Shown: one piece after another, positions 1 through 64,000 of the stretch
Layout: each line of letters opens with the position of its first letter
Numbering within the stretch: the stretch's first letter is position 1
NCBI GenBank assembly: GCA_903821635.1
Contig: CAIJLV010000166.1
Span: 1 to 64,000 of the forward strand
DNA: 64,000 nt
Direction: 5' to 3'
Origin: an uncultured Verrucomicrobiota bacterium
GTDB taxonomy: Bacteria; Verrucomicrobiota; Verrucomicrobiia; Limisphaerales; UBA9464
Made by a program: the position numbers and the translations under genes
Notes under the pieces: model-generated
The model's input: only the letters and a program-made list of their open reading frames with translations
Database searches by the model: none
What the model was told of the DNA's origin: nothing

Positions 1-20
1 AACAAGTTTTGTTTTCATAA

Positions 21-43
21 CGTGGAACCCACTGGGATCCACG
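21..43. other. Stem-loop of unknown role
   Basis: Arms CGTGGA and TCCACG enclose an inner CCC/GGG pair with a 3-base loop, giving a near-perfect hairpin. Neither strand has a T-run directly after it, so it is not a convincing intrinsic terminator. It lies about 165 bases beyond the stop of the oxidoreductase gene. I see no gene in bases 1-208. Confidence 0.35.
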
Positions 44-208
44 CGGGGTCAGACTGAGGAGGCCCACATTTATTCAGCGGGCGCCGAGCGCGGGGACGGA
101 ATCACCCGAGGCTGGGGAGCCGAATGAGGCCACGGAAGGGAGCTCATGCGGGACTTTCGCCGAGCGGGATTTGCCCAGCGCGATCGTGCGATGGGTTCTT
201 GGTGGGGT

Positions 209-1378
209 TCACACCGGCACCCATTTTTTCGCGGTGATGCTCTTCAGGATCGCTTCGCACAGTTTCACCTCGTGGTGGCCGTCCTCGGCGGTGGCGAAGA
301 GCACGGGGGTCTTCCGTCCGCTGGCGATGTGCTCGTAGATGGCGCGATAATGCATCTTGTGGCTGTCGGGGAATCCTTCGGGATGGCCGCCGGGATAATC
401 GGTGAAGCCAGCGACGTCCGCGCTGAAACCGGCAGTGCCGCGCTGGAGGATCTGATTCGGTTCGTCGCGGCGACCGAAGATAATGTCGTTCGGGTCCTGA
501 AGATTCCAACGCACGCTGCCCTTGGTGCCGTAGATGCCGACGTAGAGGTCGCACTTCCAACCGGCGGCGACTTGCGAGATCGAGGCGTTGGCGTGGACGC
601 CATTCGCAAAGCCGTGCGCTGCCGCACCGAACTTCAGCAGCACGCTGCCGAAGTCCTCGGTGTCCACGGCGTAGGGCACCATGGTCTTGGGGTCCACGTG
701 GGCGAAGGTTTGCACTTCGCCCTTGGGCCGATAACGCGTTTTGTGAAACGTCTCCAAGTGAGCGAACACGGACTCGGCCTGGGCGCCGAGAATGAAGGAA
801 ACGGCGTCGATCCAGTGCGTGCCGATGTCGCCGACAGCGCGCAATGGGCCGCCTTCGCTGGCGAGCAGTCGCCAGTTGTAGTCGGTGTCCTGGAGCAGCC
901 AGTCCTGAAAGAAGTGGCCTTGCACGTGCATGATCTGGCCGAGGTCGCCGCGTTGGACGAGGGCGCGCATCTGGAGCACAGCGGGGAAGAATCGGCACAT
1001 GTAGTTCACTGCGAAGACGGGTGATCCGTTCCGCTTCCCGGCGGTGACGACTTTCGCCGTCTCTTTCGCGGTCATGCCGAGCGGTTTTTCGCAGACGACG
1101 TGTTTGCCCGCCTTGAGCGCGGCCAGCGACTGTTCGACGTGAACCTTGTTGGGCGAGGTGATGTGGATGACGTCCACGTTGGGCGAGGCGAGCAGCGCCC
1201 GGTAATCGTAGTCGCCATAGACCTCGGGGATGCCCCACTGGGTGGCGGTGGCTTGGGCGGATTGAGTTGAGCCACAAATCGCGGTGACCTGCACGCCGAG
1301 GCGTTTGAGGGCCTCGATGTGGACGGGACCGATGAAGCCGGTGCCAATGACGCCGGCGCGGAGCGAGTGAAGGGGCAT
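209..1378 (-). CDS. Gfo/Idh/MocA family NAD(P)-dependent oxidoreductase
   Basis: A 389-residue protein of the sugar/inositol dehydrogenase superfamily. It has an N-terminal Rossmann fold (motif GVIGTGFIGPVH within the first 20 residues), the family EKPL motif after HVVC with the lysine expected to act near the nicotinamide, and the GDIGTHWIDAV segment typical of the C-terminal substrate domain. The length is normal for the family. The ATG at 1378 (MPLHSLRAG) or the one two codons earlier fits the family better than the 403-residue upstream-extended frame, whose extra residues look non-coding. No signal peptide is visible, so it is probably cytoplasmic. The substrate cannot be inferred, because the neighbours are a divergent hydrolase and empty sequence. 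Confidence 0.9.
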   Translation of the reverse strand: MPLHSLRAGVIGTGFIGPVHIEALKRLGVQVTAICGSTQSAQATATQWGIPEVYGDYDYRALLASPNVDVIHITSPNKVHVEQSLAALKAGKHVVCEKPLGMTAKETAKVVTAGKRNGSPVFAVNYMCRFFPAVLQMRALVQRGDLGQIMHVQGHFFQDWLLQDTDYNWRLLASEGGPLRAVGDIGTHWIDAVSFILGAQAESVFAHLETFHKTRYRPKGEVQTFAHVDPKTMVPYAVDTEDFGSVLLKFGAAAHGFANGVHANASISQVAAGWKCDLYVGIYGTKGSVRWNLQDPNDIIFGRRDEPNQILQRGTAGFSADVAGFTDYPGGHPEGFPDSHKMHYRAIYEHIASGRKTPVLFATAEDGHHEVKLCEAILKSITAKKWVPV

Positions 1379-1551
1379 GGCCATGGGCGAAGGATGAACC
1401 GCGAAGGCGGGCCGGTGCAAAGGCAGAGAAGGTGGACTCGTCGGGACTGGGGAAAAAGTTCGCGGAAGTGACCTCGCCGACTGAGAAAGAGCGCCCGCGG
1501 CGGTGTGGGACTGTTTCCGGAAACGGCCGCCAAGGACGAGGACATGAAGTG

Positions 1552-2625
1552 ATGAAGTGGTTACCGTTAATCCTGTTCGTGACGCTGCTGCGCGGGTTTG
1601 GCGTCAGGTCGGCGGAGTGGCCGGCCCTGCCGGCTCGCTCGGGATCCGTGCTCATTCCCGTGCAGGAATGGACATTCCAGCCTGGGCCCCGTTCCGTCGT
1701 GGTGCATCTGCGGTATCCCGGATCGGAACTGGGCCACGTCAAACCGACGACCGGGCTCATGCTGTCACTGCACAATTGGGGTGGGACGGCTTTTGTGGGC
1801 ACGGCCGATCCGGATTGGTTGGCGCGGGAATTTGAGGTCGTGGCGATCGGAGTGGACTACCTGCAAAGCGGCGCGGTCGCGGCGCTCGAAGGGCCGCCCT
1901 ATGACTTCGGTTATTTGCAGGCGCTGGATTGTCTCCGGGCGTTGCACTACGTGATCACCGCGTTGGAGCGCCGGGGCGTCGCCTTCGATTCGAAGCGGCT
2001 TTATGCCACCGGCGGATCAGGGGGTGGCAACGTCGCGTTGATGGCGAACAAACTCGCCCCGCGCACCTTTGCCGGAGTAATCGACCTGTGCGGCATGAAG
2101 CGGCTGAGTGACGACTTGGCCTTTGATCTGCCCGGTGGCAGTCCGCTGAACGCCCGTTACCGCCGGGACCCGGCCAGCCCGTATTACCTGCCCCCCGACC
2201 GGCAGGAGTTGCACTTCCTCGGTCACCCCGGGCACCTCCGGGTCATGCGGACTTTGGGGGGCACGGCCAAAGTGATCAGTGTGCATGGGCAGGATGACAC
2301 GGTTTGCCCGTTTGCCGACGCTCGGGAGTTTGCCGCCAATGCCCGGGCGGCGGGCTTGGATTTGGAAACCTGGCATCTCAATGCGGAGCTGTTGGACGGC
2401 AAAGTCTTCACCGATACCGGCCATGCGCTGGGCGATCGGTCGCTCATCGTCGGGCGGGTGGCGGGCCATTATCTGCGGCCGGGCGCTCCGGCGGCGCTCC
2501 GGCGTGCGGGACCCACCGATTTCGAGCGGCGCGAAGTGATTCGCTATCCGACGGTGAAGGGGGCGTATGCGCTTGATTACCGGGAGGGGTTTCCAGTCGG
2601 CCGCTTCGAGCCGCGACCGGAATGA
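1552..2625 (+). CDS. Secreted alpha/beta hydrolase, prolyl-oligopeptidase-like
   Basis: A 357-residue protein with a hydrophobic signal peptide (MKWLPLILFVTLL...VRSA). The core is an alpha/beta hydrolase: an HNWGG oxyanion-type segment, the nucleophile elbow GGSGGGNVAL, and a late HGQDDTVCPF segment carrying the likely acid, with a C-terminal histidine in TGHALGD. This fits the S9/acetyl-esterase-like hydrolases common in exported Verrucomicrobiota enzymes. The ATG at 1552 is chosen because it begins the signal peptide and has a purine-rich stretch just upstream. The longer frame from 1432 would bury the signal. The gene is divergent from the oxidoreductase. The substrate (ester or peptide) is not evident. 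Confidence 0.8.
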   Translation: MKWLPLILFVTLLRGFGVRSAEWPALPARSGSVLIPVQEWTFQPGPRSVVVHLRYPGSELGHVKPTTGLMLSLHNWGGTAFVGTADPDWLAREFEVVAIGVDYLQSGAVAALEGPPYDFGYLQALDCLRALHYVITALERRGVAFDSKRLYATGGSGGGNVALMANKLAPRTFAGVIDLCGMKRLSDDLAFDLPGGSPLNARYRRDPASPYYLPPDRQELHFLGHPGHLRVMRTLGGTAKVISVHGQDDTVCPFADAREFAANARAAGLDLETWHLNAELLDGKVFTDTGHALGDRSLIVGRVAGHYLRPGAPAALRRAGPTDFERREVIRYPTVKGAYALDYREGFPVGRFEPRPE

Positions 2626-2790
2626 GCCGCATTCCGGTTGGGGGAACCGTGGTTCCGCGGGCGATTTCCGTCGCCTTGGATTCCACCGGGCATTTACCGT
2701 TTCGGCCTCCGGACCCCACCGGGCCCAGCCACAGTTGTGGCTACCCGCTGGGAAAGTCCGCTCCATTCCTCGGCAATTTCAGGAACAATC

Positions 2791-3486
2791 ATGGCCAAGA
2801 TTCATCTCATCGGCGGCGAAAAAGGCGGGGTCGGCAAATCCGTGGTGGCACGGGTGGTCGCCCAATACCTGATCGATAAAAACCTCCCCTTCCTCGGGTT
2901 CGACACGGACCGTTCGCATGGGGCGTTGCTGCGTTTCTACTCGGCCTACACCTCGCCGGTGGTGGTCGATCGTTACGAAAGTCTTGATCGCATCGTGGAA
3001 GCGGCGCTCGCCCAGCCCGAAAAGCGACTCCTCGTGGATCTGGCGGCCCAGACGCACGATCCCTTGGTCAAGTGGATGGACGAATCCGGCGTGTTGGAAC
3101 TGGCGGCCGAGGCGGGATATTCGCTGACCTATTGGCACGTCATGGATTCCGGCAAGGATTCCGTCGATCTCCTCCGCCGGTTGGTGGATCGCTTTTACGC
3201 CCGGCTCAACTACGTCGTGGTTCTCAATCAACTCCGGGGCGACAACTTTGATCTCTTCGAGCAGTCCGCCGAGCCGGCTCGCCTGCAAGAACTCAACGCC
3301 ACGGTGCTCACGCTGAAACGCTTGCACGAACCCGTCATCAACAAGATCGATGTGGGCAGCACCAGCTTCTGGGCGGCCAAGCACCGCAGTGAAACCGACG
3401 GCAAGGGGCTGGGCTTGCTCGAACGGCAGCGGGTCAAAATGTGGCTCCACCATGCTTACGAGCAATTGGACCGCGCGGGGGTGTGA
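2791..3486 (+). CDS. Orphan ParA/MinD-type (MobD-like) P-loop ATPase
   Basis: A 231-residue protein starting MAKIHLIGGEKGGVGKS. The deviant Walker A box KGGVGKS carries the signature lysine of the ParA/MinD/CobQ class, and FDTD follows where the switch region is expected. The middle has a LVDLAAQT segment matching Walker B. The overall look is closest to stand-alone MobD/TraL-like ATPases of plasmids, but no ParB, mobilisation or replication gene is nearby. The ATG at 2791 is directly before the P-loop strand; the longer upstream frame is proline/arginine-rich and unlikely to be coding. The cargo is unknown. Confidence 0.8.
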   Translation: MAKIHLIGGEKGGVGKSVVARVVAQYLIDKNLPFLGFDTDRSHGALLRFYSAYTSPVVVDRYESLDRIVEAALAQPEKRLLVDLAAQTHDPLVKWMDESGVLELAAEAGYSLTYWHVMDSGKDSVDLLRRLVDRFYARLNYVVVLNQLRGDNFDLFEQSAEPARLQELNATVLTLKRLHEPVINKIDVGSTSFWAAKHRSETDGKGLGLLERQRVKMWLHHAYEQLDRAGV

Positions 3487-3553
3487 AGGGCGAACCCTTG
3501 CGACGCGGGGCCCAAGCGCCCTTCTTGGATTGGTTTTCGCTGCAACCAGCCGC

Positions 3554-5350
3554 TCACTCGAACAGCGGGATCACCTTCAGGCTGGTGACATGAACCAAAC
3601 CCCGGTCGGTAATCCGCAACTCGGGAATGACGGACAGCGGGATCAGGTTAAAACCCATGTAGGGCAGGGCGCAGTTTAACGCCTCCCACGCCCGCTTGAG
3701 GGCGATGGTCTCTCGCTGCACGTCGCGGGCCGGTTTGTCGGAGAGCAAGCCAGCCACCGGCAGTTCGATCATGGCGACGACTTGGCCCTCCTCGACCACG
3801 ACGACGCCCCCTTGCTTCGCCTTGATGGCCTCCAGCGCCACTCGCATGTCCCGTTCGTTTGTGCCCGCGAGGATCACATTGTGGGCGTCGTGTCCGACGC
3901 TGCTGGCGACCGCGCCGCGCTTGAGGTTGAAGTCCTGCAACAGGCCCAAGCCGACGCGCTGGGAACGGCCGTGGCGTTCCACCACGCTGACGAAGCAGAG
4001 GTTGTGCTTCTGGAAGTGGTCGGCCCACGACGCGGCGGGCGGTAGCGCAATGCGCTCGTGAAAAGTGAGGATGCCCGGCAGCGCGACGCGGATAACGTTC
4101 GCAGTGACCGGCGCCACCGGCAGGGTGGGAACCAATTGGAGATTGTCGGCGATCCGGACGGTGCGATAGGCCTCTGCGGGATAGCGGTAGCGATGTTTGG
4201 CGACCTGTTCCGCGAGCCGTGGCGTTGGCTGGCGGTGCTCCACCATGAGCTGACCGCCATACCACGTGTTTTGCACTTCGAGTGAGTCGTTCAACAGGAT
4301 GAGGTCGGCCCGGCGCGAATGGCCGAGCGCGCCGAATTCGCCGTCGAAGCCGTAGCGGGTCGCGCCGTGCAACGAGCCCATGCTCCAAGCCGTCTCCGGT
4401 TTGACGCCCGCAGCGACGGCTTGGCGGGTCACCCAGTCGAGCCCGAAGAGGAACAGGTCGTCGGCGTCGCGGTCGTCGGTGCAGACGCAGACCCGCTTCG
4501 GGTTGGCGCCCAGTTCCGTGATGGCCTTGATGGCCAGCGGCAGCGAATGCCACGGCGTGGTGGGGTTGCCACCGCGTAGAAAGACCCAGAGGCCAGCCTC
4601 CAGGAAGTCATCGGCGATCCCGCGGTCAATGGCCTCGTGCGTGTCGGTCACGCCGGACGCGGCGTAGGCGGCGACGAATTCGCGGCCGTAGATGTGGCCA
4701 CAGACGGGGCGGCCGCGTTTCAACGCTTCGGCGATCAAGCCGTGGCTGCGGTCATCGCCGAGGCAGACCGAGATGAAGTCCATTTTCTCCCCAAGGGCCA
4801 CGGCTTCGGGCCACCGCTCGAAGAGCGCGCCGACTTTGGCCGGCGTCAGGTCGCCGCCCGCGGTTTCCAGCGTGGAATTAGTGGCGGGCACGGTGCTGGG
4901 CACGGTCAGAAAGATGTTCAACGGCGCTTGGCGGGCATCCTCTAGCATCCACTCGATGCCCGCCGTATCGCAGACATTGCCGATCTCATGGCTGTCGCAG
5001 AAGAGAGTCGTCGTGCCATTGAGCAGCGCGGCCTCGGCATACGCGCAGGCGGTCATCATGGACGACTCGATGTGGACGTGCGGATCGACCAAGCCAGGCG
5101 CGAGGAGGCCGCCACCGACGTCGTAAAACGTGGTGGCGAGCCCTATTTGTCGGGCCTTGCCGGCCGGCTTTACGGCAGCGATGCGGCCACCAGAAAGCCA
5201 CACTTCGCGTTCAGCGAGGGTTCGCTCGGTGTAGGTGGACAGCACGCGAGCCCCGGTGATGACGAGGTCTGGCGCTGTGCGCCCGGCCGCTACGGCGGCG
5301 AGTTGGCGGGTCATCTGCCAGAGCGGGGCGACGGAGAAACGGGTGATCAT
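3554..5350 (-). CDS. ade: Adenine deaminase
   Basis: A 598-residue amidohydrolase of the adenine deaminase (Ade) family, converting adenine to hypoxanthine and ammonia. The metal-binding HVHIESSM motif follows APGLVDP, then come the family segments [18 protein letters not shown] and [10 protein letters not shown]. The C-terminal domain has the GHDAHN segment typical of Ade rather than of dihydroorotase or adenosine deaminase. There is no signal peptide, so it is cytoplasmic. It is transcribed divergently from the TonB receptor across a 308-base gap, which fits shared control. It would deaminate adenine delivered by the AzgA-type permease further along the locus. Confidence 0.93.
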
Positions 5351-5658
5351 GGTGGAAAGGTTTGTCAGCAGTCTGGAGCGGGTGGTTCAGAACGCAGCGG
5401 CGACGGGTTGGCTTGAGCCGACCGCGGAAATCTGATGAAGCCGCCGGCAAAACTGCAAACGGATATCTTCACCGCCCGTTTTTTAAAGTGGCGCCAGCGC
5501 CGGCCAGTTTTTCGGAATACTGCGGACTGATTGCACGGCCTGCGCCAAGATGGAATGGACCCTGCTGACGGCAGGTCTTAGGAAATTTGGCCGGCCAGTT
5601 AAGGCCGACTGAATCAATCAGTCACGCTGTCTGCGCGTTGTTAGCCACCCTGCCTAAA
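5351..5658. promoter_or_regulatory. Divergent control region between ade and the TonB receptor
   Basis: A 308-base region without a gene that must hold the promoters for both flanking genes. It contains one clear inverted repeat (annotated separately). I looked for the conserved core of a purine riboswitch and did not find it. No confident -35/-10 pair is visible. Confidence 0.5.
5607..5623. promoter_or_regulatory. Operator-like inverted repeat GACTGA-N5-TCAGTC
   Basis: Two perfect 6-base arms separated by 5 bases form a 17-base dyad, 35 bases upstream of the chosen TonB receptor start. Its size and position suit a repressor operator for the divergent pair. I did not find a second copy upstream of the other purine genes, so this rests on geometry alone. 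Confidence 0.35.
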
Positions 5659-8106
5659 ATGAAACCCCGGAAGACTTCAACTCTCGCCTTAACCTCCCTG
5701 AGTTTGGCGACGCCCCTGCTGGGGCAGACCAATTCTGTGCCCGCCCAAGGCGAACCCACCGTGATGGATCGAATCGTGGTCGTTGGGGTTCCGGTTGAGG
5801 ACCTGATCGTGCCCACCGCCCGACCCTTCAACTCGGTCTATGGCACCGACCGCTCCATTCTCGATACCCCGCGGAACGTCACGATCATTTCGCGGGAGCA
5901 ACTGGATGCCATCAACATCCGCGACGTCCGCGATTTCTCTAAGCTGACCTCGAGCTCCTATACGCGCTCCAATTTCGGTGCCCCCGCGACGCCGGATCTG
6001 CGCACTCAAGTGGCGGACACCTTCAGCAACGGCATGCGCGTCGGCCTCACTTCCAATGGCAACGGCCTGCCGATAAATTTCAACTCCGTCGAGTCCGTCA
6101 ATATCGTGAAGGGGCCTGCCACGGTCGTTTATGGCGCTTCCCAATACGTCGGCGGGTATGTGGATTACATCACCAAGCGACCCTACTTTAACGAGTTTCG
6201 CGGGGAGGTGTTCGCGGTGGCCGGCATGTATGATCAGTATCGCTGGGGCCTCGACATCGGCGGCCCGATCAACAGCAAGCTCGCTTACCGGCTCTCTTAT
6301 TCCGGCGAGGATTCTGAAAGTTACTTTGTCGACGGCTTCACCAAGACGCAGGCCGCCTATGGCGCTCTTTCGTGGATGCCCCATGAAAATTACGACCTGT
6401 TGTTTAATCAGGAGTTTTTCTGGGCCAATTACACCGAGAACTTCGGTATCAATCGGCCCACGCAGGAGCTGATTGACGACGGCCTCTACCAGACTGGTAT
6501 CAATAACAACCCTGCGCCCAGCAACGGCGTGCCCGGGTCGCCGGCCTGGGCCAACGGCTACGTGGACGCCAATGGCAATCCGCTGGGCTTTGGCAATGGT
6601 CCCGGAGGGAGCACCGCGATCGGCGTCGTCGGCGGCCCGGCGGCTCCCCTCTCGGACGCGCAGAATTCCCGGTGGGTGGTTTCGGGCTTTCCGTTCGTCA
6701 ACCGCATATCCTTGGGCGACAAGGTGAAAATCGATCGAAGCCAGCGCTTACTGCGGCCGGGCGATGACTCCGAAGGTCTCTCCTACAATGCCCAGGTCAT
6801 TCAGACAGTGCGGCTGACCGATGACACCCAGATCGGCAACAACACCTTCTTCCGCTACGTCCGTCGGGAGACGATGAGCTCTTACTATTACTCTGAAATC
6901 ATTGATCCGAGTTGGAGCCTCGAAAACCGCACTGAAGTGCGGCTCAATTTTGAACAACATGCCATCAATACCGGCCTTTCGGTCCGCTATCAGAGTGTCC
7001 GGGCATTCAACGACTTCTTCAACGAGCCAGCCAACGTCTGGGATCTGACCAAGGATCACAGCGCCATCAACTTCTACAACTCGGTAAACTTTCCGAATGG
7101 GTTCACCTCGGTGCCGGTGCCCGGTTGGCCCGGCCGCTATTACACTCCCGATAACGGCGACTCCGGCACTTCACAGTCACTCTTTGTCGGTCCCTTCATT
7201 CAGGAGGATTGGAAGATCACCGACCAACTCTCACTGCTGGCCGGCGGACGCATTGACCTGCTGGCTACCGATTACCGGTTGGGTTGGACGAATCCGTTTG
7301 GGGGCGACCAATTGCTCGCCGACAGCACGGTCGTCGGGTTGCCGAACGCCAACGGCTCGCTCATCTACAAGTGGACTCCACAGTTCTCCACTTACGGCAC
7401 CTACAACTACAGCCAGAATCCGGCCGGAGCGATCGGTAACGGCGGTGGTATCACGACGGGCGGCAGCGGCAATTTCGCGATCTCAAACCTGAAGACCGAG
7501 GCGATTCTTTACGAACTGGGCGCGAAACAATCGTTGCTCGACAATCGCCTTTTCCTTAGCGCCGCGCTCTTTCAACAGGAACGGGTCCAACTCCAACTCG
7601 ACCGTTCATCGGTGAATTATCGAACCCAAGGGGTGGAGTTTGAGGTCAACTATCAGCCCAACCGCAATTTTTACCTGACGTTCGGTTATTCCTACACGGA
7701 CTCCCAGGTCAATTCCCCAGAGTTCGCCGTCAACAACACCGACCTGCCGTTTTATTCAGGTGCCGGCCAGTATGCGGGCCCCGGGCCCTACCAACGGCAG
7801 GGCGTGCCGGACCACTTGTTCAACTTCTTGGCGACCTACAAATTTGACTCTGGCTTCGGACTGAGCGCCAACTTGGTAACCACCAGCACGGTGAACAACA
7901 ACGCCGCCGGGACTTTGGTCATTCCATGGCAGTATAATATCGACTTGGGAGTCTTCTATCAGACCAAACGGTGGGAGGCACGGGTCTCGTTGCTCAACGT
8001 CACGGATGAAGAGAACTGGGGTTCGCCCAATGCGGTTTATGGCAATGAGTCTATCCTCGTGGAATTGCCCTTCCGCGCTGAGGGACGATTGACCTTGAAG
8101 TTCTAA
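5659..8106 (+). CDS. TonB-dependent outer-membrane receptor, putative purine/nucleoside importer
   Basis: An 815-residue receptor. A signal peptide (MKPRKTSTLALTSLSLATPL) is followed by a TonB-box-like stretch (MDRIVVVGV, about residues 35-43). The plug domain then contains DTPRNVTIISREQLDAI and the hallmark VESVNIVKGPATVVYG. The remainder is rich in aromatic/polar alternation typical of a 22-strand barrel and ends in LTLKF with the terminal phenylalanine. The ATG at 5659 starts the signal peptide; the frame open from 5587 would mask it. Family membership is sure, but the substrate is inference: it stands between adenine deaminase and nucleoside-processing genes, with no siderophore or haem gene nearby, so a purine compound is the likeliest cargo. 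A siderophore receptor next to purine genes by chance remains possible. Confidence 0.9.
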   Translation: MKPRKTSTLALTSLSLATPLLGQTNSVPAQGEPTVMDRIVVVGVPVEDLIVPTARPFNSVYGTDRSILDTPRNVTIISREQLDAINIRDVRDFSKLTSSSYTRSNFGAPATPDLRTQVADTFSNGMRVGLTSNGNGLPINFNSVESVNIVKGPATVVYGASQYVGGYVDYITKRPYFNEFRGEVFAVAGMYDQYRWGLDIGGPINSKLAYRLSYSGEDSESYFVDGFTKTQAAYGALSWMPHENYDLLFNQEFFWANYTENFGINRPTQELIDDGLYQTGINNNPAPSNGVPGSPAWANGYVDANGNPLGFGNGPGGSTAIGVVGGPAAPLSDAQNSRWVVSGFPFVNRISLGDKVKIDRSQRLLRPGDDSEGLSYNAQVIQTVRLTDDTQIGNNTFFRYVRRETMSSYYYSEIIDPSWSLENRTEVRLNFEQHAINTGLSVRYQSVRAFNDFFNEPANVWDLTKDHSAINFYNSVNFPNGFTSVPVPGWPGRYYTPDNGDSGTSQSLFVGPFIQEDWKITDQLSLLAGGRIDLLATDYRLGWTNPFGGDQLLADSTVVGLPNANGSLIYKWTPQFSTYGTYNYSQNPAGAIGNGGGITTGGSGNFAISNLKTEAILYELGAKQSLLDNRLFLSAALFQQERVQLQLDRSSVNYRTQGVEFEVNYQPNRNFYLTFGYSYTDSQVNSPEFAVNNTDLPFYSGAGQYAGPGPYQRQGVPDHLFNFLATYKFDSGFGLSANLVTTSTVNNNAAGTLVIPWQYNIDLGVFYQTKRWEARVSLLNVTDEENWGSPNAVYGNESILVELPFRAEGRLTLKF

Positions 8107-8115
8107 TGTGAGTGG

Positions 8116-8138
8116 CCCCAGCGACCCGCGTGCTGGGG
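8116..8138 (+). terminator. Stem-loop after the TonB receptor gene
   Basis: CCCCAGC and GCTGGGG arms around a 9-base loop begin about 10 bases after the receptor stop codon. There is no T-run, so it is a weak terminator or an mRNA 3' end stabiliser that may lower expression of the downstream genes. Confidence 0.4.
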
Positions 8139-8286
8139 GCGGCGCCAGTCAAAGAGGGCGCCGTTCGATTCCCCAGTTGAGTGTGGTTGCCGTGCGTCGT
8201 TTCCCGCCCCCGAGCTGAGCGGCAACCAAGTCTGCAAAAGCCTTGGGGGCCATCGCTGGTTGGTTTGAAATTAACATCTCGTCCTG

Positions 8287-9390
8287 ATGAAGCTGATTCC
8301 TTCGCTAAACTCCGCCCAAGTGGGCCGTGCGTGGTTACTCGCCTCCTTGGTTTTGTCACTGACGTCCTGCGCCACTCGGGGTCCCGGTGCCGGCACCGCT
8401 GGAGAAGCCCGCATTCCGGTTAAAGTGGTGATCGTCACCCTGTTCGAAGTGGACGAGGATACGGGGGATAAACCGGGTGAATTCCAATACTGGGTTGAGC
8501 GCGAGCATTTGGTGGGTAAGCACCCGGTAATCGGGGCGTGGCGACCGGTTCGCGAAGGGACTAATGGCGTGATCGGCATCTGCACCGGCATGGGGAATAT
8601 CCGCTCGGCGGCCAGCATCACCGCCTTGGGACTCGATGCGCGTTATGATCTCTCCAAGGCCTACTGGCTTGTGGCGGGAATCTCGGGGATTGATCCCGCG
8701 GACGGCACGCTCGGCAGCGCCGTCTGGGCGGAGCATATTGTGGACGGTGACTTGGCCCATGAAATCGACGCGCGAGAAATCCCGGCGAGTTGGCCCGACG
8801 GTTATGCGCCCCTCGGCACTGCCGAGCCAGCCGCGGCTCCGGCTGTCCGCCGTCCCGAACAGGTTCACTACCCGCTCAACCCGACGCTGGCGCGCTGGGC
8901 GTATTCGTTGACCCAAAACACGCCCCTGCCCGACGACGAGAAGATGCAGTTCAACCGGGCGCGCTACACCGGCTTCCCCAACGCGCAGCGTCCGCCCTTC
9001 GTGTTGTTGGGCGACAATCTCGCCGGCAGCACTTTTTGGCATGGGCAACGTATGAACGCGTGGGCTAATCGCTGGGTGGCGCTGTGGACCGAGGGGCGGG
9101 GCAATTACGTCACCACGGCGATGGAAGAATCCGGCACGATGCAGGCCCTCACTTGGTTGGCTCGCGATGGCAAAGTGGATGCGAGCCGAGTGCTCGTTCT
9201 GCGCACGGCCAGTAATTTTGACATGCCGCCGCCCGGCTTGGAGGCCGCCGCGAGTTTGGCGGAGGAAAATGGCGGTGCTTACTCGGCGTTCATCCCCAGT
9301 CTTGAGAGTGCCCACCGCGTGGGCAGTCGGGTCGTGCATGAACTCGTGCGGGGGTGGAAGCAGTTCGAGCAGACGCCACCGAAACCATGA
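8287..9390 (+). CDS. NUP-family lipoprotein ('purine nucleoside permease'), probable periplasmic nucleoside phosphorylase-fold protein
   Basis: A 367-residue protein resembling the NUP family, named after a fungal purine nucleoside permease. The N-terminus is a lipoprotein signal with lipobox LTSC (Cys28), and no other hydrophobic helix is visible, so it cannot itself be a channel. The body looks like the nucleoside phosphorylase fold. GICTGMGNIRSAASITAL parallels the glycine-rich phosphate/ribose segment, and MEESGTMQAL followed by VLVLRTASNFD parallels the DMESTAIAQV ... FLIVRSLSDLAG segment of the nucleosidase encoded at 12390. I infer nucleoside binding or cleavage in the periplasm. The stop overlaps the next start (ATGA), so it is co-translated with the adenosine deaminase. 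Confidence 0.8.
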   Translation: MKLIPSLNSAQVGRAWLLASLVLSLTSCATRGPGAGTAGEARIPVKVVIVTLFEVDEDTGDKPGEFQYWVEREHLVGKHPVIGAWRPVREGTNGVIGICTGMGNIRSAASITALGLDARYDLSKAYWLVAGISGIDPADGTLGSAVWAEHIVDGDLAHEIDAREIPASWPDGYAPLGTAEPAAAPAVRRPEQVHYPLNPTLARWAYSLTQNTPLPDDEKMQFNRARYTGFPNAQRPPFVLLGDNLAGSTFWHGQRMNAWANRWVALWTEGRGNYVTTAMEESGTMQALTWLARDGKVDASRVLVLRTASNFDMPPPGLEAAASLAEENGGAYSAFIPSLESAHRVGSRVVHELVRGWKQFEQTPPKP

Positions 9391-10799
9391 AGCTCCACTG
9401 GTTTACCCTCCTGTGGTGCATGATTTGCGTAGGGCCGCAGGGCACTGCGGCCACGGCTGACTTCGCCGCTCGGTTTGATCAGTTCAAGACCAACGCTTCT
9501 CCAGCCGACCTCTACCGATTCCTCTACGCCATGCCCAAGGCGGGCGACTTGCACCATCACGCCGAGGGCAGTTGGCGCATGGAGGATCTCTTCACCGTCG
9601 CGACGGATCAGAAGCGCAGTGGGGGAAACCGTTTCTATACCCGGTTGACGGCCGGCGGTTGTCTCGACGAAACCAACCCGTGGCGGAAGTTTCAAACCAT
9701 CGCCGCGTTCACTTGGAAAGCGCTGCCCGAGTGTGCCCGGTCGGAATTTGTCGCCCTCGATACGCTCACGCCCACACAACGTTTGGCGTTTCTCAACTCC
9801 CTTCGCCTCGATGCGCCGGGGGAGGGCCGCAACGAGTTCTTCGAGGAAATCTGGCCGCGGATCGGCGCGCTCGGTCGCAGTGTCGATGTGTTCCTCGAAA
9901 TGACCGTCGAGACGATGAAACGCTACGGTGCGGAAGGGGTTAGGTATTTGGAGCCGCAGACCATGCCCCTCGGTTTCGTTGATGCCGAGGGGGCAGCCCT
10001 TGATCCGGAGGAGTTCCATCGCCGACTCAAAATTCGGCTGGAACAACCCGACGCTCGGGCCACCGGGGTGGCCGTCCGGTGGCAGGTGGTGGTGCTGCGG
10101 TTTACGCCGATGGCGGAAAAGAGGGTCGAGCAGGCTTATGACTTCATTGATCGTCACCGCGATCTCTGGGTGGGCATCAATATGGCGGGGCGGGAAGATA
10201 ACGACAAAGGTCACCCGCGCCGGTTTCTGGAAGTCTATCGCCGGATGCGCCATCGGCACGCCGGCATCGGGCTCGCGATTCACGCGGGCGAAGTCGATGA
10301 AGCCAACCCGCACATGCGCGACACCCTCCTGCTGGGCGCTACCCGTCTGGGCCACGGTAACAACGTGCTGACCGACGAAACTCTTTTGCTCCAACTCCGC
10401 ACCGGGGTCGCTTTGGTGGAGATCAATCTCGTCAGCAACCTCGTCCTCGAATACGTGGACCGCTACGCACAGCACCATTTCCCGGAGCTGCTTCGCACCG
10501 GTATTCCGGTTGCCCTTTCGACGGACGATTCCGGCATGTGGGATTCAAATATGACGGACGAATACCTGACGGCCGTGACGGAGTTTAATCTGACCTGGGC
10601 GGAGTTGGTTCAGTGCGGCCGCAACTCGCTCCAGTGGTCTTTCGCCGAGCCGGCGCTCAAGGCGCGACTCCTCGCCGACTACGAGCGGGACGTGCGGGCG
10701 TTCGAGGCCCGGCTCGGGGCCGATTGGACCGCCGCCCTCCAAGGAATCACGCCCGTCAGTTACGGCTTCGCCAAGCGGCGCTGGAACCTCGCTTTTTAA
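9387..10799 (+). CDS. Exported adenosine deaminase, ADGF/CECR1-like
   Basis: A 470-residue protein with all metal and catalytic motifs of adenosine deaminase: DLHHHAEGS (HxH at about residues 56-58), AIHAGEVDE (zinc His and catalytic Glu), RLGHGNNV, and ALSTDDSGMWDS (paired Asp). Unlike the ~340-residue cytoplasmic Add it begins with a signal peptide (MKLHWFTLLWCMICVG...) and has a long N-terminal extension, as in secreted adenosine deaminase growth-factor proteins. It would turn adenosine or deoxyadenosine into inosine in the periplasm. The ATG at 9387 overlaps the stop of the NUP gene by 4 bases. Confidence 0.92.
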   Translation: MKLHWFTLLWCMICVGPQGTAATADFAARFDQFKTNASPADLYRFLYAMPKAGDLHHHAEGSWRMEDLFTVATDQKRSGGNRFYTRLTAGGCLDETNPWRKFQTIAAFTWKALPECARSEFVALDTLTPTQRLAFLNSLRLDAPGEGRNEFFEEIWPRIGALGRSVDVFLEMTVETMKRYGAEGVRYLEPQTMPLGFVDAEGAALDPEEFHRRLKIRLEQPDARATGVAVRWQVVVLRFTPMAEKRVEQAYDFIDRHRDLWVGINMAGREDNDKGHPRRFLEVYRRMRHRHAGIGLAIHAGEVDEANPHMRDTLLLGATRLGHGNNVLTDETLLLQLRTGVALVEINLVSNLVLEYVDRYAQHHFPELLRTGIPVALSTDDSGMWDSNMTDEYLTAVTEFNLTWAELVQCGRNSLQWSFAEPALKARLLADYERDVRAFEARLGADWTAALQGITPVSYGFAKRRWNLAF

Positions 10800-11076
10800 A
10801 CTCCGGATGGACCTCGAAATACTCACCCTTCAGCCGATGCGCCCTGCCTTTGGAGGCCACCTGCCCCGGGTGTTTTCTGGCTGTGGGGGGCGGAAGGTGC
10901 CAGTTCGGAAGCCAGGGCTGGGGTGCGCAAGTCGCTGCGCGGCGCCCGAATTTCGTTGGCGGGCAGGCTCGCCGGCGTTGGGTGCCTCCCGGCAAAGTTC
11001 GTTCAACTATCAGTCCCAGATGGGGTGGCTCCCAACGGCTCGTTCATCCGGGCTTATTTGAGGTTAATTTTCACCC

Positions 11077-12393
11077 ATGCTTAACCGCCTTTTCAAATTG
11101 GAGGAACACGGCACCACCGTGCGCCGTGAACTCATCGGCGGCCTCACCACCTTTGCCGCGATGGCCTACATCCTCGCGGTAAACCCCACGATCCTCGCCC
11201 AGTCGGGCATGGATCGCGGCGCGCTCATCACGGCCACGGCGCTCGCCTCGGCGCTCATGACTCTCCTGATGGCGTGGGCGACCAACTATCCCATTGCCCT
11301 TGCCCCGGGTATGGGGCTCAACGCGTTTTTCACTTTTGGCATCTGCCTCGGCGCCAAGATTCCGTGGCCAGCCGCGCTGGGGTTGGTGTTTTACGGCGGG
11401 GTCGCGTTCCTGATCCTGACGCTCACCGGTGTGCGGCAAAAGCTCATCGAGTCCATCCCGCACGAACTCAAACTGGCGATCACTTGCGGCATCGGATTGT
11501 TCATCGCCTTCATTGGCCTCAAGGGGGCCGGCGTCATTTCGGCCAACCCCGCGACCTTCGTCACGCTGGGCGACATCCGCCAACCCGGCCCGCTCATGGC
11601 CTTGGGCGGCATCATCCTCGCCGCGGTGCTCATTTGGCGAAAAATTCCAGGCGCCATCATTCTCACGGTTCTCGCCTTGACCGCCCTGGGTTTGGTCCTG
11701 AAGACGGCCGACGGCCAGCCGGTCACCCCGTTGCCCAGCACGTTGGTGTCGGCTCCAGCGACGCTGACACCGACTTTCCTGCAGCTTGATCTCGGCTATT
11801 TTTGGCAGCACTGGCGCGTCTGTCTGCCGCTGTTGTTGGCGCTGCTGTTCGTCGACTTGTTCGACAACATGGGCACGCTCATCGGAGTTTGCCACCGGGC
11901 GGGGCTTTTGGATCGAGAGGGCAACCTCCCCAAAATCGGCCGAGCCCTCACTGCCGATGCCACTGCCGCGATGGTTGGTTCGATGCTCGGCACTTCCACA
12001 GTCACCAGCTACATCGAATCGGCCGCCGGGGTCGAGGCCGGGGGGCGCACCGGATTGACGGCGATCACCACCGCCGGGTGCTTCCTGCTCGCGCTCTTTC
12101 TGAGCCCCCTGATCGCCATCATCCCCGCCGCCGCCACTGCGCCGGCGCTGGTCATCGTCGGGGTGTTCATGATGCAGAGCATCGGTGATTTGGAGCTGAA
12201 GGATTTTTCCAAGGCGGTGCCGGCGGTCGTCACCATGCTGGCAATGCCGCTCACCTTCAGCATCGCAGAGGGTATCGCGCTCGGCTTCGTCGTGTATGTC
12301 TTCTTCATGCTTGGCATCGGCCGGGCGCGTGAGGTCAAGCCGCTGTCGTGGGGGCTTGGGGTCCTGTTCCTCGCCCACTTGATTTGGAAATGA
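11077..12393 (+). CDS. AzgA-type NCS2 purine base permease
   Basis: A 438-residue inner-membrane protein with about 12-14 hydrophobic segments. It is recognisable as the AzgA (hypoxanthine/guanine/adenine) branch of NCS2 transporters by GGLTTFAAMAYILAVNP at residues 22-38, ALAPGMGLNAFFTF, and RQKLIESIPHELKLAITCGI. The DLFDNMGTLIGV segment and a following gene-family-typical acidic helix lie in the second half. It imports free purine bases by proton symport. A 277-base gap from the adenosine deaminase stop may contain its own promoter, but I see no clear site. The stop overlaps the next start (ATGA). Confidence 0.93.
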   Translation: MLNRLFKLEEHGTTVRRELIGGLTTFAAMAYILAVNPTILAQSGMDRGALITATALASALMTLLMAWATNYPIALAPGMGLNAFFTFGICLGAKIPWPAALGLVFYGGVAFLILTLTGVRQKLIESIPHELKLAITCGIGLFIAFIGLKGAGVISANPATFVTLGDIRQPGPLMALGGIILAAVLIWRKIPGAIILTVLALTALGLVLKTADGQPVTPLPSTLVSAPATLTPTFLQLDLGYFWQHWRVCLPLLLALLFVDLFDNMGTLIGVCHRAGLLDREGNLPKIGRALTADATAAMVGSMLGTSTVTSYIESAAGVEAGGRTGLTAITTAGCFLLALFLSPLIAIIPAAATAPALVIVGVFMMQSIGDLELKDFSKAVPAVVTMLAMPLTFSIAEGIALGFVVYVFFMLGIGRAREVKPLSWGLGVLFLAHLIWK

Positions 12394-13379
12394 AAAATCA
12401 ACACCTCAAAACCTGGTTTCAGCAACTCACCCCGAATCAAATCCACCGGGCATGGGTCCGGCCAATCACCGACGGACTAGGCTGCCTCATGCTGGTGCTG
12501 TTCACGGGCTGCGCAACTTCCCAGCGGCTTGCCACCGAGGGCCGTGGTGGTGCCCCGTTGATCGCTGTCATGGCGGCCTACGGGCCTGAGATTGCTGCGC
12601 ACGAGACGATCTTTCTGGGCACCAACCAGCCCGTCCGTGTCACGACGATCAATGGCGTCGTCTTCAAGCAGGTCCGGTTTGAGGGCCACGACCTGCTCCT
12701 GTTTCCCAGCGGAGTCAGCATGGTCAACGCCGCGATGACGACCCAACTCGCCTTGGAGCGGTTTCCTATTTCCCATGTGCTCTTTGCGGGCATTGCCGGG
12801 GGCATCAATCCGGCCCATCAGATTGGCGACGTCGTGATTCCCGAGAAGTGGTTTCACCATTCGGAAGCGGTTTACCTGAATCCGAAGCCCGATGCGTCCG
12901 GGTATGTGTTGCCCAGCTATTTTACGCCGCCCTACGAGAACTTCGGATTCATGTTTCCCGATCACGTTTCGGCCGTGCGGGCCGGCCTGAAGGAGCCGGC
13001 CAAGCAGGCGCATTTTGGAGCGGATCCAGAACTGTTGGCGGCGGCACGCCGAGCGGTTCCCACCGTGCCACCCTTGGTTTATTCGGGCCGGCGCGCTGAA
13101 GTCGCCGTGGGTGGCAATGGCATTGCCGGACCGGTCTTCATGGACAACCGGGAGTATCGACAGTGGGCTTTTCGCGTCTGGCAAGCGGAGTGTTTGGACA
13201 TGGAATCTACCGCCATCGCTCAAGTTTGTTGGGCCAATCGGAAGCCGTTTTTGATCGTCCGCAGTCTGAGTGATCTGGCCGGTGGTCAGGAAGGCGTCAA
13301 CGCGGCCGACACCACGGAAGGTCCGGTCTCCGGCCACGCGACGATCGTCCTGCGTGAAGTCATCCGGCAGTTGCCGTAA
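12390..13379 (+). CDS. MTA/SAH nucleosidase-like lipoprotein (phosphorylase superfamily)
   Basis: A 329-residue member of the PNP/UDP phosphorylase superfamily closest to 5'-methylthioadenosine/S-adenosylhomocysteine nucleosidase. It has the N-terminal strand LIAVMAAYGPEIAA with a glutamate near the position of the MTAN general acid pair, FPSGVSMVNAAMTTQLAL, FAGIAGGINP, the ribose-binding LDMESTAIAQV, and the catalytic aspartate in VRSLSDLAGG. It differs from cytosolic Pfs/MtnN by an N-terminal hydrophobic segment ending in TGC (Cys41), which reads as a lipoprotein signal. It would release adenine or another base outside the cytoplasm for the AzgA permease encoded just upstream, with which it overlaps by 4 bases. 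Confidence 0.85.
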   Translation: MKNQHLKTWFQQLTPNQIHRAWVRPITDGLGCLMLVLFTGCATSQRLATEGRGGAPLIAVMAAYGPEIAAHETIFLGTNQPVRVTTINGVVFKQVRFEGHDLLLFPSGVSMVNAAMTTQLALERFPISHVLFAGIAGGINPAHQIGDVVIPEKWFHHSEAVYLNPKPDASGYVLPSYFTPPYENFGFMFPDHVSAVRAGLKEPAKQAHFGADPELLAAARRAVPTVPPLVYSGRRAEVAVGGNGIAGPVFMDNREYRQWAFRVWQAECLDMESTAIAQVCWANRKPFLIVRSLSDLAGGQEGVNAADTTEGPVSGHATIVLREVIRQLP

Positions 13380-13435
13380 TTTCCGGACAGTTCAATTGCT
13401 CGAACGGAGCGCGAGAAGCTGCCCGGCTCAAAGCG

Positions 13436-14413
13436 CTAGGACTCAGGCTGCTGGCGAGCGAAGCGGTCCGCCAAAACGCCGCACACGAGTAGTTGGAGCG
13501 GATGGTAGAGCAGGATCGGCAGCAAGATGAGCCCCAAGCCGGGGTGGGTGCCAAAGATCGCCTTGGCCAGCGGAATGCCGGAGGCGATTGTTTTTTGGGG
13601 CGCGCAAAATAACGCCGCAATGCGGCTGGGCCGATCTAATCGGTCCAGCCGGGCGAGGCCCTCCACCAAACTCAACGCCAAGAGCAACAGGCCCAAAACC
13701 CCGCCCGCCACGCCTAGAATAAAGGTCCTCGAGTGCTGTTGCCAGAGGCCCTGCTGCACGGAGTTGCAGAACGCGGTGAAGACCAAAAACAGAATCAAGG
13801 CGCTGCCGATGTGGCCGAACCGTTGTTTGCGCTGATCTGCCCACGCGCCCACTGCGAGGCGCAGTAATTGGCCGACGCCCAGCGGCCCCAGCAAGAGTAG
13901 GACGAGGTCGCGCACGATTTCTCCGAGCGGTTGAGTTTGCCCGCCTTGAGCCATCAGCCAGCCCACCCAGAGCGGCGTCAAAAACACCCCGAGCACGTTC
14001 GACAACGCGGCGTTGAAGATGGCCCCGACCGTGTTGCCGCCGGCGAGCCCCGTCAGGACCACCGAGGTCGAAACCGTTGACGGCAGCACGCAGAGAAACA
14101 GAAAACCGAGGCGCAAATCAGGCGGCAAGCGCTGGCCGATGAGCCGGTCGAGTCCGAGTCCGATTAGCGGGAAGAGGAGGAAGGTGAACGACTGCACGAG
14201 CCAATGCAGCCGCCAATGCCCGGCGCCCCGGCGCAACGCCGCCAGCGGTAAGACCAACCCTTGAAGGAGGAAAATCACGGCCACGCCGAGCTTGGTGGTC
14301 AATTCCGGCCGCAGGGGCCCCCCGGTGGCCCCGAACTCGGGATCGACCCAAGCCAGCAGGACGGCCACCGGCAGGGAGAGCACGAACCAGTTGCGGGAAA
14401 TGAAGTGTTTCAA
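13436..14413 (-). CDS. SBF-like (bile acid:sodium symporter superfamily) transporter
   Basis: A 325-residue protein with about 10 predicted membrane helices. It resembles the SBF-like branch (YfeH/SLC10A7-type) rather than ArsB or ASBT: an N-terminal WVDPEFGATGGPL segment, LFLCVLPSTVSTSVVLTGLAGGN (the conserved crossover region), and LGLILLPILLYHPLQL near the end. The length is typical. The substrate is unknown. It converges with the nucleosidase gene across 56 bases and lies downstream of the glycosyltransferase on the same strand, with a 128-base gap, so it could be an independent unit. I do not count it as part of the purine locus. Confidence 0.85.
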   Translation of the reverse strand: MKHFISRNWFVLSLPVAVLLAWVDPEFGATGGPLRPELTTKLGVAVIFLLQGLVLPLAALRRGAGHWRLHWLVQSFTFLLFPLIGLGLDRLIGQRLPPDLRLGFLFLCVLPSTVSTSVVLTGLAGGNTVGAIFNAALSNVLGVFLTPLWVGWLMAQGGQTQPLGEIVRDLVLLLLGPLGVGQLLRLAVGAWADQRKQRFGHIGSALILFLVFTAFCNSVQQGLWQQHSRTFILGVAGGVLGLLLLALSLVEGLARLDRLDRPSRIAALFCAPQKTIASGIPLAKAIFGTHPGLGLILLPILLYHPLQLLVCGVLADRFARQQPES

Positions 14414-14541
14414 AAAGGCGGACCGAGAATGTCGCGGTGGGAAGATTCCGCAACCGTGGCTGCGAAGGGTGCGGCCCGCCGCCGCCCAGTGAAAACTAAA
14501 GCGGTGGACTCAAGCCGCCACGGGTGGGGAAATTCGGCCCG

Positions 14542-15264
14542 TCAGCCGATTCGTCCGGCTTCCACTTTCACCGGTCGGAGCCGGCGGCGCTGAAACCACG
14601 CGACGCCAACGAGGTCGAAGAGGCCACGCCAGACGCGATTCCAGACCCCGTATTTGCTCACACCGGCCACGCGCGGCCGGTGGTTCACCGGCACTTCCCG
14701 GCAGGTGAAACCGCCGCCGGCGACCAAGATCGGCAGGAAGCGGTGTAGGCCATTGAAGGCAAACAGGCCGGCGAGGCACTCGCGTTTGAAAGCCCGCAGG
14801 GCGCAGCCGGTGTCGGCGAAGTCGTAGCGGAGTGCGGCTTTGCGGGCGGCGCGGGCGATTCTGGAAGACGCCTTGCGGATGAACGAGTCCTCACGCTTCA
14901 CCCGATGGCCGCAGACGAAATCCACCTCGGTGAGCAGTTGGAGCATCTGGGGTAACTCCGCGGGATCATTCTGGAGGTCGCCGTCGAGCGTGCAGAGCAG
15001 TGGGGCGGTGGAATGCATGATGCCGGTCCACACGGCCGCGCTCTGGCCGCGGTTTTGGGTGTGCCGCCAGCCGCGGACTTGGGGGGTTGTCGCCTGTGCT
15101 TTCAGCACCCGCTGCCACGTGTCGTCCGTGCTGGCGTCGTCTACGAGCACGATTTCCCAAGGGCGCTTTTCCGGGGAAAAAATCCGGATCAGCTCCTGAA
15201 CGAGGGGTTCGATATTATCCGCCTCGTTAAAGACGGGGACGACGATGGCAATCTCGGCGGGCAC
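14542..15264 (-). CDS. Family 2 glycosyltransferase, polyprenyl-phosphate sugar transferase type
   Basis: A 240-residue GT-A enzyme. It has VVPVFNEADNI at the N-terminus, VDDASTDDTW, the nucleotide-sugar/metal motif LDGDLQNDP (a DxD-type motif), and a C-terminal HRPRVAGVSKYG segment like dolichyl- or undecaprenyl-phosphate mannosyl/glucosyl transferases. No C-terminal membrane helices are present, as in the short DPM1-type enzymes. It is probably peripheral on the inner membrane, loading a sugar onto a polyprenyl phosphate. It follows ftsY on the same strand after 97 bases. Confidence 0.87.
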   Translation of the reverse strand: MPAEIAIVVPVFNEADNIEPLVQELIRIFSPEKRPWEIVLVDDASTDDTWQRVLKAQATTPQVRGWRHTQNRGQSAAVWTGIMHSTAPLLCTLDGDLQNDPAELPQMLQLLTEVDFVCGHRVKREDSFIRKASSRIARAARKAALRYDFADTGCALRAFKRECLAGLFAFNGLHRFLPILVAGGGFTCREVPVNHRPRVAGVSKYGVWNRVWRGLFDLVGVAWFQRRRLRPVKVEAGRIG

Positions 15265-15361
15265 GACGCGACGTTAGGGAACCCAACGGCGCGGGGGAAG
15301 ACGCTTAAAGCCGGGGGGCGCAAAGGGCTGAAGGTCCGCCTTGGGTGGGTGTTGGCCGGCT

Positions 15362-16276
15362 TCAACGCGTCTCGAATAACGCGTCGGCAAATTCCTTCGC
15401 GTTGAACGGTTGGAGATCATCCGCCTGCTCGCCGACGCCGATGAATTTCACTGGGATGCCGAGTTCGCGCTGGATGGCGACCACGGCGCCGCCTTTGCTG
15501 GTGCCGTCCAGTTTGGTGATGATGAGGCCGGTGAGCTTCACCGCCTTGTGAAATTCGCGGGCTTGGTTCAACGCGTTCATACCGGTCGAACCGTCGAGCA
15601 CCAGCAGCACCTCGTGGGGGGCGCTCGGCAGCTTTTTGTCGATGACGCGGTGAACCTTTTGGAGCTCGGCCATCAAGTTGTTCTTGGTGTGCAGGCGGCC
15701 GGCGGTATCCACAAACAGCCACTTGGCCCCGCGGGCTTGGGCAGCGGTGATTGCGTCGTGGGCGACGGCGGCGGGATCAGCCTGATACGCCCCGGCGACC
15801 ACTGGCACGTGCAGGCGTTCGCCCCACAGCTTGAGTTGCTCAATGGCGGCGGCCCGGAAGGTGTCGCAGGCCGCGAGCACGGCGGTTTCGCCGCGTTGCT
15901 GGACTAGGTGGGCGAGTTTGGCCGACGTCGTGGTTTTGCCGGTGCCATTGACGCCAACGATGGAAACAACGGTCAGACCCGTCGGTTGGGCGGGGAGCGC
16001 AGGGTTGCCTTGGGCAAGGCTCTGCTCGACCTCGCGTGCGGCAATCTCGATGAAGTCCGCGCCGCTGCGGCCCTGTGTCTCAAAGGCAGTTTTGGCCGCG
16101 GTGATGATCTGGTGAGTCATCGCGAGCCCCAAGTCCGCCCGGAGGAGGGCTGCCTCAAGTTCCTCAAAATTGTCGGCCGTCAGTCGGGGGGAGCGGGTGA
16201 CGATGCGTTTTACTTCGTGCGCCAGTGCGGACGTCGTCTTGGTGAACGCGGCCTTGAGTTTATCGAAGAAGCCCAT
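15362..16276 (-). CDS. ftsY: Signal recognition particle receptor FtsY
   Basis: A 304-residue SRP GTPase in the short form without the acidic A domain of Escherichia coli. The N domain helices come first, then the G domain: [15 protein letters not shown] (P-loop), [33 protein letters not shown], and the closing [12 protein letters not shown] that is diagnostic of FtsY. It docks ribosome-SRP complexes at the inner membrane. The ATG at 16276 begins [11 protein letters not shown], an amphipathic membrane-targeting helix typical of the family. It lies 9 bases after the PHP gene, probably in the operon nusB-PHP-ftsY. Confidence 0.97.
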
Positions 16277-16285
16277 GGAGGAAAA

Positions 16286-17131
16286 TTAGTTGGCCGCCGT
16301 GGTTTCAGCGGTGGGCGTGGGCCGGCGGCGGGCCTTGAGGTGGGTAACCTGTTCGTAGGGCAACTTCACCCGGCCGATGAGGGGTTGCCCCTTGGACATG
16401 CCGTGGCAGTCGCTGCCGCCGGTGGCCACGAGGCCGAGTTCACTGGCGCGTTGGGCGTAACCGGCGGACGCATCGGCGGAGTGCTTCGAGTGCCAGCATT
16501 CCAAGCCGTCGAGTTCGTGTTTGGCGATCTCCGCAATGATCGCGTCGTCTCGGTAGAGTCCGGGATGGGCCAGCACTGCCACCCCGCCGACGGCGTGGAT
16601 CAATTCGATGGTGGTGCGGGTTTCCATGCGAGTTTTGGCCACCCAGCCCGCGCGGCCCTTTTTTAGGTAGCGCTCAAAGGCGTCGTCAAAGGTCTTGCAG
16701 AAGCCGCCGGCCACGAGCGCACGGGCGATATGCGGGCGGCCCGGTGCCAGGCACTGGGCGATTTCGAAAACCGCGTCCGTCGTCAGGTTGATGCCCCGCC
16801 GGTTCAGTCGTTCCACCATGTCGCGGATGCGTTGCGTCCGGACCGCTTGGAAGGTGGCTAGTTGGGCGAGCAGGGCGGGCGATTCGGTGTCGAGCCAGTA
16901 GCCGAGGATGTGGACTTCCCGGCCGCAATGATCCGCGGTGAATTCGGCCCCAGGAATGAATTCCAGCCCGTGCTGGGCGCAGGCCTCCGCCATGCGGGGA
17001 CAACCGGCGATGGTGTCGTGGTCGGTGAGGGCGACGGCGGCGAGGTTTTGTTCGGCAGCCCGTGCGGCCAGTTCTTCCGGCGTGAACGTGCCGTCGGAGA
17101 AATTCGTGTGGAGGTGCAGGTCGGCGAACAT
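16286..17131 (-). CDS. PHP-domain 3',5'-nucleotide phosphatase (YciV/RNase AM-like)
   Basis: A 281-residue PHP metallo-phosphoesterase. Metal ligands are in DLHLHTNFSDGTFTPEEL, ALTDHDTIAG, the GAEF segment, AHPGLY and the final GSDCHG. This order and size match bacterial YciV proteins, which dephosphorylate 3',5'-nucleotides and trim RNA 5' ends. The ATG at 17131 starts directly at the first metal motif. A longer frame reaching 17182 would overlap nusB and has no resemblance to the family. It is located between nusB and ftsY with short gaps, so likely co-transcribed. Confidence 0.9.
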   Translation of the reverse strand: MFADLHLHTNFSDGTFTPEELAARAAEQNLAAVALTDHDTIAGCPRMAEACAQHGLEFIPGAEFTADHCGREVHILGYWLDTESPALLAQLATFQAVRTQRIRDMVERLNRRGINLTTDAVFEIAQCLAPGRPHIARALVAGGFCKTFDDAFERYLKKGRAGWVAKTRMETRTTIELIHAVGGVAVLAHPGLYRDDAIIAEIAKHELDGLECWHSKHSADASAGYAQRASELGLVATGGSDCHGMSKGQPLIGRVKLPYEQVTHLKARRRPTPTAETTAAN

Positions 17132-17162
17132 GGGCAGTAACAGACGGTAAATGAGGGCGGCG

Positions 17163-17678
17163 TCAAACGGCCGGGCCGTCATTCGCAGTCCGGGCGGGGC
17201 GAAGGGTGTCGGCTTTGACCTTGTCGAGGATGCCGTTCACGAACCGGCCGCTCTGCTCGGTGGAGAACCGCTTCGCAATCTCAATCGCCTCGTTGATGCT
17301 GACCACCGGGGGAATGTCTTCGCGATGCATGATTTCGTGGATGGCCATGCGGAGGAGATTGCGGTCCACAGCGGCGATGCGGTGCAGGTCCCAGTTCAGG
17401 GCATAGCGTTGAATCACTTCGTCCAACTCGGTCCGGTGCTTGAGCACGCCCCGGACCAGCGCATCGGCAAACATCCGGGTGGCGAGCTCCTCGGGCGTGG
17501 GCGGCGGCAATTCGATTTTGACGCCGTAAGTCGGGCCAGTCTGGGCGTCTTGGATCGCGGCGGTCCGGGCGGTGTCCCAAAACTGGTTGAGCGCCGCGTC
17601 AAGATCCCCCGACGGATTCAGGTCATACTGAAATAAAAACTGGAGCGCCCTTTCCCGAGCCTCGCGACGTTTACGCAT
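17163..17678 (-). CDS. nusB: Transcription antitermination factor NusB
   Basis: A 171-residue all-helical RNA-binding protein. The N-terminus RREARERALQFLFQYDL and the C-terminal block PPVVSINEAIEIAKRFSTEQ with GRFVNGILDKV are the family hallmarks. It forms the boxA-binding complex with NusE/S10 for rRNA antitermination. It is somewhat longer than the usual ~140 residues because of an inserted loop around residues 35-65 and a short tail. It is the first gene of the run with the PHP phosphatase and ftsY. Confidence 0.96.
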   Translation of the reverse strand: MRKRREARERALQFLFQYDLNPSGDLDAALNQFWDTARTAAIQDAQTGPTYGVKIELPPPTPEELATRMFADALVRGVLKHRTELDEVIQRYALNWDLHRIAAVDRNLLRMAIHEIMHREDIPPVVSINEAIEIAKRFSTEQSGRFVNGILDKVKADTLRPARTANDGPAV

Positions 17679-17817
17679 GGGAGCAGCATGAAGAAGGGAC
17701 GCGGGGCGAGGAAGCGGTTTTTGCGGCCTAGGAATCGCTCTGCCGGCGCCGCTGCTGCGGTAGGAAACGGCGGTTTTAGGGCAATTTACGGGCGGGGCTA
17801 AAATTCACCCGCTGGCC

Positions 17818-19011
17818 TCACTTCGCCAAGGGCACCTGTCCGGGGCGGCCCAGATAATAGAGCAAGTCGCGGATTTCCGACTCCGGCAATTGGGCCAGCA
17901 GCCCCTCCGGCATCATCGATTGGTCGCTCTGTTCGACCTTGTCCACCTCGCTCTTTGGGAGCGTGACTAATTCGGTTGCCGTCTGCACCGAATAGGCGGC
18001 GGCTTCCTGTGATTTGATGACGCCCATCACCACGCGGCCATCCTTGGTCTCCAAGGTTGAGGCCCGGTATTCGTTTGGGATCACGGCGTTCGGGAAGAGA
18101 ATGTTCTGCAACAGATAATCCAAGTCGCTCCGGTTGGCGCCCGTGATGTCGGGACCCACGGCCCCACCGGTATCGAACAGGCGATGGCACTGGCCGCAAA
18201 CCCGGTTGAACACCACGCGGCCCCGGGGGGCGTCGCCCGGGGTGGATCCGCCCGCCCAGTAGACTTTCTTCATGCGGTCAATTTCCGCCTGCATGTCTGG
18301 ACTCGTCTCCTTCATGACGCCCCAGAGGCGGGTGAGCTCAGCGGCGAGCGAATCATCCTTGAGGCCCCGCAATTGCCGCACCAAGTCGGCGGTCAGGTCG
18401 GCCTTGGGGACTTGGCCCGCGGCGATGGCGGCGACCAGTGGCTTGGCGAAGGCGACGCGTGCGGCTAAGGCATTCAGGGCGTCGCGGCGGTCAGCCGCGG
18501 GGAGCCCGGCATACGCGCTGAGGATGGCGGCGGGGGTGTGGGCGTCGTCAAACGCGGCCAGTCCCCGGATCGCGGTTGCCCGGACGGCCGGGTCGGTGAC
18601 GAGGCGTTGCAGCACGGGGGGTAATTCCGGGTCCCGAATGGCGAGCAGGGATTCCAAGGCGGTTCGGCGAGCCGCGGCGTCCGCCCGGACATCGGCCGCC
18701 GTGGCGCGCAAGGCAGCCCGCGCCCGCGGGCTGCCAAAAGTCAGCGAAAGCGTCTGGGTGAGGGTGCGGACGTCCGTATTCGTGCTGTCGGCCAGCTTCG
18801 CCTCGACGCCTTCCCAGCCGGTCGGCATCGGGGCGGTGCGCCGCCCCTTCAGCGCGGCGCTCATGCCCCGCAGCAGGTCGAGCTGGAATTGGGCGTCCGT
18901 CGAGTTTGTGAGCAGGTGCGCGAGCTTTGGCAGGGCGTCCGCGGCGGCGAGGGGGCGCCCGGTGGCGACACCGAGCAGCAGGACGAGGGCGATTCGGACG
19001 ATGAAAGTCAT
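17818..19011 (-). CDS. Exported HEAT-repeat protein with C-terminal c-type haem domain
   Basis: A 397-residue exported protein: signal peptide (residues 1-23), helical HEAT-like repeats (about 30-250), then a cytochrome c domain with CGQCH at about residues 272-276 and the distal VMGV...SMMPEGL segment supplying the likely methionine ligand. This architecture matches the C-terminal haem-binding module of large membrane-associated dehydrogenases of the Planctomycetes/Verrucomicrobia type, but here the propeller/dehydrogenase part is absent. It probably passes electrons in the periplasm. No partner dehydrogenase is adjacent. Confidence 0.85.
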   Translation of the reverse strand: MTFIVRIALVLLLGVATGRPLAAADALPKLAHLLTNSTDAQFQLDLLRGMSAALKGRRTAPMPTGWEGVEAKLADSTNTDVRTLTQTLSLTFGSPRARAALRATAADVRADAAARRTALESLLAIRDPELPPVLQRLVTDPAVRATAIRGLAAFDDAHTPAAILSAYAGLPAADRRDALNALAARVAFAKPLVAAIAAGQVPKADLTADLVRQLRGLKDDSLAAELTRLWGVMKETSPDMQAEIDRMKKVYWAGGSTPGDAPRGRVVFNRVCGQCHRLFDTGGAVGPDITGANRSDLDYLLQNILFPNAVIPNEYRASTLETKDGRVVMGVIKSQEAAAYSVQTATELVTLPKSEVDKVEQSDQSMMPEGLLAQLPESEIRDLLYYLGRPGQVPLAK

Positions 19012-19133
19012 GCGGCTAAGCCCCGACGGTCGCCAGAAAACGGCGTGGCGTCCATCCCCTTGGCGGGGTTCTGGGCGGGGTTCCCGGTGCTTCGGCGCTT
19101 TCGGCGACGCTTTTTATCCGTCATCTTCCCGGC

Positions 19134-19670
19134 GTGAAACTTTCGGAACTGCATCTCGGAATGGACATCGTGCACCCCCAATACGGTCGCGGCACGGTGA
19201 AGGCCATCAACGAATACGCGGCGGAAATCCTTTTTGCCGACGGGCGCAAGCCGGTTGATCCCGACGCCAGCGAGGTCGTGCCGGCGGAAGCCTCGGCTTC
19301 CTTGGCGGGCTTGTCGGTGCCGTTGCGGGCGTTCATCGAGCAGACGGTCGAGGTCATGGTTGAGCGGCTGGGATTGGAACGACCGGAGGGGCGCGTCACT
19401 GAACTTGGCCGCCGCTGGCAGGGCGGTAAAATGGTGATTCAACCGGCGGACCCCGGGTTGCAGCCCAAGGAGGTGGAGTTGGACGTCTTCTTTCACAAGC
19501 TGGTGATGATGCGGAACCAGCTCCGCGTGTTGGAACAGAAGATCAACACGAGCGAAACGCTGACCAGTGCCGAGAAGTTCGATTGGCAGCAATACATCAC
19601 CCGTTGTTACGGCTCGATGACCACGTTCAACCTACTGTTCAAGGACAAGGAAGGGCAATTCGGCGGTTGA
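19134..19670 (+). CDS. Conserved hypothetical protein with Tudor-like N-terminus
   Basis: A 178-residue protein. Residues 8-45 (GMDIVHPQYGRGTVKAIN ... LFADGRK) resemble the small barrel found at the C-terminus of UvrD/PcrA helicases and CarD-like modules (bulky hydrophobic, H-x-x-YG-x-G-V pattern). The rest is helical and charged with no recognised motif, ending in a Gly-Gly. There is no signal peptide. It is divergent from the haem protein across 122 bases and convergent with the porin gene. A nucleic-acid or polymerase-binding role is possible but only by analogy. Confidence 0.75.
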   Translation: MKLSELHLGMDIVHPQYGRGTVKAINEYAAEILFADGRKPVDPDASEVVPAEASASLAGLSVPLRAFIEQTVEVMVERLGLERPEGRVTELGRRWQGGKMVIQPADPGLQPKEVELDVFFHKLVMMRNQLRVLEQKINTSETLTSAEKFDWQQYITRCYGSMTTFNLLFKDKEGQFGG

Positions 19671-19778
19671 CCGTTGTCGGTAGCCTTGCCGCCGAAGGAC
19701 TCCGGGCCCGCGTTGGTTCGGCGGCGGGCGGCGCCGTTCTCGGGGTTGGCGGTTTGCTTGGCTCCGACTGTCCGGACT

Positions 19779-21233
19779 TTAGAAATTGAGCTGCGCCTGA
19801 AAGGCCACTCGGTCGGCTGAGTCCGTGGCGGTGTAGGGGGCCAAACGGGTGTTCGTCCGCTCTAGCGTGTGAGTATATGAAACGGTCAGCTCGACCGCCG
19901 GCCAGGGCTGCCATTCCAGTCCCAAGTCGAACTCATTGACCCGACTGTGGGGCGCATTGGCAGCGAATTTTCGGCCGCCATCGTAATACTGCCAACGCAT
20001 GAAGGGATACCACTCCCCCAAGTGTGGCGTGAGCCGATACGAGAGCTGCACGTAGCCGCCGTGCAGGGTTTCGCTTTCCACGGTGCGGCTCACCGGATCC
20101 AGTTCCGGCCCGCGGCCGTAGGTCCACTCCGCCTCGATGCCAAAGGGCTGTGGATACCACACGAAGGTCGCCGCGACCCGCTCGTCGACGACGCCATTGG
20201 CGGAGCGCGTGGGGGTAAATTTGGCTCCGCCCAAAGAAATTTCACTCACCGGGCTTACGAAATTGCCCTTCTGGAATTGAAGCCCGGTTTCGAAAAACTG
20301 CCCGTTCTCCAGCTTCCACGGATAGGTTAGCCGGGTCACCAGATGGGGTTCACCATTCAAATCAAGCCGGTTCAACCCCTGGCCCGAATAAGCGCCCAGG
20401 CCCCAGACCCCGTAGTCGCCGGAGCCTTTTAGCCCGGATTTGACGAGGTCCCGGAACCGGTTCCGGGCCTCGGTGGGAGCCCAATAGAAGAACGCCCCGA
20501 TGTCGCGTTCGCCCTCCACCGCGCTGTTCAGAGCGTCCGGTCGCTCCATCGGCGCCCGATTTTGCGAGGACTGCAAGTTCACCCAGCCGAAGGGCACCTT
20601 GGACTGCCCGAGGCGCACCCGGAATTCCTTATCTTCGTCCAAGGCCACATCGCCGTAGTAATCCCGCATGCCCACGGCAGTTTCCCCGGAACTGAGCGAC
20701 GCGTTGAAGTCTGCCTGGACATAGACAAACAACCGTTCGGTGGCGTCGCCACTCAAGATGACGCGTCCCCGGCGCAGGAGGAAGGAGGAGGTTTCACTGG
20801 CCGAGGAATCATTCGGCACGTGGAGGGCCGCCCCGGTGGAGTCCAACTCTTGGGTGTAACGCAACTGCGCGTAACCGCGGAAACCGATCTTGTCATACCA
20901 ATGGCTCTTGGGCGCCGGGGCTTTGGCCTCGGCGACTGCGGCCTTCGCCGGTGGGGCGGCCGGTAATTCAGGCTGGCCGCCGGAATCCGCGCTTGGGCTT
21001 TTCACCACGGGTCCGCGCGCTGCCGTCGCTGCCTTGGGCGATCCGACGGACTCCTCAGCGGCGGCGTCCACCAGCATCTGGTATTCCTCGGTGGTGATGG
21101 AGCCCTTGTCCTTCAGCACTTTCAGCAGCTTGAACATCGTCTCACCGGCCAGCAGCCCCGGCTGTTCGAGCGTGGCGATCGTTAAGGCCGCGAGCAGACA
21201 AAGTCGGAACCGGGCGAGAGTTGCTGTGTGCAT
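19779..21233 (-). CDS. OprP/OprO-type phosphate-selective porin
   Basis: A 484-residue outer-membrane protein. It has a signal peptide, a short helical segment (MFKLLKVLKDKGSITTEEY) common in PVC porins, an Ala/Pro-rich linker (about residues 65-115), then a barrel. The barrel has segments characteristic of the OprO/OprP family, such as GFRGYAQLRY, LRRGRVILSGDATERLFVY, RLGQSKVPFGW, and the closing phenylalanine of QAQLNF. The family forms trimeric phosphate or polyphosphate channels. A Pho-box-like repeat about 80-110 bases upstream agrees with induction by phosphate limitation. No pst or pho gene is in the window. Confidence 0.9.
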   Translation of the reverse strand: MHTATLARFRLCLLAALTIATLEQPGLLAGETMFKLLKVLKDKGSITTEEYQMLVDAAAEESVGSPKAATAARGPVVKSPSADSGGQPELPAAPPAKAAVAEAKAPAPKSHWYDKIGFRGYAQLRYTQELDSTGAALHVPNDSSASETSSFLLRRGRVILSGDATERLFVYVQADFNASLSSGETAVGMRDYYGDVALDEDKEFRVRLGQSKVPFGWVNLQSSQNRAPMERPDALNSAVEGERDIGAFFYWAPTEARNRFRDLVKSGLKGSGDYGVWGLGAYSGQGLNRLDLNGEPHLVTRLTYPWKLENGQFFETGLQFQKGNFVSPVSEISLGGAKFTPTRSANGVVDERVAATFVWYPQPFGIEAEWTYGRGPELDPVSRTVESETLHGGYVQLSYRLTPHLGEWYPFMRWQYYDGGRKFAANAPHSRVNEFDLGLEWQPWPAVELTVSYTHTLERTNTRLAPYTATDSADRVAFQAQLNF

Positions 21234-21313
21234 CGTATTTGAAGCAACCGCGGCAAACTCACGTTCCCTTGGTTACAGATACGTCACGGTTTGGAAACAG
21301 CGGTCACGAGTCA

Positions 21314-21342
21314 GTGTCGCCGGTGTGACGATTAGGTGACGA
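21314..21342 (-). promoter_or_regulatory. Pho-box-like direct repeat upstream of the porin
   Basis: On the minus strand two identical 7-base units TCGTCAC are separated by 4 bases (21325-21342), the 7-4-7 geometry with 11-base period of a PhoB/PhoP box, and each contains the GTCA core. A third unit matching 5 of 7 bases lies one further period toward the gene (21314-21320). The box is about 80-110 bases from the porin ATG. No clear -10 element was identified. Confidence 0.6.
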
Positions 21343-21398
21343 AACCGGGCCGCTTTACGCCGGTTGGAGCGGTTTGCCCCGTAACTCCGTGAGTTCAG

Positions 21399-22376
21399 TC
21401 ACGCGATGGGTAGTCCGGAGTCAGCCCGGCACAGTCGGTCGTGAAGCTGCTGAAGCGCCTGCGCTTGTGGATGGCGTGTGCCTGCGCCCAGTTCCTCCAG
21501 CGGGCGGCAGGCCGCGAAACCTTGGGCTGCGGCTTCGTAGGCGGTCACCCAGCGGACGCGTTCTGGGAGTCGCGCCGGATTGATCGGCCACACGCCGGGG
21601 CGTGGTCCGAGATGATGCTTGATGCCGATGCGCCAAGGCTTGGGGGAGACCCGGGCGCGGAAACACTTTTGATGGCGACACATCCGGACATAGGTCGGGT
21701 CGGCCCCGATGGCGTCGAAGAACGCGGCGACCGCCGGTTCATCGGGCTGGAACAAACGGTGCAGGGCCAACGCCCGAATGCCGGCCGGGGTGCGATAGAG
21801 CGCCAGCCGCCAGTCGGGGTGGGCGGTGAGGAACTTCGTGAGTTGAGTCCGGGTGGTCGCTTCAGCGTTTTTCAAGCCGTCAGGCAGGCGGCGGTGAATG
21901 GCCCGGGCGAGCACCCCGCCCAGATAAGCCGCGGTCAGCAGGCCCAAGATCAAGCCGAGTGGGGATCTGAACGGCCAAGCCAGCAGCGCGGCGCCTCCCG
22001 CAAGCAGGGTGATCAGTGCGAACATCAGTTTCCACGGCCGGCGGGGCGGAAAATCAATATCCGCGAACAGCACGTCGGGCGTGTTCAGGCAGAGCGCGCC
22101 GTAGAGGTTGCGGGTCACCACCGCTTCACCCAAGCGGCTGATGACTTCTTCGCGGATCGGCACTCCCTCGGCGCCGTTGTAAGCCACTTTGCGCTCGCGG
22201 CGGTCCAGTTTTTCGCCGTTGGCGATCCGCTCTAGCGCTTCGCCGGCGCGGGCTTCGGCATTGGCCTGGGCGTCTGTCGGGGTGAGGTTGGACCAACCGA
22301 ACCGCCGAACCGTGATGGAGCGCTGGCCGAGTCGGCGCTTCAATCGGGCTTCGGCCCAATGGTCAGGGATAATCAT
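21399..22376 (-). CDS. Conserved membrane protein of unknown function
   Basis: A 325-residue protein I cannot assign. Residues 1-110 are hydrophilic with conserved-looking blocks (DHWAEARL, VRRFGWS, YNGAEGVPIREEV) and end in LNTPDVLFADIDFP. Two adjacent membrane helices follow (about 117-135 and 138-157). The C-terminal half contains YRTPAGIRALALHRLF and CFRARVSPKPWRIG. The FADIDF (Asp106, Asp108) to RTPAGIR spacing recalls the first motifs of archaeo-eukaryotic primase folds, but the histidine expected in the second motif is missing, so this is only a suggestion. I believe close relatives occur as unnamed proteins in several phyla. The ATG at 22376 is preferred to the TTG six bases earlier. 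It lies 30 bases after the phosphatase fusion gene. Confidence 0.8.
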   Translation of the reverse strand: MIIPDHWAEARLKRRLGQRSITVRRFGWSNLTPTDAQANAEARAGEALERIANGEKLDRRERKVAYNGAEGVPIREEVISRLGEAVVTRNLYGALCLNTPDVLFADIDFPPRRPWKLMFALITLLAGGAALLAWPFRSPLGLILGLLTAAYLGGVLARAIHRRLPDGLKNAEATTRTQLTKFLTAHPDWRLALYRTPAGIRALALHRLFQPDEPAVAAFFDAIGADPTYVRMCRHQKCFRARVSPKPWRIGIKHHLGPRPGVWPINPARLPERVRWVTAYEAAAQGFAACRPLEELGAGTRHPQAQALQQLHDRLCRADSGLPIA

Positions 22377-22406
22377 GGGCAAATTTCCCCAAGGCTCGGG
22401 CGCGGC

Positions 22407-23327
22407 TCAATTCCGAAACTGCCGGTGGCAGGTGGCGCAACTTTGACCGGCCGCCTTGAACAATTCTTCGGCTTGGCCGCGGGCGGTTTCGCCGAGGGGC
22501 AGGGGGGCCGCCTTTAATAGAGCGTGGAGCTCCCGGGCCTGCGCTTCAGCTTGGTGTAGTTGTTCCAGGAACTGATCCCCCTTGGCGCTGGCCTGCGGGT
22601 CTCGGAGCAATTCCCGGTAGGCTTCCTGCAAGAGCAACGCTGCGTTGGCGGGCACAAGGTCCGGGTGGTTCGCTGGCCTGCGCCAGTCCGCTTTCTGGAT
22701 GGCTTTGAGCTGGTCCCAATGCCGGTCAATTTCGACCATCGCGTCCACAAACCCGGAAACCTCCACGCGCGCGGGAAAATGAGTGGACCCGCGGGCCAAG
22801 TCTGCCGCCGTGGGGGGGCGAAATTCGGCGTTTACCCGATACAGCCCCGCGTAGCCTGTTGCGGTGCCAGCCTGTTTCAACCACGCGACCGCTTGCGGCG
22901 GAGTCCAGCCCGCGGTGCCCTGACAGATCACCCCGACCGCGGCCGGGCCTCGGTGCTGGCCATGATGACAATGCACGAAGAGGCGCCCTTCCACCGTGGC
23001 CGCCGCCTTCACTAACCGCGCTACGGTGTTGGACGAAATGCCGTCGTAGCCGTGAGGTAGGTGGATGTAGCGGAGACCGAACTTGGCGGCGGACGCCACC
23101 TCGGGCGGGCTGCCATCGACGGACAAAATCGTCTTCACGCCGAGTTTTTGGAGCGCGGCAAAAGCCGCCTCACCGTTCGGCTGCCCACCGGAAAGGACGC
23201 GATCGGTCACCTGAAAACAATTCTCGATGCCCGCGACGGGCAATGGTTGGGGCGCGGCGCCCAAACGGTGCCCCCCGGTGGTGAGGAGCAGCGCCAGCCG
23301 GAGCACGGAGGTGAACCTTAATTTCAT
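22407..23327 (-). CDS. Exported dual-specificity phosphatase fused to a c'-like cytochrome tail
   Basis: A 306-residue exported protein. After a signal peptide (about residues 1-24) comes a cysteine-based phosphatase domain: LSGGQPNGEAAFAALQKLGVKTILSV, then the P-loop VHCHHGQHRG (HCx5R, Cys120, Arg126) in the style of periplasmic DSP/DUF442-like enzymes. The last ~100 residues are helical and end in SCATCHRQFRN, with CxxCH at 297-301 just before the C-terminus as in cytochrome c' and related four-helix haem proteins. Both halves have intact key residues. The ATG at 23327 starts the signal peptide. The substrate is unknown; the neighbour downstream is the unknown membrane protein. Confidence 0.85.
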   Translation of the reverse strand: MKLRFTSVLRLALLLTTGGHRLGAAPQPLPVAGIENCFQVTDRVLSGGQPNGEAAFAALQKLGVKTILSVDGSPPEVASAAKFGLRYIHLPHGYDGISSNTVARLVKAAATVEGRLFVHCHHGQHRGPAAVGVICQGTAGWTPPQAVAWLKQAGTATGYAGLYRVNAEFRPPTAADLARGSTHFPARVEVSGFVDAMVEIDRHWDQLKAIQKADWRRPANHPDLVPANAALLLQEAYRELLRDPQASAKGDQFLEQLHQAEAQARELHALLKAAPLPLGETARGQAEELFKAAGQSCATCHRQFRN

Positions 23328-23620
23328 GGGCGGCGGAACGGAAACACGGCGGGGAAGTTTGAGGCCCCCACGCCCCGAGGCAAAGCAACAGTCTGCGGCC
23401 AAGCTGCGGATGGGAAGGGTTCGCCTCGCGGATTTTCCTGAGCCGGGAGCGAGCGCCAGTCGGCAAACCGCGGGCCCAGATCAGCATGGGCCGCGCCGCC
23501 GCCCACCAAGGTGGCGCGCAATGTTTGTGCGCCGCCGGCTTTGAACCTTGAACCCAAGTCACGGGTCTCCTTCCATGTGCCCACCCCGGCTTTTGTAAGC
23601 CGGCAGATCGCTGAGCCGCC

Positions 23621-24673
23621 GTGAAGTTTTCCCATCCCTATTTGTTGTATGCCTTGCCGCTCCTCGTGGGCGGTCTTTGGCTGTTGTTGGTGTGGGCGGA
23701 TCGGCGGCGGGCACGGTGGTTGGCGAAATTTGCCGGCGACGGCACCCGCGCTTGGGCGCGTCCCCAAATCCACGGCGCGGCGCGGCGTTGGGATCGCGGG
23801 TTGTCGTTGGCGGCCTTGGCCTGCCTCCTCGTTACGCTGGCCCGGCCGCTCTATTTCCAGCGCGATTCGCAGTCGGAGCTTCAGGGCGTGCCTTACCTCT
23901 TCGCCCTCGACGCCTCGCGCTCGATGCTGGCGATGGATGTAAAACCGAGTCGCTGGTCGGCGGCGACCAACGCGCTCGACCGTTTTCTGGACAGCACCAA
24001 GGCGGATCGCATCGGCCTGATCACGTTCAGCCAAGTCGCCTTTTTGAACGCGCCGCTGACCTTTGATACACTGGCCTTGCGCACGACGGTCCATTACCTC
24101 GACCCGGAACAATTCATCGACCTCACGGGCAGTTCCCTGTCTTCCGCGTTGGAACGGGCCGGCCGTTATTTCACCAGTAACCAGATGCCGCAGCGCCTGC
24201 TGATCCTCCTTTCGGACGGTGAAGACTTTAGCGGGGCGCCGGTGGAACTGGCCCGCCGCCTCAAACGCCAATTGGGACTCGTGGTGTGCACCATCGGCGT
24301 GGGCACACTATCCGGCGCGACTGTGCCGCTGCACCAATATGGCGGCGGCACGGCCAAGAATTCCTTCGGCCAGCAGGTGGTTTCCCGGCTCAACGAAAGC
24401 AATCTCCAGCGGCTCGCGGCGACGACCGGTGGCCGTTATTACCGACTCGGGGAGCGCGGCGAAGGGTTGGAACAGTTGCGCCGGGAAGTCCTCACGCCCA
24501 TGGCTGAAACAGCAGCGCGCGAGGACATGAAGAACTACCGCGAATTTTTCCAACTGCCGCTCGGGCTCGCGGTCCTCTGCCTGCTGGCCAAGGTGGTGCT
24601 CGCCAGCGACCGGCGGTTGGGGGGGCGCCCCCGGGCGGCGCTGCGCGCGAAACCCGCGGTGCAGGTGCAATGA
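23621..24673 (+). CDS. VWA-domain membrane protein, BatA/BatB-like
   Basis: A 350-residue protein with two N-terminal membrane helices (about 8-25 and 62-80), a von Willebrand A domain and a C-terminal helix near residue 310. The metal-ion-dependent adhesion site is intact: DASRSM, a later threonine/serine in the SSLSSAL region, and LLSDGEDF. This is the Bat (aerotolerance-type) topology. The start is GTG at 23621, directly before KFSHPYLLYALPLL, the usual Bat beginning. The stop overlaps the start of the TPR gene by 4 bases. No MoxR ATPase or second VWA gene is adjacent, so the cluster is reduced. Confidence 0.87.
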   Translation: MKFSHPYLLYALPLLVGGLWLLLVWADRRRARWLAKFAGDGTRAWARPQIHGAARRWDRGLSLAALACLLVTLARPLYFQRDSQSELQGVPYLFALDASRSMLAMDVKPSRWSAATNALDRFLDSTKADRIGLITFSQVAFLNAPLTFDTLALRTTVHYLDPEQFIDLTGSSLSSALERAGRYFTSNQMPQRLLILLSDGEDFSGAPVELARRLKRQLGLVVCTIGVGTLSGATVPLHQYGGGTAKNSFGQQVVSRLNESNLQRLAATTGGRYYRLGERGEGLEQLRREVLTPMAETAAREDMKNYREFFQLPLGLAVLCLLAKVVLASDRRLGGRPRAALRAKPAVQVQ

Positions 24674-26304
24674 ACTTGAAGCAAGGCTCCATGAACCGTG
24701 ACGCATTTCCCATGACCGCCTTGAAGTCGCCCCGGGCGTGTGGGGGCTTGACCGCCGTGGGCGCAGGTCTGCTCGGGCTTGGCTTCGGGTTCGCCGCGGC
24801 GGCCGCCGGCCCCGCCCGGCTCGACCTCGCCCCGCTCCAATCGTTGATCACCAATGGTCAGCCGGCGCAGGCGCTCCAGCAGTTGGCGGCGGCCTTGGAG
24901 CGGGATCCGGAGAACGCGCGACTGCTCTACAACCATGCGGTCGCCGCCTATGCGGCCGAGCGTTACGACGAGGCGTTGCTGTCGTTGGATCGCGCAGAAA
25001 CCTTGGGCAACGCCGCGCTGGTGCGGCGGGTGAAGTTTCAGCAGGGCAACACCGAATACCGTGTTGGGTTGGCCGCACGGAAGGCGAACTTGGAAGAGAC
25101 CATCGCTCGGTGGCGCGATGCGATCCGCCATTACGCCGATGTTCTGAAGGAATCGGACGATGCGGAGACCGCGGCGAATTTTGACTTCGTGCGGCAGCAG
25201 TTGCTGCGACTCCTCCTCGACGAAGCGGCGAAGAACCTGGCCGAGGCCTTGAAGCCGGCGCTGACCTTGGGCCAGAAGTTGGAACAGTTGCGCAACGGCT
25301 TTGAAAAATTTCAACAGGCCAAGGAACTCGTTCCGGAAAGCCAAGAGGCGCAACAAGGCGAGCAGAACGCCCGCGACCAGTTGGCCAACGCCTTGGCCAA
25401 GGAGGGGACCCGGAAGTCACTGACCACGCGGATGGTCAATCCCGGCCGCTTTGAGGCGCCGATTCCCCGGCTCGACTACAAGGAAATCGAAGAGGGCGTG
25501 GCGATGTTGGAGGACGCCCAGCAGCTTAAACCCGAGGCTCAGGACATCGCCGCCATGATGGAGCAGGCCAAAGACCGGCTGGCCGACGCCCTGACACAGC
25601 ACGCGCAGAATCTCATCCAGATGGAGCCGAACATGCCGTGGCCCAAGGAGCGGCTGGCCGTCCTCCGGATGGCCAAGGAAAAAGCCCAAGAAGCGCTCGA
25701 TAAACGGCCCCAGCATGAGCGTGCCCAGCAAACCTTGGACGAAGCCAACCGGCGACTCGCCAAACTCATGGAGGAACTCGCCGACCACCTCGCGCAGCAG
25801 GCGGAGGTGAGCAATCTGGAGCAGGAGACCCAGCAATTGACGCAGGCGCTCGACTTCTACCAACAGTCGCAGGAGCTCCAACCAGAGAACAAAAACATCC
25901 CCCCCAAGGCCCAGCGCACCCAGCAAAAGCTGGAACAGGCGCTCGACAAATTGGCGGATAAACTAATGCAGGATCAGGGCGACAAGGAATCCATGGAAGC
26001 CAAGGCCGCCCGGCTCGAAGGCGCCGAGCAGGCGCTCAATCAGCTTCAGGGTTTAAACCCCTCCGAACAGACCGGAAAAAAAGCCGATCAAGTGGGGCAA
26101 CAACTGGAAGGTCTGCGGGGCGAACTTGCCCAAAAAGCCTCCCAGGAAGGCAAGTCCCAGCCCCAACCCGGACCGGGTCAGCAACAGCTCGCCCAACAGA
26201 TGCAGAATGCCGGGGTGCCGATGGATGCGCCGCCCAAGGTGAATACGCCCGGGGCCAAGGGACAGTATCAGTCCTCGGCGATGAACAAGGGGCAGGATTA
26301 CTGA
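24670..26304 (+). CDS. TPR/coiled-coil protein, BatC-like partner
   Basis: A 544-residue protein with a hydrophobic N-terminal segment (residues about 25-45), tetratricopeptide-like repeats (about 55-210 and again 280-440), then a Gln/Lys-rich helical region and a low-complexity Gln/Pro tail (PQPGPGQQQLAQQMQ). The translationally coupled start (ATGA with the VWA gene) supports one operon. In Bat clusters the TPR partner is thought to assemble with the VWA protein at the inner membrane. Later in-frame ATGs at codons 8 and 15 are alternative starts. The protein is longer than typical BatC. Confidence 0.83.
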   Translation: MNLKQGSMNRDAFPMTALKSPRACGGLTAVGAGLLGLGFGFAAAAAGPARLDLAPLQSLITNGQPAQALQQLAAALERDPENARLLYNHAVAAYAAERYDEALLSLDRAETLGNAALVRRVKFQQGNTEYRVGLAARKANLEETIARWRDAIRHYADVLKESDDAETAANFDFVRQQLLRLLLDEAAKNLAEALKPALTLGQKLEQLRNGFEKFQQAKELVPESQEAQQGEQNARDQLANALAKEGTRKSLTTRMVNPGRFEAPIPRLDYKEIEEGVAMLEDAQQLKPEAQDIAAMMEQAKDRLADALTQHAQNLIQMEPNMPWPKERLAVLRMAKEKAQEALDKRPQHERAQQTLDEANRRLAKLMEELADHLAQQAEVSNLEQETQQLTQALDFYQQSQELQPENKNIPPKAQRTQQKLEQALDKLADKLMQDQGDKESMEAKAARLEGAEQALNQLQGLNPSEQTGKKADQVGQQLEGLRGELAQKASQEGKSQPQPGPGQQQLAQQMQNAGVPMDAPPKVNTPGAKGQYQSSAMNKGQDY

Positions 26305-26336
26305 CGGGCCGAGGGAATTGATCGCCGAGCCGGCGC

Positions 26337-27959
26337 CTAGCGTTTCGTCAGCTTCAACGAGGCCGGATCAAACCACGCTTCGCCCTTCGTGGCGCGCAGT
26401 TCCAAGATCAAGGTGGCTTCCCCGTCGTCGGGCAGGTGGAAGTCGAAGTTTAGCGGCGTCCAATCCGTGGTGCCTTCCAATTTGTGTGGGCGTTGCGAGC
26501 CACTGATGCGGATGCCGACGCCGGCGCCCAGATTTCCGCTGAAGGCCTGCACGTTTTTCGTCGCCGCACGGCCGCTCAAGCGGTAGCCGCCCATAGGCAG
26601 CCGCACCGAGTAGCGATACGAGGCGATCACCTCGCCCTCCAGCACGGCCAGATGGAGCGCAGCGGGTTCTCCGCCCTGCCGCGGCTGGCGATCAAACTTC
26701 GCGCGGCCGACTTGTTGCAGCGGTTCCCACTCCCCCAGTTCCACCACGGTTCCCGAGGCGAGTTGGGGGAGCGGGTCGGGCCAGTGGCGGAGTTCCTCTT
26801 GCACGAACTTGATCCGTTCCACGATGGCCCGCTGCCGCTGGTCAAGTTCGCCCTCTACTTGGCGCCGATCGTCCGGGGGAAATCCAGCCATGGCGGCCTG
26901 AATCCGTGCGCGGATCGCCGCGATTTTTTGAGTCACCGGGGGGATCTGAAACGCGGTGGCTGCCAGCTCCGTCATGCGCTGTCGGAGGCGTTCGCGCAGT
27001 TCCGGCAGTTCGAAGACCCGCCACGGAACTTGACTGTTCCAACCGTCGCGAACTTGGTCTTCCGGGCGGCGGAACAGTTGATCCATGCCGTGCGGAATGA
27101 AAGTTGCCCGGCCGCTCGGGTCGAGGTAGAGGCGGTAGTTGTTGCGATTGCGGATGTAGCCATCCCAGTCGGCGGTGAACATCTGGTAGCTCACGTAGGT
27201 TAGGAATCGGTCCACGTCGAGCACTCGGTCCAGTTCGGTGCGCCGTTGCTCCAGCGGCCGGTTCAGGACTTCCCGCAAGCGGCGGAGATCGCTCCGGTTG
27301 GTCACGCCTCGACCGGCGTCCCGTTCGAGGGCGGCGTCGATGTCCTGGACGAAGCCGCCGTCATAGAGGTTTCCGGCAGCGTTGGTGCCGCCGGTGAAAT
27401 TCCGCCGGATGAATTCGTGGTCGTAACCCTCCTTGAGCACGTAGAGCCCCAGAAACCGACCGTTCAAAGTCACCAACGCATGACTGGCCCGCGCGGTCGG
27501 CACGCCGGCTGAAAGGTAAAGCCAGCTCGCGAGGTTTTCGTCGAGGTAGGCGGGGTCTTGAACCGAATTATTGAGGTGCAGCTTGTCGAGCCCGAAGCCG
27601 CGTTGGCCGGGTTTGAGTTTGTCGAAATTCAGCGTGAGCGCTGGGTTGTCGTCGATGCTCCGGGTGCTGCCGGCGGCGCCCTTCACCTGCACGGCCACGG
27701 AGGTGAAGACGTTCGTGCCCACTCGCACGGTGGCCGGTTGGCTTTGGCGCGGATTGTTCCGCAACCCCTGCAAGGCCTCGCGGTTCAGGTTGAGCTCAAA
27801 CTTGCGGATCGGCCCGGCGAAGAAGGCGGCGGCCTCGCGATCCCACTCCGCCCGGCGGGACACCACCGCGGCAGCGGGGGCGGGAGTCGCCGCGGACACG
27901 ACGGTGGGGGCAAGCTGAAGCAGGCCCAGCAACGCCAAGAAGAAGGATCGGCAACGCAT
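26337..27959 (-). CDS. Exported CotH-like kinase family protein
   Basis: A 540-residue exported protein with signal peptide (1-23). The CotH kinase domain is recognisable from KFELNLNREALQGL through LHLNNSVQDPAYLDE, YVLKEGYDHEFIRRNF, DWDGYIRNRNNYRLYL and FIPHGMDQLF; these include the expected catalytic and metal-binding Asp/Asn residues. A coiled-coil-like section follows (about 330-400), then a C-terminal beta-rich domain like a carbohydrate-binding module (about 410-540). CotH proteins phosphorylate spore-coat or secreted proteins in Bacillus; in this phylum the target is unknown. It is divergent from the 900-residue exported protein. Confidence 0.85.
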   Translation of the reverse strand: MRCRSFFLALLGLLQLAPTVVSAATPAPAAAVVSRRAEWDREAAAFFAGPIRKFELNLNREALQGLRNNPRQSQPATVRVGTNVFTSVAVQVKGAAGSTRSIDDNPALTLNFDKLKPGQRGFGLDKLHLNNSVQDPAYLDENLASWLYLSAGVPTARASHALVTLNGRFLGLYVLKEGYDHEFIRRNFTGGTNAAGNLYDGGFVQDIDAALERDAGRGVTNRSDLRRLREVLNRPLEQRRTELDRVLDVDRFLTYVSYQMFTADWDGYIRNRNNYRLYLDPSGRATFIPHGMDQLFRRPEDQVRDGWNSQVPWRVFELPELRERLRQRMTELAATAFQIPPVTQKIAAIRARIQAAMAGFPPDDRRQVEGELDQRQRAIVERIKFVQEELRHWPDPLPQLASGTVVELGEWEPLQQVGRAKFDRQPRQGGEPAALHLAVLEGEVIASYRYSVRLPMGGYRLSGRAATKNVQAFSGNLGAGVGIRISGSQRPHKLEGTTDWTPLNFDFHLPDDGEATLILELRATKGEAWFDPASLKLTKR

Positions 27960-28081
27960 CGGCCGAAGTGGACTGGAGTCGGTGCCCGATGTTCAAGCCG
28001 CGGCTGGCGTGCGCGCGTAAAATTGAAGCAACGGGACAAAATGAGCGTGTCCCGCCGCGGCGGCGTCCGCAGGCTGTCGCC

Positions 28082-30766
28082 GTGTTTACCCCACGTTTAT
28101 TCGTGTTCTGGGTGTTGCTACTGGCGCTGTCAGTCAACGCCAGGGCGGCTTTGCCGGCGTGGGATTTTTCGACCGAACCGCAGGCCGGCGAGTGGGGGAC
28201 ACCGCATGATTGCCACGTGGGCCCGGCGCAGCCCGGCCGCGGCTTGCCGCTGACGCTGACCGCGGCCGATCCCTACCTCTTCGGCCCCGCCCGGACGTAT
28301 CCGACGGGGCAGGCCCTATGGCTGAACCTGCGCTTGCGCTCTGAATGTGGCGGTAATGGGCAGGTGTTTTTCTTCCAGACGGGGCCGAGCGAAGAGCAGT
28401 CGGTGCGATTTGTCGCGCCGGCGGGGGAGTGGACGACGGTGCGGCTGCCACTGCCGGCGTTGGGGGCCAACTACCGGTTGCGAATTGATCCCCCCGGCGA
28501 CCGCGGCACGTGCGTGCTCGGCCGGTTGACCTTTGAGCCCCGGGAATTCCTGCCCTTGCCCGAGTGGCCGCAGCCGCTTCCGCCCATTTTGGCTGAGGAC
28601 GCGCCGAGCGTGCGCAGTGGCGACCTAGAGCTGCTGCATGGGCCGGGCTTCGGCGGCTTTCTGGTGCGGGTGGCGGGCGCCGCGTTCGCCAGCGGTAACG
28701 CGCACGCCCAGTTGGGTTATCTCACGGCGGGCGGACCGCGTTGGCTGCCGTTGACGAATCGAGCCCAGGTCACCGTGGCTCGCTCAGTCGTGCAGGTCAC
28801 GCTCGCCGTAGTGGATGCGGACGGGGCCAAGTGGCGGATCGAGCAACGCTTTCAACCGGCGCGCCGCGCGGGCGGAATCGAGGTCGAAACGCGGGTGACG
28901 GTGGATCGGGAACGGCGCGTGGTGTTTCTACCGCTGCTGACGTTGTTGCCGGGAGTCGGGGCGGCATTTGGCACGAACAAGACCCAAGGCTTGTTCGCGG
29001 GCGTCGAGTATTTGGAGAACGAGGCGAGCAGTTCGGAACGAGATCTGATCGGCGCACAAGCCCGCCGGCAGGTGCCGGATTCACTCAAGGTGACGTTTCC
29101 TTTAATGGCCTTGGTGGCGGACGGGCGTTGGGCCGCGCTCACTTGGGAATCGGGGCCCCACGTCTGTGCGTTGCACGACACCCCGGATCGCGTCTTCAAC
29201 TCCGGGGGCAGTGCGCTGGCCCTGTTGTTCCCGGGGGCGGATCCAGCCGCCCGCGCAGACGGCCACGTGCTGCCTTACGAGGGCCGCGTATTGGCTGCCC
29301 AAGCACCGCTGATTCTGCGGGCCACAATTCTGGGCGGGCGGGGGGCCACCGTCGTGCCGGCCGTGCAGGAATATGTTGTCCGCCGGGGATTGCCGCCGCT
29401 GCCCCAGCCTGGCTACAGCGCAGGCGAATACTTCACTTTGGCGGCCCGAGGCTGGTTGGATTCTCAAATTCGCGCGGGGGACCAGTTTCGCCACGCGGTG
29501 GGGCCTACCTTTGGCAGCGCGCCCGCGGCGGATGCAGTCTTGTATTTGGATTGGCTGGCCGCCCACGTCGGGGATGCGGCGCTGGCGGGTCGGTTGACGG
29601 ATCAAGCGAAAGCGTCGCTGGCGCGGCTCGCGCCGGCCGCTCGCAACCGTGCGGCGGTGGGCCACGTGCAGTATCCGGTCGCGGCGTTGGTGTATGGCGG
29701 CGTGGCGGAAAACGTGGCGGCGGCTCAAGCCGAAGGGCGGGCCTTCGTGGCGCGCTTTCAACCGGATGGCACGATGCCGTTTGAGCGGGCGGCCGGTGCC
29801 GTAGATCTCGGTTCGACCCATTGGTCGCGCGAAGCCAATGGGCTTGCGGGCACTCACGTCTTGTTGGCGCTCGAACGGGCGGTGCTCAGCAGTGATCGGC
29901 CGCTTTTGGCGGACGCCCTGAAATTGTTGCGGGGGCTGAACCGGTTTCGAGATTCCGTTCCCCGTGGCGCGCAGACGTGGGAAGTGCCGTTGCACACCCC
30001 GGATATTCTCGCGAGTGCTTACCTGTGTCGTGCGTATCTGCTCGGTTACGAACTGACCGGAGAAGAGGATTTCCTGGCCCAAGCGCGCTATTGGGCTTGG
30101 ACCGGGATTCCGTTCATTTACCTCACCGCCCCGACCACCCAGCCCGTGGGAGTTTATTCCACCATCGCGGTGCTGGGGGCGACCCAGTTTGTCGCCCCGA
30201 ATTGGATCGGTTTGCCGGTGCAATGGTGCGGGTTGGTTTATGCCGACGCGATTCGACGACTCGCCCGCCACGACGCGAGCGCCCCGTGGCGACAGTTGGC
30301 CGACGGCATTGCCTTCGCCGGCGTCCAACAGACGCACCGCGCGACCGAGCCCGACCAACAAGGTCTGCTGCCGGACAGCTTCGACCTGCGGGCTCAATTC
30401 CGAAATCCGGTGCCGATCAACCCCGCCACGCTCCTGCCTCTGGCCTTGCAGGCGTTTGGGGAGCCAGCCGTGTATGACTTTCGCGCGTTCTGGCGAACCG
30501 GCCTGCGGGTGCATGCCCCGGGCCCGATCAGCGCCGTGGTGGAGCGGCGTGATGGGGTTCAGTTTCGCGTGCAAGCTTGGCCAGCCACGCCTTGGCATGT
30601 GCTGGTGCAGGGAGTGACGTCGCCGGCGCGGGTGCGCCTGAATGGCCGCGATACGCCGCTACTTCCGCCGCACAGTTTTGACGCCGTGGCCGGCCAACTC
30701 ATCCTGCAACTCACGAACGCCACCACCCTCGAAGTGTTCGTGGGCGATTCCGTTGACCAGCCCTGA
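28082..30766 (+). CDS. Large exported protein of unknown function, six-hairpin-like
   Basis: About 894 residues if translation starts at the GTG at 28082, which immediately precedes a clean signal peptide (FTPRLFVFWVLLLALSVNARAA). An ATG at 27989 in the same frame is the alternative and would add a basic leader. The N-terminal third is beta-rich with a jelly-roll look. The part from about residue 450 to 830 is helical with repeated Trp/Tyr/Asp patterns (STHWSREANGLAGTHVLLAL, YLCRAYLLGYELTGEEDFL, WCGLVYADAIRRL), reminiscent of the alpha/alpha barrel of polysaccharide lyases and six-hairpin glycosidases. I do not see a catalytic motif that settles the family. Confidence 0.8.
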   Translation: MFTPRLFVFWVLLLALSVNARAALPAWDFSTEPQAGEWGTPHDCHVGPAQPGRGLPLTLTAADPYLFGPARTYPTGQALWLNLRLRSECGGNGQVFFFQTGPSEEQSVRFVAPAGEWTTVRLPLPALGANYRLRIDPPGDRGTCVLGRLTFEPREFLPLPEWPQPLPPILAEDAPSVRSGDLELLHGPGFGGFLVRVAGAAFASGNAHAQLGYLTAGGPRWLPLTNRAQVTVARSVVQVTLAVVDADGAKWRIEQRFQPARRAGGIEVETRVTVDRERRVVFLPLLTLLPGVGAAFGTNKTQGLFAGVEYLENEASSSERDLIGAQARRQVPDSLKVTFPLMALVADGRWAALTWESGPHVCALHDTPDRVFNSGGSALALLFPGADPAARADGHVLPYEGRVLAAQAPLILRATILGGRGATVVPAVQEYVVRRGLPPLPQPGYSAGEYFTLAARGWLDSQIRAGDQFRHAVGPTFGSAPAADAVLYLDWLAAHVGDAALAGRLTDQAKASLARLAPAARNRAAVGHVQYPVAALVYGGVAENVAAAQAEGRAFVARFQPDGTMPFERAAGAVDLGSTHWSREANGLAGTHVLLALERAVLSSDRPLLADALKLLRGLNRFRDSVPRGAQTWEVPLHTPDILASAYLCRAYLLGYELTGEEDFLAQARYWAWTGIPFIYLTAPTTQPVGVYSTIAVLGATQFVAPNWIGLPVQWCGLVYADAIRRLARHDASAPWRQLADGIAFAGVQQTHRATEPDQQGLLPDSFDLRAQFRNPVPINPATLLPLALQAFGEPAVYDFRAFWRTGLRVHAPGPISAVVERRDGVQFRVQAWPATPWHVLVQGVTSPARVRLNGRDTPLLPPHSFDAVAGQLILQLTNATTLEVFVGDSVDQP

Positions 30767-30841
30767 ATTCGGTGGTCGCGCCGCCGGCCAACTCGGGTCG
30801 GCAAAATTCCCATTTAAAGCCCAGCCGTTGACTCTGGGCAC

Positions 30842-30875
30842 AAAAAGGCCCGGCGGGACTGGGGGCCGGCCGGGC
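30842..30875 (-). terminator. Intrinsic terminator of the pentahaem PA14 gene
   Basis: On the minus strand a GCCCGGC ... GCCGGGC stem is followed by CTTTTTG. It sits about 35-70 bases after the stop of the minus-strand gene, in the convergent gap with the 900-residue protein gene. Confidence 0.65.
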
Positions 30876-30909
30876 GGGTTGGTCGCTGGCTTCGGGAAGT
30901 GCCGCCGGT

Positions 30910-32889
30910 TCACTCCGGTTTGGGCATCTGGGGCCCGAGGCGGAGGTATTCCCAAACCGCTTGGATCGTCTTGGGACCATCCCCGCCCTCGATGTCCGGC
31001 AGCGGGCTGCGGCCTTCTTCGTCGAAATAAACCGGCATCTTCGAGTCGGCTTGCAGCGCGGTCGGCGCCCGCAACCAGCGGCGGAAGAAAGATGGCTGCA
31101 AGCGATCAAACGAATAGCCCAGATTGATCCCTGGCGCCTCGAAGACTTGGGTCGCCCCGAGGTCGTTCACCGGATGGCAACTGATGCACTGTAGGCCACC
31201 CTGCGAGCCGACCAGTTTGTGGCCGGACTTGACCAAGTCCTCAGCGGCAGCGGGTTTGGGATCGGCGCCCGAGGTGGGGCCGAAGCCGTGGATTTGGGCT
31301 AGGCCGGCTGCCAGATTTTGGGCGTAAGCCGGGAAGGCTGGCATCCGCGATTCCAGCCACGGCCGCGGCTTGAGTTTCGCCGTGCCGCCGATGAATTGCG
31401 CCGCCCATTCGGGCTTCAACTTGCCGAGCAGGAGTTCGTAAGTCGGAAAGCCCTCATGCTGGCCGTGGCACGCCCGGCAGTTCAGGTGCTCGCTTTGTCG
31501 GGTCGTGAAATCGGCCGCCGTGTGTCGCGTGAGGGCCGTGCGATCGGTCGCCGCAAAAGCCCGCAACGCCGTCCGCTGTGCCGCCGTGAAGGCATAGGCG
31601 GGCGCCTTGGAATTATCCGTCGGGGTGTCCGCCAAGCAGCCTGCAGTCCATTTGTCGGCCGTGAGGTCCACCAGTGGTTTGGCGGTGAGTTCGGATTTCA
31701 TGCCGTCCAGCGGGTGGCAGTTCAGGCACCCGCTGCTTGTGACGAGTTTTTTGCCTTGGGCGATGAGGGCCGCATCTGCGGGCGCACTCGTCGCTTCTGT
31801 CTTGGTGGCCGCGGCGCTGAGGAATTCGGCGAGGTTCTGGGCTTCGGCCGGCGTGAGCTTAAAGTTGGGCATCCGGATCCAAGCGTAATGCGCTTCGGGA
31901 CGTTGCAGGAAGGCGGCCAAAGCACCGGGCGCAAACTTGGCGTTGACCCGTTGAAGCGAGAGTTGCTGGGGCTGCGCCTCGCCGCTGTCGGGCGAGCCGT
32001 GACAGGCGCCGCAATGCAGTTTTTCAAACAGCGCCTGGCCCACTGCGGCGTCACCTGGGGTGACCGCGAGCGGGGTGGGTCCCTGGAGGGAGGCGAGGAA
32101 CGCTGCCACCGCCGCGGAATCGCCCTTGGCCTCGGTTCCGTGAAATAGTTTGGGCATCAACGAGCTCGGCCGAAGCACGGCTGGCTGCTCGATCCATTGG
32201 GCGAGCCACGCCGGGTTGCGGCGGGTTCCCAAGCCGTTGAAGGACGGCGCGTCCATGGTTAGTTCTGCCATACCCCCGGGCGTGATGTGACATTTCGCGC
32301 AGCGAGCCTCCGCCCACAGGTCGCGCCCTTGGTGGCGGAGTTGGCTGGCCTGGAGCTCGGCCGAATCCGCGGGCCGAAGTTCGGTCAGGGGCAGCGGATT
32401 GTAGGGCGTCTCCGAGTTGGACCAGAAGAGGCGGACAAACGCCTCGCCGTTTTCGGGGGCGGTGTATTCGGCTAGGAGTTGGTTGGTGCCCTTGTTCAGG
32501 CGCACGGTTTTGCCCTGGACCGGTTGGTCGCCGGTGCCCTCTGCATCCAGCGCGACGGTTTCGCCCACGGTCACTTTCAGGTGGCCGGTGAATTCGCCGT
32601 GAAAGGTGAAGTCGGCGCGCAGTTCGGCGCTAAGAGTGCCGGCCCACGCGGCCGTAAATTTGCCCGGCGCCACAAACGGCGTGGCCGGTTGGCCGGCGGG
32701 GACGTGCAGCCAGACGTTTGGCGCGAGGCTCACGTCGGACTTGCCGCCGCTGGCGACGGTCAGGGTTAAGCCGCGAACTTCGGATTCGGCCGCGAGGGTG
32801 GCACCGGTGCCGGTGGCCAACCAGACGGTCAACGCGGCGCAGCGGCGGAGCAGGTTCAGCGCAGGCATGGCAAAAAGACGTGCGAACAT
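30910..32889 (-). CDS. Exported PA14-domain pentahaem cytochrome c
   Basis: A 659-residue exported protein. After the signal peptide (about 1-34) a PA14-like beta domain runs from residue 40 to 160 (FTAAWAGTLSAELRADFTFHG, RLNKGTNQLLAEY). Five CxxCH haem sites follow: 197-201, 293-297, 388-392, 471-475 and 568-572, each in its own small cytochrome module. Such proteins are frequent in Planctomycetes and Verrucomicrobia and pair with sugar or polyol oxidation. The upstream propeller gene on the same strand is a natural partner, although a strong terminator separates them. The start could also be the ATG at 32868. Confidence 0.88.
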   Translation of the reverse strand: MFARLFAMPALNLLRRCAALTVWLATGTGATLAAESEVRGLTLTVASGGKSDVSLAPNVWLHVPAGQPATPFVAPGKFTAAWAGTLSAELRADFTFHGEFTGHLKVTVGETVALDAEGTGDQPVQGKTVRLNKGTNQLLAEYTAPENGEAFVRLFWSNSETPYNPLPLTELRPADSAELQASQLRHQGRDLWAEARCAKCHITPGGMAELTMDAPSFNGLGTRRNPAWLAQWIEQPAVLRPSSLMPKLFHGTEAKGDSAAVAAFLASLQGPTPLAVTPGDAAVGQALFEKLHCGACHGSPDSGEAQPQQLSLQRVNAKFAPGALAAFLQRPEAHYAWIRMPNFKLTPAEAQNLAEFLSAAATKTEATSAPADAALIAQGKKLVTSSGCLNCHPLDGMKSELTAKPLVDLTADKWTAGCLADTPTDNSKAPAYAFTAAQRTALRAFAATDRTALTRHTAADFTTRQSEHLNCRACHGQHEGFPTYELLLGKLKPEWAAQFIGGTAKLKPRPWLESRMPAFPAYAQNLAAGLAQIHGFGPTSGADPKPAAAEDLVKSGHKLVGSQGGLQCISCHPVNDLGATQVFEAPGINLGYSFDRLQPSFFRRWLRAPTALQADSKMPVYFDEEGRSPLPDIEGGDGPKTIQAVWEYLRLGPQMPKPE

Positions 32890-33090
32890 GGTGGCAGCTT
32901 CAGAAAAGTCGGCGCGACCGTAGGGAGGGCACCGGCCGGGTCAAGCGGACCGTGCCGGCGTCGGGGTGTGGAATTGGCAGTTCCTCCGAGAACGCCACGC
33001 TTTGGTGGGCGCAGGCGGCTTTGCCACCGTCCAAGTGCGTGCTTGATCGTCCTACCCTTAGCCCTGCGCGGGGCGGCAGGAGGCAGGGAC

Positions 33091-33127
33091 AAACAAAAAC
33101 CCGGCGGTCGCAAGGGCGACCGCCGGG
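33091..33127 (-). terminator. Intrinsic terminator after the beta-propeller gene
   Basis: A perfect 12-base stem (CCCGGCGGTCGC with its complement, loop of 4) is followed on the minus strand by TTTTTGTTT. It ends the propeller transcript about 30 bases past its stop and isolates it from the pentahaem gene. Confidence 0.9.
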
Positions 33128-33158
33128 TGGAAGTAAGAAGCTGACTCGCTGACCGCGT

Positions 33159-35531
33159 TCAGTTCAGCGCGTTGGCCGAAGGGATCTCGTGGATCGTGTG
33201 CTGGATATCTTGGGCGACGGGCGTGCCGTCCTTCGCCTTCAACGACCACTTGAGCGACTGGTTGTTGGCCAGCTTTAGGTCGGCGATCTTCAGCGTCACG
33301 GTCTTGCCGTCGGCACTGAGTTTGGCCGCGGTGATGTCGATGGTCTCGCGGCCTTTCTTCTCCGAATTGCCCACGTTCACCTCAGGGGAGCCGTAGGTTT
33401 CGCTGCGGATATAGTTCCAGCGTTTGCCGGACCAGTTCTGCACGTCTTCGACTGAGGCGGGGTCGAGCGGTTGGGTGAAGCTGAGCTGCACGCCGTCCTT
33501 CACGACCTTGACGCCGCGCACGGAATAGACGGGTTTGCCGGTGTAACGCACGCGGTCAAAGCCAGTGATGCGCGCGGCATTGGATTGCCATTCGCTGAGG
33601 CCGGCGATGTAGAGCTGGCCGTCGGTCGGGTGCCAACGGGCACGCATGACGGAGCTGGTGAACTTCAACGGAAATTTCACTGCGGCGGCCTGCTGACGGC
33701 CGTTGGAGATGTCCTGGCGCATGACGAGGTAGAGCGACGATTTGCCGTAGCTCTCGTAGAGCATTTCGCCTTTGAACGGGCCCCAATTGTCGTTGGGCAC
33801 CCACGTCTGGCCGCCGTTCGAGTTGCAGAAGTCGGCGTGCGACAGCCACATGATGGGCGGCGCATACGCCTCGGCTGCGGCCTTGGGCGTGAGGTTGTTG
33901 ATCACGCCGTGGAAGGTCTTGCCGTCCACCCAGTTGATTGGCGAGGTGGGCACCCAGGTGCCTTCGTTGTCGCCGGTCGTGATCTGGCCGTCGGCGCGGA
34001 CGCCGATGCCGTTCGGGGCGCGGAAGCCACGGGCCACCACCTCGAACTTCTTGCCGTCGGGACTCACCTTGAACAGGCAGCCGGCGTGCGAGCAGACCGT
34101 GCCGTTGCCGCGGGAAGCCTTTTCGTCGCCGAAGCCGCGGCCGCCGCCGTTCACGGGGTTCGCCTTGGCGTAGTAGAAATTGCCGGCCGCGTCGCGCTGG
34201 AGATCGAACACGAACTCATGGAAGCCGCGCGTGGACATGATGTCGTGGTTGAAGGCCTCGTAGTAGTCCGCCTCGCCATCATTGTTGAAGTCCGTGAAGC
34301 GGGTGATGCCCTCGCGGCCGGAGACGTAGATCTGGCCGTCCACGATCTGGAGGCCGAGCGGCTCATACAGGCCGGAGGCGAAGCGGCTCCATTCGAGTTG
34401 CTCCAGCGTGCTGTCGAGGCCGGAGACGATCCAGATATCGCCGTCGTGCGTGCAGAGCGCGGCGCGCTTGCCGTCGGCAAAGAAGTCCATGCCGCCGAAA
34501 CGCACGCGGCGCTTCCAGGGGTTGTCTTCGGGCGCGGTGATGGAGTCGGTCACGTAGGCGCCGTCGGGCGTGGCGCTGGTGTTGAGTTTGCCTTGCAGCT
34601 TCACCGTCTCGGTCCAGCGCTTGGGTCCGCCCTTGGAATAATCCGCGAGGTCAGGCGCTTGGGCCGCGATGCCGGCGAACTTGGAGGAATCGGCCTCGGC
34701 ACCGGTCCAGATGGCGACCTTGATCGTCCCGCCTTTGGTGCCGGTGGCGAATTTCAACGAAACGCGTCCGCCCTCTGCGGCGAGCGAAGCGCCCTGCGGC
34801 AGGTTGGCGGCCGTCACGACGGTCACCTTGCCGTTCCCCGCGATGGTCACGGAATTATCGGCCGTCACTTTAACCGCACCTTCAGCGTCGGCGAGGGCGA
34901 GGGAGAAGGGGGCCTTGGTTTTGCTCGATTTGAAGAAGAGGAAGCGTGAGGTGGGCGGCTCCACCTTGATCGTGCGGGTGAAGGCAATTTGGCCTTCAGT
35001 GGCGACGCTGCCGGGTTGTTCGGAAATCAGCGTGTTGCCGTTGACCGTGTAGTTGAGCAGCACGTTCATCCCGTTCACGTGGACGCCCTGCCAGTGCGCT
35101 ACCGACTTGTCGATCGGGCCGTAGGGCTCGGGGCGGGTGTCGGCGTAGCTGCCGTTGGCGCCGGCGACTCCGGGACCGAAGCCGACGGCGAACTTCTGGT
35201 CGCCGATCATCTGGGGATGCTTGCCATGGTTGCCGTCGAAGACGACGCCATGGGTGTCCACAAAACCGCCGGTCCAGCCCGCGACGAGGCGCAGGGTGTC
35301 GGTGTCCCAAAGCACGGCGGCGTCATTGCCCACGCGGATGGCGTAGCCCTTGTAGGCGACGTTGTTGGTGGGGATGTTGACGCCGATGCAGGCGGCTTGG
35401 AACGGGAAGTCGTCCTGCATCATGCGGTAAGTGGCGCCCTTTTGGGCAAAGGCGGGCAGCGCGGTAAAACCGGCCGCCGTGGCCACGGCGAGCGCGGTGC
35501 GACGCCAGGCTGGAGACAGCTGAGCAAACAT
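33159..35531 (-). CDS. Exported six-bladed beta-propeller protein (sorbosone-dehydrogenase-like)
   Basis: A 790-residue exported protein starting MFAQLSPAWRRTAL with a signal peptide ending near AFAQ. Residues about 25-330 form a beta-rich region including HGVVFDGNHGKHP. The centre has propeller blades with GGMDFFADGKRAALCTHDGD, FNNDGEADYYEAFN, ARGFRAPNGIGVRADG and TTGDNEGTW, as in soluble glucose/sorbosone dehydrogenase-like proteins of PVC bacteria. The C-terminal domain is Ig-like. Unlike many relatives it has no CxxCH of its own, so the pentahaem protein downstream may accept its electrons. The 19 codons upstream of the chosen ATG are not signal-like. Confidence 0.85.
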   Translation of the reverse strand: MFAQLSPAWRRTALAVATAAGFTALPAFAQKGATYRMMQDDFPFQAACIGVNIPTNNVAYKGYAIRVGNDAAVLWDTDTLRLVAGWTGGFVDTHGVVFDGNHGKHPQMIGDQKFAVGFGPGVAGANGSYADTRPEPYGPIDKSVAHWQGVHVNGMNVLLNYTVNGNTLISEQPGSVATEGQIAFTRTIKVEPPTSRFLFFKSSKTKAPFSLALADAEGAVKVTADNSVTIAGNGKVTVVTAANLPQGASLAAEGGRVSLKFATGTKGGTIKVAIWTGAEADSSKFAGIAAQAPDLADYSKGGPKRWTETVKLQGKLNTSATPDGAYVTDSITAPEDNPWKRRVRFGGMDFFADGKRAALCTHDGDIWIVSGLDSTLEQLEWSRFASGLYEPLGLQIVDGQIYVSGREGITRFTDFNNDGEADYYEAFNHDIMSTRGFHEFVFDLQRDAAGNFYYAKANPVNGGGRGFGDEKASRGNGTVCSHAGCLFKVSPDGKKFEVVARGFRAPNGIGVRADGQITTGDNEGTWVPTSPINWVDGKTFHGVINNLTPKAAAEAYAPPIMWLSHADFCNSNGGQTWVPNDNWGPFKGEMLYESYGKSSLYLVMRQDISNGRQQAAAVKFPLKFTSSVMRARWHPTDGQLYIAGLSEWQSNAARITGFDRVRYTGKPVYSVRGVKVVKDGVQLSFTQPLDPASVEDVQNWSGKRWNYIRSETYGSPEVNVGNSEKKGRETIDITAAKLSADGKTVTLKIADLKLANNQSLKWSLKAKDGTPVAQDIQHTIHEIPSANALN

Positions 35532-35614
35532 GGTTCGAGAATTTGTGGTGAAGCCGACGGGAATCGTCCAGACAACAAAGCGTTCCACACACTTACACCC
35601 AAGCTACCTGAGCT

Positions 35615-35640
35615 CCGTTCCCGTCGGCCGGCGGGAACGG
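35615..35640. other. Perfect stem-loop in the 245-base gap
   Basis: Arms CCGTTCCCG and CGGGAACGG pair perfectly around an 8-base loop. No T-run flanks it. It lies upstream of the propeller gene and downstream of the DUF2750 gene stop, so it could be an mRNA end or a protein-binding site. I see nothing else in this gap. Confidence 0.4.
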
Positions 35641-35776
35641 ACTGACCCCGACTCGGGCGCATTCAAGCGGGCTTGGGAGAAAGTGTTTGGAGCCTGGTGG
35701 ACGCGGTCTCGCCAGGCAGAAATCCCGGCCCACGTCGCCGCCTTCAGGGGGCGGCCGGCGGCCTTCGTTGGGGCGA

Positions 35777-36178
35777 TTATTTCAAGTCGCTGGCGGCCAA
35801 GGCCAACTCGCGACGTAAATTCGCCTCTAGTTCCTCCAGCAGGACAAAGATGGAATCGCCCGCCCCGACGGGAAAGATCGCCGGCTCAACCCCGTTGGCT
35901 TTCATCCCCGGGATCCACATTTCGAGGAATCGCTCGAGGTCGATCGCCTTGGGCGTATACGCCTGCCAGTCATCCGCCCGGTATCGTTCGGCATAGACCT
36001 CATGCGGCCAGAGCGGGAAATATCGCTTTTCGCCCTGTCCCAGGGTCGCCCAACCGTCGCTATGCAGGCCCCACACTTTCCGGGAGGCGCAGACGTGTTT
36101 AATGAAATACTCATAACGGTGTTTTCCATCCGCGGTGAGCAGGCCTTCGATTTCGTTACCGTTCGGGATCCAGGGCAT
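35777..36178 (-). CDS. DUF2750 family protein
   Basis: A 133-residue cytoplasmic protein of the DUF2750 family: HRYEYFIKHV, VWGLHSDGWA, FPLWPHEVYAERY, YTPKAIDLERFLEMWIPGM and VFLLEELEANL match the family's conserved course. Function is unknown, but members often act as immunity-like or housekeeping small proteins. The ATG at 36178 places the family's first conserved block about 16 residues in. An earlier ATG at 36295 in this frame would overlap the hflX end by 32 bases and is less likely. It follows hflX on the same strand. Confidence 0.82.
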   Translation of the reverse strand: MPWIPNGNEIEGLLTADGKHRYEYFIKHVCASRKVWGLHSDGWATLGQGEKRYFPLWPHEVYAERYRADDWQAYTPKAIDLERFLEMWIPGMKANGVEPAIFPVGAGDSIFVLLEELEANLRRELALAASDLK

Positions 36179-36263
36179 CGGAGTGCAGTGGTGGGGCAAT
36201 CGTTGGAAGCGATGAAGCGCTTGGTGAAACGACTCTAGGTCGAGGCGGGTTTTGGCCGAGGGT

Positions 36264-37580
<1,317 letters not shown>

Positions 37581-37758
37581 CGCTAGCAGGGCCGGGCCGG
37601 GCGTCCACTCCGGGGAGAGCCGGAATTCGCCGGGACAATCCGAGATGGGATTCCGCTCGTTTGCCGGGTGACGACCGGCCCGGGCCTCGACTAACGTGTG
37701 AAGGCGGCCGGGGACGGAGTAAAGTTGCGGGAAACCGTCGTCCCGGCGCGCACTTTAG

Positions 37759-38703
37759 ATGAATCCCGTCCGCCTTGTTTTCATGGGCACGCCCGAGTTG
37801 GCGCGCACCGTTCTAGCCGGTTTGGCTGAAGATCCGCGGTTCCAGATCTTAGCCGTCGTGGTGCAACCGGACAAACCGACTGGGCGCGGCCTGCAACTGA
37901 CGCCGCCGCCGGTCAAGGTGGAGGCGCTGGCCCGTGGCCTGCCGGTGTTACAGCCCCTGAAGGCGCGGGAGCCGGCTTTCTTGGAGCAATTGCGGGTGTT
38001 GGCGCCGGACCTGATCGCCGTGGCCGCTTACGGCCAGATCCTGCCGCAGGCGTTGTTGGACATTCCGCGCCATGGTTGCGTGAACGTGCACACGTCCTTG
38101 CTGCCACGTTGGCGCGGGGCGGCGCCGATCCAATGGGCAGTGGCGGAGGGCGACGCGGAAAGCGGCGTCACCCTCATGCGCATGGAGGCGGGACTGGATA
38201 CCGGCCCGATGATCGCGGAAGTGCGCACTCCCATTCACGCGGACGACACCGGCCAGACCCTGCACGACCGGTTGGCGCAGTTGGGCGGCCAATTACTGTG
38301 TGCGACGATTTCGGCCTACATCGCCGGCGAACTGCCCCCGCGCGCGCAACCGGCGGAGGGCGTCACTTACGCGCGCAAGATTACCAAGGACGACGGCCGG
38401 CTGGATTGGAGTCAGCCGGCGGTGGTGCTGGGGCAACGGTTGCGGGCTTTTACCCCGTGGCCAGGGGCGTTTGCGTTCCTTCCCGGAGAACCGAAACCTA
38501 AGTTGCTCAAGGTGCATGCCGCGGTGCCGGTGACAGCACCGGTGGGGGCTGCGCCGGGCACCGTGCTCGCGGCGGACAAGGGGGGGCTGGTAGTGGCTTG
38601 CGCCGTCGGGGCGTTACGGCTGACGGAAGTCCAGCCCGAGGGCGGGCGGCGCATGCGGGTGGAACAATTTTTGGCGGGGCATCGGTTGACCCGGCTGGAG
38701 TGA
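37759..38703 (+). CDS. fmt: Methionyl-tRNA formyltransferase
   Basis: A 314-residue enzyme that formylates initiator Met-tRNA. It has FMGTPELARTVL at the N-terminus, the VQPDKPTGRG segment, and the catalytic SLLPRWRGAAPIQWAVAEGD with the preceding VNVHTSLLP. The C-terminal tRNA-binding barrel starts near VTYARKITKDDGRLDW. The length matches the family. It is divergent from hflX. No def gene lies next to it. Confidence 0.97.
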   Translation: MNPVRLVFMGTPELARTVLAGLAEDPRFQILAVVVQPDKPTGRGLQLTPPPVKVEALARGLPVLQPLKAREPAFLEQLRVLAPDLIAVAAYGQILPQALLDIPRHGCVNVHTSLLPRWRGAAPIQWAVAEGDAESGVTLMRMEAGLDTGPMIAEVRTPIHADDTGQTLHDRLAQLGGQLLCATISAYIAGELPPRAQPAEGVTYARKITKDDGRLDWSQPAVVLGQRLRAFTPWPGAFAFLPGEPKPKLLKVHAAVPVTAPVGAAPGTVLAADKGGLVVACAVGALRLTEVQPEGGRRMRVEQFLAGHRLTRLE

Positions 38704-38790
38704 AGTGCGGGGCGAACGGGGCGCCGCCTAGCCACTTTACCGCGCTTGCTTCCCGTCGGTTCCAGGTGTGCGCTTCGTCGCTGCCCTACT

Positions 38791-39726
38791 ATGAATCGTC
38801 GCTTCTTTCTTAGCCTAACTGCCTCGGCTCCGTGGGGCGTCTTGGCTCAACAGTCGGTCTGGTCGCTCGACGAACTGCTGAGTTCGGGGGAACAACTGCT
38901 GCGCGACCGGGTAGATCCTCAGTTATTGCAGGCACTGCCGCAGTTGGATCGCGACCGGGTGGGCCAGTTTCTGAGCCGGTTTCAGCGCGATTTGCAGGGC
39001 AATTACGTCGTCGATCTGGCGGCGATGAAGTCCACCGCGCGGACGATGCTCCCGGTGTTGCAGGCCAATCCGGCTTCGCAGCCCTACGCGAGTTGGTTGG
39101 CGACCCGACTGGACTACTTCGACGTGGCTGACCAGTTCCGGGTAAGTATCCCCGCGCCCGTCACGCCGCCGGGCCAGCCCAAGAAACCGACTCCCAATCC
39201 TTCGCCGGCCCAGCAACGACAAGTTTGGGAACGGCAGGTCGCCAAAGAGCCGGCGCCCCGAGCCGCCGCCACGTTGGTGCCGCGGCTGAAGCCCCTGTTT
39301 GTCCAACAAGGGGTTCCGGCCTCGCTGGTGTGGGTCGCCGAGGTGGAATCATCCTTCAGCGTCACCGCCCAAAGCCCAGCGGGAGCCGTGGGGCTTTATC
39401 AACTGATGCCGCAGACGGCGCAGGGATTGGGCCTGAAGCTGAGTCCGCGGGACGAGCGGCTGGACCCGGACAAGAACGCCACGGCGGCGGCTCGCTATCT
39501 CCGGGCACTGTATCCGCGCTTTAAGGACTGGCGGCTAACGCTGGCGGCCTACAACTGGGGGCAGGGCAACGTCCGCCGGCTGCTAGAAAAGCGTCGCGCC
39601 ACGACTTACGACGCGATTGCGGTGCATTTACCGGCCGAAACGCAGATGTATGTGCCCAAAATTGATGCCGTGCTGAAGCGTCGAGAGCGGCTTGGCCTGC
39701 CGCAATTACCCGCCCCGACGCGGTAA
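38791..39726 (+). CDS. Lytic transglycosylase (SLT domain)
   Basis: A 311-residue exported murein hydrolase. The N-terminus MNRRFFLSLTASAPWG reads as a twin-arginine-like signal. A helical stretch and a Pro-rich linker (about 125-150) precede the Slt catalytic domain: the catalytic glutamate lies in WVAEVESSFS, followed by SPAGAVGLYQLMPQTAQGLGL, then ATAAARYLRALYPRF and TLAAYNWGQGNV. It cleaves the glycan strand of peptidoglycan to form anhydro ends. The ATG at 38791 is chosen at the signal; the upstream extension has no signal character. Confidence 0.92.
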   Translation: MNRRFFLSLTASAPWGVLAQQSVWSLDELLSSGEQLLRDRVDPQLLQALPQLDRDRVGQFLSRFQRDLQGNYVVDLAAMKSTARTMLPVLQANPASQPYASWLATRLDYFDVADQFRVSIPAPVTPPGQPKKPTPNPSPAQQRQVWERQVAKEPAPRAAATLVPRLKPLFVQQGVPASLVWVAEVESSFSVTAQSPAGAVGLYQLMPQTAQGLGLKLSPRDERLDPDKNATAAARYLRALYPRFKDWRLTLAAYNWGQGNVRRLLEKRRATTYDAIAVHLPAETQMYVPKIDAVLKRRERLGLPQLPAPTR

Positions 39727-40157
39727 TTCAGGCGGGCATTGACGACACTGGGCGAGCGCCGCCGATACGGTTACCGTAAAAATCGACGCTTCGGATCACC
39801 GCGCCGGCGCACGCCGACCTTCATCTCCGCGCTCAGCAGTGCGTCGGCGGGCCCGAGACGCCGCCGGTTGGTTGTTCCGCGGGTAGAATCCCATTTGCCG
39901 GCGGGTGAACCACGCGCCACTGGGGGGGAGGCTTCAGATGCCTGAAGCGAGCCCGATCCTTCAACTCCAACGGGTCTGACTGCTCACTTGGGGGCCAGCG
40001 GTGGAGATTGGGCTGCGTTGGCTCCGAGTGGGCTCGTTTCCTCAGTTCGGCGGCTAACTCCAATTCCATTCATCATCTCCCGGGTGGTTATGGGATCTGA
40101 TTCATTTCAGCGCGACTGACTAAAAAACGACAGCGACCTAAGGGCTGAAAACTTAAC

Positions 40158-40171
40158 TGAAATATATTTCA
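40158..40171. promoter_or_regulatory. Perfect 14-base palindrome, candidate activator site
   Basis: TGAAATATATTTCA is an exact palindrome lying 63-76 bases upstream of the -24 element of the glnK promoter, within the range for an enhancer-binding activator. It does not resemble the usual NtrC consensus, so the protein that binds is unknown. Confidence 0.4.
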
Positions 40172-40226
40172 TCAAACGATGACCGCGATTTTTAAGGGAT
40201 TTCTGATTGTGAGCTGCTGGCGTTGA

Positions 40227-40676
<450 letters not shown>

Positions 40677-40711
40677 GTTTTCCAAGAAACCCTTCAAACG
40701 ACATTCATCCC

Positions 40712-42115
40712 ATGAAGAAGCTGTTATTTATTCTAACCTGCGCCTTGTTGGCGTTTACCAGTCTGGACGTGCGTGCCGCCGATCCGAGTTTGGAGGAGCG
40801 CATTGCTGACCTTGAATCGTATGTGAACAACGCGGCCCGGGCGACGGCCGGGAATACGAACGTCACCTCGAAGATCGCCGGTCCAGGACCGGGTCACAAC
40901 GCGTGGCAGATGACTTCCACAGCGCTGGTTCTGTTCATGACTCTGCCCGGCTTGGCGCTGTTTTACGGCGGTTTGGTGCGCAAAAAGAATGTCCTGTCCG
41001 TGCTCGCACAGTGCATGGGTATCGCGGGTTTGGTGACGATCCTCTGGTGGGCGATCGGTTACAGCCTATCTTTCGGCGCTGGCAACGCCTTCATCGGCGA
41101 TGCCGCCTACGCCTTCTTCAAAGGCGTCGAACCCGGCAATGTGGGGGCTGGCTACTACTGGATCAGTGATTCGATGTGGGCGATGTTCCAGTTGACCTTC
41201 GCGATCATCACGCCGGCGCTCATCATCGGCGCCATCGCTGAGCGCATGAAGTTTGTTGCGGTGTTGCTGTTTGTTACCCTGTGGATGTTCGCGGTTTACT
41301 TCCCCTTTGCCCACATGGTGTGGTCGACCACGGGTTTCATGTGCGGTCCGTTGAATCCGGGAGCCACGATCAAGGCGCTTGATTTTGCAGGTGGCACCGT
41401 GGTGCACATGACCTCGGGTTGGAGTGCTTTGGTGCTCTGCATCATCTTGGGTAAGCGCAAAGGGTTCGGCAAAGAGCCGATGACGCCGCACTCGATGACG
41501 CTCTGCATGGTGGGCACCGGCATGCTCTGGGTCGGCTGGTATGGTTTCAACGCCGGTTCGGCACTCGGGGCGGATGCGATTGCTTCCAACGCCTTCACCA
41601 CGACGACTCTGGCGGCCGCAGTAGCTGGTTTTGTCTGGGCGATGACCGAATGGCTCACCCGGGGCAAACCCAGCGTGTTGGGCTTCTGCTCGGGGATTGT
41701 TGCCGGCCTCGTCGTGATCACTCCGGCGTGCGGTTTTGTTACCGCGCAGTCCGCGGTCATTATGGGCATCCTGGCGGGCATCGTGCCTTACCTCGCCTGC
41801 TCTTACTTAAAGAAGATGATCGGTTATGATGACGCGTTGGACACCTTCGGCGTCCACGGAATCGGCGGCACCTTGGGGGCGATCTTGACCGGCATCTTTG
41901 CCGATGAAAAAGCCAACTCGGTGGTCGCGGGTCTGAAGGCCGGTCTACTCGGTGCGCAAATCAAAGCCGTGCTGTTGACGGTCGTTTGGAGCGTGGTGGC
42001 GACGACCATCATCGCTTTCATCGTCAAGGCCGTCGTTGGCTTGCGTCCGACCGAGGAAGTCGAAATTGCTGGTCTCGACCTCGCCGAACATGGCGAAGAA
42101 GGATACCACTCTTGA
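40712..42115 (+). CDS. amtB: Ammonium transporter AmtB
   Basis: A 467-residue Amt channel with signal peptide (MKKLLFILTCALLAFTS), a short periplasmic coiled segment (about 27-60), and 11 membrane helices. Recognisable segments are LPGLALFYGGLVRKKN, FPFAHMVWS, FAGGTVVHMTSGWSALVL, GWYGFNAGSA and DTFGVHGIGGTLGAILTGIF, containing the twin histidines of the pore. It imports ammonium and is gated by the PII protein encoded upstream. Confidence 0.97.
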   Translation: MKKLLFILTCALLAFTSLDVRAADPSLEERIADLESYVNNAARATAGNTNVTSKIAGPGPGHNAWQMTSTALVLFMTLPGLALFYGGLVRKKNVLSVLAQCMGIAGLVTILWWAIGYSLSFGAGNAFIGDAAYAFFKGVEPGNVGAGYYWISDSMWAMFQLTFAIITPALIIGAIAERMKFVAVLLFVTLWMFAVYFPFAHMVWSTTGFMCGPLNPGATIKALDFAGGTVVHMTSGWSALVLCIILGKRKGFGKEPMTPHSMTLCMVGTGMLWVGWYGFNAGSALGADAIASNAFTTTTLAAAVAGFVWAMTEWLTRGKPSVLGFCSGIVAGLVVITPACGFVTAQSAVIMGILAGIVPYLACSYLKKMIGYDDALDTFGVHGIGGTLGAILTGIFADEKANSVVAGLKAGLLGAQIKAVLLTVVWSVVATTIIAFIVKAVVGLRPTEEVEIAGLDLAEHGEEGYHS

Positions 42116-42135
42116 TTTGGTCGTGTGTGTGAACG

Positions 42136-42170
42136 GCCGCGCTCGGTTTTCCGGGCGCGGCTTTTTCGTT
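42136..42170 (+). terminator. Intrinsic terminator of glnK-amtB
   Basis: A GCCGCGC/GCGCGGC stem extended by CGG/CCG around a TTTT loop, followed by TTTTTCGTTT, begins about 20 bases past the amtB stop. Confidence 0.9.
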
Positions 42171-42203
42171 TCTAGGTTTGGAGCGAGTTGGAGTCGCCCC
42201 CGT

Positions 42204-43040
42204 TTAGAGCACTTCGATGAGCAGTGCGGTGGTATTGTCCCGGCCACTGTTGGCGATGGATTCGCTCACCAAACGTTGGGCGGGATTGGTGCTCGGAAAA
42301 GGGCCCGGGGTGCGGATCAGATCGTCGAGGGCGCTGTTGTAGAGTCCGTCGGTCAGCCCATCGGAGCAGAGCAAAAACCGGTCGCCCGGTTCGTAGGCTA
42401 CCGCGCCCACCTGTGGTTCCACGAATTGGTTGGAGCCGCCCAGTGACTTCTGGAGCACGTTACGGCGCGGGTGGGTGCGGGCTTCGCGCTCGTTGAGCTG
42501 GCCGTTGCGGAAAAGCCAGCCGACGTAGGTGTCGTCGTTGCTAAGCTGCTTGAGGCCACCGGCGGCGGGCAGGTAGTAAAGCCGACTGTCACCGATGTGC
42601 CCGAAATACATCCAAGTGGGGGTAAACCAACAGAGCGTAAGCGTGGTTTCCATGCCGCGACACTCCTCGTAGCTGTTACCCACGTAAGCGAGTGCCCGAT
42701 GAATCTGGCTGAACAGCTCCGCCAGGACATCGGAAGCCCCGGACGAAAGTCCTCGCGCCGCCTGCTTGAACGAATGGGGCAAAAGAGTGGTGATTTTTTC
42801 CACCGCGATCCGGCTGGCGAATTCCCCCGCCTTGGCGCCCCCCATGCCATCGCACACCGCAAAGGCAAAATCAGTGGGGGCTAAGGGGGCGTCTCCCAAT
42901 TTGCCGAGGCGATTCGCTTCTTGAGCGTTGAAGCGGAGGGCGAGGAACGAGTCCTCGTTGTTAGGCCGGACCTTGCCCTTGTCGGTCCAGCCAAACCATC
43001 TCAGGGAGCTGGCCGTGGATTCTTCGGGAGGCGCGTCCAT
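42204..43040 (-). CDS. PP2C-type serine/threonine phosphatase
   Basis: A 278-residue metal-dependent phosphatase. All PP2C motifs are intact: NNEDSF, AVCDGMGGAKAGE, FGHIGDSRLYYL, LLCSDGLTDGL and SGRDNTTALLIEV. It is cytoplasmic, without membrane or sensor domain, as in PstP/PrpC-type soluble forms. The ATG at 43040 follows the stop of the kinase-like gene by only one base, so the two are one unit. Being inside the nitrogen island suggests, but does not show, a role in that pathway. Confidence 0.92.
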   Translation of the reverse strand: MDAPPEESTASSLRWFGWTDKGKVRPNNEDSFLALRFNAQEANRLGKLGDAPLAPTDFAFAVCDGMGGAKAGEFASRIAVEKITTLLPHSFKQAARGLSSGASDVLAELFSQIHRALAYVGNSYEECRGMETTLTLCWFTPTWMYFGHIGDSRLYYLPAAGGLKQLSNDDTYVGWLFRNGQLNEREARTHPRRNVLQKSLGGSNQFVEPQVGAVAYEPGDRFLLCSDGLTDGLYNSALDDLIRTPGPFPSTNPAQRLVSESIANSGRDNTTALLIEVL

Positions 43041-43041
43041 A

Positions 43042-43434
43042 TCAGGGCAGTGGCTTGAAGCCGGGCAGCAGGGTTGCAAACTCAAAATCGATCAGGCAGA
43101 AGCGGCCATCCGTCTGGCGGTAGGTGACATTACGCATATCGGCGTCGTCATGGCGCACTCCGAAGGGTTCCAATTCAGCAAACAATTCCCGCGTCCGCGC
43201 CGCGTCCAAGTGTTCCACGCGGGAGCCGCAATTGGTGGTCACGATTTGAAGCTTTTCAGGATCTGCCGCGAGGAGTTTGGGCACGAAATTGCAGCCCACG
43301 GCGGCGAGGTGACGCAGAATTTGGACTTCGTTGTCGAATCGCTTCTGTGCGTCTGTGCCGTGGTAGGTTTTGAACACCCGGCCATCGAAGCCGAGGTAAA
43401 CCGTGGCGCGGAGAGTATCCTTAACTTTCAGCAT
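43042..43434 (-). CDS. Minimal kinase-like protein
   Basis: A 130-residue protein that keeps the core of the protein-kinase fold in order: VFKTY (lysine 22), NEVQIL (glutamate 36 of helix C), RHDDADMRNVTY (His95, Asp97, Asn102 with the exact HxDx4N spacing) and CLIDFEF (Asp116). It is far shorter than a typical kinase (250+) and resembles KdkA/InaA-type small-molecule or LPS kinases reduced to the essentials. No glycine-rich loop is obvious. The phosphatase gene follows one base after its stop. It may be an active minimal kinase, a small-molecule kinase, or a degenerate binding module. Confidence 0.75.
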   Translation of the reverse strand: MLKVKDTLRATVYLGFDGRVFKTYHGTDAQKRFDNEVQILRHLAAVGCNFVPKLLAADPEKLQIVTTNCGSRVEHLDAARTRELFAELEPFGVRHDDADMRNVTYRQTDGRFCLIDFEFATLLPGFKPLP

Positions 43435-43748
43435 TTTAGGAGGCAGCGGCTAAAAGAGGCTGTAACGAGGCGGTCACAAATTTCAACTATGCTGTTTCAG
43501 AGTGGCCGGTTTTGGTCAGTTAATGAGCGGAATTATTCACCATGCACAAATGGATGCATAAAATGATGATTCGCCGGCAGCCCTTCGGAAAATTTCCGTT
43601 CCCTCATTTCCCCCGTATTTTCGGGCATAAAAGCTCGTTCTTGCTTCCGAAAAGTCACCGTGCATTCTTCGCCGCCGAAGCGGCATCTTGCGTGCTCTCG
43701 ATTCATTCCGCATGAGGAACGAATCAAAAAATTCCTCCATTCACATCC
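43435..43748. promoter_or_regulatory. Divergent control region of the kinase gene and GSII
   Basis: A 314-base gap, A+T-richer than its surroundings. It contains an ATGCA-N8-TGCAT inverted repeat (43542-43559) that loosely resembles an NtrC half-site pair with altered spacing, and the sigma-54-like site described separately. No open frame in it is convincing. Confidence 0.45.
43681..43696 (+). promoter_or_regulatory. Weak sigma-54-like site upstream of GSII
   Basis: CGGCATCTTGCGTGCT keeps the invariant GG and GC elements at the correct spacing but departs from TGGCAC-N5-TTGCW at three positions. Its -12 half (GTGCT) equals that of the glnK promoter. It lies 53 bases before the glutamine synthetase start. 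Confidence 0.4.
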
Positions 43749-44798
43749 ATGGCGAAATATAAACTGGAATACATTTGGCTCGATGGCTACGAGCCCGTCC
43801 CCAACCTCCGCGGCAAGACCCAGGTCAAGGAGTTTGCCAAGTTCCCGAAGCTGGAAGAACTCCCGCTGTGGGGTTTTGACGGCAGTTCTACCCGGCAGGC
43901 TGAAGGCCGGAGTTCCGACTGCATTCTGAAGCCGGTGGCGGTCTATCCTGACCCGACCAAGAAGAATGGCGTGCTCGTTTTGAGCGAAGTGATGTTGCCG
44001 GATGGCACTCCTCATCCCACGAACGCGCGCGCCACCATCTTGGATGACCCCGGCGCTTGGTTTGGCTTCGAGCAGGAGTATTTCCTTTATCAGGACGGAA
44101 AACCCTTGGGCTTCCCCGAGTCAGGCTTCCCCTATCCGCAGGGTGAATACTACACCGGGGTCGGCTACAAGAACGTCGGCGACCTCGCCCGCGAGATCGT
44201 GGACACGCATCTTGATCTCTGTCTTGACGCCGGCATCAACCACGAAGGCATCAACGCCGAAGTGGCCAAGGGACAATGGGAATTCCAAGTTTTCGGCAAA
44301 GGCTCAAAAAGCGCCGCTGACCAGGTCTGGGTCGCCCGTTACCTGCTCATTCGCCTGTGCGAAAAATATCAAGTGGACGTGAACTTCCACTGCAAGCCGC
44401 TGGGCAAGGACGTGGATTGGAACGGCTCGGGCATGCATTCCAATTTTTCGACGACCCACATGCGGGAAGTGGGCGGTAAGGAATACTTCGAGTCGTTGAT
44501 GGCGGCGTTCGACAAATATAAGAACGAGCATATTGCCGTCTATGGACCGGACAATCATCTCCGACTAACCGGACTCCACGAAACGCAGTCGATTGACAAG
44601 TTCAACTACGGCATCGCCAACCGCGGCGCCTCCATCCGGGTGCCGCACAGCTTCGTCAACAACGGTTACAAGGGCTACTTGGAAGATCGCCGCCCGAACT
44701 CCCAAGGCGATCCCTACAAGATCGCCAGCCGTATCCTGCAGACGATCGCGACAGTGCCGCTGCCGGCTGCGCCCGCCAAGAAAGCGGGTAAGAAGTAA
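43749..44798 (+). CDS. glnII: Glutamine synthetase, type II (eukaryotic-like)
   Basis: A 349-residue GSII enzyme joining ammonia to glutamate with ATP. The motifs follow the eukaryotic/rhizobial form, not the ~470-residue [51 protein letters not shown], and the ATP-site block [13 protein letters not shown] followed by [11 protein letters not shown] short Lys/Ala tail is extra. GSII lacks the adenylylation tyrosine, so control would be transcriptional or through the neighbouring PII and perhaps kinase/phosphatase proteins. It is the natural end point for ammonium brought in by AmtB. Confidence 0.96.
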
Positions 44799-44823
44799 CC
44801 CCCAAAGTTGGAGCTTAAATCAG

Positions 44824-44860
44824 ACGGCGCAGGCTTTTCCTGCGCCGTTTTCTTTTTGTT
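44824..44860 (+). terminator. Intrinsic terminator of glnII
   Basis: A perfect 10-base stem (ACGGCGCAGG and complement, loop CTTTT) is followed by TTTTCTTTTTGTT, starting 26 bases after the stop. Confidence 0.93.
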
Positions 44861-44873
44861 GGCCGCCTTCCGT

Positions 44874-46550
44874 TCAGACCAAGTCGGGCTCGCCGATGAC
44901 CGGGGTGTTATCCCGGGTTTGAGTGCCCTTGGCCTTGAGGCTCTCGGCGGCGTTGGCGTAGCCGGGGACGATCCGGTTCAACTGTTCCTGCGTGGCGCCC
45001 AAGTGGTCGCGAATGAGTTTCCCGAGCACTGAACGGTAATCCGTATTGCGTTGGAGGTAGCGCCCGGTGGCTTTGAAAAGGGTGCCGGTGGGACCCGTTT
45101 GCCAAGGCACAGATTGATCACCGGTGCCGCCGCAGTTAAAGACGCCGGTGCGTCTCACTTCGCCGAGCGGGCCGGCTTCGAAGCCTTTGATCCCGCCACC
45201 GGCGGTAAACATGACGCTGGCTTCGGCGTGATCGGTGCCGTTGTCAGAGTTTTCCACCGACGTCCGCCCGAATTCGGAGAGGGTTACGACGGCGAGGTCG
45301 TCCCAACGGCACTTGTCGGGGTAGCGGTTGAAATACTTGTTCAAGGCATACATGGCCCACCCGACGCGGCGGAGTAGGTTGGCGTGTGAGCCGGTGTGGG
45401 AACCCGTGGTGCCCGTGGCGTTGGGTTGATCGACCTGATTGCTGTGAGTGTCCCAGCCGTCGATGGAAACGCCGGCAACGAGGGCGTCCGTTTTGTTCAG
45501 CACCAACGCCGCCGCCTTGAGGCGGTTGAATAGGTCGTAGCTGCTGGTGGGCACGACGTATTTATCGGCGCGAGTGCTGGTGGAACTGCGTCGCCAGCCG
45601 CCATTTTTTTCGTTGGTGGTGGGGAAGAGGTAGTAGCCGCCACCGTTGGCGTTGGCGTAGTCGGTGTCGCCGTCGGTCGCGAGGTCGTCGCGGAATGTGT
45701 TGCCAGCTTCCGAGAAGTCGATGTTCGCAAAAATCTGCAAGGAGCTGGCGAGGTTGCCGTATTGCAGTTCGAGGAAATCCCGGTCGCGTTTGTCGGCGAA
45801 GCGAGCCCGGTTGGCGGCGGCGAGAAAGGTGTCGGCCTTGGCGTTGCCTTGGGGTGTGTTGGGCACGGCGAGGAGGTTGAACCGGGTTGGATCGCTGACG
45901 TTGGTCATGGCCGCCTTGGAGCCGCGCAGGATCAACGGCAGGGAGGAGCCTATGCTGACGCCTGTGAGGGGCGCGGTGTTGGCGAGGCCAGATTCCACCA
46001 TGGCCCGGTAAAGGATTCCGTCCTTGGTGTTGTTGTCGTTCGGGGCGCCGCTTTCCCAATAATTCTGCGAGTCGAAATGCGAACGGCTTTGCTTGGGGTA
46101 ACCTACCCGGTGGATCGCCGCGAGGTCGCCGGCGTTATAGATCGGCGCGAGAAATTTCAGGGCCGGATGTAAGGCGGCGAACCCATTGCCGAGCCCGAGT
46201 CCGTAGGGATGGTCGTAAACTCCCGCTGCGGGACCTGCCTCGGGGAAAACTGCCCGGCCGATGGCTGCAAAGGATTGGAGTGGGTCTTTTTTAATTTCAA
46301 GGTCCACGCGGTTGGGCGGTCCATAGGCGGAATCGCCCAAGGGAATGACCGTGTTGAGCCCGTCGTTGGCACCGCGCAGGAAGATGAAGAGCAGTTTCTT
46401 GACGCGGCCGTTACTGCCGGGCAGTCCGATGCTGCCCTCCGCCAAGGCCCGTTTCATCACGAACGGCACGTCGGTCAGAGTGGCGAGCGCCGTGCCCAGC
46501 CCAAGGGCGGCGGAGTGCGATAAAAACGAGCGACGAGAGATAATGTTCAT
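44874..46550 (-). CDS. Exported DUF1501 (sulfatase-like) protein
   Basis: A 558-residue protein with a twin-arginine signal (ISRRSFLSHSAALGLG). The DUF1501 fold, related to alkaline phosphatase/sulfatase, shows LLFIFLRGANDGLNTVIP at the start, GWDTHSNQ, VVTLSEFGRTSVEN and a DHAEASVMFTAGGGIKG segment with the typical metal-ligand Asp/His. It follows the DUF1800 gene by 32 bases, the arrangement seen throughout Verrucomicrobia and Planctomycetes. The function of the pair is not known. Confidence 0.92.
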   Translation of the reverse strand: MNIISRRSFLSHSAALGLGTALATLTDVPFVMKRALAEGSIGLPGSNGRVKKLLFIFLRGANDGLNTVIPLGDSAYGPPNRVDLEIKKDPLQSFAAIGRAVFPEAGPAAGVYDHPYGLGLGNGFAALHPALKFLAPIYNAGDLAAIHRVGYPKQSRSHFDSQNYWESGAPNDNNTKDGILYRAMVESGLANTAPLTGVSIGSSLPLILRGSKAAMTNVSDPTRFNLLAVPNTPQGNAKADTFLAAANRARFADKRDRDFLELQYGNLASSLQIFANIDFSEAGNTFRDDLATDGDTDYANANGGGYYLFPTTNEKNGGWRRSSTSTRADKYVVPTSSYDLFNRLKAAALVLNKTDALVAGVSIDGWDTHSNQVDQPNATGTTGSHTGSHANLLRRVGWAMYALNKYFNRYPDKCRWDDLAVVTLSEFGRTSVENSDNGTDHAEASVMFTAGGGIKGFEAGPLGEVRRTGVFNCGGTGDQSVPWQTGPTGTLFKATGRYLQRNTDYRSVLGKLIRDHLGATQEQLNRIVPGYANAAESLKAKGTQTRDNTPVIGEPDLV

Positions 46551-46582
46551 GGCGAGAGGCTCAGGTGGCGCGTGGGCGGGGC

Positions 46583-49120
46583 TTATTGTTCTTGGAAGCG
46601 CTGGGTGGACAACAGCAGGGCCACTAGACCGCGAACCCGGAGATCGTAGTTCGAGCTGCCAGTGGCCAATTGGTTAAAGTCCGACGTGGTGACGCCATCG
46701 TCGCCGGTGTTCAGAAAGGTGACGGCCAAGTCCCGAAATTCACCCAGGTTCGCCGTGCCTTCGGCGGGGAAGAGTAGATCTGTGAAGAAGCGGGCGACGG
46801 CACCCGCGTCGTTCAATTGAGCCGCGGGCAATTTTTTGAGGAGCAGTCCCACCGGATCGGTCGTCGTGGCGGTGCCGGCGTCGGACTTGCCCGTCATGCT
46901 GACTGGCATGAGGGCGGATTGCACGAAGCGGATCCGTTCAGTGAGCGTGCCGGCGCTGATCCAAGCTGGGGCGTCCTCGGGATAACCGTCGGGTTCGGCG
47001 CGGTCGAACAGGCGCAGGCGGCCAGCGCGATTGATGATGCCGGCGAGCGAATAGCCGTCGGTGTCGGCGGTGAATGAACCGTCCTCGTTGCGGGCCCGCA
47101 GCGCGCGCACCGTGCTCACGGCGAATTCCAACGGGGTCTTGACCTTTTGCAACGATCCCGCGTGGGAGTGGAACAAGTCCGAGTTCAGGATGGTTCGGAG
47201 CACTTCGCGAAGCTGGCCTTTTTGGGTGCCTTGATCCCAAGCGAGCATGCATTGGTAAACCAGAGTCTCCTCTGGTGTTTGGTGGTCGTCGCTAAAGTCG
47301 TAGCCGAGGTGAAATCCGTCGTGAACGAGGAGTCGGCAGAGTTTCACCGAGATAAATTCCATCGTAAACGGCTGGTTCGCCATGTGGCTAATCAGGTCGT
47401 AGCCCTCCTTGATCCCGTTGGTGCCCGTCTGGTTTGCTGCCAGCACCAAGCCGTAGGGTTGGCCGGCCCAGCGCGGGCCAAAACGGGCGGGAATGATCTT
47501 GGGCTTGGTGGTATCGACCGAGCCGTCGGGCTTGGTCTGGTAGAAGAGGTGTTTGGCCGAGAGGTTGTGCCGGGTGCCCTGGTAGTTGAACGCCCAGAGC
47601 CCCTGAAGGTTGGGATTGGCATTCAGCTCGGTCGTGTTGGTGAGCGTCGGGTCAAGGTAGGTCTTTGAACGGAGCGCGAAGGGGTTGAATTCCTGATTGG
47701 TTTGGACGAGTTCGAGCGTCCAGCCGGTCCAAGCTCGGGAGATTTGGACGATGTCTTGTTGGTCGTAGCCGTTGTCCACGCCAAAGCAGAAGAGTTCGCA
47801 CAATTCCCGGGCGTAATTCTCGTTGGCGATGCGGGTGCCGTTGCCGCGGGACCCCACGGTGTCCAGATAGACGATCATCGCCGGGCTTTCGGCGCTGATC
47901 TTGAGCAAGTCGAGGAAAGTGACGTCGGGGCGGAGCAGGGCGTCCTGCCAACGCAGGTTTTCAATGAGCTCGGTGCGGGTCGAGATTTGGTCTGCTTGGG
48001 TGCCGTCGTAACCGCGGTTGTCGAAGTAGTCCCGGGTCTTGGAAATCTGCGTGACGAAATGGTTTTCAAGGAACTGCCGGAGCACTTCCGACAACTGCCG
48101 CCGGGCTTGGACCGCGTGCAGAATATGCCAAGCGCGCAGATCTGTAAGGGTGCCTTCACCGCTCAACAGTTTGGCCAAGATCTGGGCCGGCGAATTATCC
48201 TGTCCCGATAGGCTGGCGGTGCTGCTCACCCCGCTGCCACCCAAGCGCACCACCAATGGGCTGTCTTCCGCCGAGGTGCGATACCAAAAGCTGAGGGTCA
48301 TGGGCGTGCCCACCGCGACGGTTGGGGTGATGACTTGGTAGATCGAAGTCCCTTGGCTGTCGCCCCCGGAGGCGGCCACCAAGTGGAGACAGGCGCTCCC
48401 GTTTTGCGCATAGTCGGTCGTCACGGCAGAAGCCACCAGATTGGCCGAAACGGTCCACGAGCCTGTCAAACCGGTCTCGAAGTCGGCGTTTTTCAGCAAG
48501 TTGGTCTGCGTGCCGGTATCGGACGAACCCACGACCAGACGAAAGTTGTCCACATAGGCGTCCCCACTGCCTTCCAGATACATGTAGAGCCGAGTTTGCC
48601 CGCCGGAAGTGCTGGCAACTCCCGTGACTTTGACCTGTTTCCACCGTGGAGTTGGATCCAAAAAATCGAGGGTTTCACTCAGCTTTTCCGGGGCTAATTG
48701 CTCGGCCAGATAGGCGCCGGAGCCGAGGGCCCGAACGCGCTCCAACTCGTCGGGCGTTGGTCCATACGCGATCCGGTGGAGCAATGTGGTCGCGGTCAGG
48801 GTGTCGGCGGCTAGGGGCACCGCTTCCACTTGGAAGAAGCGCTGGTCCCACTGGAGGGCGGCCCCGGTAAACTGGAACCCAGTTAAAACCGCTTCGGCAG
48901 CGGGCGCGAAAAGACCGTTTACCGTGGGGGCCTGTAATAGCCGATATTCGAGGGTGGCCGGAGCGGGGGCGAACTCAACGACTGGTCGGCCGTTTTGCAG
49001 CCCCAGCGTCAGCACGTCCGGCGTTTCGCGAGCCTGCGCCAGCAGCGAAGCCAGCGCGGCAAGCCAACCGGAGGCCGAACTGAGGGTGGTCAACCAGCGA
49101 TGCGACCAAGAAGGTTTCAT
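46583..49120 (-). CDS. Exported DUF1800 protein with an inserted beta domain
   Basis: An 845-residue exported protein, first of the DUF1800/DUF1501 pair. The DUF1800 part starts at about residue 108 (TATTLLHRIAYGPTPDELER) and resumes at about 312 (LAKLLSGEGTLTDLRAWHILHAV), then runs on with FLENHFVTQI, YARELCELFCFGVDNGY, LFYQTKPDG and FHSHAGSLQKVKTPLEF. Between about 155 and 308 lies a domain resembling galactose-binding/CBM modules (LLKNADFETGLTGSWT, LSFWYRT). It is much longer than the usual ~500 residues because of this insertion. Confidence 0.9.
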   Translation of the reverse strand: MKPSWSHRWLTTLSSASGWLAALASLLAQARETPDVLTLGLQNGRPVVEFAPAPATLEYRLLQAPTVNGLFAPAAEAVLTGFQFTGAALQWDQRFFQVEAVPLAADTLTATTLLHRIAYGPTPDELERVRALGSGAYLAEQLAPEKLSETLDFLDPTPRWKQVKVTGVASTSGGQTRLYMYLEGSGDAYVDNFRLVVGSSDTGTQTNLLKNADFETGLTGSWTVSANLVASAVTTDYAQNGSACLHLVAASGGDSQGTSIYQVITPTVAVGTPMTLSFWYRTSAEDSPLVVRLGGSGVSSTASLSGQDNSPAQILAKLLSGEGTLTDLRAWHILHAVQARRQLSEVLRQFLENHFVTQISKTRDYFDNRGYDGTQADQISTRTELIENLRWQDALLRPDVTFLDLLKISAESPAMIVYLDTVGSRGNGTRIANENYARELCELFCFGVDNGYDQQDIVQISRAWTGWTLELVQTNQEFNPFALRSKTYLDPTLTNTTELNANPNLQGLWAFNYQGTRHNLSAKHLFYQTKPDGSVDTTKPKIIPARFGPRWAGQPYGLVLAANQTGTNGIKEGYDLISHMANQPFTMEFISVKLCRLLVHDGFHLGYDFSDDHQTPEETLVYQCMLAWDQGTQKGQLREVLRTILNSDLFHSHAGSLQKVKTPLEFAVSTVRALRARNEDGSFTADTDGYSLAGIINRAGRLRLFDRAEPDGYPEDAPAWISAGTLTERIRFVQSALMPVSMTGKSDAGTATTTDPVGLLLKKLPAAQLNDAGAVARFFTDLLFPAEGTANLGEFRDLAVTFLNTGDDGVTTSDFNQLATGSSNYDLRVRGLVALLLSTQRFQEQ

Positions 49121-49260
49121 ACGAGTGCGGGCAGGAAAATCAAGCAGTTGCGGGGCCGATCACGGCGGGAAGAGGAAATCGTGTGCCCAATGGTTTTACG
49201 AGGACGGTGGGGCTGGGATGGCGGAAGAATGAGCTCCCGCAAACACCCTGTCCGCCCTCT

Positions 49261-49300
49261 AAAACTGGTTAAATTCCGCCGTCTGACCCGACGACGGAAT
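49261..49300 (-). terminator. Intrinsic terminator of pyrR-pyrB
   Basis: On the minus strand an 11-base stem with one G-T pair and loop GGGTCA is followed by TTAACCAGTTTT, about 40 bases past the pyrB stop. The rest of the gap up to the DUF1800 gene shows nothing. Confidence 0.75.
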
Positions 49301-49340
49301 GAGTGTCGGCGCGGATTTCGATCCCCTGCGACCGCAATGC

Positions 49341-50288
49341 CTACGGGTGGCCCAACTCGCTGGACCGGCCGCCATTCAGTAGAAACAGGACGGCCATTCT
49401 CACGGCCAGACCGTTGGTTACTTGCTCCAAGATGACGGATTGAGGGCCGTCGGCCAACTCGCTCTCAATCTCGATCCCGCGGTTGATCGGCCCTGGGTGC
49501 ATGATGAGCGCGTCAGGTTTCACCCATTGCATGCGCGCCGGATTGAGGCCGAAAAGGGCGGCGTATTCCCCGGTGCTGGGGAACATGGTGACGCGTTGCC
49601 GCTCGTGCTGGATGCGCAGCAGGTTGATGACATCGGCATTGCGCAGGGCTTCTTCCAAGCGCCAAGTCACCCGGACATTGGGGTGGAACGACTCCAACTG
49701 TTTGGGCACCAAGGTTGGGGGGCCGCAGAGAGTTACGTTGGCCCCCAGCTTGACCAACGCCCAGAGGTTCGACCGCGCGACCCGGCTATAGAGGATGTCG
49801 CCGAGGATCGTGACGTTCAGCCCGTCAAGGCGGCCCTTCTTTTCGCGGATTGTAAACGTGTCGAGCAATCCCTGGGTCGGGTGCTCGTGGGCGCCATCGC
49901 CGCCGTTGACGATGTGGGCTTTGGCGAAGCGGCTGAGGAAATGTGGCGCTCCGCTCGCGTTGTGGCGCAGGATCACGAAATCCGCTTGGAGAGCCTCCAA
50001 GTTTCGGATCGTGTCCTTCAGGGTTTCGCCTTTCTTTAGGGAGCTCGCCTCCGCCGTGAAGTTGATGACGTCGGCACTGAGGCGGACGGCCGCCAGTTCA
50101 AAGCTGATGCGGGTGCGGGTGCTGGGTTCGACGAATAGGTTGATGACAGTTTTCCCGAGCAGGGCCGGCACTTTCTTTTTGGGCCGCTCGCCCAATGCCT
50201 TGAAGTGGCGAGCCGTATCCAAGATGAGGGTGAGCTCCTGCGGCGAAAGCGACTGGAGGTCGAGCAAATGGCGGCGATTCCACGTCAT
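49341..50288 (-). CDS. pyrB: Aspartate carbamoyltransferase catalytic chain
   Basis: A 315-residue enzyme for the first committed step of pyrimidine synthesis. It contains the carbamoyl-phosphate motif FVEPSTRTRISFE, the KGETLKDT loop, the active-site VILRHNASGAPH, GAHEHPTQGLLD, and the closing MHPGPINRGIEI. No regulatory chain (pyrI) gene is adjacent, so control probably works through PyrR. The ATG overlaps the pyrR stop (ATGA). Confidence 0.97.
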   Translation of the reverse strand: MTWNRRHLLDLQSLSPQELTLILDTARHFKALGERPKKKVPALLGKTVINLFVEPSTRTRISFELAAVRLSADVINFTAEASSLKKGETLKDTIRNLEALQADFVILRHNASGAPHFLSRFAKAHIVNGGDGAHEHPTQGLLDTFTIREKKGRLDGLNVTILGDILYSRVARSNLWALVKLGANVTLCGPPTLVPKQLESFHPNVRVTWRLEEALRNADVINLLRIQHERQRVTMFPSTGEYAALFGLNPARMQWVKPDALIMHPGPINRGIEIESELADGPQSVILEQVTNGLAVRMAVLFLLNGGRSSELGHP

Positions 50289-50818
50289 GGCTGAAGCTGC
50301 TGGAGGGTTACGGTGTCGTTGCCGCCGTCTTCTAGGAAGGAAACCTCAACGCGTTGAGTGCGTGAGGTCGGCACATTTTTGCCCACGAAATCGGCGCGAA
50401 TGGGAAGTTCCCGGTGGCCCCGATCCACCAGCACGGCGAGTTGGACCCGGCGGGGGCGACCGAAGTCGTGCAACGCATCCAGCGCCGCCCGCGTCGTCCG
50501 GCCGCTGAACAGAACGTCATCCACCAGCACGATAGTCCGGCCGGTCACGTCGAAGGGAATTTCAGTGGCTCGCAGCAATGGGGCCGTGCGTTGGTCCAAA
50601 TCGTCCCGGTGGAGCGAAGCGTCCAGCAAGCCGGTCGGCACGGGGTGACCAAGGATCACGGCGAGCTGTTGTGCCAGTCGTTGCGCGAGAAAAACCCCTC
50701 CTGCTTGGATGCCGACGATGGCCAGATCGGCCCCAGCGGGATTGCGTTCGGCGATTTCGTGGGCCATCCGGGTGATGGTTCGGTTGAGGGTGGTGGAATC
50801 GAGCAGTAGGGAACTCAT
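50285..50818 (-). CDS. pyrR: Bifunctional PyrR: pyr attenuation regulator / uracil phosphoribosyltransferase
   Basis: A 177-residue type I phosphoribosyltransferase of the PyrR family: AIVGIQAGGVFLAQRL, the PRPP loop VLVDDVLFSGRTTRAALDAL, and LAVLVDRGHRELPIRADFVGKNVPTS, the last being specific to PyrR. In the known systems it binds a pyr mRNA hairpin in response to UMP. A matching hairpin stands in its own leader. No Shine-Dalgarno sequence precedes the ATG; an overlapping leader frame may supply ribosomes. Confidence 0.96.
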   Translation of the reverse strand: MSSLLLDSTTLNRTITRMAHEIAERNPAGADLAIVGIQAGGVFLAQRLAQQLAVILGHPVPTGLLDASLHRDDLDQRTAPLLRATEIPFDVTGRTIVLVDDVLFSGRTTRAALDALHDFGRPRRVQLAVLVDRGHRELPIRADFVGKNVPTSRTQRVEVSFLEDGGNDTVTLQQLQP

Positions 50819-50889
50819 GCGGGGAAAACAAAAGCCGGTCGCCCAAGGGAAACCGGCTTTGAACTAGCTGAAGGGGCGGTGTTTTTCAT
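50815..50889 (-). CDS. Putative 24-codon pyr leader peptide
   Basis: A short frame starts with ATG at 50889 (MKNTAPSAS...), reads through both arms of the terminator hairpin and stops with a TGA that overlaps the pyrR ATG as ATGA, like the gene junctions elsewhere in this window. This would let ribosomes invade the hairpin and reach pyrR. It is too short to judge by codon use. Confidence 0.5.
   Translation of the reverse strand: MKNTAPSASSKPVSLGRPAFVFPA
50824..50860 (-). terminator. Intrinsic terminator / attenuator in the pyrR leader
   Basis: On the minus strand AAAGCCGGT and ACCGGCTTT form a 9-base stem with a 12-base loop followed by a TTTTGTTTT run. The T-run ends only a few bases from the pyrR ATG. 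This leaves no room for a promoter between, so the stem is better explained as an attenuator of pyrR-pyrB than as the end of the upstream gene. Confidence 0.75.
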
Positions 50890-50897
50890 GCGCCTTG

Positions 50898-50915
50898 GCA
50901 GTCTCGCGGGACCGC
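50898..50915 (-). promoter_or_regulatory. PyrR-binding hairpin in the pyr leader
   Basis: Minus-strand RNA would form a 6-base stem GCGGUC/GACUGC closed by the hexaloop CCGCGA, which fits the CNGNGA loop of known PyrR sites. Against the published consensus ARUCCNGNGAGGYU it agrees at all but two positions, and one difference preserves base pairing. It lies 37 bases upstream of the terminator stem. The following CCAAGG (50893-50898) can pair with CCUUGG in the terminator loop (50843-50848) as a possible antiterminator. Confidence 0.65.
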
Positions 50916-50945
50916 GTTAAAGGAGCTGGAGATAATTTGTCGGAT

Positions 50946-51164
50946 TTAGCCACCGGCGGGTTGCCGTCCGCGCCGCCAAGCCGAGCGATGTTTGGTGATC
51001 CAGTCCACCAAGGCCCGCTCAAAACCGATGTCTTGGCCGGCTTTTTCGGACTCAATCCACTTGTGCTTCAGGATCTCGTCGCGCTCCGCCTGAAACTCGC
51101 GATAGAGCGTCGTGTTTACCAGCAGAGACTGCGCTGAGCGTCGTTGGTCAGATTCATTGCCCAT
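50946..51164 (-). CDS. Small conserved hypothetical protein
   Basis: A 72-residue hydrophilic, helical protein starting MGNESDQRRSAQSLL. Its conserved-looking core is REFQAERDEILKHKWIESEK followed by AGQDIGFERALVDWI, with a basic tail. I have the impression that similar short proteins occur widely, but I cannot name the family. Longer in-frame extension upstream is proline/arginine-rich and looks non-coding. It lies directly upstream of the pyr leader on the same strand. Confidence 0.7.
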   Translation of the reverse strand: MGNESDQRRSAQSLLVNTTLYREFQAERDEILKHKWIESEKAGQDIGFERALVDWITKHRSAWRRGRQPAGG

Positions 51165-51293
51165 AGCACTGGCCGACCTTGGTCGGTCACCAAAATGTAA
51201 CCTCGGTTGCTGGGGTGTAAATCGGTATTTCCATTCCCATCCATTCCCACTCCCACGATTGCCGGCGGGCGGCGGGGTCGCTACAAACCGTGC

Positions 51294-52292
51294 GTGGCCC
51301 ATCACCATTTTGTTTTGCACCGGCGCTCGCTGTATCGCTGGGCGGGGTTGAGGTGGGTGTCCCTGTGCGGGGTTTCGATTTTGGCGGAGGCTGCACCGCT
51401 GAACCTTCGCGCCACTAACGCGGCGGCGCGCTACGAGCTGAAGGCGGCCCAAGTTTGGCGGCTGGAGTGTCAGAGCCCCAAACGCTTCGACGCCTCTGCG
51501 TTGCACCGTTTGGGCGACGGGACTTGGCTGACTTTGGACGACAAGACGACCCGCCTGTTTCGGATCGAGCTAGCCGGCGACACGGGGCGGCTGGTTTCGA
51601 CCGAGCACGAATTTCTGCCCAAACGCACGGCTCGGCCTCCCACGGGTAAGGCTGAACCCCGTCCTGATGTGGAAGGGTTGGCCGTGGATGATGCCGGGCG
51701 GATTTATGTGGCCGAAGAATCTCAGCGGCAGGTCTTCCGTTATGATCCTGTGACCAAGACCACGGAACGACTCCCTATCGACTGGACGCCGGTGAAGAGG
51801 TGGTTTTCTGCCGATCTCAACGCGTCATGGGAAGGGGTCGCCGTGGGCGGTGGTAAACTCTACCTCGCCAATGAACGAAGCATCGGCCGCATCGTCGTGG
51901 TCGATCTCGCCAGCCTGAAGGTGGAGCGCGATTTCCAAGTGTATCCGCCCGGCCGAGCCGCCGCCGACGTGCACTATTCGGATCTTTGCTGGCAGGCGGG
52001 CCACTTGTGGGTTTTGTGCCGTGAAAGCCGGTGCGTGCTGCAAGTCGATGCCACGAAGGAAAAGGTCCTCGCCGAATTTGATTACGACGCCATTGAGCGC
52101 GACCCGCAAAACGCTTACGCGCACCCATTCCCCTACGGGTTCGTCGAGGGACTCTTTGTGGATTCGGACAACCTCTGGCTGGTCGTGGACAACAACGAAT
52201 TTCCGCGGGTCGCCGACAAAAATGACCGCCGCCCCCAGCTCTGGCGGTGCCCGCGAACAGACCTCCGAAACGAAGAAAAATCGGCACAGTGA
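51294..52292 (+). CDS. Exported phytase-like / SdiA-regulated-type beta-propeller
   Basis: A protein of about 332 residues from the GTG at 51294, or 325 from the TTG at 51315; either leads into a signal-like segment (LYRWAGLRWVSLCGVSILAEA). No ATG suits. The mature part is a propeller with repeats such as PDVEGLAVDDAGRIYVAEE, SWEGVAVGGGKLYLANER, SDLCWQAGHLWVLCRES and FVEGLFVDSDNLWLVVDN, as in SdiA-regulated or esterase-like-phytase domains. An Asp/Glu-rich face suggests calcium binding. Enzymatic activity is unknown. Confidence 0.78.
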   Translation: MAHHHFVLHRRSLYRWAGLRWVSLCGVSILAEAAPLNLRATNAAARYELKAAQVWRLECQSPKRFDASALHRLGDGTWLTLDDKTTRLFRIELAGDTGRLVSTEHEFLPKRTARPPTGKAEPRPDVEGLAVDDAGRIYVAEESQRQVFRYDPVTKTTERLPIDWTPVKRWFSADLNASWEGVAVGGGKLYLANERSIGRIVVVDLASLKVERDFQVYPPGRAAADVHYSDLCWQAGHLWVLCRESRCVLQVDATKEKVLAEFDYDAIERDPQNAYAHPFPYGFVEGLFVDSDNLWLVVDNNEFPRVADKNDRRPQLWRCPRTDLRNEEKSAQ

Positions 52293-52417
52293 ACTGCCGC
52301 TGGCCTTGAATTGGGCCCTCCGAGCTACCTTGGAAGAGTGACTTTGAGCGGAGGAATTCCCCGCGGACTTCCGCCTTCTGCTTCCCCCGCGGCCTGCGTT
52401 ACGCTGTCGCCTCACGA

Positions 52418-53344
52418 ATGAAGACCGCTTTGTTGTTCGCGGGCCAAGGCGCCCAAGCCGTTGGCATGGGTAAAGACTTGGCCGAGGCTTTTCCCACCGC
52501 TCGCGCCTTGTTTGACCGGGCCAATGTCGCCTTGGGTTACGATCTCGCCTCCGTCTGCTTTACCGGACCTGACGTCGAATTGACCAAGACCGAAAATGCC
52601 CAACCGGGCATCTATCTGGTGAGTTGGGTCGCGCTGTGTCTGTTGCGTGAACGGGTGCCCGGCCTGACCTTTCAAGCCACGGCCGGCCTTTCGCTGGGCG
52701 AATTCACGGCTCTGGCTGCTGCGGGAGGTCTGAGTTTCGAAGACGGTCTCCGCGTGGTCCGGTTGCGCGGGCGCTTTATGCAGGAAGCCTGTGAAGCCAC
52801 CCAAGGCAGCATGGCGGCCATCATTGGTTTGGATGAAGGCCCGACCCGCGAAGTCTGTGAAGCCAGCGGTGTTACGCTGGCTAACCTAAACTGCCCCGGC
52901 CAGATCGTGATCTCAGGGGCCGCTGATAAGATTCCCTCGGCCATCGAGGCGGCGAAGGCCAAGGGGGCCAAGAAAGCCATCCCGCTACCGGTCGCCGGAG
53001 CCTACCACTCGCCGCTCATGGCCAGTGCTCAGCCCAAGCTGGCCGCCGAGTTGACTCAACTATCCCTCTGCCCGCCGGTAGTGCCTGTCATCGCTAACGT
53101 TACCGGCCAGCCGCACGGGGCGACTTCGGCCATTGCCCCTTTGCTGGTGGATCAGGTGACTTCGTCCGTCCGCTGGGAAGCGTCGATGCGTTACCTGCTC
53201 GCTCAGGGCTTTACCCGCTTTATTGAGCTGGGCCCCGGCACGGCCCTGAGTGGCTTCATGAAGCGAATCGACAAGTCGGTCCAGATGCTCAACGTCGCCG
53301 ACGTTGCGAGCTTGGAGGCCACGGTAAAGGCGTTGGTAGCCTGA
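52418..53344 (+). CDS. fabD: Malonyl-CoA:ACP transacylase
   Basis: A 308-residue FabD loading malonyl groups on acyl carrier protein for fatty-acid synthesis. It has the N-terminal LFAGQGAQAVGMG, the nucleophile GLSLGEFTAL, the substrate arginine segment LRGRFMQEAC, the AYHSPLM histidine and the terminal IELGPGTALSGFMKRI. It is alone here; no fabH, fabG or acpP is adjacent. Confidence 0.97.
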   Translation: MKTALLFAGQGAQAVGMGKDLAEAFPTARALFDRANVALGYDLASVCFTGPDVELTKTENAQPGIYLVSWVALCLLRERVPGLTFQATAGLSLGEFTALAAAGGLSFEDGLRVVRLRGRFMQEACEATQGSMAAIIGLDEGPTREVCEASGVTLANLNCPGQIVISGAADKIPSAIEAAKAKGAKKAIPLPVAGAYHSPLMASAQPKLAAELTQLSLCPPVVPVIANVTGQPHGATSAIAPLLVDQVTSSVRWEASMRYLLAQGFTRFIELGPGTALSGFMKRIDKSVQMLNVADVASLEATVKALVA

Positions 53345-53383
53345 GAGGACTCCCCGGCGGCCGCTTGCACCCGGCCGCAAGTG

Positions 53384-53785
53384 TCACCCGGGGCGGGCAA
53401 AGGGGCGGCGGAAGGCTTCCTCGAAATTGTAGCCGCCCCGAAAATCTTCCCGGCTATCTTGGTCGGTTTTTGAAAGAATTTCCGAATCGATCAAGTTGAA
53501 GACGATTTCACCGATGTCTTCGCAGCAACGGACGCCCCATTCCTCCAGCACACAGTAAGTCATGGGGCCGAACTGGTGCAGCGCCAAACGGCGGGCTCCG
53601 TCGAGCAATTCCTGCCCCGAGATGTGCTGGCCTTTGCGCGGGGTGACCAACGCTTGGTCGGTGCCTTGGAGGGAATCGCGGGTGAAATCGAGGGCGTCGC
53701 GCACAAAATGGTAGGCGCCTCGGGCGTAACGCGGGTCGCGCGCCAGCACCGAATCGAGGGCTGTTTCGAAGTCTACGATGGCCAT
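53384..53785 (-). CDS. Minf_1886 family protein
   Basis: A 133-residue cytoplasmic protein matching the Minf_1886 family known mainly from Verrucomicrobia and relatives: RYARGAYHFVRDALDFT, GQHISGQELLDGARRLAL, QFGPMTYCVLEEWGV and FNLIDSEILSKTDQD. It has no assigned function. It starts one base after the stop of the small membrane protein gene, so the two are likely co-translated. Confidence 0.85.
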   Translation of the reverse strand: MAIVDFETALDSVLARDPRYARGAYHFVRDALDFTRDSLQGTDQALVTPRKGQHISGQELLDGARRLALHQFGPMTYCVLEEWGVRCCEDIGEIVFNLIDSEILSKTDQDSREDFRGGYNFEEAFRRPFARPG

Positions 53786-53786
53786 G

Positions 53787-53939
53787 TCAGCGGAGGGTCG
53801 CCCCGGTTTGCACAGGTAGCGGCGGTAGGGGATTCGGCGGCCTGAATCGCAACCATGCTTTCGCGGCCAACCCAGTGACCAGCAGTGTTAAGAACACAAA
53901 TAATACCCAGATTTCCTGTTTGGTCAGGCGCGTCTCCAT
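53787..53939 (-). CDS. 50-residue single-pass membrane protein
   Basis: A short frame begins METRLTKQEIWVLFVFLTLL, followed by VTGLAAKAWLRFRPP and a proline-rich end. It has a charged N-terminus, one clear membrane helix (about residues 10-30) and a cytoplasmic-type basic boundary. It ends one base before the Minf_1886 start. Coding status is inferred from the membrane-protein pattern and the tight spacing. Function is unknown. Confidence 0.65.
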   Translation of the reverse strand: METRLTKQEIWVLFVFLTLLVTGLAAKAWLRFRPPNPLPPLPVQTGATLR

Positions 53940-54078
53940 GTCGAAGGCTAACACAAGTGGCCAATATTAGTCCACGAATGGCCGTGGCCGAACTTGGGCG
54001 CTGAACCTAATCGGGCGGGTTTGTCGTCCGCCGGCTGAAGGATGTGCCATTTTTGCGAAATTGGATTCATACCCGACT

Positions 54079-56982
54079 TCACCCAGCCAGCAGGTTGACC
54101 ATTTTCCGCGGCACGATGATCACTTTCTTGATCGTTTTGCCTTCGTAAAACGGCTTCGCCTTTTCGGCCGCCTTGGCGGCGGCCTCCAACGTGGCGGCAT
54201 CGGCATCGGCAAGCACTCGAATGACGTCGCGGAGCTTACCGTTGACCTGCACGGGAATTTCAATGGTGTCCTCAACCAACCACGCTGGATCGAAGTTTGG
54301 CCATGGCTCGTAGCTGAGGCTGGGGGGCGCTTGGCGGGTGTGGCGGTGGAGCTTGTGCCACAGTTCCTCGCCGATGTGCGGGGCGAACGGCGCGAGCAAC
54401 TGGAGGAATGTTCGCAACGTGCTGGCCGGTTTCACCGCCCACGTCATCGCTTCGTTGGTGAAGACCATCATCGCCGAGATGGCGGTGTTGAAGCGCATCC
54501 CTTCCAGATCTTCGGTGACTTTCTTGATGCAGGCATGCAGCGCTTTGGCTTGTGCCGTAGTCGGCGCCACGTCTTGGACGGCGGCGTGGAGTTGGACTTG
54601 ATCGAGGAATTCCTCCCCCCGCTCCGGTCGGGCGGTGAGGTTTTGCTCAAACTCGGCATAGGATTTTTCATCCACGAACATGCGCCAAACCCGGCCGAGG
54701 AAGCGGTAGACACCTTCGACCCCCTGCGTGTTCCACGGCTTGGTCTCCTGCAGCGGGCCCATGAACATCTCGTAAAGCCGGAACGCGTCGGCTCCGAACT
54801 CGACTAGGACGTCGTCCGGGTTGACGACGTTGCCGCGGGACTTGGACATCTTCTGGCCGTCGGAGCCGAGGATCAGCCCTTGATTGACCAGCTTGAAGAA
54901 CGGTTCGGCGGTGGAGACGTGGCCGAGGTCGAAGAGGATCTTGTGCCAGAACCGGGCGTAGAGCAGGTGCAACACGGCGTGCTCGGTGCCACCGACGTAA
55001 AGATCGACGCCTGGAGTGGACTTGGAGGATGGGGCGGAACCCATCCAGTAGCTCTCCACCTCGCGGTTCACGAAGGCGGCGCCGTTCTTGGCGTCGAGGT
55101 AACGGAGGTAATACCAGCACGAGCCAGCCCACTGGGGCATGGTGTTGGTCTCGCGGATGGAACCGTCGGGCAGTTGCAGCCAGTCCTTGGCGCGGGCCAA
55201 CGGGGGCTCGCCACTCGCCGTGGGCTTGTAATCTTCTAGCGTGGGCGGGAGCAGCGGCAGCGCGCTCTCGGGCAAGGCTTCGTGGTAGAGAACACCATTT
55301 GGATCGCGCTTCCAGATGATGGGGAAGGGTTCGCCCCAATAACGCTGACGGCTGAAGAGCCAGTCGCGCAGCTTGAAGTTGACTGTCTTCTGGCCGAGGC
55401 CCTTGGACTCCAGCCAGGCGGTGATCTTCTTCTTGGCTTCGGCGGTGGGGAGGCCGTTCAACGAGATTTCACCATTTGCTGAGTTGATCGAGTCTCCCGT
55501 TTCGACAACTGCCGTCGGATAGGTTTCGGGGTGCTTTGCGTAATAGCTTCGATGAGTCAGCAGCAATTCCGGAGTCCAAGCAGTTGGAGGATAGCCGGGC
55601 TCCTTTTCGTAAGTGCTGGCTTTCAACCACTCATCAGCCGGCGAAACAACAGCCCTAATTGGCAGCTTGAACTTCTTCGCAAACTCCCAGTCCCGCTCGT
55701 CATGCGCGGGCACGGCCATGATCGCGCCGGTGCCGTAGGTCGCGAGGACGTAGTCGGCGATCCAGATGGGGATCTTCTCGCCGTTGACCGGGTTGATGGC
55801 GTAGGCGCCGGTCCAGACGCCGGTCTTGTCCTTGGCCAGCTCGGTGCGCTCCATGTCGGACTTGGTGGCGGCGAATTCCTGATACTGCTTCACCGCCGCC
55901 GCCTGCGCGGGCGTGGTGATCTGGCCGACCAGCTTGTGCTCAGGCGACAGAACCATGTAGGTCGCGCCGAAGAGCGTGTCAGGCCGGGTGGTGAAGACGC
56001 GGATTTTGGGAGACGATGCCTGATGCCCGATGCCTGATGCCGGATGGGCGCTTCCGGCATCTGGGATCTGGGATCCGGAATCGGCCACCACAAAGTCCAC
56101 CTCCGCGCCTTCAGACTTCCCGATCCAATTCCGCTGCATTTCCTTCAGCGAGTCGGACCAGTCGATGGTGTCCAGATCGGCCAGCAGCTTCTCGGCGAAG
56201 GCGGTGATGCGGAGCATCCATTGGCGCATCGGCTTGCGGATGACGGGGAACCCGCCGACCTCGCTCTTGCCGTCGATGACTTCCTCGTTGGCTAGCACGG
56301 TGCCCAGCTCGGGGCACCAGTTGACCGGCGCTTCGCTGACGAAGGCGAGGCGCTTCGAGTCGCGGAAGGCGCGCTGTTTGTCCTCCGTGTCGCAGTCGGC
56401 CGGATAGGTCAGCGTGCTGATCGGCTCGGCCTTGTTCGTGGCCGGGTTGAACCACGAATTGTAGATCTGGAGGAAGATCCACTGGGTCCACTTGAAATAC
56501 TCGGGATCGGTCGTCGCGACTTCGCGGGACCAGTCGTAGCTGAAGCCGAGCGACTTAATCTGGCGGGTGAAGTTCGCGATGTTCGCCTCGGTGGTGACGC
56601 GGGGGTGTTGGCCGGTCTTGACCGCGTATTGCTCGGCGGGTAGGCCGAAAGAATCCCAGCCCATCGGGTGCAGGACGTTCTTGCCCTGGGACCGGCGGAA
56701 GCGCGCGAGGATGTCGGTGGCGGTGTAGCCCTCGGGATGACCGACGTGCAGGCCGGCACCGGAGGGATACGGGAACATGTCGAGGATGTAGAACTTCCCC
56801 GGAGCTTGGCCGCTGGCGACCTTGGCCGAGCTGAGGGCGTCGGTTCCGTGGCGCTGGGTGAAGGGATGCCCGGTGGGCAGGACTTCGGCGGGATTCCAAG
56901 CGCGGAAGGTCTGTTCGGCGTCCCAGAAGCGTTGCCAACGAGACTCAAACTGCGGAAAGGGGAATTGGTTTCGGCCAGCCAT
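54079..56982 (-). CDS. leuS: Leucyl-tRNA synthetase
   Basis: A 967-residue class Ia synthetase: [21 protein letters not shown] (HIGH-type motif within it), the editing domain with [12 protein letters not shown] and [25 protein letters not shown] (KMSKS), and the C-terminal anticodon and tail domains. The editing domain carries an unusual extra segment of about 24 residues between VVAD and [10 protein letters not shown], encoded by heptanucleotide repeats (annotated separately). All catalytic motifs are intact, so it should be functional. Confidence 0.97.
56015..56083. repeat. Inverted heptanucleotide repeat block inside leuS
   Basis: Four consecutive 7-base units GATGCCN (56015-56042) and a degenerate fifth are followed after a short spacer by four units GGNATCN (56056-56083), the reverse complement of the first kind. 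The block is in frame and adds the segment [20 protein letters not shown] to the protein. The two halves could fold into a long imperfect hairpin. Confidence 0.8.
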
Positions 56983-57220
56983 ACAGCGATAAGAGAGCTC
57001 AAAGTTGCCGCGGCGGGCGCGTCAGGAAAAGCTAGGAAATGGGTTTTCGGGCGAAATTGCGGGCCGGGTGTTCCGAAACGCCTCTCGCCCGCCCGAAATT
57101 TCAAACCCCAATCTCCCGACCCCGCGTTGCTGGGCAAGCGATAGCCAAAAATGATTATTCATTTCTTGACGGCTCCCTGCCCGATTTGCAATTCTCACTG
57201 CCGACAACAAGGAGTTGGGG

Positions 57221-57991
57221 ATGGGATTTAAAATGAATACAAAAAATTGCTTCGCTAAGGGGATTGCGGCCGTGATTTGCGTCAACGCCGCTTTGGCAGA
57301 CGTTACAATTGATAATTTCGACACTTTTCTTAGCCCGAAGGGTTGGGATTTGACGAGCAGTGGCGCTCAAGTGGTTGATGGTCCGGAAATTGTCACTAAG
57401 CCTAGTGATACGGATTTCACAAATTTGGTCCGTCGTGCGTATCTTGGTCACGCTGGCGTTGGTGATGCGTCTTTTAATAATATCAATGCGGTTTTGGGAA
57501 ACCGCTTCGCTGCTTGGAGTAATGATGTAGGGGTGCAGTCGGCCGCGATTTTGCGTTACGATTTCTCCTCCGCGCAGAATTTTGGTTTAGCGGGTCAGAA
57601 TTTGAATCAAATCGATCTCGAATTCTACTCGTCGGATGCGGCTGGTTCGATTTATATTGAGGTTTTCTCGACCTCATCTGCGGCTAACGTTGTCGCTGGC
57701 GGCGGGGCAAAGCTTGCTGGCACGTTGTCCATCGCAAATGGAGCTTCGGGTCTTCAATCGTTTGATGTGGATAATTTGCTTCCAGCCAACGGTGGTTCGT
57801 CCGCGATCTGGGATTCGGCTCGTGTAATTCGTTTCACTCTGACCACGTCCTCTAGTTTTGGAACCGACTGGTCGTTTGATAATATCGGTCTTAGCAACCC
57901 TTCAGTGCCTGAAGCTGAAACTATGATTCCGGTAATTTCGTTTGCTGGTTTGGCTGGCTTCATGGCTTGGCGCCGTCGCGCAGCGAAGTGA
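57221..57991 (+). CDS. PEP-CTERM-type exported protein
   Basis: A 256-residue exported protein with signal peptide (NTKNCFAKGIAAVICVNAALA) and a C-terminal sorting signal: VPEAE near residue 236, a hydrophobic helix and RRRAAK. The middle is beta-rich and Ser/Asn-rich with no catalytic motif. An AAGGAG box six bases before the ATG at 57221 selects this start over the TTG at 57215 and the ATG at 57233. The gene is visibly richer in A/T and T-ending codons than its neighbours. It would be processed by an exosortase, which is not in the window. Confidence 0.83.
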   Translation: MGFKMNTKNCFAKGIAAVICVNAALADVTIDNFDTFLSPKGWDLTSSGAQVVDGPEIVTKPSDTDFTNLVRRAYLGHAGVGDASFNNINAVLGNRFAAWSNDVGVQSAAILRYDFSSAQNFGLAGQNLNQIDLEFYSSDAAGSIYIEVFSTSSAANVVAGGGAKLAGTLSIANGASGLQSFDVDNLLPANGGSSAIWDSARVIRFTLTTSSSFGTDWSFDNIGLSNPSVPEAETMIPVISFAGLAGFMAWRRRAAK

Positions 57992-58020
57992 TCTTTGAGA
58001 TCTAGCTAGCAAATATTCAT

Positions 58021-58056
58021 AAGCCCCCGGAGTTCGCTCCGGGGGCTTATTTTTTT
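58021..58056. terminator. Strong intrinsic terminator after the PEP-CTERM gene
   Basis: A perfect 12-base stem (AAGCCCCCGGAG and complement, loop TTCG) is followed by ATTTTTTT on the plus strand. It overlaps the stop codon of the convergent acyltransferase gene. Confidence 0.95.
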
Positions 58057-58793
58057 CTGAGTTGCAAGACTCGTTCCTGGAGTCTGCGGGCCAGAACCTT
58101 TCGGTCCTTGGTTATTTCTTGGGTCGCGCCAAACGCGATCCGGGCTGCGACATGCCGTTTACTTAGCAGATTAACGAAATGGCTGCCAAAATTCATCTCG
58201 CCCCAGTAGGCGACATCCTGCGCCACTGTTCCGTCGCTGACGGAGTAGTCTAGGGCGACCGGGGCCACGCTCCAATCCGCCGCCACGGCCGGCGCAAGGA
58301 GCGAGGAGCGAAAAGGCAACACTTGTTCGCCATTCGAGCTGGTGCCTTCAAGAAATATCACGATAGGCACCCCCTGACTGATAACCCCTTCGAATTGCTG
58401 GCTGACTTCCAAAAGGTCACCTTTTTTTTCCCGGCGGAGGAAGAGTGTGCCGCCACATTCCGCCAGTGTCCCCATGATCGGCCATTTTTGAACTTCCGCC
58501 TTGGAGACGAAAACGACCGGAGTGGCCGCTCCAAGCATCACAATGTCCAAGTAACCGAGGTGATTTGCGCAATAGATGGCCGCTTCCGGAGGGGCCCCAA
58601 CCGTCGTTACCTCCCAATTCATCAGCCGGCACAAGCGTTTGGCGTTGCGATGAATCCATTCTGATCGCCGGCGGTAGTCCTTGCCGGTTGCCTCAAATGG
58701 CAGAACGGTTCGCCGAAAATCTTGAACACAACCCACGCTATAGCAGAGAAAACTGACTAGGCGTCGGGCGATTCGGAAGGGGCGTTGTAGCAT
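58047..58793 (-). CDS. 1-acyl-glycerol-3-phosphate O-acyltransferase-like (OlsA/PlsC)
   Basis: A 248-residue acyltransferase starting MLQRPFRIARRLVSFL, with an N-terminal membrane-associated helix. The catalytic NHLGYLD (HX4D) and the FLEGTSSNG segment are present. Following the OlsB-like gene by 58 bases on the same strand, it is best read as OlsA, the O-acyltransferase that completes ornithine lipid from lyso-ornithine lipid. A general PlsC role is also possible. The upstream extension to 58937 overlaps the preceding gene and is rejected. Confidence 0.87.
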   Translation of the reverse strand: MLQRPFRIARRLVSFLCYSVGCVQDFRRTVLPFEATGKDYRRRSEWIHRNAKRLCRLMNWEVTTVGAPPEAAIYCANHLGYLDIVMLGAATPVVFVSKAEVQKWPIMGTLAECGGTLFLRREKKGDLLEVSQQFEGVISQGVPIVIFLEGTSSNGEQVLPFRSSLLAPAVAADWSVAPVALDYSVSDGTVAQDVAYWGEMNFGSHFVNLLSKRHVAARIAFGATQEITKDRKVLARRLQERVLQLRKK

Positions 58794-58851
58794 GGTGAAA
58801 CCGTCGCAATGAACCGGGTGCAAAGACCAAAAACGGCGGTTCACCGACAAT

Positions 58852-59634
58852 TCAGTCAACGAGTTGCCTAGCGGCTGCGGGGAGCGAATCCAAATCCATC
58901 CACGTGAGGAAATCGATCGTCTTGAACTCGCGGTCAATTGCCGGTGGGCCGCAGATTTTCGATCCTAATGCCAGATAGGTTCGAAGGAGTTTCGGGATTT
59001 TTGGAACCTTGGAGGCAAGTTGATCCATGGGGCAGATAAACTTGCTTAGGGGAACGGTCCTCAAAGCGGGATGAACCAAGTGGTCTCGGCTCAGTTCCAA
59101 GAATGCTGAAGCGCCGACCCTTGGATCTTGTGAGGTTATGGAACTACACCCGAGCAGATAGCGAGCATTATGCTTGAGCGCGTATTGGGTGATACCTCGC
59201 CAAAGTAGACCCAGCACCGGGAGTCCCCGATGATCACTATGCACACAAGCTCGCCCTAATTCGACGATCTGGTCTTGAAGTGGTCGCAAAGGCGTGAAAT
59301 CGAACTCCTGTTCTGAATAAAACCCGCGATTGCGCGCGGCTGTCAGCCCCGTTTGCAGACGATATGTGCCAACGACGTCCCCGGTTCGCTTGTCCTCGAC
59401 GAGCAGATGATCGCAGATTGCATCAAACGGATCTTCGTCGCGAAATGTGGCATAAGAACTTTCCAGTCCCTCGTTTAATTCCACGTTGAAGACCAAAAAG
59501 CGCAAAGTTTGAGCGGCCCGGACATCGGCTTCGCACTCTGCACGACGAAGGCGATAGGGCACATCTTGAAGTGCCCGGGCAATTAAGCGCGAGGCGACTT
59601 CTACCGTAAATGACTGTGGAACTTCAACGCTCAT
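58852..59634 (-). CDS. Ornithine acyl-ACP N-acyltransferase-like GNAT protein (OlsB)
   Basis: A 260-residue acyltransferase of the autoinducer-synthase/GNAT-like family that includes OlsB. It shows RLRRAECEADVRAAQTLRF at the start, the DHLLVEDKRTGDVVGTYRL strand, IVELGRACVHSDHRGLPVL (acyl-donor binding) and a long C-terminal helix. It acylates ornithine using acyl-ACP. The neighbouring PlsC-type gene supports an ornithine-lipid pair, a membrane adaptation often used under phosphate limitation. The ATG at 59634 starts MSVEVPQS; the extension beyond is not coding-like. Confidence 0.85.
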   Translation of the reverse strand: MSVEVPQSFTVEVASRLIARALQDVPYRLRRAECEADVRAAQTLRFLVFNVELNEGLESSYATFRDEDPFDAICDHLLVEDKRTGDVVGTYRLQTGLTAARNRGFYSEQEFDFTPLRPLQDQIVELGRACVHSDHRGLPVLGLLWRGITQYALKHNARYLLGCSSITSQDPRVGASAFLELSRDHLVHPALRTVPLSKFICPMDQLASKVPKIPKLLRTYLALGSKICGPPAIDREFKTIDFLTWMDLDSLPAAARQLVD

Positions 59635-59738
59635 GGGCGGCAAGCCTCTTAATATCAAGACCGAGATAACCCTCAACCTCATTGCCAGCTTATTAGGCGC
59701 AGCAAACTGCGAGCTAAGGGTTAGATTTGAACTTGGTA

Positions 59739-62273
59739 TTAAGTCGCCGAGCCTTGAGCGGCACCTGCCTCTTCTGGGCACTTTTGGGTAAAGACCAGTT
59801 TGTCACCAGCGACCGAAACTTGCACGGGTTCTCCTTCGATCAAGGTGCTGCGGAGAATCTGTTCAGCGAGCGGGTCCTCGAGATAACGCTCTACTGCTCG
59901 GCGCATCGGTCGGGCTCCATATTGTGGATCAAAACCCTTCTCAATGAGAAAATCCTTGGAGCTGTCATCCAACACGATGTTCACGTTTTTGCGGGCGATT
60001 CGCTCCAATACCTTTTTAATTTCCAGCTCCAAAATGGTAACGAGCTCCGGTTTGCCGAGAGTTCGGAAGACGATGATGTCGTCAAGCCGGTTGAGGAACT
60101 CGGGGCGGAAGAATTTCTTGGCTTCATCGAGAGTTTTGCCCCGCATGGCCTCGTAATCGGCAGAATCGCTTGGCTTGGCGAAGCCCATTACGTTGCTCTT
60201 ACGCAAGACGTCGGAACCCACATTCGAAGTCAGCAGGATGATCGTATTCCGAAAATCAACAACTCGGCCGAGTGAGTCCGTGAGCTTACCTTCCTCCAGA
60301 ATTTGGAGCAGCATGTTCATCACGTCAGGATGGGCTTTTTCAATCTCGTCGAAGAGCACGACTGAATACGGCTGCCGACGAACTTTTTCGGTGAGCTGCC
60401 CTCCCTCTTCGTAACCTACGTAGCCAGGCGGTGAACCAATCAACCGGCTGACAGTGAATTTCTCCATATACTCGCTCATGTCGAGTTGGATGAGATTCTG
60501 AACCGAGCCAAACATCTGCTCCGCCAAGGTGCGGGCCAGCAGCGTTTTGCCCACGCCAGTGGGGCCCAAGAGCGCAAAACAACCAATGGGGCGTTTCGGG
60601 TCCTTCAAATCAGCCCGAGCGCGGCGCAGTGATTTCGCGAGTGCCAAGACGGCGTCTTTCTGACCAATAACCACCTTGCTCAGTTCTGTCTCAACAGTGA
60701 GTAGCTTCTGGGTCTCGGTCTGGCCCATGCGTTGTAGCGGAATGCCGGTCCACTTGGCGACCACCTGCAAAATCTCGTCTTCGCCGACTTGCACCCGGCG
60801 CTCGTCCTTACGGGCCTTCCACTCGGCAAGCACCTTTTCCAAGCTTTCTTTAGCCGCTTTTTCTTGGTCGCGGAGTTGGGCCGCGCCTTCGAAGTCTTGG
60901 TCCTTGATTGCCTGCTCTTTTTTTTGCTTCAGGGATTCGATCTCGGCCTCTTGATCCTTGACGTTGGGAGGGCGTTGCATCGCCCCGATGCGGGCCTTTG
61001 AACCCGCCTCGTCCATCACGTCGATCGCCTTGTCGGGCAGGAATCGGGCGGTGATATAGCGGTCGCTCAGTTTGACGCAGGCAGAAATCGCGTCATTGGA
61101 AAACTCCGCCTTGTGGTGCTCCTCATATTTCGGTTTGAGGCCGTGCAGAATCGTAATGGCATCGTCCACGGAGGGGGGCTCGACCTTTACCGTCTGGAAG
61201 CGTCGTTCGAGCGCCGAGTCCTTCTCTATGTATTTCCGATATTCGTTGAGAGTGGTCGCGCCGACGATCTGCATTTCCCCGCGGCTGAGCGCCGGTTTGA
61301 AAATGTTGGAAGCGTCCATCGTGCCCTCGGCGGAGCCCGCTCCGACAATCGTGTGTAACTCGTCGATAAACAGGAGGATGTTCTTAGCCTTTTTGATTTC
61401 GTCCATCACGGCCTTGATTCGCTCCTCGAACTGGCCCCGGTATTTCGTTCCGGCGACCATCAGGGCAAGGTCAAGGGTGATGACTCGTTTGTTAGCCAAG
61501 AGTTCCGGCACGTTGCCCCGGGAAATCTCTTGGGCCAAACCTTCCACGATCGCAGTTTTGCCAACGCCCGCTTCGCCGAGCAAAACGGGATTGTTTTTCG
61601 TGCGCCGGCAAAGAATTTGAATCACGCGCTCAATTTCGTTGGCACGCCCGATAACCGGGTCCATTTCGCCCTTCTTGGCGAGCTCGGTAAGATCGCGACC
61701 GAAGGCTTTAAGGGCCGGCGTCTTCTGTTCCTTCTTACCGGCCTCAGCCTTACCTCCGGCTTTCACGGGCTCGTTCTTATCTTCGGAGGACTCTTCAGCC
61801 CCGGCGCCTTCGTTTTGTTGAAAGCCTGGGTCAAGTTCCTTGAGAATTTCTTGGCGGCACTGCTCGATGTCGATGTCGAGGTTCTTAAGCACCTTGGCGG
61901 CGACCCCGTCTCCTTCGCGGAGCAGGCCGAGCAGAATATGTTCGGTGCCTACGTAAGTATGATTGAGCGCCTTAGCTTCCTTGGCGGCCAAGGAGAGCAC
62001 TTTTTTGACGCGCGGCGTGTAGGGAATGTTACCGCTGACCTTGCCTTCACCGGCGCCACGAACTTCCTTTTCGACTTCTTGCCGCACCATTTCGAGGTCG
62101 AGCCCCATGCGCTGTAGCACGTTCACGGCTACGCCTTGCCCGAGCTTAATCAGGCCAAGCAAAAGGTGTTCGGTGCCCACGAAATTGTGGCCGAAGCGAT
62201 CCGCCTCTTTCCGCGCAAGGGCTAGCACCTGTTGCGCGCGAGGCGTGAAGTTGTTCATGTTTTCTTCGCTCAT
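59739..62273 (-). CDS. clpC: ATP-dependent Clp protease ATPase ClpC
   Basis: An 844-residue Hsp100 unfoldase. It begins [20 protein letters not shown] with two Clp-N repeats (about 5-145), AAA-1 with [16 protein letters not shown], a middle UVR-type coiled coil ([20 protein letters not shown]) that marks ClpC rather than ClpB, AAA-2 with [17 protein letters not shown], and a C-terminal D2-small domain. It feeds substrates to ClpP. The start at 62258 (MNNFTPRAQ) is a close alternative. Confidence 0.96.
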
Positions 62274-62487
62274 ATCCCCGACAAGACTCCGACCGCGGTT
62301 GTTGTTTTCCGGCCCGCAGCGGCTTGGTGCCAATGTGGGCAGGATGCCCGAAGGCGTCAAAAAATCTTCCGAGCTCGCAAGCCCGCTTGTCGCACCGTGT
62401 CGGCCCCATCGGAATCGCGTCCGGAAAGGTATCGGTGGCCCAATTCAGTGGGGCGCGCTTGGCAAACTGCAGCCTTGGGCGGTCGCC

Positions 62488-63192
62488 TCAACGCCATGGC
62501 GGAAAGCTGGAAACCTCTTCGGCGGCGTCCAATCGTCCAATCGCAGCCATGAGTTCCTCCGTGATCTGCTGGTAAATTGCCTTGAGCCGCGGTTTGGAAC
62601 ACATCTTAGCCTCGGTTCGCAGTGCCGAAAAATCTAGCGGGCGCCCAAATTTGAGTGTGACCCGGCCCGGCCAAGGCAAGGCTCGTGACCTCGGCCACGC
62701 CTCAAACATGCCAAAAATCCGAACTGGCACGACCGGGGCGTTGGATTTGATCACCGTCAGCCCAACGCCGGCTCGGGCCGGCTGAAGCCGTCCGTCGCGG
62801 GATCGGGTGCCTTCAGGAAATAGGATGATGCCGCCCCCAGCGTGGAGTCGCTCAAGAATCGCCTTTAACCCGGCCGCGCCGCCTCCGTCGCGGTCGACGG
62901 GCACCGCGTTAAGTTGGCGAATCAGCCAACCCAGTCCCGGGGGGGTAAAGAGAGTGTCGCGGGCCAAGTAACTAATTGCGCGGGGAAGAGCACAGCCAAT
63001 CAACGGTGGGTCGGCAAAAGAGACGTGGTTTGAGGCCAAAATCACGGGGCCGGAAAGCGGCACATGCTCCACCCCGATGACCCGCCAGTTGAACCAAGCG
63101 GCGGCGATTGCCCGCATCGCGAGCCACACGGCCCGATAAAAGGGACGGGCGATTGGAGAGGCGGGATTCCAGTCAGTCATGGGGCGGCTCAT
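62488..63192 (-). CDS. PlsC-type 1-acyl-glycerol-3-phosphate acyltransferase
   Basis: A 234-residue membrane-associated acyltransferase. It has an N-terminal helix ([19 protein letters not shown]), the catalytic NHVSFAD, the PVDRDGGG loop, [10 protein letters not shown] and a VPVRIFGMF strand. It makes phosphatidic acid from lysophosphatidate. The ATG overlaps the stop of the metallo-hydrolase gene (ATGA). It is the second acyltransferase of this type in the window, so one may serve phospholipid and the other ornithine lipid synthesis. Confidence 0.9.
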
Positions 63193-63971
63193 GCGAGTGC
63201 GACGCGCAAGCCATCGTAGGCCAACCAGACGCTTTCAGGCAACTCTGCTTGGTCACGGTCATGGTCGTAGTCGTGGGTTAGGTGGGTGAAATAAGTGCGT
63301 TCAGCGCCGATTCGGCGGGCCGTCGTGAGCGCTTCATCCAAGCACATGTGGGTGGGATGTGGCGCGGGCCGCAACGCATCTAGGACTACGACATCGAGAC
63401 CTCGGACCTGAGCGATCACGGCGTCAGGCACCTCTTTGCAATCGGTAAAGTAAGCTAGGCTGGGGCCGTCGCGTTGGGTGAACCGAAAGCCTGTCGTCGT
63501 GAAGCTTCCATGTGGCAGGGCAAATGGGGTGATCTCGAAGTCCCCCACGTTGAAAGGCCCGGTGATTGTCTGGGGCGCCGGCTGAAAATAGCCCTTTGGC
63601 ACAGGCCGGCCGTCGAAGGCGTAGGCAAAGATGCGTTTTAACGCCGCCATCGTTTCGGCGGCGGCATGAATTGGCAGTGGGCCGCCGCGCAGGTCACACA
63701 CCCGCCGGCAGTCATCGAGACCGAGGATATGGTCCGCATGGGCGTGCGTGACGAGCACCGCGTCGAGAAAGCCAAGCCCTTCGCGCAACATCTGGGTGCG
63801 AAAGTCAGGCGTCGTGTCCACGAGGATCCGCGTCGAAGCGGATTCGACGTAGATCGACGGACGCAGGCGGTGGTTTTTAGGGTTGGCCAGGAATCCGGAA
63901 GGATATTCCTTGCCGATCACCGGAACCCCCTGCGAAGTGCCGGAACCGAGAAAGCGAAACGAGAATCCCAT
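63189..63971 (-). CDS. PhnP-like MBL-fold metallo-hydrolase
   Basis: A 260-residue metallo-beta-lactamase-fold phosphodiesterase like PhnP/RNase Z relatives: [14 protein letters not shown] at the start, [18 protein letters not shown], the metal motif [16 protein letters not shown], a later ALPHGS and the final HLTHDYDH. The substrate in this phylum is unknown; PhnP acts on cyclic phosphodiesters. The ATG at 63971 is next to the first conserved strand; one at 63986 would add five residues. It is co-translated with the acyltransferase gene downstream. Confidence 0.88.
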
Positions 63972-64000
63972 CGCGGAGCGCACCATGCCTGCGCGAAAAA

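Follow-up and report, generated by a model that had tools for sequence, protein, structure and literature searches.

A half-size kinase-like protein paired with a PP2C phosphatase as a candidate switch for one subtype of type II glutamine synthetase

What might a kinase-like protein of half the usual size be doing between an ammonium transporter and a glutamine synthetase? Glutamine synthetase is the main entry of ammonium into metabolism, and for the type I form (GSI) a dedicated enzyme, GlnE, is well established as a means of covalent control. In the window analysed here, a stretch of 64,000 nucleotides, the gene for a 130-residue kinase-like protein that we call KIN (43042..43434, minus strand) is followed by that for a 278-residue PP2C-type Ser/Thr protein phosphatase (42204..43040, minus strand), with the TGA of KIN at 43044-43042 and the ATG of the phosphatase at 43040-43038, leaving a gap of one base. 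The pair sits between the plus-strand genes for PII (GlnB/GlnK-type, 40338..40676) and the ammonium transporter AmtB (40712..42115), which together span 40338-42115, and a plus-strand gene for a type II glutamine synthetase (GSII, 349 residues, 43749..44798) that diverges from KIN; Pfam and NCBIfam identify all three flanking genes. The original prediction saw in the two proteins a writer/eraser pair, placed so as to offer an alternative control of nitrogen assimilation, and both the one-base spacing and the flanks that it described are borne out. In the divergent region between KIN and GSII (43435..43748), promoter-like matches showed no excess over shuffled sequence, and the count of sigma-54 sites was below chance expectation.

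The AlphaFold2 model of KIN is a confident one (mean pLDDT 93.7, pTM 0.86). It runs from an N-lobe of five strands and helix C through a short helix to the catalytic loop, the DFE region and the end of the chain, 14 residues past D116; no helix is modelled after residue 86, and none follows the metal-binding motif. Structure prediction, which had been suggested as a check for an ATP site, returned a kinase fold. The catalytic residues stand where they had been placed (K22, E36, H95-x-D97-x4-N102, D116) and are invariant in 157 of 157 sequences, namely the window's and 156 relatives from its order and from elsewhere in the class, as are R101, T104, Y105 and E118; for the six catalytic residues this invariance holds down to 45% identity. 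All the residues that mark an active kinase at the level of the fold (catalytic Lys, Glu, HxDxxxxN and metal-binding Asp) are found in every one of the 157. As modelled, KIN is a kinase fold with every catalytic residue, minus the lobe to which a substrate would normally bind. The absence of these C-lobe helices, through which ordinary kinases bind their substrates, would suit a catalytically dead adaptor that places the phosphatase on GSII; however, six catalytic residues invariant in 157 sequences are hard to explain without catalysis, and we give an adaptor role next to no chance. KIN would instead be an active minimal protein kinase, able to bind ATP and transfer phosphate.

The shortness of KIN is not a truncation artefact, because its 142 unfused relatives measure 124-171 residues (median 134); the half-size chain is genuine. 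KIN is present in 140 of the 293 genomes of the window's order at 51-84% identity, the window itself excluded. Among 388 genomes of the phylum it was found in 78 genomes of one class, with a single weak match outside it; as far as the phylum goes, KIN is in essence a family of that class. On the record of these relatives, KIN is a real, conserved family, far beyond chance. Our searches covered the phylum, a plasmid collection, which held no match, and IMG/VR, in which a single contig (L275) carries a KIN::PP2C fusion beside GSII. That contig is filed as viral, and genes that by eye resemble ribonucleotide reductase lie next to the fusion and GSII; it is more likely a bacterial contig misfiled as viral than a viral one.

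Which known kinases does KIN resemble? Sequence search against solved structures gave no meaningful match, and the fold search alone gave relatives. Foldseek ranked the RNA kinase ArkI first (E 3e-7), and the nearest folds were ArkI, Rio2, Bud32/PRPK and other kinases, with a VIA-align Z of about 12 over 112-125 residues. The Pfam family APH (aminoglycoside/choline phosphotransferase, PF01636), with which KIN shares the HxDxxxxN motif, scored 30.9 bits against a gathering score of 23.2 and was matched by all 46 aligned members at E <= 0.01; the Bud32/KEOPS kinase model (TIGR03724; 20.1 bits, NCBIfam cut-off 125) and, for the window protein, the Kdo/WaaP kinase model (PF06293; 20.0 bits, Pfam gathering score 21.3) fell below threshold, as did models of other specific families. 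These matches would suit a small-molecule or RNA kinase of the APH or ArkI kind, and the characterised archaeal RNA 2'-kinase ArkI also has DFE, along with an HGQ triplet and C-terminal helices bearing a YKR motif (PMC9095486). In KIN, however, neither the HGQ triplet nor the C-terminal helices with the YKR motif of ArkI (COG2112) are found, and HxD is invariant. KIN has the compact lobes of ArkI, Rio2 and Bud32, but at 130 residues, versus at least 171 in the solved chains, it ends without their C-terminal helices, and unlike them it is tied to a PP2C phosphatase and to GSII. Likewise, the full C-lobe of APH, with the substrate pocket that follows the metal-binding Asp, is absent from the KIN model: the chain stops where the APH substrate lobe or the C-terminal helices of ArkI would start. 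Given also that KIN is paired and fused with PP2C, a family of phosphoprotein phosphatases, a small molecule or an RNA seems to us a quite improbable substrate.

The phosphatase accompanies KIN at nearly every locus. The genome collection yielded 303 KIN-related stretches, the best 80 of which were taken as the first locus set; in that set PP2C lies directly downstream of KIN in 71 of 72 testable loci, and elsewhere in the class it follows KIN at 68 of 76. At 14 loci the two are one open reading frame of 398-417 residues, with a further fusion in L275, and the fusions are spread over several genera of different families. The window phosphatase, which scores 65.1 bits with the Pfam model PP2C_2 (versus 24), has its metal-binding motifs NNED, DGMGG, GDSR, SDGL and GRDN all intact, and these motifs are kept in 143 relatives. 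Among solved structures PstP scores best, with cyanobacterial phosphatases slightly behind, and the Stp1/IreP equivalog (NF033484) gives 181.4 bits, below the NCBIfam cut-off of 230. Constant pairing, fusion and the conservation of the PP2C motifs are, at the level of sequence, strong evidence that KIN and PP2C function together, and the writer/eraser coupling originally proposed is strongly supported by these same counts. A kinase gene adjoining a PP2C gene is also seen in the operons of Hanks-type kinases with Stp1 or PstP. In contrast to those kinases, KIN has no HRD, DFG, activation segment, APE motif or C-lobe helices (the window protein has HDD and DFE), carries no sensor domain and is linked to a metabolic enzyme.

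If the pair acts on proteins of nitrogen metabolism, which neighbour is its most plausible target? In those of the first 80 loci that had enough flank, GSII lies divergently upstream of KIN in 51 of 60; for the window's order the same set has AmtB downstream in 37 of 60 loci (about 62%) and PII in 38 of 60 (about 63%), and the six outer window genes are kept at only 0-1 of 37 loci. Beyond the order but within the class, KIN has GSII close by at 63 of 76 loci, AmtB at 3 of 76 and PII at 2 of 76. The pair thus does not lie mostly far from nitrogen genes, and the predicted link to nitrogen assimilation survives through GSII, the constant partner; the part of it that rested on PII and AmtB has to be narrowed, as these are regular neighbours of KIN in the window's order only and hardly ever in other parts of the class. 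We therefore gave up the idea of KIN-PP2C as part of a general nitrogen island, PII and AmtB not being neighbours outside the order.

Since PphA, a PP2C, dephosphorylates PII in cyanobacteria, the main rival target is Ser49 in the T-loop of PII. Cyanobacterial PII is phosphorylated on this residue and dephosphorylated by PphA, and its kinase, long unidentified, now has a candidate in SpkB (PMC4285133, PMC10651672). KIN and PP2C could act on PII as in some of these organisms, in which case GSII and AmtB would merely be co-regulated neighbours. The window PII has the T-loop YRGS(49)EY(51). Each of the 48 KIN genomes tested has a PII, a count confined to KIN genomes, so that co-occurrence speaks neither for nor against PII. 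Ser49 and Tyr51 do not vary among the 82 copies read from KIN-bearing genomes (49/49 and 33/33), and PII and AmtB adjoin the pair in some 63% of the loci of the order. Outside the order, however, PII almost disappears from the vicinity of KIN while GSII stays, the presence of KIN follows the subtype of GSII, and the window genome has GlnD as well as Tyr51, so that another modifier of PII is probable. What the locus shares with the cyanobacterial system is a PP2C in nitrogen control and a PII with Ser49; what sets it apart is that GSII is the constant partner and that a short atypical kinase is fused or adjacent to the phosphatase. We consider PII a possible but unlikely target. Separately, one KIN-bearing genome has four tandem PII genes within 2 kb (G391, C1:3191348-3193186).

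KIN stays associated with GSII where genes have been rearranged, where the whole unit has been duplicated and where KIN and PP2C have fused, as they have repeatedly. In one family of the class KIN, PP2C and GSII all lie on one strand, and the linkage is thus kept in more than one arrangement. One genome (G646) has a pair of KIN::PP2C genes, both next to a GSII of their own, and these GSII are only 48% identical to each other; another (G088) has two KIN genes, each adjoining a GSII.

In two genera of the class, KIN abuts a gene for the magnesium transporter MgtE (L211 877-2671; L205 8690-10458; L208 7172-8987; also L209 and L213), and MgtE_N, CBS and MgtE domains were found in all three of the KIN-adjoining transporters tested. 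This neighbour, together with the relaxed specificity that bacterial Ser/Thr kinases often have (PMC10651672), would be in keeping with a KIN that phosphorylates some other protein or proteins, such as PP2C itself or a regulator, and alters GSII activity indirectly. Even where KIN has moved next to MgtE, however, the phosphatase gene has remained beside GSII in 7 of 8 genomes, and it is GSII whose presence tracks that of KIN; a different protein as the target is, in our judgement, distinctly unlikely.

How closely KIN follows GSII can be read across genomes. Among the 388 phylum genomes, KIN and the window-type GSII are held by the same 78 genomes, all in the class, and only 8 have this GSII without KIN, every one of them outside the class (Fisher p 2e-71, unadjusted for ancestry). 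Because shared ancestry and adjacency explain part of the co-occurrence, such p-values are not independent tests; more weight is due to genomes in which KIN and GSII lie apart yet are both present, and to near-complete genomes of the class that miss both, since one assembly gap can remove adjacent genes together. Within the window's order, KIN is found in 131 of 135 genomes with the window-type GSII; KIN occurs without a detected GSII in 6 genomes (5 of them at most 87% complete), and the reverse is seen in 4. In another 31 genomes of the order the GSII match is a weaker one, and 28 of these are without KIN; the other 3 have it, with weak matches, one of which is a contig-edge fragment. Most of the KIN-less weaker GSII among those listed are 57-62% identical to the window GSII and form a distinct subtype. 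From the 131 of 135 versus the 28 genomes without KIN, it follows that KIN is tied to a subtype of GSII and not to GSII generally. Of the two genes whose co-occurrence with the pair was proposed at the outset as a check, GSII passes; AmtB is seldom a neighbour of KIN outside the order.

Genomes with the second GSII subtype, which belong to the same order (G001, G048, G075 and others) or elsewhere to the phylum, are without KIN, and neither KIN nor PP2C was seen beside it in the seven loci read (L220-L226, outside the class). Rhizobial GSII is mostly 76-80% identical to that of the window, and no KIN gene is annotated beside it. In one Rhizobium locus a small DUF2735 gene (L244, 3306-3515) lies divergently upstream of GSII, at the position of KIN; this could be GstI, an inhibitor of glnII translation. 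When linked and unlinked GSII were compared, no Ser or Thr was conserved in the KIN-linked set and missing from all unlinked sequences. The clearest separating position is R328, which is invariant in 130 KIN-linked GSII and differs in rhizobial GSII and in the other subtype read. The failure to find such a Ser or Thr weighs against GSII as the target of KIN, as do the rhizobial GSII with no KIN beside them, the plasmid collection with no KIN match and the 6 genomes of the order with KIN but no detected GSII.

The GSII of the window had been described as free of adenylylation control, and this fits the genome, a draft of 87% completeness in which no GlnE match was found. GSI exceeded the family cut-off in 2 of 48 KIN genomes and in 3 of 8 KIN-less genomes of the class tested. 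Strong GlnE matches (E < 1e-40) were confined to these five genomes with GSI over the cut-off, 2 of them KIN genomes, and the weaker matches elsewhere probably come from GlnD, which has a related nucleotidyltransferase domain.

Near-exclusive co-occurrence and usual adjacency suggest that KIN-PP2C is probably an undescribed on/off switch of GSII. The reading that we favour, and think reasonably probable from comparison of sequences, is that an active KIN and PP2C make up a writer/eraser cycle reserved for a single GSII subtype, taking the place that adenylylation by GlnE has for GSI. KIN would phosphorylate a Ser or Thr of GSII and PP2C, as the paired phosphatase, would reverse this; by analogy with GlnE, phosphorylation may lower GSII activity when ammonium is plentiful. 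As with GlnE and GSI in enterobacteria and actinobacteria, this would be a dedicated covalent control of the cell's glutamine synthetase; in contrast to it, the proposed modification is phosphorylation, the enzymes are unrelated and the target is GSII. Given that KIN has no sensor domain, the signal probably enters elsewhere: via GSII, by its conformation or its ligand state, via PP2C or, in the window's order, via the PII encoded alongside. We also lean, if only slightly, towards the broader view that, throughout the class, one GSII subtype is reversibly phosphorylated by a half-size kinase and its PP2C partner, the kinase dispensing with the usual substrate lobe.

The literature searched holds no dedicated writer/eraser pair for a bacterial GSII, and no earlier report of the KIN-PP2C-GSII combination, of the very small kinase or of its tie to GSII. 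Measured against that literature, the novelty lies in how the parts are combined, in the size of the kinase and in its tie to GSII, the folds of the parts being already known. A confirmed switch would bear on which kinases partner PP2C phosphatases in bacterial nitrogen control, and a kinase of 130 residues would help to show how small a part of the kinase fold suffices. If true, the class-wide trio would be an independent solution to the problem that GlnE solves for GSI, and one that offers a clear substrate to test.
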